This document shows, piece by piece, positions 1 to 28,652 of a DNA stretch of 28,652 bases (positions within the stretch are counted from its first letter, which is position 1; each line of letters starts with the position of its first letter). The position numbers and the translations under genes were made by a program. The DNA lies in IMG/VR virus record IMGVR_UViG_3300044641_002933, positions 1-28,652 of that record; one strand, written 5' to 3'. The stretch is from a virus. The notes beneath the pieces were generated by a model, which was given only the letters and a program-made list of their open reading frames with translations, searched no databases and was not told the DNA's origin.

Positions 1-2
1 AT

Positions 3-149
3 TCTACAGAGAACATTACATCTTGGACAGCAATAGACGACCTTGATATGAGAAAACATCTATCAAACTTTGTTTGGGTTGAGGATTCAGAAAAGGGGTT
101 AAAGGAAGAAGGAATAAAGAAAAGGGTAATAAATTATTTATTAGAATAA
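3..149 (+). CDS. C-terminal end of an unknown protein (5' truncated by window edge)
   Basis: An open frame enters from the left edge and ends at a TAA at 147-149. The 48 visible residues are charged, contain SWTAIDDLDM, and end in a Lys-rich helix-like stretch (KEEGIKKRVINYLLE). I do not recognise a family. It has no start in the window, so it is treated as the 3' end of a longer gene. The 79 bases after it carry no clear hairpin, only an A-rich leader for the next gene. The open frame is short enough to be chance, but its composition matches the neighbouring phage genes. Confidence 0.55.
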   Translation, partial: STENITSWTAIDDLDMRKHLSNFVWVEDSEKGLKEEGIKKRVINYLLE

Positions 150-212
150 ATCTCCATCAAGACAATTTGTTTCAGGTTCAAAAAATAATTTTAAGATAAA
201 AAAAATAAAAGA

Positions 213-219
213 TATTTAT
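213..219 (+). promoter_or_regulatory. TATTTAT element upstream of the first Thr/Pro-rich gene
   Basis: TATTTAT (extended TATTTATA) lies 9 bases before the ATG at 229 in an otherwise A-rich leader. It is one of about thirteen copies placed just upstream of genes in the coding orientation in this window. A phage promoter core or an AT-rich start signal is inferred, not shown. Confidence 0.4.
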
Positions 220-228
220 ATAAAAAAA

Positions 229-792
229 ATGCCAAATTGTAACTACTTCAGTGTTGTAAATTATAATAATGTCCAAGAAGGATATTACAGTTGGACTGGG
301 TGTACGGGAGATATTAACATATCTACGATTGGTACCCTTCAAACTCAATATGTTTGTGCTCAAGATGTTGTGGAAGAATATTATGGCGCACCTCTGGACA
401 TTACAAATGAAGGGTTATGTCCATCAAGTACACCAACACCAACTGTAACACCTACGCCAACTCCAACACCTGTAACACCTACCCCAACTCCAACACCTGT
501 TACACCTACCCCAACCCCAACACCAAGTGTAACTCCAATTGTTATTTTCACATATAATTTATGGGCTGGAGGATATTATCAAAATGCTTGTGAAGCTGCG
601 GGCATGTTCTCAAATCCTGCAAATGTAACAATATATGTTACAAAACCATTTGAATTATTGGTTCCTGGCGATAATGTGTTTGGTAATTCGTCATTAACTA
701 TACCCCCAATCAATTCTAATTTCACTATTAGTAATGGTTCTAGATTCATTCAAATTAGTGGAACTTTAATTTTGAATGTCGGAGTATGTTAA
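229..792 (+). CDS. Thr/Pro-rich two-domain virion protein (mucin-like linker)
   Basis: A 187-aa protein with three visible parts. Residues 1-65 form a Cys/Tyr/Asn-rich N-terminal domain with several Cys (C4, C25, C43, C64). Residues 66-103 are an extended Thr-Pro linker. Residues 104-187 form a C-terminal domain rich in beta-forming and Asn/Gly residues, ending in Cys. There is no signal peptide or membrane segment. The linker is built from three 27-nt units encoding V-T-P-T-P-T-P-T-P. Such linkers are common in phage fibres and surface adhesins, and a virion-surface role is inferred. The next gene encodes a second Thr/Pro-rich protein, and a polypeptide GlcNAc-transferase-like gene follows, so the linker is a candidate O-glycosylation substrate. 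The exact function is unknown. Confidence 0.8.
   Translation: MPNCNYFSVVNYNNVQEGYYSWTGCTGDINISTIGTLQTQYVCAQDVVEEYYGAPLDITNEGLCPSSTPTPTVTPTPTPTPVTPTPTPTPVTPTPTPTPSVTPIVIFTYNLWAGGYYQNACEAAGMFSNPANVTIYVTKPFELLVPGDNVFGNSSLTIPPINSNFTISNGSRFIQISGTLILNVGVC
445..525 (+). repeat. Three tandem 27-bp units encoding VTPTPTPTP
   Basis: Three in-frame copies (445-471, 472-498, 499-525) differ by only a few third-codon-position changes. Each encodes nine residues, V-T-P-T-P-T-P-T-P. This is a coding minisatellite whose copy number could vary by slippage or recombination, changing linker length without breaking the frame. Confidence 0.9.
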
Positions 793-830
793 TTAATCAA
801 AAATAATGGATTTTTTTAAGAACATTACAA

Positions 831-837
831 TATTTAT
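831..837 (+). promoter_or_regulatory. TATTTAT element upstream of the second Thr/Pro-rich gene
   Basis: TATTTAT (TATTTATAATAAAA context) lies 15 bases before the ATG at 853, inside the 60-base gap between the two Thr/Pro-rich genes. It matches the recurrent element seen before most transcription units here. The promoter role is inferred. Confidence 0.4.
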
Positions 838-852
838 AATAAAACAATTAAA

Positions 853-1179
853 ATGGCTTGTAGTAAATATACTTTAACAAATACGGGTTCAACCGTAGTA
901 AACTTCAATTATAGAAGATGTGACGATTCAATGTGGGAATACCAAGTAAATCTTGACCCTAACGAAACTAAAAATATTTGGTTAATAAACGACACTTACA
1001 GTATTGCACCATCATTTAATGGTAGTGTTTATTTGGTTGATGACGGAGCATATCCATTGACTCCAACTCCATCACCTTCAATTACTGCAACCCCAACACC
1101 TACGGTTACTCCAACAATAACACCAACAACCTCGGTTACACCAACAAAAACACCGACACCAACTCCAACACAACCATAA
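853..1179 (+). CDS. Small Thr/Pro-tailed virion-type protein
   Basis: A 108-aa protein. Residues 1-67 look like a small beta domain, with motifs VVNFNYRRCDD, Asn/Thr-rich strands and a YLVDDG segment. Residues 68-108 are a Thr/Pro/Ser tail with no further fold, ending TPTPTPTQP. Unlike its neighbour, the Thr/Pro segment is C-terminal rather than a linker. The tail is about 40% Thr/Ser, typical of mucin-like stalks. There is no signal peptide. It is followed at 1201 by a strong terminator, so 229-1179 probably forms one transcriptional block separate from the glycosyltransferase genes. A surface-exposed virion protein is inferred from this architecture; no specific family is recognised. Confidence 0.78.
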   Translation: MACSKYTLTNTGSTVVNFNYRRCDDSMWEYQVNLDPNETKNIWLINDTYSIAPSFNGSVYLVDDGAYPLTPTPSPSITATPTPTVTPTITPTTSVTPTKTPTPTPTQP

Positions 1180-1200
1180 AACATTAGAATATTTTAAATA

Positions 1201-1235
1201 AACCCTTCACCTTCGTGGAGGGTTTTTTATTTTTA
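1201..1235 (+). terminator. Rho-independent terminator after the Thr/Pro-rich genes
   Basis: A 10-bp stem (AACCCTTCAC with GTGGAGGGTT, one G-T wobble) encloses a CTTC loop at 1211-1214 and is followed by a T-rich tract. It begins 21 bases after the stop at 1179. It separates the Thr/Pro-rich genes from the glycosyltransferase run. Confidence 0.9.
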
Positions 1236-1254
1236 TGTTTAAAATATAATATAC

Positions 1255-2520
1255 ATGAAAATATTCGTTCAAATTGCGTCTTACAGAGACCCTCAGTTGG
1301 TTTTTACTATTAAAGACATGTTGGAAAACGCCAAAAAACCAAATAACCTTGTTATCGGTATTGCAAGACAATATAGTCCTGAAGATGGGTTTGATAACTT
1401 AGATGAATATAAAGATGACAAAAGATTTAGAATATTAGATATTCCATATCAAGATGCCAAAGGTGTGTGTTGGGCAAGACACCAAGTCCAACAACTTTAT
1501 AAAGGTGAAACATACACATTACAAATTGACTCTCACATGAGATTTGTTAAGGATTGGGATGATATCCTTATCAAAATGATAAAGGGGTTACAGAAGGACG
1601 GTTATAAAAAGCCTCTACTTACGGGCTACGTTCCTTCTTTTGACCCCGAGAATGACCCAGCAGGAAGAGCAACCGATGCATGGAGAATGGTGTTTGACCG
1701 TTTTATTCCTGAAGGTGCCGTATTCTTCTTACCTGAAACAATTCCAGGTTGGAGAGAAATGAAAAAACCCGTAACCGCAAGATTTTACTCAGCTCACTTC
1801 TGCTTTACATTAGGACAATTCTCAACTGAGGTTCAACATAACCCTGAATATTATTTCCATGGAGAAGAAATTTCAATTGCGGTAAGAGCTTATACTTGGG
1901 GTTATGATTTATTCCATCCACACATTCCTGTTGTTTATCATGAATACACTCGTAAAGGTAGAACAAAACAATGGGATGACGATAAAAGTTGGGGACAAAA
2001 AAATAGTCACTCACATTTAACAAATAGAAAACTATTTGGCATGGATGGTGAAAAACAAGAAGGTCACGATGGTCCTTATGGTTTTGGACCTGTTAGAACT
2101 TTAACAGATTATGAAAAATACTCGGGTATTCTTTTTTCAAAAAGAGCAATTGATAAACACACTTTAGATAAGAATTACCCACCTAATCCATATAACTTTG
2201 AAACAGAACAAGAATGGAGAGATAGTTTCTGTATGATGTTCAAACATTGTATTGATATTGGATATTCTCAAGTTCCTGAAACAGATTATGATTTTTGGGT
2301 TGTAGCATTCCACGGTAAAGATGATAAAACATTATTCCGTAAAGATGCAGACAAAAATGAAATTGCAGGTTTCATGAGAGACCCTGACAAATATTGTAAG
2401 GTATGGAGAGAATTTCAAACTGATGAATTACCATCACATTGGGTTGTTTGGCCACACTCAGAATCAAAAGGATGGTGTGATAGAATTACAGGTCAATTAA
2501 CACATAATACGGTTAGTTAA
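1255..2520 (+). CDS. Polypeptide GlcNAc-transferase-like glycosyltransferase (GT60 / Pfam GlcNAc type)
   Basis: A 421-aa protein with hallmarks of the GlcNAc glycosyltransferase family (GT60, which includes Dictyostelium Skp1 and trypanosome polypeptide GlcNAc-transferases). These are an N-terminal IASYRDPQL strand, GVCWARHQVQQLYKGE around residues 70-85, and LQIDSHMRF around 89-97, whose D92-S-H94 is the DxD-like metal/nucleotide-sugar site. Later GEE and HxY-type motifs (FHGEEISIAVRAY; VYHEYTR) also fit. In eukaryotes this family transfers GlcNAc from UDP-GlcNAc to hydroxyproline or Thr. It has no membrane segment, so a cytoplasmic enzyme is expected. It heads a run of five glycosyltransferase-type genes and follows two Thr/Pro-rich proteins, so those are plausible acceptors. 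Family call strong; substrate inferred. Confidence 0.88.
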   Translation: MKIFVQIASYRDPQLVFTIKDMLENAKKPNNLVIGIARQYSPEDGFDNLDEYKDDKRFRILDIPYQDAKGVCWARHQVQQLYKGETYTLQIDSHMRFVKDWDDILIKMIKGLQKDGYKKPLLTGYVPSFDPENDPAGRATDAWRMVFDRFIPEGAVFFLPETIPGWREMKKPVTARFYSAHFCFTLGQFSTEVQHNPEYYFHGEEISIAVRAYTWGYDLFHPHIPVVYHEYTRKGRTKQWDDDKSWGQKNSHSHLTNRKLFGMDGEKQEGHDGPYGFGPVRTLTDYEKYSGILFSKRAIDKHTLDKNYPPNPYNFETEQEWRDSFCMMFKHCIDIGYSQVPETDYDFWVVAFHGKDDKTLFRKDADKNEIAGFMRDPDKYCKVWREFQTDELPSHWVVWPHSESKGWCDRITGQLTHNTVS

Positions 2521-2533
2521 GAAAGAAAATAGT

Positions 2534-3241
2534 ATGAGTTACGCAATTGCAACCTTTTGTTATGGTGAAAGATATTATGACCAAACAAATAGAATGATAG
2601 AATCATTTAAAAAAATTAAAGACATACCAAAAATTTTTGTTGTTACAGATAAACCAGAATCAATCACTAAAGAAGATTTTGTATTTGTATGTCACATTAA
2701 AGAATATGACGAAAAATATTCCACATATAGCACAAATTATTATGATTTTGATTTTTCAGTTAAAAGATTTTCAGTAAAATTTGCGTTAGATAGTGGATAC
2801 ACTAAGATAATCTTAGTTGATACAGATGTTATTCCAAACGAAACTTTATTTACTGAAAAAAACATATTAGATTGTTTTATTTCTAATGGTATTTCAGGAC
2901 AAGTGACATATCTATTTGAGGAAGAAATGGAACGTAATAGTATGTTAGGTGAAAGATTTAATTATTATGAGTCAAAATTTAATGTTAACTATAATAAAAA
3001 AGATATGTGGATGCCCGAAGATTGTATTCAATTTTTAGATATTGAAAAAGAAAAGTTTTATTCCTTTTTAACTACTTGGGACAAATGTATTGAAATTAAA
3101 TATTCTGACAACTTACGTAACACGCCAGCAGGAAATATTGACGAAATGTGTTTTTCCGCATTTCATAACGAAATTGAATTACATAATAATTCTAACAAAC
3201 ACATAAATCTATTAATCCCCAATCACGACAAATGGTATTAA
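2534..3241 (+). CDS. Putative GT-A-fold glycosyltransferase
   Basis: A 235-aa protein starting MSYAIATFCYGERYYDQTNR, a beginning typical of nucleotide-sugar transferases. An IILVDTDV segment at about residues 92-99 gives a DxD motif placed as in GT-A enzymes. A later region contains acidic and aromatic residues (FLDIEKEKFYSFL) and GNIDEMCFSAFHNE near 195-208. The donor and acceptor cannot be told. It begins 13 bases after the preceding stop, and its own end overlaps the next gene by 10 bases, so it is part of one translationally coupled operon. The glycosyltransferase call rests mainly on the DxD motif, the N-terminus and the context. Confidence 0.6.
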   Translation: MSYAIATFCYGERYYDQTNRMIESFKKIKDIPKIFVVTDKPESITKEDFVFVCHIKEYDEKYSTYSTNYYDFDFSVKRFSVKFALDSGYTKIILVDTDVIPNETLFTEKNILDCFISNGISGQVTYLFEEEMERNSMLGERFNYYESKFNVNYNKKDMWMPEDCIQFLDIEKEKFYSFLTTWDKCIEIKYSDNLRNTPAGNIDEMCFSAFHNEIELHNNSNKHINLLIPNHDKWY

Positions 3242-4077
3242 AAATTGTAACATCAGTATATGAATTAAACTATGAAGATTCCCGTGGAGGTATGGTATAT
3301 AAATCATATCCACTATTAAGTCAAACATTACGTAATATAATTTTTGATGGGTTTGAATATGTCATTTATACTGACCAACACACTTACGACAAGTATTACT
3401 TAGGTGACGAATTTAACCAACCCAATGTAACAATAAAGATTCAAGAATTAAATTCTAAAAATTATCTTGATAATATAAACCCAATTAGAATGTCCAACTT
3501 TTCGGACGGAGAAATTTACGATAGAATTTATTGTGTTAAAAATTACATAGAAGTTATTTTTAATAAATTACAATTTTTACTTGACGAATGTGAAGATAAT
3601 AAAAATGTCGTATGGATTGATTCAGGATTATTTGGAACTAGTTGTCACGACAGGTGGAGAGATTACATTAATGTTTTTGCCCATTCAGAATTATTTTTAA
3701 ACAAAATAAATGAAAAAATATCCGAAAATGGATTTATTTGTTTACGAGGTGAATCCATTCAAGTTAACTATGAATTGAAAGATGTTCTCGTTAATATGTT
3801 TAACACTGATTTTAAATTGGTCCCTGGTGGTTTATTTGGTGGAACAAGTGAAGAGGTTAAAAAAGTTTTATCTAACTATCCTTCAATTTTTGAAAAGTAT
3901 TATCAAACAACTAATAAGTTAATTAGCGAACAAGAAGTACTATCAATATTAACCCATACCAACGATGTTAAGTTTTTTAATTTTGGTGATTGGTTGGATT
4001 TACAAAGAAGTATTTTGGAAATTATGGATTTGTTGGATGTGAATAAATATAAAATAGATGAAAAATACGATGTATAA
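3232..4077 (+). CDS. HtrL/YibB-like putative glycosyltransferase
   Basis: A 281-aa protein resembling the HtrL/YibB family. It opens LKIVTSVYELN and has VVWIDSGLFG at about residues 124-134, where Asp gives the nucleotide-sugar site. It also has LVPGGLFGGT near 197-206 and an SEQEVLSIL segment after it. The same WIDxG and GGxFGG signature pair occurs in the N-terminal half of the gene at 4633, so the two are likely paralogous. The start is an ATG lying inside the last codons of the upstream gene (10-base overlap), consistent with coupling. The family is usually linked to surface-polysaccharide loci. The acceptor in this phage is unknown. Confidence 0.65.
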   Translation: MVLKIVTSVYELNYEDSRGGMVYKSYPLLSQTLRNIIFDGFEYVIYTDQHTYDKYYLGDEFNQPNVTIKIQELNSKNYLDNINPIRMSNFSDGEIYDRIYCVKNYIEVIFNKLQFLLDECEDNKNVVWIDSGLFGTSCHDRWRDYINVFAHSELFLNKINEKISENGFICLRGESIQVNYELKDVLVNMFNTDFKLVPGGLFGGTSEEVKKVLSNYPSIFEKYYQTTNKLISEQEVLSILTHTNDVKFFNFGDWLDLQRSILEIMDLLDVNKYKIDEKYDV

Positions 4078-4636
4078 TCCGTCTTTTAATATTGTATGCA
4101 CAACTATTGGGCGCGAGTCATTACCAAGATTAATTGATAGTTTTAAAAATCAATTATTACCTGATGATACTTTCACCATAATATCCGACACTAATCATGA
4201 GTTTGTAAAAAACGTTCTGTCCAATTATAATTTCAATTTTAAATTAAATCATATCATTAATGATGGTGAAGTATTGGGGAAATACGGACATCCTTTGTTA
4301 AATAAATACATTAATAACCTTGAGGGTGATTTTATTATGTTTGCAGACGATGACGATTATTATGTTGACGATGCATTTGAAAATATTAGAAAATATGTTG
4401 TAGAAAAAAAATTATATGTTTTTAAACATAAATGGGGAGACACAATTAATTGGACAGTAAAAGAAATGACACTTGGAAATATTGGTAAATGCATGGGGGT
4501 TATTCCTAACACAAAAACTCTACCTATGTTCCAAGAAAATATATTTGGAGATGGGTTATTTTATGAGGATTTAGCCAAAATATTTGAGTATGAATTTGTT
4601 GATAAAATAATATATAAAGTAAGAGATACAATATGA
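4058..4636 (+). CDS. GT2-like glycosyltransferase
   Basis: A 192-aa protein with a GT2 (GT-A) core. It has an N-terminal NIVCTTIGRESLPRLIDSFK, typical of family 2 enzymes, and FADDDDYYVDDA at about residues 95-106 carrying the DxD metal site. At 192 residues it is short for GT2 and may be a minimal catalytic domain. ATG codons at 4058 and 4070 are both possible starts; the second would overlap the upstream stop by 8 bases. Its end overlaps the next gene by the four bases ATGA, a classic coupling junction. The donor sugar and acceptor are not evident from the sequence. Confidence 0.7.
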   Translation: MKNTMYNPSFNIVCTTIGRESLPRLIDSFKNQLLPDDTFTIISDTNHEFVKNVLSNYNFNFKLNHIINDGEVLGKYGHPLLNKYINNLEGDFIMFADDDDYYVDDAFENIRKYVVEKKLYVFKHKWGDTINWTVKEMTLGNIGKCMGVIPNTKTLPMFQENIFGDGLFYEDLAKIFEYEFVDKIIYKVRDTI

Positions 4637-6312
4637 GTAAGATAACATTAGTCACAGGACTTTGGAATATTAAAAGAGATGAACTAACTGAAGGTTGGTC
4701 TCGTTCATTCCAACATTATTTAGATAAATTTGAGCAACTATTACAAGTTGAGAACCCAATGATTATTTTTGGTGATTCCGATTTAGAATCTTTTGTATTT
4801 GAAAGAAGAAGTCGCGAAAACACTCAATTCATTGCTCGTAGTCAAGACTGGTTTAAAAATAATGACTTTTATAATAAAATTCAAGAAATAAGAAATAATC
4901 CTGAATGGTATAATCTTGCGGGATGGTTACCTGAATCAACTCAAGCAAAATTGGATATGTATAATCCTTTAGTAATGTCTAAAATGTTTTTACTAAATGA
5001 TGCCAGAATTATGGACCAATTCAATTCAGAGATGATGTTTTGGATTGATGCGGGATTAACTAATACTGTTCATCCCGGATATTTTACTCACGACAAAGTG
5101 TTAGAAAAATTACCAAAATATATTTCAAAATTTTCATTTGTTTGTTTTCCATATGAGGCGAATACTGAAATACATGGATTTGAATTTAATAAGTTAAATT
5201 CTGTTGCGGGTTCAAAAGTTGATAAGGTTGCCAGAGGTGGATTTTTTGGAGGACCAAAACATACCATAACAGACATGAATGGAATATATTATAATTTTCT
5301 AAAAACTACATTAGAAGAAGGTTATATGGGTACTGAAGAATCTATTTTTAGTATTATGTGTTACACTCATTCCGATTTAATTAATTATTTTGAGATTGAA
5401 TCTAATGGTTTATTTGGTAAATTTTTTGAGGATTTAAAAAATGATGAATTAGTTGTTAAGTCGGAAGGTGCTAAAGAAGTCGTTGTTAATAACTTGGACA
5501 CAAATAAGGTTGGTTTATATGTTATAACATTTAATAGTCCAAAACAATTTGAAACACTAATACAATCAATGTTAGAATACGATAAAGATTTTATTATTAA
5601 ACCGAAAAAGTTTTTATTAGATAATTCAACTGATTTATCAACAACACCAAGATATAAAGAACTTTGTGATGAATATGGTTTTGAACATATTAAAAAAGAT
5701 AATTTAGGTATCTGTGGTGGAAGACAGTGGATTGCAGAGCATTTTCAAAATGAAACTGATTTAGATTTTTATTTGTTTTTTGAAGACGATATGTTCTTTT
5801 ATCCTAAAGAAGGTGATGTATGTCGTAATGGATTTAACCGATATGTCCCAAATTTATATACCAAAACACTTCAAATTGTTAAAAAAGAAAACTTTGATTT
5901 TTTAAAATTAAACTTTAGTGAGTTTTTTGGAGATAACGGAACTCAATGGGCGTGGTATAATGTCCCACAACATATTAGAGAACAATATTGGCCAGGTAAG
6001 AATAGATTACCAGAACAAGGATTAGACCCAAATGCTCCAAGAGCTGTTTATAATTCTGTCAACACATATCAAGGAGTACCATATGTAACAGGTGAAATTT
6101 ATTATTGTAATTGGCCTCAAATAGTTAGTAGAACAGGTAATCAAAAAATGTTTTTAGACACAACTTGGGCTCATAGTTTTGAACAAACGTGGATGAGTCA
6201 CATGTATCAGTTAGTTAAAAATGGTAGTTTATATCCCGGATTATTACTTATGACACCAACTGAACACGATAGATTTGACCATTATGAAAGAAGTTTAAGA
6301 AAGGAAAGTTAA
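4633..6312 (+). CDS. Bifunctional protein: HtrL/YibB-like domain fused to a GT2-like domain
   Basis: A 559-aa protein with two apparent glycosyltransferase domains. Residues about 1-260 contain MMFWIDAGLT (about 135-143) and a GGFFGGPKH motif, as in HtrL/YibB-like proteins, then a GTEESIFSIM segment. Residues about 295-559 start a second fold: YVITFNSPKQFETLIQSML, then NLGICGGRQWIAEHF, then FYLFFEDDMFF near 380-388, matching a GT2 core with an acidic metal site. A YVTGEIYYCNWPQ stretch follows. The start overlaps the upstream stop as ATGA. This is the last gene of the run, and its stop overlaps the convergent HNH gene by 4 bases. A fused enzyme adding two sugars in sequence is possible but inferred. 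Confidence 0.68.
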   Translation: MSKITLVTGLWNIKRDELTEGWSRSFQHYLDKFEQLLQVENPMIIFGDSDLESFVFERRSRENTQFIARSQDWFKNNDFYNKIQEIRNNPEWYNLAGWLPESTQAKLDMYNPLVMSKMFLLNDARIMDQFNSEMMFWIDAGLTNTVHPGYFTHDKVLEKLPKYISKFSFVCFPYEANTEIHGFEFNKLNSVAGSKVDKVARGGFFGGPKHTITDMNGIYYNFLKTTLEEGYMGTEESIFSIMCYTHSDLINYFEIESNGLFGKFFEDLKNDELVVKSEGAKEVVVNNLDTNKVGLYVITFNSPKQFETLIQSMLEYDKDFIIKPKKFLLDNSTDLSTTPRYKELCDEYGFEHIKKDNLGICGGRQWIAEHFQNETDLDFYLFFEDDMFFYPKEGDVCRNGFNRYVPNLYTKTLQIVKKENFDFLKLNFSEFFGDNGTQWAWYNVPQHIREQYWPGKNRLPEQGLDPNAPRAVYNSVNTYQGVPYVTGEIYYCNWPQIVSRTGNQKMFLDTTWAHSFEQTWMSHMYQLVKNGSLYPGLLLMTPTEHDRFDHYERSLRKES

Positions 6313-6959
6313 ATTAATATTTTATCACTTTTTTTAAGATTATCTTCGGCCCATAACGGTTGTAAATTTGTATAATGACAAAGTTTATAAATTTCTTCTT
6401 CAGTTTTGGCAGAAGATAATGGAATGATGTGGTCAATGTGCCATTTACCCTGATTACCCCAAGACATTCCTTCCGTAAATTTTCGTTCTAAATGTTCTTT
6501 AAGAGATTCTGGAGAACACCCAATAATATTAAATGTGGGATTATTTTTTGTTATGTTTTTTGTGATGAGGAATGTTCTAACTCTATTTCTTATATTGTGA
6601 GATAATTTATACAAACTATCACTATTATATCTAAACATCACATAATCTGAATAATAAGTTTTATTATTGAGATAATATTTTTTATTATACCCCGGATTTA
6701 AATTATTAAATTTTATTTTATAATCTAAAAATTTTTTTTCATTATTTTTATAATATTTTTTATTATAATCTGTATTTTTAGAAAACCACTTGTTATTATA
6801 CTCTTGTTTTTTTTGTGGGTGTTTTTTAATATAATCTCTATTTTTTAAACACCAACAAATCTTACATTCATTCCTATGACCATCTTTGGAATCTTTTCTT
6901 TTATTAAATTCGCAAAGTCCCTTTTCTTCTTTACACTTACTACAAATCTTTTTTTCCAT
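6309..6959 (-). CDS. HNH endonuclease with N-terminal zinc ribbon (homing-type)
   Basis: A 216-aa protein. Residues 1-37 carry a Zn-binding pattern C6-x2-C9 and C32-x2-C35. Residues about 38-110 are Lys/Tyr/Asn-rich with repeated YNKKYY-like units, probably a DNA-contacting spacer. Residues about 140-216 form the HNH nuclease: WHIDHIIPLS (H174, D176, H177), then NLQPLW (N198) and DNLKKSD (N207), the expected beta-beta-alpha metal residues. Free-standing enzymes of this kind are common mobile genes in T4-like phages. It starts inside the end of the RHH gene 6940-7095 (20-base overlap), so the two are likely co-expressed. It is convergent with the glycosyltransferase operon. Confidence 0.85.
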   Translation of the reverse strand: MEKKICSKCKEEKGLCEFNKRKDSKDGHRNECKICWCLKNRDYIKKHPQKKQEYNNKWFSKNTDYNKKYYKNNEKKFLDYKIKFNNLNPGYNKKYYLNNKTYYSDYVMFRYNSDSLYKLSHNIRNRVRTFLITKNITKNNPTFNIIGCSPESLKEHLERKFTEGMSWGNQGKWHIDHIIPLSSAKTEEEIYKLCHYTNLQPLWAEDNLKKSDKILI

Positions 6960-7095
6960 AATACTCTCTAAGTAATTTATTTATTAATGATGACTTTTTG
7001 GTTTTATCTTCAACCATTCTATCAAATAATTCTCGGTCTAAACTAATACCGAACTTAATTTTACAATCTTTTTCTTGTTTTTTTGGTCTTCCCAT
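6940..7095 (-). CDS. Ribbon-helix-helix DNA-binding protein (51 aa)
   Basis: A small gene of 51 codons starting at the CAT at 7093-7095 and ending at a TAG read from 6942 to 6940. The protein has the standard RHH layout: a basic N-arm (MGRPKKQEK), a beta strand (KIKFGISLD), helix 1 (RELFDRMVED) and helix 2 (SSLINKLLREYYG). It would bind DNA as a dimer. Its last 20 bases overlap the start of the HNH gene, so it probably acts with, or controls, that gene. A TATTTAT element at 7101-7107 lies five bases upstream of its ATG. Its target is unknown; its own promoter is the simplest guess. Confidence 0.82.
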   Translation of the reverse strand: MGRPKKQEKDCKIKFGISLDRELFDRMVEDKTKKSSLINKLLREYYGKKDL

Positions 7096-7100
7096 ATAAT

Positions 7101-7107
7101 ATAAATA
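7101..7107 (-). promoter_or_regulatory. TATTTAT element upstream of the RHH gene (minus strand)
   Basis: Read on the minus strand this is TATTTAT (TATTTATATTAT context), five bases upstream of the ATG at 7095. Just behind it, CAAATATA at 7112-7119 reads TATATTTG on the minus strand, a Bacteroidota -7 type box. The nearest TTTG is 23 bases away, which is slightly long. It faces the plus-strand element at 7156, making a divergent control region. Confidence 0.38.
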
Positions 7108-7155
7108 TCTGCAAATATAGTAAAAGTTTCACTATTATAAAACAAATTTACAATA

Positions 7156-7162
7156 TATTTAT
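7156..7162 (+). promoter_or_regulatory. TATTTAT element upstream of the baseplate-like gene at 7167
   Basis: TATTTAT sits four bases before the ATG at 7167. If it is a promoter core, the transcript would be leaderless or nearly so; otherwise it may be a translation-start signal. It is divergent from the copy at 7101-7107 (minus). Confidence 0.35.
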
Positions 7163-7166
7163 TGTT

Positions 7167-7544
7167 ATGGAATTTTACATAAAACAAAACGCAACTTTAC
7201 CAGTATTAAAAATGAGCGTGGTGAAAGATGGACGAGCAGGTTATCTACAACTGATGGAAGATTTGGCAGTTTCCACTATCTTTTTTACCATGATAGATGT
7301 AGAAACTGGAATTCCTAAAATTGTTTCAGCTCCTTGTGGTATTGTACCTTTAATATTACCTGTCGGTGCCACACCCGAATATTATGTATATTTTCAATTC
7401 ACTGCGAGGGATACAAATACACCAGGCAGATATCAAGGTCAATTTTTAATTAGGAATGACGAAGGTAATTTAATTCTTCCAATCAGAGAAGAATTATATA
7501 TCAACATCCAACCAAGTTTTATTTCAGAAACGGCTTGTTGTTAA
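7167..7544 (+). CDS. Small beta-rich baseplate/tail protein, BppU-N-like
   Basis: A 125-residue protein beginning MEFYIKQNATLPVL. I chose the ATG at 7167 over an in-frame ATG at 7083: the extra segment is Ile/Lys/Tyr-rich, unlike the rest, and lies across the divergent control region between this gene and the RHH gene. The protein looks like one Ig-like beta domain. It has alternating strands, an FFTMIDVETG element, an invariant-looking PGRYQGQFLI segment, and a final LPIREELYINI strand. This pattern resembles the N-terminal domain of baseplate upper proteins (BppU) and related tail attachments. It ends with a CC pair. The gene is not beside the main tail cluster, and its assignment as a tail component is tentative. 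Confidence 0.55.
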   Translation: MEFYIKQNATLPVLKMSVVKDGRAGYLQLMEDLAVSTIFFTMIDVETGIPKIVSAPCGIVPLILPVGATPEYYVYFQFTARDTNTPGRYQGQFLIRNDEGNLILPIREELYINIQPSFISETACC

Positions 7545-7575
7545 TTTGATTATTTAAAGTTTTATTTTATATTTG
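7545..7575 (+). promoter_or_regulatory. Bacteroidota sigma-A type promoter for the DNA polymerase gene
   Basis: TTTG at 7545-7548 and TATATTTG at 7568-7575 are separated by 19 bases. This matches the Bacteroidota primary-sigma consensus (-33 TTTG, -7 TAnnTTTG). The predicted start near 7582 leaves a leader of about 50 bases before the ATG at 7632. It differs from the TATTTAT elements elsewhere and suggests expression by unmodified host polymerase early in infection. Confidence 0.6.
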
Positions 7576-7590
7576 CGATAGAAGGTAAAT

Positions 7591-7606
7591 TTCACGATGG
7601 TGTGAA
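7591..7606 (+). other. Short hairpin in the DNA polymerase leader
   Basis: TTCAC and GTGAA form a 5-bp stem with a GATGGT loop in the predicted 5' leader of the polymerase mRNA. It does not match a riboswitch I recognise. T4 gp43 represses its own translation through a leader hairpin, so an analogous role is conceivable, but the stem is weak. Confidence 0.25.
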
Positions 7607-7631
7607 AGCTAATAAACCAACTATATAACAT

Positions 7632-10358
7632 ATGATATCAAACGAAGAAATTGAATCGTTCTTACACGGGAATGACCCCGAAGAATTTATAGTCGCAATA
7701 GAATACGATTATCGCGAAAATTCCATTTACAAGGTACGTGAAATACCCGGTAAGGGAAAAGAAATCCGTAAAGATACATTCACCCCATTCGCTTGGGTAG
7801 GTGACCTGCGTGGTATTAACTTTTACGGTAATTCAAAAGCTGCTCAGAAAGAAGCCATGACCAAACATGGTATTATGATTGACAAATTGGAGACCCACGG
7901 TAATGAAAGATTACAGAACGGTATGACGTTCATGGTTAAATCACTTAAAGGTTATAGAGAACTTATCCAATTCTTCAGAGAAGGTGGATGTGACCCATGG
8001 GGAGAAAAAACTAAAGACAAAGTAATGATTCTACCTCCTGTAGAACAATATCTCATCTCAAAAGAAAAACGATTATTTAAGGGTTTCGAGAACTATGACG
8101 AAGTGACCCGACTTGTATATGACTTGGAGACGACCGCTCTTGAACCAAAGGATGGTCGTATCTTCATGATTGGAATTAAAACAAACAAGGGTTATCACCG
8201 AGTGATTGAGTGTATGGATGAGAGAGAAGAAAAAAATGCAATCATTGAATTTTTTAGAGTGATTAACGAATTAAAACCAAGTATAATTGGTGGATATAAT
8301 TCGGCAAACTTTGACTGGCATTGGATTTTTGAAAGATGTAATATATTGGGAATTGACCCAAAGAAAATTTGTAAATCGTTGCATCCCGACCATTCATTCA
8401 CAAGAAAAGATTCAATGTTAAAGCTTGCGAATGAGGTAGAAACTTTTACCCAAACTTCAATTTGGGGTTACAATGTAATTGATATTATCCATGCGGTTCG
8501 TAGGGCTCAGGCGATTAACTCAAGTATTAAAGCTGCGGGTTTGAAATATATTACCCAATACATTAATGCTGAAGCTCCTGACCGTGTTTATATTGACCAT
8601 TTGGATATCGGACCATTTTATGTGAAGAAAGAAGATTTTTGGTTAAACACTCAAAACGGTAAGTACAAGAAAGTTGGGGTTGATTCAAAGATTGATGATG
8701 CGTGTTCAAAACGCTCTGATGTTTATAACAAGATTACAGGTGACAAGTTAGTTGAGATGTATCTTGACGATGACTTAGATGAAACCCTAAAGGTTGACCA
8801 AGAGTTTAATCAAGCATCTTTTCTAATGGCTTCCATGATTCCAACCACATATGAAAGGGTTTCAACCATGGGGACGGCAACTATTTGGCGTCAAATTATG
8901 TTAGCTTGGTCGTATAAACATAATTTAGCAATACCGAATAAGCAACCAAAAAGAGATTTTGTTGGGGGATTATCAAGATTACTAAGGGTCGGGTATTCAA
9001 AAAATGTTTTGAAATTGGATTTTTCATCTCTATATCCATCTATCCAATTAGTACATGACATATTTCCTGATTGTGATGTTACTGGTGCAATGAAATCTTT
9101 ATTAAGTTATTTTAGAAATACTCGTATTAAATATAAAAATTTGGCATCAGAATATAAAAACATTGATAAAAAGAAATCCGAATCGTATGGTAATAAACAA
9201 CTACCAATTAAGATTTTCATTAATGCGTTTTTTGGGTCGCTAAGCGCTCCGTTTGTTTTTAATTGGGGGGATGTAGATTGCGGGGAAAAAATAACCTGCA
9301 CCGGTAGACAATATTTAAGACAGATGGTTAAATTCTTTACAAAAAAAGGATATACTCCAACAGTTCTTGATACTGACGGTGTTAACTTTACATTACCAGA
9401 AGAAGGGGTTGATGAAAGGAAGTATGTTGGAAAAGGTAATAATTGGTTGGTCGAGAAAGATAAAATATACACTGGGTTTGACGCAGATGTTGCAGAATAT
9501 AACGATTTATTCATGAAAAATGAAATGGGTCTTGACTGTGACGGTACTTGGGATAGTTGTATTAATTTAAGTCGTAAAAATTATGCAACTATGGAACATA
9601 ATGGTAAAATAAAACTAACCGGTAATAGTATCAAATCTAAAAAATTACCCTTATATATTGAGGAGTTTTTAGATAAAGGTATTAGGATGTTGCTAGAGGG
9701 TGACGGACAATCGTTTGTGGAGTATTATTACGAATACTTACAAAAAATTTATGACAAACAAATACCATTAAGTAAGATTGCTCAAAGAGCTAAGGTTAAA
9801 TTAACAATAGATGATTATAAGAAGCGATTAAACACTAAAACTAAGGCAGGTAATAGTATGTCACGCATGGCTCATTTAGAATTAGCAATCCAAAATAACT
9901 TAAAAGTTAGTTTAGGTGATGTAATAATGTATGTTAATAACGGGGTTAAAGCTTCTCATGGAGACGTTCAAAAAAAGAATGATGGGGTTCAAATAAATTG
10001 TTATATGTTGGATAAAGACATATTGGATAATAACCCTGATTTAACCGGGGATTATAATGTCCCAAGAGCAATAACTACATTTAACAAAAGAATTGAACCT
10101 TTAACCATTGTTTTCAAAGAAGAAGTTAGAAACAATTTAATTGTTAATGAACCCGATAAAAGAGGTATTTTCACTAAATCCCAATGTGAACTTATTGCGG
10201 GCGTTCCTTTTGAAGAATCAGACCAAGACACAATTGAGGATTTATTAACTTTAAGTGATGGTGAGTTAAAATTTTGGAATAAAGTTGGTGTTAATTGTGA
10301 TTACATTTACGATTTGGCTGAAGAGGGTTGGGAAGATAAGTTAGCAACAATAATTTAA
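7632..10358 (+). CDS. Family B DNA polymerase with 3'-5' exonuclease domain (T4 gp43-like)
   Basis: A 908-aa replicative polymerase, close to T4 gp43 in length. The exonuclease region has Exo I DLE (D164, E166), Exo II GYNSANFDWHW (D228) and an Exo III-type Y377-x3-D381. The polymerase domain has motif A LDFSSLYPS (D463), motif B KIFINAFFG (K527, N531) and motif C VLDTDG (D580, D582). All carboxylates needed for both activities are visible, so proofreading synthesis is expected. Two features are unusual. Motif C reads DTDG rather than DTDS, and motifs A and B are only about 64 residues apart, against about 150 in T4, so the intervening region is compact. It is transcribed from a host-type promoter at 7545-7575. 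Confidence 0.95.
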   Translation: MISNEEIESFLHGNDPEEFIVAIEYDYRENSIYKVREIPGKGKEIRKDTFTPFAWVGDLRGINFYGNSKAAQKEAMTKHGIMIDKLETHGNERLQNGMTFMVKSLKGYRELIQFFREGGCDPWGEKTKDKVMILPPVEQYLISKEKRLFKGFENYDEVTRLVYDLETTALEPKDGRIFMIGIKTNKGYHRVIECMDEREEKNAIIEFFRVINELKPSIIGGYNSANFDWHWIFERCNILGIDPKKICKSLHPDHSFTRKDSMLKLANEVETFTQTSIWGYNVIDIIHAVRRAQAINSSIKAAGLKYITQYINAEAPDRVYIDHLDIGPFYVKKEDFWLNTQNGKYKKVGVDSKIDDACSKRSDVYNKITGDKLVEMYLDDDLDETLKVDQEFNQASFLMASMIPTTYERVSTMGTATIWRQIMLAWSYKHNLAIPNKQPKRDFVGGLSRLLRVGYSKNVLKLDFSSLYPSIQLVHDIFPDCDVTGAMKSLLSYFRNTRIKYKNLASEYKNIDKKKSESYGNKQLPIKIFINAFFGSLSAPFVFNWGDVDCGEKITCTGRQYLRQMVKFFTKKGYTPTVLDTDGVNFTLPEEGVDERKYVGKGNNWLVEKDKIYTGFDADVAEYNDLFMKNEMGLDCDGTWDSCINLSRKNYATMEHNGKIKLTGNSIKSKKLPLYIEEFLDKGIRMLLEGDGQSFVEYYYEYLQKIYDKQIPLSKIAQRAKVKLTIDDYKKRLNTKTKAGNSMSRMAHLELAIQNNLKVSLGDVIMYVNNGVKASHGDVQKKNDGVQINCYMLDKDILDNNPDLTGDYNVPRAITTFNKRIEPLTIVFKEEVRNNLIVNEPDKRGIFTKSQCELIAGVPFEESDQDTIEDLLTLSDGELKFWNKVGVNCDYIYDLAEEGWEDKLATII

Positions 10359-10390
10359 GAAAAGGTGATAAGATAAAAAATATTTTTTAA

Positions 10391-10397
10391 TATTTAT
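10391..10397 (+). promoter_or_regulatory. TATTTAT element upstream of the gene at 10403
   Basis: TATTTAT lies five bases before the ATG at 10403 in a 44-base AT-rich gap after the polymerase gene. It has the same orientation and placement as the copies at 7156 and 15668. Confidence 0.38.
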
Positions 10398-10402
10398 TAT
10401 TA

Positions 10403-10723
10403 ATGAAATACATTATAACAGAAAATAGATTAGATAAAGTTATATTCAAATTTTTGGATACGAATTATGGTGCTCTTGAACAAAAAAAAGGTAAGCTTGT
10501 TGATATTGTTTTTCACTTTCATGGTGAGGAATTTGGTGTTTTAGGATGGAAAAAACCAAAAGATTTATATGTTTATTACAAATTAAGAGACGAAATTTCT
10601 GACTACTTTGGACTGGAGAAGGTTGATTCCCTAAAGGTTATCGGTAAGTGGGTTGAAGACAGATACAATTTGAAAGTCATAGACACCCACCTCCTGTATT
10701 ATCGGCAATATTTAAATAGTTGA
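10403..10723 (+). CDS. Small protein of unknown function with altered C-terminus
   Basis: A 106-aa protein starting MKYIITENRLDKVIFKFLD. This opening, Lys plus an ITE/LTE motif and then an amphipathic helix, resembles one I recall from other marine and Bacteroidota phage proteins. The middle has KLVDIVFHFHGEEFGVLGWKKP and a helical YYKLRDEISDYFGLEKV. The last section is WVEDRYNLKVIDT followed by HLLYYRQYLNS. A copy of the VEDRYNLKVIDT coding segment lies just after the stop, so the present C-terminal 11 residues appear to have been created by a tandem duplication. The ancestral end may have been VEDRYNLKVIDTYQCTGSV. No function is recognised. Confidence 0.65.
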   Translation: MKYIITENRLDKVIFKFLDTNYGALEQKKGKLVDIVFHFHGEEFGVLGWKKPKDLYVYYKLRDEISDYFGLEKVDSLKVIGKWVEDRYNLKVIDTHLLYYRQYLNS

Positions 10724-10812
10724 AGACAGATACAATTTGAAAGTCATAGACACCTACCAATGCACAGGTAGTGTATAAAAATTCGTTGAAAATAGATTCA
10801 ATTTGAAATAAA
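10652..10812 (+). repeat. Tandem repeat of about 67 bp (two near-perfect copies and one decayed)
   Basis: Copy 1 starts at 10652, copy 2 at 10719 and a diverged copy 3 at 10785. The first 36 bases of copies 1 and 2 are identical (10652-10687 and 10719-10754). Read in the frame of the repeat, they encode VEDRYNLKVIDT followed by different ends, and copy 3 encodes VENRFNLK then a stop. Copy 1 lies inside the gene 10403-10723; copies 2 and 3 lie after its stop. A weak hairpin (10751-10773) sits in copy 2. This is a recent segmental duplication of a gene's 3' end. Confidence 0.88.
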
Positions 10813-11148
10813 TTAAGAACTTTTCAATCCGTCTGACGACAAAATATACCAGTTTCCACCACAAAATCTGAATTCAATACAAGCATACTTGTCGGCAACT
10901 ATTTCATCATAGTCCTCATCAATCTTACCTATATTAGGTTTGATTGTTACTTTTGTCATTGCCTTTACCACAATATGGTCAGTTGTTTTGGAATCCAAAA
11001 TAATTGTAGATTCACTGACATTTCTCACAATAATACATTCCTCTCCGTTGGTTCTATATTCCGACTCGGATACTATTGATACTTCTGATGTTTTTAAAAT
11101 TTCCCCGTTGATTAATCTTGTTGACGGGATTGTTCTTATAATTGCCAT
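10813..11148 (-). CDS. Small structural-type protein of unknown function
   Basis: A 111-aa, mostly beta-forming protein starting MAIIRTIPSTRLING. It ends with ACIEFRFCGGNWYILSSDGLKSS, a WYILSSDGLK-type finish that I associate with small phage virion proteins such as head decorations or fibre-tip units. There is no signal peptide, membrane segment or catalytic motif. It begins 4 bases after the stop of the neck-like gene 11153-12274 on the same strand, so the two form one operon and are probably made together. The convergent gene on its other side is 10403-10723. A virion role is inferred from composition and from the neighbour only. Confidence 0.55.
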   Translation of the reverse strand: MAIIRTIPSTRLINGEILKTSEVSIVSESEYRTNGEECIIVRNVSESTIILDSKTTDHIVVKAMTKVTIKPNIGKIDEDYDEIVADKYACIEFRFCGGNWYILSSDGLKSS

Positions 11149-11152
11149 AATA

Positions 11153-12274
11153 TTAAATTACATATATTTGACGAGGCATTGCTCTGAACTTCATTTGTTT
11201 ATTTAAGTTCTCAGCTATTAATGCTTCTCTTTCCATAACTTTTTCAGGTCTCAATCTTGTTAACCAACCTTCAGCACCTGTAAGTTCTTCTATTAATTTT
11301 GTTTTTTCATCTTTACCTTCGGTCAACAAACTTGTGTAGTCCATAGTTATTTCAGAATCAGGTGTTTTTAAATTACCACTGTATTTCCCTCTAACTCTAC
11401 CTAATGTTTCTTTAACATAAGCGGTGAACCATCTTCTAACCCATTGTTGTGCAGGTACATTTAAATCAGACCAAGTAAGTTCTTCTAATGGAACATCATT
11501 TGGTGATTTAATTACATCAGGATTATTTTTTAAACAATCGGCTCTACTGTCAGGTGTTACATCGTAATACCAATACCACACAGCTCTACCAACATATTGA
11601 CTATAGTTACCCCAATTAAATTGATTACCAGGTGCGTTGTATAGTTGTAAATCTTTTTTACCATCAGGTAATGCAGTAATTCTATAAGTTAAAGAACCTC
11701 CAAGAATTCTATTTAAAATGTTTGATTCTTGCATTCTTATTAGATAATCAAAACCTGACATCATAAAATAAGAACCTTGGTATCCCATTTGAGCGAATCC
11801 AGCTTCGTTGGCTCCAAGACCTACACCACCAAATCCCCCAATACCACCCATACCAAATGCGGTAATAGGTTGATTACTGAACCATAACACTTCATTAATC
11901 TCACGACCAGCAGGGATTTCGTAGTTTTGTTTGTTCTGTTCAAGAATGATATAATCTTTCTTTAATACCCAAGGACCTTCCGCCTGAAGACCCACGATTT
12001 TTGAATATGAATATGAGAATTGTTGTTCAAAATCCATTGTTCTTGTAATCAATGCTCTTGAAACTGATTTTTCGGTCATATTAAGATTAACCAAGTTAAC
12101 CCACTGACTATCAATTAACCAATTTAAGATATATTGTTCATAATCTTGTATAGAGAGTTCCATTAAAGAATCCATCATTTCATCTTCAATTTCAACACTC
12201 CTAATTGGGGCACCCAATAAATGTTTGACTCTGGTATAAATTTTTGACCTTTCTGGTTCTGGAATAACTGCCAT
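11153..12274 (-). CDS. Probable neck protein (T4 gp13-like)
   Basis: A 373-aa protein beginning MAVIPEPERSKIYTRVKHLLGAP. The N-terminal quarter is helical and acidic (EIEDEMMDSLMELSIQDYEQY). The centre has a Gly-rich loop (GMGGIGGFGGVGLG) at about residues 141-154, then aromatic-rich segments. The C-terminal part reads DLNVPAQQWVRRWFTAYVKETLGRVRGKYSG, followed by helices with MEREALIAENLNKQMKFRAMP. The helical ends and the AYVKETLGRVRGKYSG block fit my memory of neck/head-completion proteins in T4-like phages, where gp13 is about 310 residues. The gp14- and gp15-like genes lie about 4 kb away on the other strand. A neck role is a moderate-confidence inference; a different structural role is possible. 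Confidence 0.45.
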   Translation of the reverse strand: MAVIPEPERSKIYTRVKHLLGAPIRSVEIEDEMMDSLMELSIQDYEQYILNWLIDSQWVNLVNLNMTEKSVSRALITRTMDFEQQFSYSYSKIVGLQAEGPWVLKKDYIILEQNKQNYEIPAGREINEVLWFSNQPITAFGMGGIGGFGGVGLGANEAGFAQMGYQGSYFMMSGFDYLIRMQESNILNRILGGSLTYRITALPDGKKDLQLYNAPGNQFNWGNYSQYVGRAVWYWYYDVTPDSRADCLKNNPDVIKSPNDVPLEELTWSDLNVPAQQWVRRWFTAYVKETLGRVRGKYSGNLKTPDSEITMDYTSLLTEGKDEKTKLIEELTGAEGWLTRLRPEKVMEREALIAENLNKQMKFRAMPRQIYVI

Positions 12275-12279
12275 ATCTA

Positions 12280-12286
12280 ATAAATA
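12280..12286 (-). promoter_or_regulatory. TATTTAT element upstream of the neck-like gene (minus strand)
   Basis: Read on the minus strand, TATTTAT (TATTTATTAG context) lies five bases before the ATG at 12274, within the 24-base gap to the superoxide dismutase fusion gene. It probably serves the two-gene unit 12274-10813. Confidence 0.38.
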
Positions 12287-12298
12287 TCAATTAGTTTA

Positions 12299-13831
12299 TT
12301 ATTGTATATTGTACATTAATGAATCTAATGGGAATACAAAATTACCTTTAACAATTTTTGGTTTTTTATTAAAAATTAAAACATTCTTACCTTTTTGGAA
12401 AATCATTAAATCTGTGTTATAAATCTTAACACTCGCAGTTCCCTCTAAGGTAATACCATCTTCAGATACAATAATATTTCTGAAAGGTTTGATTTGAGCG
12501 GTATATTTTTTCTCATTATTTTTTAATTCTAAATCCACTCCTTGAATAGCATCTTTCTTACTTCCTAACTCACCTATTATTTCAACTTCAAACTCGTTGC
12601 CAAAATGTCTTCTAATAATTGCGGCTGTAATCGCTTCTCTTTTTGAACCGGCTTTATCTTTTTCAGTTAAGGTTCTTAACAAGTTATGAAGAGTTGAACT
12701 ATCTTTATCAAATATTCTATATTTGTAATGGTCTATTGCTCTTATAAATCTTTCAACCTCTTTTTTCTGCTCTGATGGAGTTTTATCCATGAAGTTTATT
12801 GGAACCTTGTTTGGAATAGTTGCAATCACTTTATTCAAATCTTTCAACAAAATACAGAACGCAGTATAATTTGTATTTAACTTATTGATTACCGACCTAC
12901 CAGGTCCCTCAAGATTATAGACACCAGGTAATTGGTCATTTTCGGGTGTTGAAATATAATTTTCAGAAAACATTTCTTTCATAATTTTGTTAATCCCATT
13001 CATGTAAGTCCATTTAATATCTGAATTAACATTGAATAACATTCTATAAAATTCATTTTCAGAAGAAGAACACATTTCAGATTTACCTTCAGTTAATACT
13101 TGTTTCATCTTGGTTGATTCCGCCAATTTCGTTTCAATTTTCATTTCATACATTTTACTAACAAAATCCCAATTAACAACTTTCCAAAAGTTTGTAATGT
13201 ATTCATCTCTTTTGTTTTTGTATTTCAAGTAATAAGCATGTTCCCATAAATCTAATCCGAGTAATGGAAATCCACCACCTTCAATTACATTCATTAATGG
13301 ATTATCTTGGTTTGGTGTGGACATAATCTTCAAAGTATTTTTTGAAGTTAGTATTAACCATACCCATCCTGAACCGAATCGGTCTTTGGCTTGTTTTTCA
13401 AATTCTTTTTTGAAGTTGGTGAATGTTCCCCACTGTTTGGTTATCTTTTTATAAAGTTCACCTTCAAGTTTTTTTGGGATTGGGGTTAAGAAATTCCAAA
13501 ACAATGCATGATTAAACGCACCGCCAGCGTTATTTCTTATTGTCTTATCAAAACGACTGATTGTTTTTATTATTTTTTCTAAATCTAAATCCCCGTATTC
13601 TTTTTTTGCGAGGGCATCGTTCAATTTATCCACATATGTTTTATAGTGTTTATTGTAATGTAGATTCATTGTCTCAGGGTCAATAAACGTCTTCAAGGAT
13701 GAATAGGAGTAAGGTAATTTTTCTATCCCTATTTTTTTCATTTCTGTAATCAACAACTTCTTTTCTTGGTTAATGCGGTTTTCAAGTATTTGTGTTTCTA
13801 GTTGTTGGATTTTCTTTTGTGTTTTTTTCAT
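12299..13831 (-). CDS. Mn-type superoxide dismutase fused to a PD-(D/E)XK nuclease-like domain
   Basis: A 510-aa fusion. Residues 1-37 are a Lys/Gln/Glu-rich probable coiled coil. Residues about 38-230 form a full Fe/Mn superoxide dismutase: HYNKHYKTY (H58; H62 and Y66 of the gate), NNAGGAFNHALFW (H108), FGSGWVWLI, and LDLWEHAYYLKY (D194, H198). All four metal ligands remain. The AGG near H108 and Q175 in PNQDNPLM point to the Mn subtype. Residues about 231-250 are a linker with LAES and LTEG. Residues about 260-510 are helical, then contain GVDLEL (D433, E435) and YTAQIKPF (Q446, K448), like a PD-(D/E)XK core with Q in place of E. The fusion suggests radical protection combined with DNA binding or cutting. 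The SOD call is very strong, the nuclease call moderate. Confidence 0.88.
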   Translation of the reverse strand: MKKTQKKIQQLETQILENRINQEKKLLITEMKKIGIEKLPYSYSSLKTFIDPETMNLHYNKHYKTYVDKLNDALAKKEYGDLDLEKIIKTISRFDKTIRNNAGGAFNHALFWNFLTPIPKKLEGELYKKITKQWGTFTNFKKEFEKQAKDRFGSGWVWLILTSKNTLKIMSTPNQDNPLMNVIEGGGFPLLGLDLWEHAYYLKYKNKRDEYITNFWKVVNWDFVSKMYEMKIETKLAESTKMKQVLTEGKSEMCSSSENEFYRMLFNVNSDIKWTYMNGINKIMKEMFSENYISTPENDQLPGVYNLEGPGRSVINKLNTNYTAFCILLKDLNKVIATIPNKVPINFMDKTPSEQKKEVERFIRAIDHYKYRIFDKDSSTLHNLLRTLTEKDKAGSKREAITAAIIRRHFGNEFEVEIIGELGSKKDAIQGVDLELKNNEKKYTAQIKPFRNIIVSEDGITLEGTASVKIYNTDLMIFQKGKNVLIFNKKPKIVKGNFVFPLDSLMYNIQ

Positions 13832-13853
13832 AATTTTGGATTATCCGTTGTAT

Positions 13854-13860
13854 ATAAATA
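13854..13860 (-). promoter_or_regulatory. TATTTAT element upstream of the superoxide dismutase fusion gene (minus strand)
   Basis: Read on the minus strand, TATTTAT (GGATTATTTATATACAAC context) lies 22 bases before the ATG at 13831. It sits in the 41-base gap after the helicase gene. Confidence 0.38.
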
Positions 13861-13872
13861 ATCCGTAGTTGA

Positions 13873-15624
13873 TTAATATCTCAACTGATTGATTCTTTGT
13901 AGTATTTCTTCTGCGGTATCGGCGGGGTTTTGGTTGTCACCCATTACTGTTGCAATGACTTGTTTTTTGTTGTTTAGGATATCGTAGATGATTCCTTCTA
14001 CTGTGTTTTCAAAGATTGGATAATAAACCAAAACATTATTTTTTTGTCCGTAACGATACGCTCGGTCTTCAGATTGAGCGTGGTCTGAAGGTAAAAATGA
14101 TAAATCATTCATAATAACCGCTTCCGCTGCGGTTAATGTAATTCCAACACCTGCTGCCTTAATATTACCCACAAAAACTTTAACTTTTGGATTATCTTGG
14201 AATTGGTCAACTGAATGTTGTCGTTCAGGTTTTGACATTGAACCATCAAGTTTAACTGCAGCTTTTCCAAAATGTTCGGTGATTTTATTTAATGAATCTG
14301 TAAAGTTACAGAAAATGATAACCTTCTTGTCTTGTTCTAAAATATTTTCGGCAAGTTCAATTGTTTGCGTAATCTTTTCGTCGGCAATGATTTGTCTAAC
14401 CTTTGTTAATTTAGAAAACTGAACTGTTAGTGATTTTGATTCTTCGGGATTTTTATCATACCAATCATAATATTCGCCCATTACTTCCTCGTATTGTTTT
14501 GATTTTAATCTCAAATATACTGGAGTTATAATTTTATCTGGTAGGTCAAGAACATCTTCTTTTAATCTCCTTAATATTGTTCCTGATGTTCGGTCTCTTA
14601 GTTCTTCAAGATTACTAGAACCTGTAACATTCCATATCTTTCTACCACCGGCATTAAATTGATATCCACTACAATATCTGATGGCATAAGCCATCCAGTT
14701 TTTACTTACGGGAGAATCAACCAAACTTAGTAGATTAAAATAATCCATTGGTCTTGAGGTCATTGGAGTTCCTGATAATAACCAAAGTCGGTCAATGTTT
14801 TTAACAATGTCGTTGATAAGTTTTGTTCTTTGGGCTGTAGCATTCTTAATATAGTGAGCTTCATCAACGACTACCAAATCAAAATTTGAATTAAGAATTA
14901 CCGAATCTTCTTTCTTCTTTGGGTCGTGAAAATTTTTGATAATGTCATAATTTGCAATTACAAAATCGTGTTCAGTTGAGAAGTTTTTGCCTTCCGCAAT
15001 ATAAATTGTTTTGTCCGAATAGTTTTCAATCTCTCGTTTCCAATTAATTTTTAAAGTTGCAGGACAAATGATTAATACTTTTTTGGCTCCCGTCTCCAAC
15101 GCGGCAATGATTGTTGATGTGGTTTTTCCCAGCCCCATATCATCGGCTAAAATAAACTTTTTATTCTCAACTAATTTTTGGATTGCTTCTTTTTGGTGTT
15201 CAAGTGGTGGACGGTGAGAATATTTGGAATAATCAATAACAACATCTTTAACTGAATTATCTTTAATAATAGCGGCTTTTGGTAACCAAAAATCGTGTAA
15301 TTCTTCTTTTTCAAAAACTTTACCCCAAATGTGGTATGCCTTTTCTTTATCGGCTAATAGCTTCTCAACCCATATTTTTTGTGGGATTTCTGTATATAAT
15401 TTATCGTCTGCTAACTTTTGAGCAAAGTAGGCATCAAGAATCACCCACTTCTTTGCAACCTTTGGTTGATTGTCGTGGAATGATAAAATATACTCCGATT
15501 GGCTTCTTGTTGGGTAGAACTTCTTGTTAATCTGTGATTTCCGTTTCAGTTCCAAAAGGTAGTTATTACCACCTTCATATGTTTCAAGAATCGCCATCGC
15601 TTTTGACTCCAAACTTATTTCCAT
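13873..15624 (-). CDS. SNF2-family DNA helicase/translocase
   Basis: A 583-aa SF2 ATPase. The N-terminal 130 residues are a lineage-specific region. From about residue 139, a LEHQKEAIQ Q-motif-like stretch leads to Walker A DDMGLGKT (161-168), motif Ia IICPATL, DEAH box (254-257) and SGTPM motif III (284-288). The second RecA lobe has KVIIFCNFTDSL, VKLDGSM, AAGVGITLTAA and motif VI QSEDRAYRYGQ. That layout is typical of SNF2/SMARCAL1-like annealing helicases or fork remodellers. In T4-like phages a comparable job (UvsW) unwinds R-loops and branched DNA and helps switch replication modes. ATP-driven remodelling of replication or recombination intermediates is expected. It faces away from the tail operon starting at 15681. 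Confidence 0.93.
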   Translation of the reverse strand: MEISLESKAMAILETYEGGNNYLLELKRKSQINKKFYPTRSQSEYILSFHDNQPKVAKKWVILDAYFAQKLADDKLYTEIPQKIWVEKLLADKEKAYHIWGKVFEKEELHDFWLPKAAIIKDNSVKDVVIDYSKYSHRPPLEHQKEAIQKLVENKKFILADDMGLGKTTSTIIAALETGAKKVLIICPATLKINWKREIENYSDKTIYIAEGKNFSTEHDFVIANYDIIKNFHDPKKKEDSVILNSNFDLVVVDEAHYIKNATAQRTKLINDIVKNIDRLWLLSGTPMTSRPMDYFNLLSLVDSPVSKNWMAYAIRYCSGYQFNAGGRKIWNVTGSSNLEELRDRTSGTILRRLKEDVLDLPDKIITPVYLRLKSKQYEEVMGEYYDWYDKNPEESKSLTVQFSKLTKVRQIIADEKITQTIELAENILEQDKKVIIFCNFTDSLNKITEHFGKAAVKLDGSMSKPERQHSVDQFQDNPKVKVFVGNIKAAGVGITLTAAEAVIMNDLSFLPSDHAQSEDRAYRYGQKNNVLVYYPIFENTVEGIIYDILNNKKQVIATVMGDNQNPADTAEEILQRINQLRY

Positions 15625-15646
15625 TCTTTTAAATAAAAGTTTGCTT

Positions 15647-15677
15647 TAAATATAAGTAAAAATAAAGTATTTATCAA
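15647..15677 (-). promoter_or_regulatory. Possible host-type promoter for the helicase gene (minus strand)
   Basis: On the minus strand, TTG (15677-15675) and TATATTTA (15654-15647) are separated by 20 bases. This is a near match to the Bacteroidota -33/-7 pattern, with A instead of G at the last position. It overlaps the plus-strand TATTTAT element at 15668-15674, making a compact divergent control region. Confidence 0.35.
15668..15674 (+). promoter_or_regulatory. TATTTAT element upstream of the neck operon
   Basis: TATTTAT (TATTTATCAAC context) lies six bases before the ATG at 15681. The same TATTTATCAA extension occurs before the tail sheath gene at 18194. Confidence 0.4.
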
Positions 15678-15680
15678 CAT

Positions 15681-16004
15681 ATGAAAATGTCTGAAGATAA
15701 ATTAACCAAATTAATTAAAAAAATGATTAATGTGATTAAACCTAATGGGGTATTGGATATTGAGTTTCGTTTGGTTCCGTTGGGTATTAGAGATGATGAG
15801 TTTTATATGGAAACAACATATATTGTTCCTGACGATAGCCCATTATTAAATATGGGTAAATCTCCTCGTTCTTTCAACGATATTAGAATGGGATGGAATA
15901 ATGAGTTAAAAAAATCAATTAAAAATTATTTTAACACAAACGTAATAATCAGTTCAACGAGTGTATCGTCTGAATCATACCACAATAAAGAAAAGGAAAA
16001 ATAA
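15681..16004 (+). CDS. Small protein of unknown function heading the neck operon
   Basis: A 107-aa protein starting MKMSEDKLTKLIKKMINVIK, an amphipathic basic helix, followed by a beta-forming middle (GVLDIEFRLVPLGI) and a helix (WNNELKKSIKNYF). The end is Ser-rich and charged (SSTSVSSESYHNKEKEK). I do not recognise a family. ATG codons at 15681 and 15687 are both possible starts. It is followed one base later by the start of the gp14-like gene, so it belongs to the neck/tail operon and may be a small assembly or virion protein. The N-terminal helix recalls the start of the gene at 10403 but is not clearly homologous. Confidence 0.6.
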   Translation: MKMSEDKLTKLIKKMINVIKPNGVLDIEFRLVPLGIRDDEFYMETTYIVPDDSPLLNMGKSPRSFNDIRMGWNNELKKSIKNYFNTNVIISSTSVSSESYHNKEKEK

Positions 16005-16005
16005 T

Positions 16006-16518
16006 ATGCAAAAATTAGTTCCAATAACAAGATTAGGTAAATTTTTTGGTGGGGAGGATTATACTTTAGATACCAGTATGGGTCAAGAGTGGCTAGAAGG
16101 CGATATGAACTTTACCGTTATTTTATATCGTATTGACAGATATAAGACAAAAACCGATGCAGTTTATGGTGAGGTTTTAGAAGATGGTATACAATTCTTG
16201 GCACCTATTGAATTAAAAGGTCTTGTTCAAGTTCTTGCACCATCACATAAATTTTTAGGTAATTCAAAAGTTGAACAACAGGAACCTGGAAATATGAAAT
16301 TTTCAATATATCAAAAACAACTTGATGATTTGGGTGTTGAAATTTTTCAAGGGGATTATTTAGGATATTATGAAACTGAAAGTAGGGTAAGGTATTATTC
16401 AGTTGCCGATGACGGATATGTAAAATCGGATAATAAACATACATATGGTGGTTATCGCCCTTTTTATAGGACCATAATTGCGACGTACGTCAGTCCTGAC
16501 GAATTTAAAGGTATATAA
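16006..16518 (+). CDS. Probable neck protein (T4 gp14-like)
   Basis: A 170-aa protein starting MQKLVPITRLGKFFGG. An in-frame ATG at 15961 was rejected because it lies inside the preceding gene; 16006 sits one base after that stop, with an AGGAAAA purine run just upstream. The body has YGEVLEDGIQFLAPIELKG, then MKFSIYQKQLDDLGVEIFQGDYLGYY, then a late TYGGYRPFYRTI. The order YGE, then a 'GVxIxxGD(L/Y)' element, then a 'PFYxT' element parallels T4 gp14, which caps the neck with gp13. Its place just before the gp15-like and sheath genes supports this. At 170 residues it is shorter than gp14 (256). Moderate confidence. Confidence 0.45.
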   Translation: MQKLVPITRLGKFFGGEDYTLDTSMGQEWLEGDMNFTVILYRIDRYKTKTDAVYGEVLEDGIQFLAPIELKGLVQVLAPSHKFLGNSKVEQQEPGNMKFSIYQKQLDDLGVEIFQGDYLGYYETESRVRYYSVADDGYVKSDNKHTYGGYRPFYRTIIATYVSPDEFKGI

Positions 16519-16545
16519 TATGAAGAAATGTAATAAAATATTATA

Positions 16546-16911
16546 ATGAAAGTAATGGTATATTATAACTTAAACAAACATACCTTCTCTGTTACTCATA
16601 ACGGTAAGGTTATTATGTATGCCGATTATGTTAAATTAAAAGATGTAGAATTTAGAGTTAGACAAGGTGGAAAAGAAAAAGTCCGTAGTGAAAAAAGAAA
16701 GAATGTTCACGCCTTTGTTATTGGAGAATTATTAGATTACTTTGAATACCCTTGTAAAAACATCCCAACATCATTATCAAATAATGTTATTACATATGAC
16801 CCATACAAATACGACTCGTTTGTATTTAAAAATACCGAAGAACCTGTTTATCGTGCAAGTGAAGTTGACATGATAAACTCAAAAGATAAACTATTTGTTG
16901 TAAAAGAATAA
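16546..16911 (+). CDS. Conserved-looking hypothetical protein in the tail operon
   Basis: A 121-aa protein starting MKVMVYYNLNKHTFSV. A start at the second ATG (16552) is also possible. It opens with beta hairpin-like segments (TFSVTHNGKVIMYADYVKLKDV), then a basic stretch (GGKEKVRSEKRKNVHAFVIGELLDYFEY) and a Lys/Asp-rich end. The Arg/Lys cluster in the middle could contact nucleic acid. It lies 27 bases after the gp14-like gene and one base before the gp15-like gene, so it is co-expressed with neck and tail proteins. Function not recognised; a minor virion or assembly role is inferred from context only. Confidence 0.6.
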   Translation: MKVMVYYNLNKHTFSVTHNGKVIMYADYVKLKDVEFRVRQGGKEKVRSEKRKNVHAFVIGELLDYFEYPCKNIPTSLSNNVITYDPYKYDSFVFKNTEEPVYRASEVDMINSKDKLFVVKE

Positions 16912-16912
16912 A

Positions 16913-17956
16913 ATGCCATTACCAAGAAACATAGTTAAACCAACATTACCTTTAGTACCAAAAAAAGTTTTATCTGAAAGAAGAGAACAACTTTTAGAGT
17001 ATATTAAAGAAGATGGAACTTATCTACCTAAATCAGTATTACATGCTGATTTGGATAGGGGTATGTTGGATTTTGTTAAGACCGAATTAGAGGTTGTTAC
17101 TGCAGGTAAAATAGTACCAATGTTGGATATTATTATTACAACACAAAACTGGTCACAATATTTAGAAACTTGGAAGTTTGTTGATTTAGATTATAACCCC
17201 TCGCCACCATTCATTACGGTAGTTAGAAATCCTGAAGTTAAGTATGGTACAAATCCATCACTTCAGTATACAATTCCTAACAGAAAACAATTTTATTATG
17301 CATCGGTTCCAACATGGAATGGAAATGAACAGGGTATGGACATTTACACAATTCCACAACCTGTTCCTGTAGATATCAAATATAGTGTTAAAATTATATG
17401 TAATAGAATGAGAGAACTTAACCAACTTAATAAAGTGGTTATGCAAACATTCGCTTCAAGACAAGCATATACTTTTATTAAAGGGCAGTATGTTCCAATT
17501 ATTATGGATAATGTTTCGGATGAATCTCAAATGACTATTGATGCTAGAAAGTATTATATTCAAAATTATGATTTCACAATGTTGGGGTATCTAATAGATG
17601 AAGATGAGTTTGAAGTTAAACCCGCAATTCAAAGAATTACACAATTATTTGAGTTAGATACATCAACAAGAAAACAAAAAAGAAAAAAATATCCTGAAAA
17701 TCCAAATGAGTTTGAAACTAACTTTTTATTTGTTACGGGTAATACCACTTTAGTTGATATGATTGACTATACAGCAAACATGAACTTACTTGGTTCAGAT
17801 AATGTTGATACATACGACATCTATATAAATGATGACTATTACGGTAGTGATGTTTCAATAATTCAAATCACAACAAATGATATTTTAAGAATTGAAATCA
17901 CAAAATTAGATGCGGCATTGGAATCTAAAATTTCATTCAATAGTAAGTTAGTTTAA
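16913..17956 (+). CDS. Probable tail completion/sheath terminator protein (T4 gp15-like)
   Basis: A 347-aa protein beginning MPLPRNIVKPTLPLVPKK. The first third is mostly helical. Next come IIITTQNWSQYLETW and a Pro-rich link. A core follows: PVPVDIKYSVKIICNRMRELNQLNKVVMQTF, then QYVPIIMDNVSD, then RKYYIQNYDFTMLGYLIDEDEFEV. This resembles the gp15 pattern, in which an 'IxYxLxIxT...IVExIL' helix is followed by a P-rich turn and a strand leading to a membrane-like but soluble 'YPP' end. The C-terminal part is acidic (DTYDIYINDDYYGSD). gp15 stabilises the sheath and joins it to the neck. Its place directly before the sheath gene fits. The start is two bases after the upstream stop. Moderate confidence. 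Confidence 0.5.
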   Translation: MPLPRNIVKPTLPLVPKKVLSERREQLLEYIKEDGTYLPKSVLHADLDRGMLDFVKTELEVVTAGKIVPMLDIIITTQNWSQYLETWKFVDLDYNPSPPFITVVRNPEVKYGTNPSLQYTIPNRKQFYYASVPTWNGNEQGMDIYTIPQPVPVDIKYSVKIICNRMRELNQLNKVVMQTFASRQAYTFIKGQYVPIIMDNVSDESQMTIDARKYYIQNYDFTMLGYLIDEDEFEVKPAIQRITQLFELDTSTRKQKRKKYPENPNEFETNFLFVTGNTTLVDMIDYTANMNLLGSDNVDTYDIYINDDYYGSDVSIIQITTNDILRIEITKLDAALESKISFNSKLV

Positions 17957-18114
17957 TCTTCTCCGTAGATATCTTTCTTCTCTTTACACTTTTCTATAAT
18001 TAAATTTTCCAAAAACTTATAAATCTTAATTCCCCTCTTATCACAGTACTTTTTTAGTATTTCATGTGATTCAGGGGATATTTTTATATTTTTAATTTCT
18101 TTCTTTGTTTTCAT
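17953..18114 (-). CDS. Ribbon-helix-helix DNA-binding protein (53 aa)
   Basis: A 53-codon gene on the minus strand, starting at the CAT at 18112-18114 and ending at 17953. The protein has a basic arm (MKTKKEIKN), an IKISPES strand, a first helix (HEILKKYCDKRG) and a second helix (IYKFLENLIIEKCKEKK), the Arc/MetJ-type RHH layout. It sits inside the tail operon on the opposite strand, overlapping the gp15-like stop by 4 bases, between that gene and the sheath gene. It is a candidate regulator of tail gene expression. A hairpin followed by T6 lies between its TATTTAT element and its ATG. Confidence 0.75.
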   Translation of the reverse strand: MKTKKEIKNIKISPESHEILKKYCDKRGIKIYKFLENLIIEKCKEKKDIYGED

Positions 18115-18120
18115 GGTATG

Positions 18121-18145
18121 AAAAAAGGTAGAATTATTTCCTACC
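18121..18145 (-). terminator. Hairpin with T6 tract before the 53-aa RHH gene (attenuator-like)
   Basis: Read on the minus strand, GGTAG (18145-18141) and CTACC (18131-18127) form a 5-bp stem around a 9-base loop, followed directly by TTTTTT (18126-18121). It sits between the minus-strand TATTTAT at 18150-18156 and the ATG at 18114, so it could end transcription early or act as a bound site. The stem is short, so this is tentative. Confidence 0.4.
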
Positions 18146-18149
18146 GATT

Positions 18150-18156
18150 ATAAATA
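18150..18156 (-). promoter_or_regulatory. TATTTAT element upstream of the 53-aa RHH gene (minus strand)
   Basis: Read on the minus strand, TATTTAT (TATTTATAATC context) lies 35 bases before the ATG at 18114. The plus-strand reading at 18149-18156 is TATAAATA, the T4 late promoter core, 78 bases ahead of the sheath ATG, so orientation is ambiguous here. Confidence 0.35.
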
Positions 18157-18193
18157 CTTATCCAAAAGTAAAGTTTTTTCATATAATATTGAA

Positions 18194-18200
18194 TATTTAT
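18194..18200 (+). promoter_or_regulatory. TATTTAT element upstream of the tail sheath gene
   Basis: TATTTAT (GAATATTTATCAATAAAA context) lies 34 bases before the ATG at 18235. It shares the TATTTATCAA extension with the copy at 15668. Confidence 0.4.
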
Positions 18201-18234
18201 CAATAAAATAAATCTGTAACAGAACAATTTAATA

Positions 18235-21200
18235 ATGGCAACAGCACAAGCAAATCAAAAAGTATATGTATCACCAGGGGTGTACACATCTGAAACCGAC
18301 TTATCTTTCGTAGCCCAAAGTGTGGGTGTAACGACTTTAGGTCTTGTTGGAGAAACTATCAAAGGTCCAGCATTCGAACCAGTATTCATAACTAACTACG
18401 ATGAGTTTCAAGCTTATTTCGGGGGAACTGAACCCGTTAAGTTTTATAACACTCAAATACCAAAGTATGAGGCGGCATATATTGCTAAATCATATTTACA
18501 ACAATCAAACCAATTGTTTGTTACAAGAGTTTTAGGTTTATCAGGTTACGATGCAGGTCCATCATGGTCTCTTGCAGTTACAGCAAATGTAGACCCAACA
18601 ACTATTGGTGACCCATCTACTGGAACATCATTTACTGCAACATTCACAGGGAACTCAACAGGAAATACTGTGAACTTTATTTCAGGTTCGTTACCTGCAC
18701 AGGTTATTGCAAACTTTTCAGTTCAATACAAATTACAAGATGGAAGTACATCTTCATTACAAACAGATTTTAACACCTATTTGGATGCTGTCATGGACAC
18801 ACCATCAACATCAGCAACAACCGCTGTAATATATGGTGCAATTCCTGAATCAGCATATTTTTCAGTAACTGGTCAATATTCAACAATTATAAACCCTTTT
18901 GATTGTGAAAATAATTTCGCACAAAATGATTTAACTGCAAGTAATAATGATTCTTGGTATTATGCTGACTTTAATTTCCAAAACGGAGATTCATTAACTA
19001 ACAACTACACAGGGTATTCATTCTATTACTCAGTTTCAAATTTAATCTCAGGTGCTAGTGGAGCTTTCACAGGTACTGTTGTAGGTAATTCATATACATT
19101 TACAGGTACTCCTTATACAGAGTTTAACAACATGGTGATTGCAACTCTTCGTTCAAGAGGTATTTCAAACTATGAAAACAATAGTTCAAGTATTTCCCAT
19201 GGACCCGTTTATGAAGTTGGTATTGATTACGATAATAATAACACTTGGGTACCAAACAACCTTCAATTAATTTGTACAGGACAATATTCAGAAATCACAA
19301 GTTCACCATATTCACAGTTCTTGTTATCAGGTGTAACTAAAGATAACAATACATTCACATTTGAAGCATCTATGTTAGCTTCGGATTCAAAATATATCAC
19401 TAAAGTATTAGGTGTGGATAATTTTGGAAAATCAAGATTTGAAGTCCCAATTTATGTTGAGGAAGCTTATCAGGGTTCTTTAAATTATGCCTATAATCAA
19501 GGATATATTCGTGGTTTGGCATGTGATTTAATTGCATTACCTGATGCTAGAAGTGAAAATTCATCATCTATTGCGTATAATTTAGAAAGATACCAATCAC
19601 CTGAAACACCATTTTTAGTTTCAGAATTAAGAGGTAATAAAGTTTATAAATTATTCAAGTTCATTTCAATTTCTGATGGAGATGCTGCAAATACTGAAGT
19701 TAAAGTTTCAATTGCGAATCTATCGTATAACAACATGAGTTTTGATGTTTTAGTTAGAAATTTCTTTGATACGGATGCTAATCCAGTTGTTATTGAGAAA
19801 TTTACAAACTGTAATATGGACCCAGCATCTAACAACTTCGTTGCTAAGAAAATTGGTTCGTCTAACGGTGAATTTGCTTTAATTTCAAAATACATTATGA
19901 TTGAAATGGCTGATGAGGCACCTATTGACGCATTACCTTGTGGTTTCTATGGTTATACACAAAGAGAATATTCAAGTTTTGATACATACCCTTCACCATA
20001 TCCTAAATTTAAAACAAAATACTATTATCCTGGAGAGGTTATATCTAACCCACCATTTGGTGCAAATGCGGGTGGAGCACCTGTTGAATCTGCGGGAGAC
20101 ATTGTTAGAAGAAGTTATTTAGGTTTTTCAACTCAATTTGGTATTGACGAATCTTTCTTAACATATAAAGGAAAACAGAATCCTTCAAACTGGATTTCAA
20201 ATCCTTTAGTTGAAGGTCAACCTTGGAATATTATCAGTAAAGGTTTCCACATGGACTCAGGTGCTACGGTTGTTACAATGGCTAATACTTATATGTCAAG
20301 TGGTCAAACAGCATTTGAATGTGGTGTTGCTGATTTCACCAATGACCCTCAAACTCAAGAAAATCCTTACTACTTTATATACTCAAGAAAATACACAGTA
20401 TGTTTTGCTGGTGGTTTTGATGGTTGGGATATCTACAGAGAATGGAGAACTAACCAAGACAGATTCCAATTAGGGGCTTCAGGTTACTTGGCAGGTGCAT
20501 CTGCATCTTCAAGATACCCAACAGCTACAGGTGATGGTTTATTCAAGAGAATTGTTGTTCAAAATAACACTCAAGATTTTGCAAATACTGACTACTACGC
20601 TTATTTACTTGGTATCTTAACATTTGCAAATCCTGAATCAACAAACATTAACATATTCGCAACTTCAAGTATTGATTATATCAATAACTCTAATCTTGTG
20701 GAAGAAGCAATTGACATGGTTCAATATTCAAGAGCTGACTCGGTTTATATTGCAACAACCCCTGACTACAACATGTACACTCCTGATTCAACAAACCCTC
20801 AAGATATTATCTACTCTCAAGAAGCTGTTGATAACCTTGATAACACAGGAATTGACTCTAACTATACCGCAACTTATTATCCTTGGATATTAGTTCGTGA
20901 TACAGTTAATAATACACAAATTTACTTACCACCAACTGGTGAGGTTTGTAGAAACTTAGCGTTGACTGATAACATTTCATTCCCATGGTTCGCATCAGCG
21001 GGTTACACAAGAGGTCTTGTAAACTCAATCAAAGCTAGACAAAAACTTACACAAACTGATAGAGATACATTATATCAAGGTAGAATTAACCCTATCGCAA
21101 CTTTCTCTGATGTTGGAACTGTAATTTGGGGTAACAAAACATTACAAGTTGCTGATACGGCACTTAACAGATTGAATGTAAGAAGATTATTACTTCAAGC

Positions 21201-21477
21201 TCGTAAGTTGATTTCAGCAGTTGCTGTTAGATTGTTATTTGAACAAAATGACCAAATTGTTAGACAACAATTCTTGGATAGTGTAAATCCAATCTTGGAT
21301 TCAATCAGAAGAGATAGAGGTCTTTATGATTTCCGTGTAACAGTGTCTTCAACACCTGAAGATTTAGATGCTAACAGACTAGTAGGTAAAATCTACTTAA
21401 AACCTACGAAGGCATTAGAATTCATTGATATTGAGTTCTTCATCACTCCAACAGGAGCTTCGTTTGAAAATATTTAA
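18235..21477 (+). CDS. Contractile tail sheath protein (T4 gp18-like), greatly enlarged
   Basis: A 1080-aa protein. The N-terminus (about residues 1-105) has YVSPGVYTSETDLSFV, TTLGLVGETIKGPAF and YLQQSNQLFVTRVLG, a standard sheath opening. The C-terminal 160 residues contain RGLVNSIKARQKLTQ, GRINPIATFSDVGTVIWGNKTLQ, RLNVRRLLLQARKLI and a final GKIYLKPTKALEFIDIEFFITP, the polymerisation domain shared by phage sheaths. T4 gp18 is 659 residues. Here the region between about 105 and 900 is enlarged, Ser/Thr/Asn/Gly-rich and beta-like, so it probably forms extra surface-exposed domains on the sheath. The protein packs around the tube and contracts on infection. A UUCG-loop terminator follows directly. 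Confidence 0.95.
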   Translation: MATAQANQKVYVSPGVYTSETDLSFVAQSVGVTTLGLVGETIKGPAFEPVFITNYDEFQAYFGGTEPVKFYNTQIPKYEAAYIAKSYLQQSNQLFVTRVLGLSGYDAGPSWSLAVTANVDPTTIGDPSTGTSFTATFTGNSTGNTVNFISGSLPAQVIANFSVQYKLQDGSTSSLQTDFNTYLDAVMDTPSTSATTAVIYGAIPESAYFSVTGQYSTIINPFDCENNFAQNDLTASNNDSWYYADFNFQNGDSLTNNYTGYSFYYSVSNLISGASGAFTGTVVGNSYTFTGTPYTEFNNMVIATLRSRGISNYENNSSSISHGPVYEVGIDYDNNNTWVPNNLQLICTGQYSEITSSPYSQFLLSGVTKDNNTFTFEASMLASDSKYITKVLGVDNFGKSRFEVPIYVEEAYQGSLNYAYNQGYIRGLACDLIALPDARSENSSSIAYNLERYQSPETPFLVSELRGNKVYKLFKFISISDGDAANTEVKVSIANLSYNNMSFDVLVRNFFDTDANPVVIEKFTNCNMDPASNNFVAKKIGSSNGEFALISKYIMIEMADEAPIDALPCGFYGYTQREYSSFDTYPSPYPKFKTKYYYPGEVISNPPFGANAGGAPVESAGDIVRRSYLGFSTQFGIDESFLTYKGKQNPSNWISNPLVEGQPWNIISKGFHMDSGATVVTMANTYMSSGQTAFECGVADFTNDPQTQENPYYFIYSRKYTVCFAGGFDGWDIYREWRTNQDRFQLGASGYLAGASASSRYPTATGDGLFKRIVVQNNTQDFANTDYYAYLLGILTFANPESTNINIFATSSIDYINNSNLVEEAIDMVQYSRADSVYIATTPDYNMYTPDSTNPQDIIYSQEAVDNLDNTGIDSNYTATYYPWILVRDTVNNTQIYLPPTGEVCRNLALTDNISFPWFASAGYTRGLVNSIKARQKLTQTDRDTLYQGRINPIATFSDVGTVIWGNKTLQVADTALNRLNVRRLLLQARKLISAVAVRLLFEQNDQIVRQQFLDSVNPILDSIRRDRGLYDFRVTVSSTPEDLDANRLVGKIYLKPTKALEFIDIEFFITPTGASFENI

Positions 21478-21487
21478 TAAACTTAAT

Positions 21488-21512
21488 GGGGATACTTCGG
21501 TATCCCCTTTAA
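21488..21512 (+). terminator. Terminator with UUCG loop after the sheath gene
   Basis: An 8-bp perfect stem (GGGGATAC / GTATCCCC) encloses a TTCG loop, giving the very stable C(UUCG)G tetraloop, followed by TTTAA. It ends about 9 bases before the ATG of the next gene at 21522. The U tract is short, so it may also partly pass transcripts and protect the 3' end of the sheath mRNA. Confidence 0.75.
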
Positions 21513-21521
21513 TTGCCTAAT

Positions 21522-22349
21522 ATGAGAAAACAACTTAGAGAAGGATTTAACAAGGAAGGTACTCCAGATATGAAATACTATGCCTTTGATTGGGATGACA
21601 ATATTGTTCATATGCCAACAAAAATCATGGTTAAAACGGAAGATGGTAATGAAGTTGGTATGAGTACGGATGATTTTGCGGAATATAGACATGTTTTGGG
21701 AAAAAAACCATTTCAATATAAAGGAGATACCATAGTTGGATTTGGGGAAGAACCTTTTAGAAATTTTAGAACCAAAGGTGATAAAGATTTTTTAATTGAT
21801 GTGATGAGAGCAAAAGAAGGTCCAGCATTTGGTGATTTCAGAGAAGCAATCAATAACGGGTCAATTTTTTCAATAATCACGGCTAGAGGTCACAATCCTG
21901 AAACATTAAAACAGGCGGTATATAATTATATCGTGAGTGGTTTTAATGGTATTGATAAAGACCAACTAGTTAAGAACCTTAAAAAATATAGGACATTTGT
22001 CGGTGAGGAAGAAATGAGTGACGACGATTTAATTAAATCATATTTAGAACTTAACAAATATCATCCAGTTACTTTTGGAGAAGGAGATGCTGCCAACCCT
22101 GAAGAATTAAAAGTTAGGGCAATGGAAGATTTTGTTTCTTATATAAAAGGGATGGCTGGTATACTTAATAAGAAAGCATTTATTAAAAATGACATTTCAA
22201 ATAACTTTATACCAATGGAACCTAGTATAGGATTTTCAGACGATGATATAAGAAATGTAGAAGTAATGAGTAAACATTTTAAAGATAAACCAGATAATAT
22301 AGTTAAAACTTATTCTACTGCTGGAGGCATTAAAAAGGAATATAAATAA
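21522..22349 (+). CDS. HAD-superfamily phosphohydrolase-like protein
   Basis: A 275-aa protein. I chose the ATG at 21522; a TTG at 21513 is possible but gives only three extra residues. An N-terminal LREGFNKEG stretch precedes KYYAFDWDDNIVHMPTK, where D-x-D-D is the HAD motif I nucleophile/acid pair. Motif II is IITARGHN. A late IGFSDDDIRNV gives the motif IV acidic pair. Between them is a cap-like region with AKEGPAFGDF and a helical KDQLVKNLKKYR. HAD proteins of this kind hydrolyse phosphomonoesters, for example on nucleotides, sugars or nucleic acid ends. It sits between sheath and tube genes, unusual for an enzyme, and may be packaged. Substrate unknown. Confidence 0.72.
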   Translation: MRKQLREGFNKEGTPDMKYYAFDWDDNIVHMPTKIMVKTEDGNEVGMSTDDFAEYRHVLGKKPFQYKGDTIVGFGEEPFRNFRTKGDKDFLIDVMRAKEGPAFGDFREAINNGSIFSIITARGHNPETLKQAVYNYIVSGFNGIDKDQLVKNLKKYRTFVGEEEMSDDDLIKSYLELNKYHPVTFGEGDAANPEELKVRAMEDFVSYIKGMAGILNKKAFIKNDISNNFIPMEPSIGFSDDDIRNVEVMSKHFKDKPDNIVKTYSTAGGIKKEYK

Positions 22350-22401
22350 AGAATAATCTCATCAAAAAAAAAGTAAAGAGAAAAATTTTTTAACAAGACT
22401 A

Positions 22402-22419
22402 TATTTATAGATATAAATA
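22402..22419 (+). promoter_or_regulatory. Inverted repeat TATTTATA-GA-TATAAATA before the tube gene
   Basis: TATTTATA (22402-22409) and TATAAATA (22412-22419) are perfect inverted repeats with a 2-base spacer. The left half is the TATTTAT element seen before other genes; the right half is the exact T4 late promoter core. The ATG of the tube gene is 31 bases after the right half. The palindrome could also be a site for a dimeric regulator. Confidence 0.45.
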
Positions 22420-22450
22420 AAAAAGAACTTAAAAAAAAAATTAAAATAAC

Positions 22451-22939
22451 ATGGCTGATTTATTAATGAAAATGCCGATACCTTATGAGCCGAAACGTCA
22501 GAACCGATTCATTTTAAGGTTTCCATCAAGTTTGGGTATAAATGAATGGTTTGTTGAGTCAACGGCTAGACCACACATCACAATTGCTGCAACGGAAATA
22601 CCATTCTTAAACACCTCAACATATGTTGCAGGTAGATTTACATGGCAAACTATCCCGGTTAAATTCCGTGACCCAATTGGACCTTCAGCAGCACAAGCTC
22701 TTATGGAGTGGGTTCGTTTACATGCTGAATCAGTTACAGGTCGTATGGGTTATGCTGCGGGTTACAAAAAAGACATTGACCTTGAAATGTTGGACCCAAC
22801 GGGTGTTGTTGTTGAGAAATGGATTCTTCAAGGTACATTCTTAACAGATGTTAACTTTGATTCATTGGCTTACAATGGAGATGCATTAGCGACAATTTCT
22901 GCAACATTACGAATGGATAGATGTGTGTTAGTTTACTAG
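22451..22939 (+). CDS. Tail tube protein (T4 gp19-like)
   Basis: A 162-aa protein, almost exactly the 163-residue length of T4 gp19. It begins MADLLMKMPIPYEPKRQNRF, with RFILRFPSSLGINEWFV and IPFLNTSTYVAGRFTWQTIPVKFRDPIGPSAAQALMEWV, and later AGYKKDIDLEMLDPTGVVVEKWIL. This is the beta-barrel tube fold with a conserved 'W..i.VtfrDpi.' strand and a 'm.W.R.h' helix. It ends TLRMDRCVLVY. The tube polymerises around the tape measure under the sheath and carries DNA into the cell. Its position after the sheath (with one intervening gene) and before the gp26-like gene keeps T4-like order. Confidence 0.92.
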   Translation: MADLLMKMPIPYEPKRQNRFILRFPSSLGINEWFVESTARPHITIAATEIPFLNTSTYVAGRFTWQTIPVKFRDPIGPSAAQALMEWVRLHAESVTGRMGYAAGYKKDIDLEMLDPTGVVVEKWILQGTFLTDVNFDSLAYNGDALATISATLRMDRCVLVY

Positions 22940-22980
22940 TTTTTAATACTATTTACGAATTTTCAAATCTAATTATATTT

Positions 22981-23020
22981 AACCGTAGGGACACTATAAA
23001 CTCTCTACGGTTAATTTTTT
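22981..23020 (+). terminator. Terminator after the tube gene
   Basis: AACCGTAGGGA (22981-22991) and TCTCTACGGTT (23002-23012) form an 11-bp stem with one G-T pair and a 10-base loop, followed by AATTTTTTT. The next gene starts at 23024, so transcription of gp26 and beyond probably uses read-through or a promoter not recognised here. Confidence 0.85.
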
Positions 23021-23023
23021 TAT

Positions 23024-23767
23024 ATGGATAATCAAACAATCGACTACGGTCAACAAAATTTTACATTACCACACGATGTGGTACAATTACCTTCACAAGG
23101 TATTTTTTACAGAAATAAAAAGAAATCAATTAAAGTTGGTTATTTAACCGCTGCCGATGAAAATATTATAATGGCAGGTGGAAGTGATTTAACACTTAAT
23201 TTGTTAAGGGCGAAAATATATGAGCCGGATATGAGGATTGAAGACCTTATTGAGGGTGATGTTGAAGCTATCTTAATTTTCTTAAGAAACACAGGGTTTG
23301 GACCTGAAATAACTTTAAACCTTACTGACCCAGCAACTAAAAAAACATTCCAAACAGATGTAACATTAGACCAATTATCAATTATTAATGGTCAACAACC
23401 TAACGATGATGGTACATTTGTTATTAATTTACCAAAAACACAATCAACAATTAAACTTAAACCATTAACTTATGGTGAAATTTTGGAGATTGGTAAAATG
23501 GCTGACACATATCCTCAAGGTAGAGTTGTACCAAAAATTACTTGGAGAATGCAAAAAGAAATTATTGAGATTGATGGGTCAACTGATAAAGCGGCTATCG
23601 CAAAATTTGTTGAGTCAATGCCAATTGCTGATTCAAAATTTGTTAGAAAATTCATGAATGAAAATGAACCTAGATTGGATATGACTAAAATTATTATTGC
23701 CCCGTCAGGAGAAAAACTAACAGTAAATGTTGGTTTCGGGGTTGATTTTTTTCGTCCTTTCTTCTGA
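23024..23767 (+). CDS. gp26-like baseplate/tail-assembly protein
   Basis: A 247-aa protein. The start MDNQTIDYGQQNFTLPHDVVQLPSQGIFY is followed by KKSIKVGYLTAADENIIMAGG, the 'LPS.G.fY..........lTa.dE' pattern of the T4 baseplate gp26 family. The middle is helical (NLLRAKIYEPDMRIEDLIEGDVEAILIFL) with a beta insertion, then IKLKPLTYGEILEIGKMADT. The last third is helix-rich. It ends VNVGFGVDFFRPFF just after a T7 run, where a +1 frame continues as a short open frame. In other phages the pair of genes between tube and tape measure makes chaperones by frameshift, so this may be the upstream (G-like) half. The T4 baseplate role of gp26 is an alternative. Confidence 0.65.
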   Translation: MDNQTIDYGQQNFTLPHDVVQLPSQGIFYRNKKKSIKVGYLTAADENIIMAGGSDLTLNLLRAKIYEPDMRIEDLIEGDVEAILIFLRNTGFGPEITLNLTDPATKKTFQTDVTLDQLSIINGQQPNDDGTFVINLPKTQSTIKLKPLTYGEILEIGKMADTYPQGRVVPKITWRMQKEIIEIDGSTDKAAIAKFVESMPIADSKFVRKFMNENEPRLDMTKIIIAPSGEKLTVNVGFGVDFFRPFF

Positions 23768-23906
23768 TTATAGGAAAAATCAGATAGACGAATTTTACTA
23801 TCTGAACAATTTAATGAAAATAACATATCAAGATTTTATTCAAATGCCAATATTTGTGAGAAAATATTTGTTGGATAAATGGATTGAAGAAAATAGGAAG
23901 GACTAA
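23727..23906 (+). CDS. +1-frame extension after the gp26-like gene (possible frameshift T-domain)
   Basis: The +1 frame is open from the ATG at 23727 to a TAA at 23904-23906. Its opening overlaps the end of the gp26-like gene. From 23754 it reads VLSSDYRKNQIDEFYYLNN, then KITYQDFIQMPIFVRKYL and DKWIEENRKD, a short helical, charged domain. A T7 run (23746-23752) lies exactly where ribosomes would have to leave frame, and the zero frame ends 15 bases later. The shift needed is +1 or -2. An ATG at 23814 could instead start a separate 30-residue protein. Its place between tube and tape-measure genes matches tail-assembly chaperone T extensions. Confidence 0.5.
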   Translation: MLVSGLIFFVLSSDYRKNQIDEFYYLNNLMKITYQDFIQMPIFVRKYLLDKWIEENRKD

Positions 23907-23925
23907 AAATTTAGTCCTTCTTCTA
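23898..23925 (+). terminator. Hairpin at the end of the +1-frame extension
   Basis: AAGGACTAAA (23898-23907) and TTTAGTCCTT (23910-23919) are exact inverted repeats, practically an 8-bp stem with a 6-base loop. It overlaps the stop codon and is followed by a mild pyrimidine-rich stretch. It may act as a weak terminator before the TATTTAT element at 23924. Confidence 0.55.
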
Positions 23926-23930
23926 TTTAT
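23924..23930 (+). promoter_or_regulatory. TATTTAT element upstream of the tape-measure gene
   Basis: TATTTAT (TATTTATATATAAAAG context) lies 20 bases before the ATG at 23951, directly after the hairpin at 23898-23919. Confidence 0.4.
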
Positions 23931-23950
23931 ATATAAAAGTAATTGTAATT

Positions 23951-25816
23951 ATGGCGACTAATAATAGAGACGATGTAGGTAGGATTGAAGACCTTGAGAA
24001 AAGTTTTGAAAAATTGGGTAAACCAATTGACCAAATTTTAGATGCTATTGGTAGCATGTATAGTGAGGCGAACAAATTAAATAATGCTTTCTTACAAAGT
24101 AGGACCAGATTAGATGAAATGAATGACGCGGTGGCAAAGGCGGCTGCTGGTGTTATTCGTTTGGGTGGGAATATTAATGATGTTGGTGATACTATGATTG
24201 GCATTGCTGATGGTGCAAGAAGAAATGTTATTGCAACTGAAGACCAAGTTAGTAAATTATACGCCGCAACAACAATTTTAGGTGGCAGTACTAAAGATTT
24301 AGTTGAAAATTTTGATAATGTTGGTATTTCAGTATCTCAGATAGGTACAAACTTAGAAAGTTCTATTGAATATATTCAAAGTGTTGGTTTAAATGCCAAA
24401 ACCGTAATGGGTGATGTCACCAACAATATGGAACAGATGAATCGTTTCCAATTTGATAATGGGGTTCAAGGGTTAGCTAAAATGGCAGCACAATCGTCAA
24501 TGTTAAAATTTGACATGAAACAAACTTTTGCGTTTGCAGATAGAGTTCTTGACCCTGAAGGTGCTATTAATATGGCTGCGGCGTTTCAAAGGTTAGGGGT
24601 ATCTGTTGGTAATTTAACTGACCCTTTTGCTTTAATGAATGAGTCAATAAATGACCCGACAGGATTACAAAACAGTTTAGCTAGAGTTGGTGAAAAATAT
24701 ACAGTTTTTGATGAAAAAACTAAAACTTTTAAAATTAATCCACAAGGTGTTTTAATTTTAAGAGAAATGGAAAAAGAGGCTCAATTGGTTAGTGGAACAT
24801 TAAGTAAATCTGCTTTAGCCGCGGCTGATTTAGATAGGAGAGTTTCTAACATTAATCCGTCTCTAAAGTTTGATAGTGAAGAAGACAAACAATTCTTAGC
24901 CAATATGGCTACTATGAATAAAGAAGGTGAGTATACCGTTCAATTAAAAAATGATAAGACAGGGGAAGTTGAAACCAAAAGATTAGGTGATATTACCCAA
25001 GAAGAGATGGAGAAATTAAGGGAACAACAGGAAAGGGCTCCAAAAACTTTAGAAGAAATACAAATAAATCAGTTAGATGTATTAAAAAATATTGAAAGTG
25101 CTATTTCAGGTAATGTTGCAAAGGCAACCTATGGAATTGCAGGCGCTTCTGTGATTAGAGGTAATATTTTAGGTGCGGATAGAATTACAAGAGCTGTTAC
25201 AGGTGCTGTAGATAAAAATGTACCTGAGAGTACTGAAATAACAAAAAGTATTAATACTGCTGTTGGTAAAATGTCGGAACTTTTTACGAAAAAAGATACA
25301 GGTAAAATAAGTGATGCTGATTTTGCAATTAAAATTGCAAAACTTGAAGATGAAATTAAAAATAAAGCGTCTGAATATGGTAGTAAAGGTATTGATGCTT
25401 TAAAAAATATATTAGAGGAAACTAATAAAAACATAACAGGAAGTAGTGGTCTTGAAAAAGAATTTAAAAAATATACAACAGAAATGTTGACGGGTAAAAA
25501 AGAACTTACTCCAACAAATACTAAAACAGGAGTAATATCTGGAACTCAAACAAAACCTTTGACAAGAGAACAAATATTAGGTATAGGTGGTACCACAAAA
25601 AAATATGACAAAACATTCTCACAACAAAAACAAGTGAATTCACAAGTAGATTTTGGTGGTACGATAACTGTTAAAGTAGACGCCCCTCCAGGTGTTGCAT
25701 TAAACCAAAAACAATTAAATGATGTGTTTAACAGTCAAGAGTTTAAACAATATATTGTAAAGGTAAGCAAATCAAATACAGAAGGTAAAAATCAAGGTGT
25801 TGTTAGTTATGGTTAA
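23951..25816 (+). CDS. Probable tape-measure protein (T4 gp29-like)
   Basis: A 621-aa protein, near the 590 residues of T4 gp29. It is helix-rich and Ala/Gly/Asn-rich, with long amphipathic segments from the start (RIEDLEKSFEKLGKPIDQIL) and mildly hydrophobic stretches (AKATYGIAGASVIRGNILGA). The body has repeated 'A..L.....G' helices typical of tape measures. Residues about 330-370 are charged (EDKQFLANMATMNKEGEYTV; EEMEKLREQQER). The end is Gly/Thr-rich and then PGVALNQKQLNDVFNSQEF. Its length, placement after tube and gp26-like genes, and fold composition fit a tape measure that sets tail length. No catalytic motif is visible. Confidence 0.75.
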   Translation: MATNNRDDVGRIEDLEKSFEKLGKPIDQILDAIGSMYSEANKLNNAFLQSRTRLDEMNDAVAKAAAGVIRLGGNINDVGDTMIGIADGARRNVIATEDQVSKLYAATTILGGSTKDLVENFDNVGISVSQIGTNLESSIEYIQSVGLNAKTVMGDVTNNMEQMNRFQFDNGVQGLAKMAAQSSMLKFDMKQTFAFADRVLDPEGAINMAAAFQRLGVSVGNLTDPFALMNESINDPTGLQNSLARVGEKYTVFDEKTKTFKINPQGVLILREMEKEAQLVSGTLSKSALAAADLDRRVSNINPSLKFDSEEDKQFLANMATMNKEGEYTVQLKNDKTGEVETKRLGDITQEEMEKLREQQERAPKTLEEIQINQLDVLKNIESAISGNVAKATYGIAGASVIRGNILGADRITRAVTGAVDKNVPESTEITKSINTAVGKMSELFTKKDTGKISDADFAIKIAKLEDEIKNKASEYGSKGIDALKNILEETNKNITGSSGLEKEFKKYTTEMLTGKKELTPTNTKTGVISGTQTKPLTREQILGIGGTTKKYDKTFSQQKQVNSQVDFGGTITVKVDAPPGVALNQKQLNDVFNSQEFKQYIVKVSKSNTEGKNQGVVSYG

Positions 25817-25838
25817 TGATAAAAAAATACTATTAACC

Positions 25839-25845
25839 TATTTAT
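25839..25845 (+). promoter_or_regulatory. TATTTAT element upstream of the baseplate gene
   Basis: TATTTAT (CCTATTTATTAGT context) lies 14 bases before the ATG at 25860 in the 43-base gap after the tape-measure gene. Confidence 0.38.
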
Positions 25846-25859
25846 TAGTAAAAGTATAG

Positions 25860-28652
25860 ATGGGCAGTCCATTAGATTATATTAGTACGGAAGGTTTTAG
25901 GAAAAAACTTATAACAAGGAATTTAGTACCTTATGCTAAATCCCCTAATAAGGCTACGCCTCCTATTACTTATGAGGTGGTACAATCAGATTTATCTGTT
26001 ATTGATAGTCCTGATTTCTTAATTGATACGACATTTTTTGCTGACAAGCAATACCCACTTAATCAATGGGGAAATGAAGGTGGTTACAAACAAGCACCTG
26101 ATGTTTCGGGTAATTTAAATACAAAATCAAATCAAGGTGAGTATGGACCAGGACAACAAGATGCTCATATAATTGACCAAGCAAAGATAGCTGCTCAAAA
26201 AGGTTTTGCTGGTATTACCACACCTTATATTGCCGCTAATGCGTTTGGTAATGGAGGATTACAACAATACGATGCAGGTGTTTACATTACTACACCTGAT
26301 ACAATTTCAAGTTCAATACCAGGTGGTATTAAAGCATTATATAATAACCAACCATATCCATCAGTATTTAACCCTTCATCTTATACACCATTATCAATTT
26401 TATTAACTCCTGACCCAAATGGTAGTAATGGTTTATTAAGTCAAGATTCGTTTATTGCTAGATTGGGTGCTAAAACGCTCAAAAAAGAATTTGAAGATAG
26501 AATTGGTAGAGCCATTATTAGAGAAACTATTGGACGAGCAAATATATTAAATGTTAATAGTAGTACAAATCTTGTTAACATTTTAACAGGTAATGTTCCA
26601 ATTATAGAACCAAACTATCAAATTACCGTCCCATCAAATCCAGTAACAGCATCTGCTGATTTTGCATTAAGATTGGGTGGAAGTTTATTGCCTTTTTCTT
26701 TGATACCGGGTTCATATTTTGACCCAAATATCAATCCACCTTCACCAACAACAATACAACAATCTTTACTTGCCAACCCATTGGCTGCGGTAGGTAATTT
26801 TGTAAGTAATTTATTAGGCGCGGGTAAGACAGGAACTCAAATATTTTATAATAATACTGGTGCTGGTCAAAAATCTATTTTATGGAAAAACATAAATTAT
26901 AATAGATATAAACCTAATTACGATAGAACACTACTTGACCGACTTGGAGGTGCGCTTGTTGGAACTCAAACTAACAATTCAAATTTCTATATTGGTTCGG
27001 ATACTTCTGACCCAACGAGAGTATTTTCACCAAGCCGTGCGTTACCTGTTGACGCTTTTGGTAATGAACAACAATCACCTGTATATGGTCCACAAGAATT
27101 GGCTCAACTATACGAAGGTCCAAGTAAAGATGTTAGGTTAGGTGCTAACGGTCCAACATATAGTAATGGTGGTGGTATTGAGGGTGGATTTACATGGGTA
27201 TCTCCAAAATACAAAGGTAATGCTGGTAAGAAAGTTGGTATAGGCGGCGAAATCATAAATCAAGATGAGGATTTTAAACCTTCATCTTATGATTCAACAG
27301 AATCAACGGAAAGAACTTTTAGACAAGGTTCCATTCTTGACGACACACAAAGAATCATAGATAGCCAACCTCAAGGAGGTAAAAGATTACAACATGTTGG
27401 TAATGCTATTGACCAAGTGAGTAAAGTATTCAATGACGGTTATAAAGAATTAACCAAAGGTTCAAGAGTTATTAAATATACAGGTTCTATCGGACAAGAA
27501 GTTGGAACCGAATACTGTAGAGTATTTGCAAAAGATATTCCATATCTACAATATAGTGATTTACAAAAACAAGATGGTATCGTTACTGAAGGTAGAAGAT
27601 TTTCTTATTCTGTTTTAGATAAAACTTACAACCTAAACATTTCACCAAACAAACAAGAAGGGGGGCAAGATTCAACCAATTTGATTGGTTCATATAATAA
27701 TGCTAAAGCAAAAAAATATATGTTTTCACTTGAAAACTTGGCTTGGGTAACATCTAATACACCAGGTTTTAGGGTTGGTGATTTACCAGTTTGTGAAAGA
27801 GGGCCTAATGGAGGTAGGGTAATGTGGTTCCCACCGTATGGATTAACATTTAGTGAGACAGTACAAGCGAATTGGCAAGGTAATGATTTTATTGGAAGAC
27901 CTGAACCAATTTACACATATAAAAATACAAGTAGAACTGGTAGCTTACAGTGGAAAATAGTTGTTGACCATCCTTCAGTTTTGAATGTGATTGTTAATAA
28001 AGTTTTGGCGGACCAAACAAATAAAACTAGAATTGATTCTATATTGGAATCGTTTTTTGCGGGATGTAGAAAATACGACTTGTATGAGTTAGCTAAAAAA
28101 TATTATACTATACCACCAAATGACTTGTTTGATATACAACAAGCTTTGTCCTCAAAAGAATTAACAAGAGAACAAATTGAATATACTGTTAATACTATAG
28201 AAACAATACCACAACTATCTAGCAATCAAGGTACTGGTAGTGCACCTGAATCAACACTTGGGACATTTGTAAACTTAGGGTTTTATTTTAATAATAATTT
28301 ACCAAAGGAATTTAACCAACCTTTTACTCCATTGTATGATACATATATTACCACAGGAAAAACATTTTATCAACAACAATCACCAACTCCAGGACAGACA
28401 ACTTCATTTTTTGATAGTGTAGTTATACCCAACAAACAAAAACTTGATGCTTTAATAAATGAATTAGAAAAACAATTTAATGCTAACAAAAACTCTGAAG
28501 GTAATATAGAAGGTACAGTAACAATAACAATTGATAGTAGTACTTCACCTGCAGGAAAAGAAGCATCTAATAATATTTTATCGGCAAAAAGAATTAATTC
28601 TGCTGCAATATTCATTACAGGTGATACTAGAATGAAACCATATGTTGGAACA
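25860..28652 (+). CDS. Large baseplate/hub protein with C-terminal OmpA-like domain (3' truncated by window edge)
   Basis: An open frame of 931 codons that runs off the right edge with no stop. It starts MGSPLDYISTEGFRKKLITR. Most of the first 600 residues are Gly/Asn/Ser-rich and structural. Around residues 656-705 a block reads WFPPYGLTFSETVQANW, then FIGRPEPIYTYKNTSRTG, then LQWKIVVDHPS, like hub or tube-initiator proteins of contractile injection systems. From about 805, LGFYFNNNLPKEFNQP, then TFYQQQ, SFFDSVVIP, then TVTITIDSSTSPAGKEASNN and ILSAKRINSAAIFI form an OmpA-like peptidoglycan-binding domain of the Bacteroidota type ('YFDNDxP ... FF ... SP ... LS.RRI.S'). A baseplate protein that touches cell-wall peptidoglycan during injection is inferred. 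Confidence 0.75.
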   Translation, partial: MGSPLDYISTEGFRKKLITRNLVPYAKSPNKATPPITYEVVQSDLSVIDSPDFLIDTTFFADKQYPLNQWGNEGGYKQAPDVSGNLNTKSNQGEYGPGQQDAHIIDQAKIAAQKGFAGITTPYIAANAFGNGGLQQYDAGVYITTPDTISSSIPGGIKALYNNQPYPSVFNPSSYTPLSILLTPDPNGSNGLLSQDSFIARLGAKTLKKEFEDRIGRAIIRETIGRANILNVNSSTNLVNILTGNVPIIEPNYQITVPSNPVTASADFALRLGGSLLPFSLIPGSYFDPNINPPSPTTIQQSLLANPLAAVGNFVSNLLGAGKTGTQIFYNNTGAGQKSILWKNINYNRYKPNYDRTLLDRLGGALVGTQTNNSNFYIGSDTSDPTRVFSPSRALPVDAFGNEQQSPVYGPQELAQLYEGPSKDVRLGANGPTYSNGGGIEGGFTWVSPKYKGNAGKKVGIGGEIINQDEDFKPSSYDSTESTERTFRQGSILDDTQRIIDSQPQGGKRLQHVGNAIDQVSKVFNDGYKELTKGSRVIKYTGSIGQEVGTEYCRVFAKDIPYLQYSDLQKQDGIVTEGRRFSYSVLDKTYNLNISPNKQEGGQDSTNLIGSYNNAKAKKYMFSLENLAWVTSNTPGFRVGDLPVCERGPNGGRVMWFPPYGLTFSETVQANWQGNDFIGRPEPIYTYKNTSRTGSLQWKIVVDHPSVLNVIVNKVLADQTNKTRIDSILESFFAGCRKYDLYELAKKYYTIPPNDLFDIQQALSSKELTREQIEYTVNTIETIPQLSSNQGTGSAPESTLGTFVNLGFYFNNNLPKEFNQPFTPLYDTYITTGKTFYQQQSPTPGQTTSFFDSVVIPNKQKLDALINELEKQFNANKNSEGNIEGTVTITIDSSTSPAGKEASNNILSAKRINSAAIFITGDTRMKPYVGT

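What the first reader, a model, noticed from the sequence alone, without database searches (positions are those of the whole stretch)
229..6312. Possible phage O-glycosylation system: mucin-like proteins beside a polypeptide GlcNAc-transferase and four more glycosyltransferases
Two proteins with long Thr/Pro tracts lie directly before a gene with strong GT60 signatures, the family whose eukaryotic members put GlcNAc on Thr or hydroxyproline of proteins. Four further glycosyltransferase-type genes follow with overlapping ends. Trypanosome enzymes of this family start O-glycans on mucins with Thr-rich repeats. The arrangement suggests the phage builds a multi-sugar glycan on its own Thr/Pro-rich virion proteins. 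Glycan addition to DNA or to host surface sugars remains possible.
Basis: partly seen in the sequence, partly recalled or inferred. Interest (0 to 1): 0.8.

Follow-up and report, generated by a model that had tools for sequence, protein, structure and literature searches.

The report
Phage mucin-like protein glycosylation locus
This phage genome fragment carries what looks like a mucin-making kit, an enzyme of the kind that starts sugar chains on threonine beside threonine/proline-rich proteins and a partly swappable set of sugar-adding enzymes, and related pairs occur in other phages and near bacterial injection-machine genes.

Summary
ORF 1255-2520 is a GT60-family enzyme (Pfam GlcNAc, E=5e-66). 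Its predicted fold matches mucin-type polypeptide GalNAc-transferases best (Z 19-22; other enzymes at most 16.9). Two ORFs with Thr/Pro tracts precede it.

A Thr/Pro ORF lies within 1 kb of GT60 in 71 of 76 testable close relatives, and in 41 of 45 of a second set (median 38.5% identity), usually a different protein on the other side. Searching from Thr/Pro tracts, 10 of 70 records carry GT60; from a control repeat, 0 of 50. In eight Burkholderiales genomes the VgrG spike near GT60 has a Pro-Thr/Ser tail (8 of 8); paralogues do not (0 of 16, three truncated).

In the window's clade GT60 and a two-domain transferase (4633-6312) bracket a cassette with 17 gene sets in 77 loci.

Best reading: GT60-initiated, mucin-type O-glycosylation of phage structural-type proteins, with exchangeable glycotypes. 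Sugar, linkage and virion location are inferred. Main exception: XacN1-like GT60s have a Thr/Pro ORF within 1 kb in 0 of 16 loci, though glycoproteins were reported for XacN1. The papers searched do not describe this system.

The parts
229..792 (+). Thr/Pro-rich protein 1 (187 aa): N-terminal part, T/P tract at residues 55-103, C-terminal part
   Evidence: homologues in 49 of the 80 close-relative loci
391..537 (+). Thr/Pro tract of protein 1 (17 T, 17 P in 49 residues), presumed acceptor
853..1179 (+). Thr/Pro-rich protein 2 (108 aa): conserved ~62-aa N-terminal part and C-terminal T/P tail
   Evidence: homologues in 70 of the 80 close-relative loci; 45 distinct relatives of 68-1095 aa whose first 62 aa average 74% identity
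1045..1176 (+). Thr/Pro tail of protein 2 (17 T, 13 P in 44 residues), presumed acceptor
1200..1225 (+). Intrinsic-terminator-like hairpin with T run between the Thr/Pro genes and GT60
   Evidence: a like hairpin in 64 of 65 relatives' gaps against 14 of 1000 random 100-base windows
1255..2520 (+). GT60-family polypeptide glycosyltransferase (421 aa), presumed initiating enzyme
   Evidence: Pfam PF11397; ppGalNAc-T-like predicted fold; D92-S93-H94 and H229-EYTR invariant in 39 aligned sequences
2534..3241 (+). 235-aa protein of the variable cassette, function unconfirmed
   Evidence: no convincing family match; five members in 77 cassette loci
3232..4077 (+). 281-aa HtrL/YibB-like presumed glycosyltransferase; a divergent member of the commonest inner family
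   Evidence: hhalign to the 4633-6312 family, probability 98.9%; family f0
4058..4636 (+). 192-aa GT2-family glycosyltransferase of the variable cassette
   Evidence: Pfam PF00535 above cut-off
4633..6312 (+). 559-aa protein with two GT-A domains (HtrL_YibB plus a GT2-like domain), the constant partner of GT60 in the close clade
   Evidence: Pfam PF09612; AlphaFold model and PDB matches; in 72 of 73 close-relative loci with at least 7 kb downstream

Best explanation
The locus encodes a phage-borne, mucin-type O-glycosylation system. Step 1 (inferred): during assembly in the host cytoplasm the GT60 enzyme (1255-2520) transfers a HexNAc, most likely GlcNAc from UDP-GlcNAc, to Thr residues in the Thr/Pro tracts of neighbouring proteins (229-792, 853-1179, and larger relatives in other genomes). 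Step 2 (inferred): the cassette enzymes (2534-4636) and the two-domain transferase (4633-6312) extend this sugar to a short oligosaccharide. Step 3 (inferred): the carriers, which look like multi-domain fibre or decoration proteins, are built into the particle, so that it displays dense sugar chains on stiff Thr/Pro stalks. In the close clade GT60 and the two-domain enzyme are constant while genes between them change among near relatives, so different phages would show different 'glycotypes', as O-antigen clusters do in bacteria. Shown here: family, predicted fold, conserved synteny, tract properties, cassette exchange. Inferred: activity, sugar, linkage, location in the virion, benefit.
For: Family and fold: PF11397 E=5e-66. 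AlphaFold model mean pLDDT 93. All 29 top rows of the PDB second look are polypeptide GalNAc-transferases (Z 19.3-22.0); the next GT-A enzymes are at 16.9 or less. Synteny: Thr/Pro ORF within 1 kb in 71 of 76 testable close relatives and 41 of 45 testable members of set B (median 38.5% identity to the window GT60), where the usual partner is a different protein downstream. Reverse search: 10 of 70 Thr/Pro records carry GT60 against 0 of 50 control-repeat records, Fisher p=0.005 (not corrected for kinship). Protein-level tracts: Thr codon use inside tracts (ACA 46%, ACT 40%, ACC 8%, ACG 6%) is close to that outside (48/33/12/7%). Bacteria: in eight Burkholderiales genomes VgrG near GT60 has a Pro-Thr/Ser repeat tail in 8 of 8, paralogous VgrGs in 0 of 16, three of these cut. 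A Thr/Pro/Ser protein with a T9SS sorting domain lies beside GT60 in a Saprospiraceae contig. GT60 and both halves of the two-domain transferase are in one reading frame in three Myxococcales-type contigs (L568, L610, L620; E 1e-29 to 1e-61). Cassette: 17 types in 77 loci, with GT60s 99% identical but inner genes different. Literature: glycoproteins were reported for XacN1, whose ORF334 is a GT60 homologue (PMC5852040, passages).
Against: XacN1-like GT60s have a Thr/Pro ORF within 1 kb in 0 of 16 loci (set C as a whole 2 of 19; the two positives are 37%-identical enzymes nearer to set B). One enzyme 70% identical to the window's (L413) has no Thr/Pro ORF in its locus. Set D: 4 of 10. Counting clusters with at least one positive member, 12 of 31 at 70% identity and 3 of 7 at 50% show it within 1 kb. 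60 of the 70 Thr/Pro records have no GT60, though many are fragments. Most called bacterial GT60 loci (66 of 72) have no Thr/Pro ORF within 1.5 kb. The two-domain partner is nearly absent from set B (2 of 46 loci), so it is not a general part. The terminator shows separate transcription units. No Thr/Pro protein here was shown to be in a virion; N-terminal parts of two large carriers match no named phage. The tracts could be flexible linkers without sugars.
Confidence: 0.7

Rival explanations
1. The GT60 and its partners modify the host surface (O-antigen or other glycolipid) or a host polysaccharide, for superinfection exclusion, and lie beside Thr/Pro genes only because both belong to a variable region.
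For: HtrL_YibB is named from LPS loci (recalled). GT25 and GT2 enzymes occur in the cassette. Cassette swapping resembles O-antigen islands. Many bacterial GT60 loci have no Thr/Pro neighbour.
Against: The nearest predicted fold is the polypeptide transferases, with a clear gap to polysaccharide synthases. Association with Thr/Pro proteins recurs with different proteins and gene orders and with the VgrG tail among paralogues.
Confidence: 0.14
2. The transferases glycosylate modified bases of the phage DNA, as in T-even phages.
For: A weak match of 4633-6312 to phrog_842, beta-glucosyl-HMC-alpha-glucosyltransferase, E=0.009. PMC12619734 offers DNA glucosylation as one reading of glycosyltransferase genes in moraphages (passages).
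Against: The GT60 fold match is to polypeptide transferases. Thr/Pro linkage and VgrG tails have no meaning for DNA. GT60 also occurs in bacterial genomes, in some beside secreted-type proteins.
Confidence: 0.05
3. Prolines of the tracts are first hydroxylated and GT60 adds GlcNAc to hydroxyproline, as Gnt1 does on Skp1, so that the acceptor is Pro, not Thr.
For: The GT60 member Gnt1 needs hydroxyproline (PMC6939170, passages). The tracts are about as rich in Pro as in Thr.
Against: The oxygenase family PF13640 was found in 2 of 30 large GT60 records, though other hydroxylase families and host enzymes were not tested. Burkholderiales tails keep Ser or Thr beside Pro.
Confidence: 0.06
4. The Thr/Pro tracts are unmodified flexible linkers and their closeness to GT60 comes from a shared structural-gene neighbourhood.
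For: Within the close clade the order is simply inherited. Thr/Pro tracts also occur far from GT60 in the same genomes and in records without GT60.
Against: Linkage persists in set B (median 38.5% identity) with another order. In 15 large records taken together GT60 lies nearer to a tract than random placement gives (combined p=1e-5, records not all independent). VgrG paralogues lack tails.
Confidence: 0.05

Closest known systems
Trypanosoma cruzi mucin O-glycosylation by UDP-GlcNAc:polypeptide alpha-GlcNAc-transferase (PMC3769586, abstract and passages; its GT60 family label from PMC6939170, passages)
   Same: GT60-family enzyme and Thr-rich, mucin-like proteins. The T. cruzi chain can carry galactofuranose, and a UDP-galactopyranose mutase gene lies by GT60 in four of six set-D representatives.
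   Different: T. cruzi works in the Golgi on GPI-anchored mucins; here the genes are viral, the tracts are Thr-Pro alternations, and activity is not shown.
Skp1 glycosylation by Gnt1 (GT60) then the two-domain enzyme PgtA (PMC6939170, passages)
   Same: A GT60 step followed by a two-domain transferase, as GT60 plus 4633-6312 here.
   Different: A single hydroxyproline on one protein; needs a prolyl hydroxylase, which is mostly not found here. PgtA domains are GT74 and GT2; ours are HtrL_YibB and GT2-like.
Mycobacteriophage capsid and tail-tube glycosylation (Freeman 2023; paper not held, known only as cited in PMC12619734)
   Same: Glycans on virion proteins (citing text); that phage-encoded transferases make them is recalled.
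   Different: Sites at the C-termini of capsid and tail tube (citing text); no GT60 or mucin-like tracts are mentioned in that passage.
Xanthomonas phage XacN1 glycoproteins and ORF334 (PMC5852040, abstract, passages and section 13)
   Same: ORF334 is 45% identical to the window GT60; at least two glycoproteins were reported from proteomic analysis.
   Different: No adjacent Thr/Pro gene; a large Thr/Pro ORF lies 8.8 kb away. The glycoproteins are not named in the passages seen, and supplements were not readable.
Moraphages (PMC12619734, abstract and passages)
   Same: Aquatic large phages, mostly with predicted Bacteroidota hosts, with four core putative glycosyltransferases.
   Different: 'Threonine' and 'proline' do not occur in its main text. 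Whether the window belongs to them was not tested.

Membership tests
CAZy GT60 / Pfam PF11397 (polypeptide GlcNAc-transferase) | Profile match above the curated cut-off | tested here: met
   224 bits against 21
CAZy GT60 / Pfam PF11397 (polypeptide GlcNAc-transferase) | GT-A fold of the polypeptide HexNAc-transferase type | tested here: met
   predicted structure; ppGalNAc-Ts Z 19.3-22.0, 262-279 residues aligned, 3.3-3.8 A
CAZy GT60 / Pfam PF11397 (polypeptide GlcNAc-transferase) | Conserved DxH-type metal motif and HEYTR block | tested here: met
   D92, S93, H94, H229-R233 invariant in 39 sequences; the catalytic role of the motif is recalled
CAZy GT60 / Pfam PF11397 (polypeptide GlcNAc-transferase) | Transfer of GlcNAc to Thr or hydroxyproline of a protein | not testable with these tools
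   no biochemistry available
Mucin-type O-glycosylation system | Acceptor protein with a dense Thr/Ser plus Pro tract, variable in length, coded with ordinary Thr codon choice | tested here: met
   tracts, length 68-1095 aa in one family, codon use (Pro codons do shift toward CCA)
Mucin-type O-glycosylation system | Initiating transferase genetically linked to acceptor genes in more than one lineage | tested here: met
   not met for XacN1-like enzymes (0 of 16)
Mucin-type O-glycosylation system | O-glycans present on the tracts | not testable with these tools
   needs glycopeptide mass spectrometry
Phage virion glycosylation | Acceptor proteins are part of the virion | tested here: inconclusive
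   virion-protein family match only through a LamG-type domain of one large carrier (phrog_8510, E=1e-16; Pfam Laminin_G_3); tail genes in the window; no direct proof
Skp1-type hydroxyproline glycosylation | Prolyl hydroxylase with the GT60 | tested here: inconclusive
   PF13640 in 2 of 30 large records; other families and host enzymes not tested

The most novel reading that the evidence does not exclude
GT60 defines a general prokaryotic mucin-type O-glycosylation pathway, not described in the papers searched here, used on contractile injection and surface machines: phage structural proteins, type VI VgrG spikes and secreted Bacteroidota proteins. Phages carry it with exchangeable glycan cassettes that give near-identical particles different sugar coats ('glycotypes').
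Probability: 0.45. Interest if true: 0.92.

Novelty: new variant of a known kind. Interest (0 to 1): 0.78.

Why it matters
Mucin-type O-glycosylation started by a GT60 enzyme is described in the papers read here only for eukaryotes. If phages make mucin-like, sugar-coated fibres with swappable sugar chains, then the outside of a phage is antigenically variable much as a bacterial O-antigen is. That bears on host attachment, protection of the particle, mucus or biofilm binding, and immune recognition in phage therapy. The VgrG tails would extend this to bacterial injection machines. The claim is directly testable with one enzyme and one peptide.

Tried and rejected
Microsatellite slippage as the source of the tracts: rejected as the sole cause, because Thr codon use inside tracts is close to that outside. 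Pro codons do shift toward CCA (72% against 48%), so some repeat expansion at DNA level is likely.

One operon for Thr/Pro genes and GT60: rejected in the close clade, because a terminator-like hairpin lies between.

Prolyl hydroxylase partner: only 2 of 30 records with PF13640.

Virion identity of carriers by homology: N-terminal parts of two large carriers found no match in 50,697 phage records. The match of one carrier to a virion-protein family rests on its LamG-type domain only.

Solved homologue by sequence: none at E<=1. The PDB second look aligned only Foldseek's top 1000 chains, so missing families mean nothing.

The two-domain transferase as a general partner: rejected; it is in 77 of 80 loci of set A, 16 of 19 of set C, 1 of 10 of set D and 2 of 46 of set B.

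Print: terms on GT60 plus phage (no paper), phage virion glycosylation, mucin-like plus phage, TPTPTP plus phage, VgrG plus glycosylation (no paper) gave no description of this system in the listings; only open-licence PMC papers are held, and I opened four papers in all (PMC5852040, PMC12619734, PMC6939170, PMC3769586), none of them read whole.

Limits of counts: sets A-D are named by the query that fetched them, not by a tree. The reverse test used 70 of the 74 listed loci with a Thr/Pro ORF (three left out because their contigs were already in the GT60 set, one because it shares a contig with another) and none of 40 further loci of the same scan (L164-L203). The control used 50 of 80 listed loci, chosen for longer contigs, without an ORF filter and not length-matched. 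The ten set-E loci were picked by Thr/Pro pattern, so their 6 of 10 within 1 kb is not independent for presence. In one search, 15 of 29 records were used (those whose hits were listed in full, thinned to tract ends in dense runs); G074/G116 and G071/G117 look like near-duplicates. In the VgrG control tails were judged by eye: the simple score did not separate one near-GT60 protein (L633) from paralogues, and 3 of 16 paralogues are cut at the locus end. The eight near-GT60 VgrGs are probably orthologues, so the Fisher value (1.4e-6) overstates independence. Four of the 15 Burkholderiales loci (L563, L569, L582, L593) gave no VgrG match in the stretch held. Genes were called by a simple script, and cassette families are single-linkage clusters.

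Full report
What is in the window. The record is a 28.7-kb virus fragment and is the whole of what is held. Further along it has a DNA polymerase (7632), a tail sheath (18235), a tail tube (22451) and a baseplate hub (23024), so it comes from a contractile-tailed phage. ORF 1255-2520 matches Pfam PF11397, the GT60 family, at E=5e-66. Among named phages three records hold a relative at E<=1e-5: XacN1 (45% identity), CM1 and RAS14 (44%). In IMG/VR, 356 stretches encode relatives and the best 80 were kept (set A, 85-97% identity to the window).

The enzyme. An alignment of 39 phage GT60 sequences keeps D92-S93-H94 and the H229-EYTR block invariant down to 34% identity. Foldseek and the VIA-align second look both rank polypeptide N-acetylgalactosaminyltransferases first: the top 29 rows of the second look are all of that kind, Z 19.3-22.0, 262-279 residues at 3.3-3.8 A, and the next enzymes are at Z 16.9 or less. 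Such enzymes start mucin-type O-glycans in animals and Toxoplasma. A shared fold does not prove a shared acceptor, but the gap is clear.

Synteny in close relatives. Of the 80 set-A loci, 76 have at least 300 bases before GT60; 71 of these have a Thr/Pro ORF within 1 kb and 75 within 3 kb. In the 36 loci with at least 9.5 kb upstream there are 2-5 such ORFs (median 4), with 67-332 tract threonines (median 161). The window's two small proteins are a modest version: other members reach 1786 aa. The protein type nearest GT60 keeps its first 62 residues (74% mean identity) while its length varies from 68 to 1095 aa in 45 distinct members. Thr codon use in tracts is close to that elsewhere, so selection at the protein level is likely.

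Synteny further away. Set B (46 loci fetched with a 41%-identical enzyme) has a median identity to the window GT60 of 38.5%; two members (L395, L398) are nearer, at 52 and 62%. A Thr/Pro ORF lies within 1 kb in 41 of 45 testable loci (39 without those two), usually one or two genes downstream, and the usual one is a different protein of about 535 aa, found in 17 of 20 representatives. Set D shows it in 4 of 10. Set C (plus XacN1 and RAS14) shows it in 2 of 19; the two are 37%-identical enzymes nearer to set B, so XacN1-like enzymes proper are 0 of 16. Seven of these 16, XacN1 and RAS14 among them, have a Thr/Pro ORF 5-9 kb away; nine have none in the stretch held. L413, 70% identical to the window enzyme, has none either. 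By clusters of GT60 with at least one positive member it is 12 of 31 at 70% identity and 3 of 7 at 50%. The link is strong in sets A and B, partial in D and not seen at close range in XacN1-like phages.

Reverse search. Starting from a Thr/Pro DNA pattern, 70 distinct records with a Thr/Pro ORF, none then in the GT60 set, were asked for PF11397: 7 of 50 and 3 of 20 (its other six records were known positives). Starting from a control repeat of the same form, 0 of 50. Fisher p=0.005, uncorrected for kinship. Of these ten GT60s, 6 have a Thr/Pro ORF within 1 kb and 8 within 3 kb. In 29 GT60 records over 100 kb the Thr/Pro pattern occurs in 27, the reversed pattern in none. In 15 of them with full listings GT60 lies, taken together, nearer to a tract than random placement gives (combined p=1e-5; some near-duplicates; one, G129, is 45 kb away). 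Tracts also occur tens of kb from GT60 in several of these genomes.

The cassette. Between GT60 and the 559-aa gene, 77 loci (76 of set A and the window) show 17 gene sets from 30 families; 52 share one set of two genes. L003 and L005 have GT60s 99% identical but different sets. The 559-aa gene is in 72 of 73 set-A loci with at least 7 kb downstream; direct matches to the window's 235-, 281- and 192-aa genes are in 4, 5 and 1 of these, although the 281-aa gene is a divergent member of the commonest inner family (f0). Inner genes elsewhere include GT25, a GT10 fucosyltransferase-like and a PLOD-type GT above their cut-offs, and an FtsJ-type methyltransferase with a sub-threshold match to rhamnosyl O-methyltransferases. 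The 559-aa model (mean pLDDT 90, pTM 0.56) has two GT-A domains: the N-terminal one resembles GT6-type enzymes (Z about 13), the C-terminal one B4GALNT1 and O-mannose GlcNAc-transferase (Z 14-15); matches that span both, such as LH3 and Mimivirus R699, have rmsd of 16-17 A, so only the single domains agree. Its family is near GT60 in 16 of 19 set-C loci but only 1 of 10 of set D and 2 of 46 of set B. A carbamoyltransferase is near GT60 in 8 of 14 set-C, 1 of 6 set-D and 2 of 6 set-E representatives. A UDP-galactopyranose mutase (PF03275, E=6e-72) is near in 4 of 6 set-D representatives. T. cruzi chains on GlcNAc-Thr can carry galactofuranose (PMC3769586, abstract), a suggestive parallel only.

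Bacteria. A scan of the genome collection gave 207 relatives, of which the best 80 were kept. In 72 of these my script called a GT60 ORF; 6 have a Thr/Pro ORF within 1.5 kb, one of them (L556) probably a phage contig. Beside GT60 in a Saprospiraceae contig is a protein with a twin-arginine-like N-terminus (by eye), a Thr/Pro/Ser repeat and a T9SS sorting domain. In 11 of 15 Burkholderiales loci a VgrG gene lies 3.7-5.2 kb from the called GT60 ORF and ends in Pro-Thr/Ser repeats whose unit differs among genomes. In eight of these genomes I compared the VgrGs found at E<=1e-60: 8 of 8 near GT60 have such a tail, 0 of 16 paralogues do, three of them cut at the locus end. VgrG has the hub, OB and gp5-trimer domains of a phage tail spike. 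In three Myxococcales-type contigs (L568, L610, L620) one reading frame holds GT60 followed by stretches that match both halves of the 559-aa protein (31-37% identity, E 1e-29 to 1e-61).

Mechanism. The most likely reading is that GT60 starts an O-glycan, probably alpha-HexNAc, on Thr in the tracts, and that the two-domain enzyme and the cassette enzymes extend and diversify it. Thr rather than hydroxyproline is favoured because the oxygenase family PF13640 is rare in these genomes (2 of 30). The terminator between the blocks (64 of 65 gaps against 14 of 1000 random windows) would fit high expression of structural proteins and lower expression of enzymes, but this is inference.

Known background. 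[quoted passage not shown] Moraphages have four core putative glycosyltransferases (PMC12619734, passages). Neither text, in the passages and word counts seen, speaks of Thr/Pro proteins. Virion glycosylation as such is therefore known; a GT60, mucin-type version with paired acceptors and exchangeable cassettes was not found in the library searched.

Noticed in passing
L577:13075-15564 and like loci (L572, L573, L579-L581, L583, L585, L586, L588, L599): Burkholderiales type VI VgrG spikes near GT60 carry C-terminal Pro-Thr/Ser repeat tails with differing units; in eight genomes tested, paralogous VgrGs do not.
   Followed up: partly
L568:17-3649, L610:3652-6897, L620:2756-6019: GT60 and both halves of the 559-aa transferase in one open reading frame in Myxococcales-type contigs; L568 also has a sub-threshold methyltransferase match.
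   Followed up: partly
L578, L580, L584, L592: Tandem GT60 genes in some bacterial loci.
   Followed up: no
window 6309-6959, - strand: Endonuclease VII/HNH-like gene at the end of the glycosylation cluster, perhaps a free-standing homing endonuclease (phrog_1035 E=5e-20).
   Followed up: no
window 12299-13831, - strand: 510-aa ORF whose N-terminal part reads like a superoxide dismutase joined to an unrelated C-terminal part (judged by eye; no PHROG match).
   Followed up: no
window 18235-21477: Very long tail sheath (1080 aa); the best PHROG sheath match covers only about its last quarter (residues 791-1078).
   Followed up: no
window 7083-7544; L236:13574-14791, L235:1584-2816: A small conserved protein after the cluster resembles the N-terminal part of longer relatives with Thr/Pro tracts (by eye and gene maps), so tracts may be added to proteins as modules.
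   Followed up: partly
L419:13086-14201: UDP-galactopyranose mutase gene in the GT60 cluster of set-D phages, suggesting galactofuranose in the chain.
   Followed up: partly

Follow-up and report, generated by a model that had tools for sequence, protein, structure and literature searches.

A probable +1 frameshift at a conserved UUU_C site extends a gp26-type tail assembly chaperone

Results

Gene layout of the tail locus

The window is the whole 28,652-nucleotide stretch analysed here (positions 1 to 28,652 of IMG/VR virus record IMGVR_UViG_3300044641_002933). The genes of interest within it are as follows.

22451..22939, + strand: tail tube protein (gp19-like), 5′ of the chaperone gene (PHROG4542 E=6e-25, PF06841 E=1.8e-4)
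23024..23767, + strand: ORF1, 247 aa, predicted to be the short form of the chaperone (TAC-N; equivalent to gp26 and lambda gpG) (PF12322, PHROG150, AF2 model)
23754..23906, + strand: ORF2, the +1-frame extension, a putative C-terminal T-like domain of the gp51 type, 50 codons plus TAA (pN/pS, three-helix AF2 model, profile links)
23951..25816, + strand: tape-measure-like ORF, whose product the chaperone would be expected to bind (position)

A profile search with 23951..25816 gave no match and the ORF was named from its position; the gene 3′ of the chaperone is annotated as tape measure in immuto, SP-15 and LIS04. The earlier note had placed the chaperone gene between tube and tape measure, which agrees with the profile evidence for the former and the position of the latter. 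Upstream of the tube, a tail sheath gene (18235-21477, 1080 aa) matches sheath profiles in its last third only, the remainder being a large N-terminal addition. Between sheath and tube is a 278-aa ORF (21513-22349) with an aspartate-rich YAFDWDDNI motif, which is possibly HAD-like; its profile search returned no match. No tRNA genes were found in the window.

ORF1 belongs to the gp26 family, as the earlier note had suggested, matching PF12322 (E=1.3e-5, 25.4 bits, curated cut-off 24.5) and PHROG150 (E=3e-10, 41.0 bits). ORF1 and the extension were modelled separately in AF2, never as a fused protein. The best PDB matches to the ORF1 model (pLDDT 85) were 2ob9 (HK97 TAC, gp14) and 3klu (YqbN, which we take to be a tail assembly chaperone of the same kind), with Z scores of 5.7 and 5.6 and the next match at 3.0. 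The Foldseek match to the HK97 chaperone was weak (E 0.93). The modelled fold resembles these two chaperones best, but weakly. A PDB sequence search for relatives found none, the one match being due to chance (E 0.14).

The 3′ end of ORF1 reads GAT TTT TTT CGT CCT TTC TTC TGA. The T7 run occupies 23746-23752 and the TGA (23765-23767) ends 15 bases beyond it. The +1/−2 frame is open from 23727 to a TAA at 23904-23906, with 50 codons past the T run (23754-23903), and these coordinates match the description in the earlier note.

The slip site and the second frame are conserved

The features around the junction are listed below.

23750..23753, + strand: candidate slip site UUU_C, made up of TTT (codon 243) and the initial C of CGT, with +1 re-pairing from UUU to UUC (TTT TTT C in 59/59 sequences)
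23753..23755, + strand: A-site codon CGT, seldom used elsewhere in the gene group (CGT/CGC ~1% of Arg codons in the group)
23727..23729, + strand: conserved ATG in the ORF2 frame, probably not a functional start (residues from ATG to slip site vary freely)

Relatives were collected from IMG/VR in two scans, the first of which kept 80 loci and the second 80 more, many in common, and 59 distinct sequences were compared. The 247-aa ORF1 and the open +1 frame were present in all fetched relatives whose contig reaches far enough (the L044 contig ends just beyond the ORF1 stop). The earlier note had proposed looking in related phages for both the T run and the downstream frame. The downstream frame is kept, but the T7 run is found only in the window and L001, both with GAT as the preceding codon, while the group keeps TTTTTT C. 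From this alignment, the conserved element is UUU followed by C and the T7 run is incidental.

Codons F242, F243, P245, F246 and F247 are free of synonymous change across the 59 sequences, compared with 2-6 changes each on the tree for eight of the nine other invariant Phe columns. The codon following TTT TTT is CGT, CGC or, in nine sequences, CTC, which replaces Arg with Leu and retains the C. As this base lies in no ORF2 codon under a +1 shift, the best explanation for its retention is that it completes UUC when the tRNA re-pairs. Over the long ORFs of the window, CGT and CGC make up 16% of Arg codons, compared with ~1% in the gene group, and they can therefore be called rare for the gene but not for the genome.

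Past the ORF1 stop, pN/pS in the window group is 0.14 in the +1 frame, against 2.49 and 1.36 in the two other frames. The +1-frame extension gives 0.17-0.19 and is low in this frame alone. The seven codons between the ATG at 23727 and the slip site are unconstrained in the ORF2 frame (pN 0.139, pS 0.027) and constrained in the ORF1 frame. Judged by these substitution patterns, constraint on the ORF2 frame begins at the slip site and not at the upstream ATG. Since the arrangement is kept in the IMG/VR relatives, and purifying selection after the stop acts in the +1 frame only, it is not due to chance. No −1 frame of the X XXY YYZ class stays open: across the window group it closes at +20 or +38, and in the window itself 20 bases past the ORF1 stop.

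The AF2 model of the extension consists of three helices, in keeping with the small helical second domain proposed previously. Fusing the extension to ORF1 in the +1 frame raised the PHROG150 score to 46.9 bits, from 41.0 for ORF1 alone, the alignment crossing the junction to residue 265 (profile position 252). A direct hhalign comparison of the window T domain with T4 gp51 was not significant (E 0.28). However, a chain of profiles connects them (window-lr508 1e-4, lr508-cyanophage 7e-5, cyanophage-T4 4e-4), making the link to T4 gp51 an indirect one by way of intermediate groups.

A candidate hairpin lies just upstream of the slip site

A predicted two-part hairpin, a feature absent from the earlier note, ends shortly before the slip site.

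23699..23704, + strand: outer stem 5′ arm, GCCCCG (paired third codon positions conserved; pairs kept in 98.9% of cells; codon-shuffle z ~−2.9)
23717..23722, + strand: inner stem 5′ arm, CUAACA, with loop GUNAA (100% of cells paired)
23728..23733, + strand: inner stem 3′ arm, UGUUGG (third-position conservation, pairing)
23737..23742, + strand: outer stem 3′ arm, CGGGGU, ending 7 nt before the slip codon (Gly239 codon invariant)

In the consensus for the window group, the outer stem joins G/A-CCCC-G to GGGG-Y and the inner stem joins CTAACA to TGTTGG, closing a GTNAA loop. Paired third codon positions are invariant, whereas those in the loop or between the stems vary freely. Gly239 is GGG in 59/59 sequences, although GGG accounts for only ~5% of Gly codons in the gene. 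The last two bases of the ATG at 23727 sit within the inner stem. Codon-preserving shuffles gave z ~−2.9 for a 57-nt stretch at the hairpin of the window group. In each of four +1 groups, eleven stretches along the gene were compared and the one ending at the slip site scored lowest (z −3.0, −1.2, −1.8 and −2.0), whereas the corresponding stretch in the cyanophage −1 group gave +0.4, with no upstream hairpin signal.

Pairs in the window-group hairpin hold in 99.5% of cells. All changes are one-sided, with no compensatory double changes, and shuffles reach the same pairing values; covariation therefore speaks neither for nor against this hairpin. Only one pair varies freely in the immuto group; it was kept in 39 of 51 cases compared with 32.5 in shuffles (P 0.0035, uncorrected for relatedness).

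Downstream of the slip site, no consensus fold that might act as a stimulator was obtained for the window group (alifold −1.4). A CAGATAG/CTATCTG stem (23780-23807), ~30 nt 3′ of the slip site, is largely kept; it was rejected as a candidate, being constrained coding sequence far from the slip site.

Direction of the second frame across the gp26 family

A T-type frame in +1 was also found in immuto and its kin (L174-L253), LR756508-related loci (L254-L271), the BRock group (L274-L288), SP-15, LIS04, GXN1 and Psa3. SP-15, used as a search seed in IMG/VR, returned only itself. The junction reads UUU then C in SP-15, GXN1, BRock, immuto, Psa3 and LR756508. Some +1 loci have UUU then U, in TTT TGG, and LIS04 has UUU_A (UUU_UUU_A). 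The predicted frame alone combined low pN/pS with the lack of a stop, both in four +1 groups (0.19, 0.41, 0.45 and 0.19) and in the cyanophage −1 group (0.22). Many +1 loci lack a start codon before the constrained part begins: 8 of 58 immuto-type loci have none before +21, and an ATG is missing from most BRock-type loci. In the Pseudomonas phage QdP_Psa3, an extra 240-aa hypothetical gene (L091, 2220-2942) lies between the tube and the gp26-like gene.

In cyanophages (L093-L172), the T-type frame lies in −1 behind an invariant T TTT TTC (U UUU UUC). An SD-like AGGG precedes the −1 heptamer by ~10 nt in 78/78 cyanophage gp26 sequences, 0.36 per sequence being expected from codon usage, and is maintained through the alternatives GAG GGN and GAA GGG. 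The −1 frame with T TTT TTC is shared by the Straboviridae LPCS28, P19 and R10Z and by phage ACP17. In two cyanophage-type ‘gp51’ frames (L143 and L136), the stretch from the heptamer to the conserved domain is devoid of ATG, and therefore the annotated small gene could not begin there with ATG; L143 also lacks GTG and TTG. Two loci of the Ackermannviridae type, L294 (Cba120) and L296 (D507), have a T-like ORF in the −1 frame and no T TTT TTC heptamer at the junction.

In a tree of 42 gp26-type proteins, a strongly supported branch (99/97) puts the −1, T4-paralogue and Ackermannviridae rows on one side and the +1 rows on the other. Deep joins are uncertain owing to several long branches. This split was likewise absent from the earlier note. 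That note held that a separate second gene with no slippery run would refute frameshifting. Such an arrangement does occur, but only in L264, L269 and LR756511 (L088), where an apparently independent gene, started on its own shortly after gp26, encodes the T-type domain, and all three nest inside the +1 side of the tree.

Discussion

Comparison with known systems

T4 gp51 (249 aa) consists of a gp26-like domain (aa 1-201, PF12322 E=4e-52) and a tail matching PHROG634. T4 gp26 lacks this tail, and cyanophage gp51 is the tail alone, out of frame behind gp26. T4 gp51 is thus a gp26 copy carrying a T-type tail, the same architecture in the same family as the fusion predicted here. However, T4 uses two separate paralogous genes, in contrast to one gene with a +1 shift in the window. 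In cyanophages with gp26 and a small gp51 (S-SM2, S-PM2), and in LPCS28, P19 and R10Z, a T-type domain also lies directly 3′ of gp26 and out of frame. These differ from the window in using the −1 frame, and the cyanophages moreover have the invariant U UUU UUC, the upstream AGGG and no upstream hairpin signal. Lambda G/GT and HK97 gp14 share the position between tube and tape measure, the short and extended forms and, for HK97 gp14, the weak fold match; they show no sequence similarity to the window protein, which is larger, and the lambda shift is −1. Shifts of −1, −2 or +1 are already known for this chaperone in tailed phages (PMC5009743).

Outside phages, a parallel is found in influenza A PA-X (UCC_UUU_CGU), in which the P-site slip is likewise from UUU to UUC at UUU_CGU, with a seldom-used CGU in the A site. 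The PA-X shift was shown to be +1 by peptide sequencing, and its authors predicted a UUU_C class of +1 sites (PMC3498833). PA-X is an unrelated gene read by eukaryotic ribosomes, the likeness being convergent, and the passages covered note no upstream hairpin for it. In prfB (RF2) and in engineered upstream hairpins, +1 shifting is favoured by a duplex lying shortly behind the P site. prfB differs in relying on SD:anti-SD pairing and a stop codon, in place of a cis hairpin and a sense codon. Hairpins that refold upstream have been reported to promote +1 shifting by 70S ribosomes and to reduce −1 shifting (PMC6321510), and the presence of hairpins in the +1 groups and their absence from the −1 group fit these effects.

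A +1 frameshift model and its alternatives

As the best explanation, the window very probably encodes a gp26-type tail assembly chaperone whose long form arises through a +1 shift at UUU_C. Comparison of the sequences indicates that both frames are under selection, the junction lies at UUU_C, the site is invariant and T4 gp51 is fused. This supports the proposal in the earlier note of a frameshift-made chaperone. We infer the +1 direction, a role for the hairpin, client binding and any efficiency. Most ribosomes would terminate at 23765 and release the 247-aa short form (TAC-N, gp26). In some, peptidyl-tRNA-Phe would rest on UUU (23750-23752) while the A site holds CGU, a slowly decoded codon; the tRNA would then slip one base forward to re-pair with UUC, and translation would continue to 23903. 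The product would be a 293-aa long form (TAC-NC) ending in the three-helix T-like domain. The hairpin (23699-23742) probably favours forward movement of the ribosome by refolding behind it. If lambda G/GT is a guide, the short form may coat the tape measure and the long form recruit tube subunits.

The earlier note left the shift as either −2 slippage on the T run or +1 slippage. Reading frame alone cannot separate the products of the two. A −2 slip would give the same fusion and is permitted by cognate re-pairing on the T6 or T7 of the window group; phage Mu uses one (PMC5009743), and the UUU_UUU_A of LIS04 suits −2 better. However, −2 re-pairing is cognate only with a T run and is mismatched in GXN1, BRock, Psa3, LR756508 and close immuto relatives, whereas with a +1 slip the tRNA re-pairs with cognate bases, on UUU_C or UUU_U, in all +1 groups but LIS04. 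Moreover, mass spectrometry of PA-X places its UUU_CGU shift at +1, with no −2 peptide (PMC3498833), and we consider a −2 shift improbable. The predicted junction peptide is LTVNVGFGVDFFVLSSDYR for +1 and LTVNVGFGVDFFFVLSSDYR for −2, the +1 product being one residue shorter. For immuto 2-6A, it would be FFPEDGPDGGVDIPIGVSFFGLTPEYR if the slip is on UUU_C and ...GVSFLGLTPEYR if on CUU_U. Slippage by RNA polymerase, or an assembly indel, could join the frames at the homopolymer of the window junction. Yet the run is no longer than T6 in most of the group and is reduced to TTTC in several +1 groups, and many independent metagenomes and isolated phages show the same relation between the frames. 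The loci lacking a homopolymer refute this as a general cause, and it is very unlikely.

The remaining alternatives dispense with fusion. ORF2 could be an independent overlapping gene of 59 aa starting at the ATG at 23727 and producing a free gp51-like T protein. This ATG is conserved in all sequences, the AAT and GTT codons around it lack synonymous change in 59 sequences, separate T genes exist in L264, L269 and LR756511, and the window group begins genes without clear Shine-Dalgarno sites. However, conservation of the ATG is explained by its place within the paired hairpin stretch. The seven codons that follow it are unconstrained in the ORF2 frame, the invariant UUU_C would be left unexplained, other +1 groups (immuto, BRock-type) often lack an upstream start and T4 gp51 exists in fused form, all of which make an independent gene a poor prospect. 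Translation only from an internal Met at +49 (30 aa) is less plausible still and was rejected: the Met is present in most sequences, but it is lost in L349 and L361, and the 15 preceding codons are equally constrained (pN/pS 0.14).

Implications for the gp26 family

A probable +1 frameshift of this kind, with a hairpin just before the slip, recurs across a large branch of the gp26 family, where it seems to have gone unannotated. In the literature covered, which represents Vladimirov et al. (2022) through citing papers, neither a +1 shift in the gp26 family nor a naturally occurring upstream hairpin at a site of this type was described, and the +1 branch and the hairpin seem to be new. The earlier note had anticipated that a chaperone role would change how gp26 is viewed. 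Family membership holds, but for T4-like phages that change came in 2022, when, according to the citing passages in PMC12846349 and PMC10885494, gp26 and gp51 were identified as the T4 chaperones by Vladimirov, Gautam and Davidson. A broader scheme has about an even chance of being correct. In it, the whole +1 side, which takes in huge phages as well as phages of Flavobacterium, Firmicutes and Streptomyces, would make its chaperone by UUU_Y +1 slippage driven by a hairpin refolding behind the ribosome, the natural counterpart of hairpins tested to date as engineered elements. The sister side would shift −1 with an SD-like stimulator, and direction would have switched once in the family.

These data provide a shift site, a direction and a candidate stimulator for the tail chaperone of widespread contractile-tailed phages, in which the second half has been missed or annotated as a tiny hypothetical gene. 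They may also explain the short gp51 of cyanophages, which lacks about the first 200 residues (Sullivan 2010, PMC3037559), in that the missing residues would be gp26 itself, joined by the shift. If the upstream hairpin acts as proposed, this would be a natural case of forward frameshifting pushed from behind, in a family where the direction of the shift and the type of stimulator change together.
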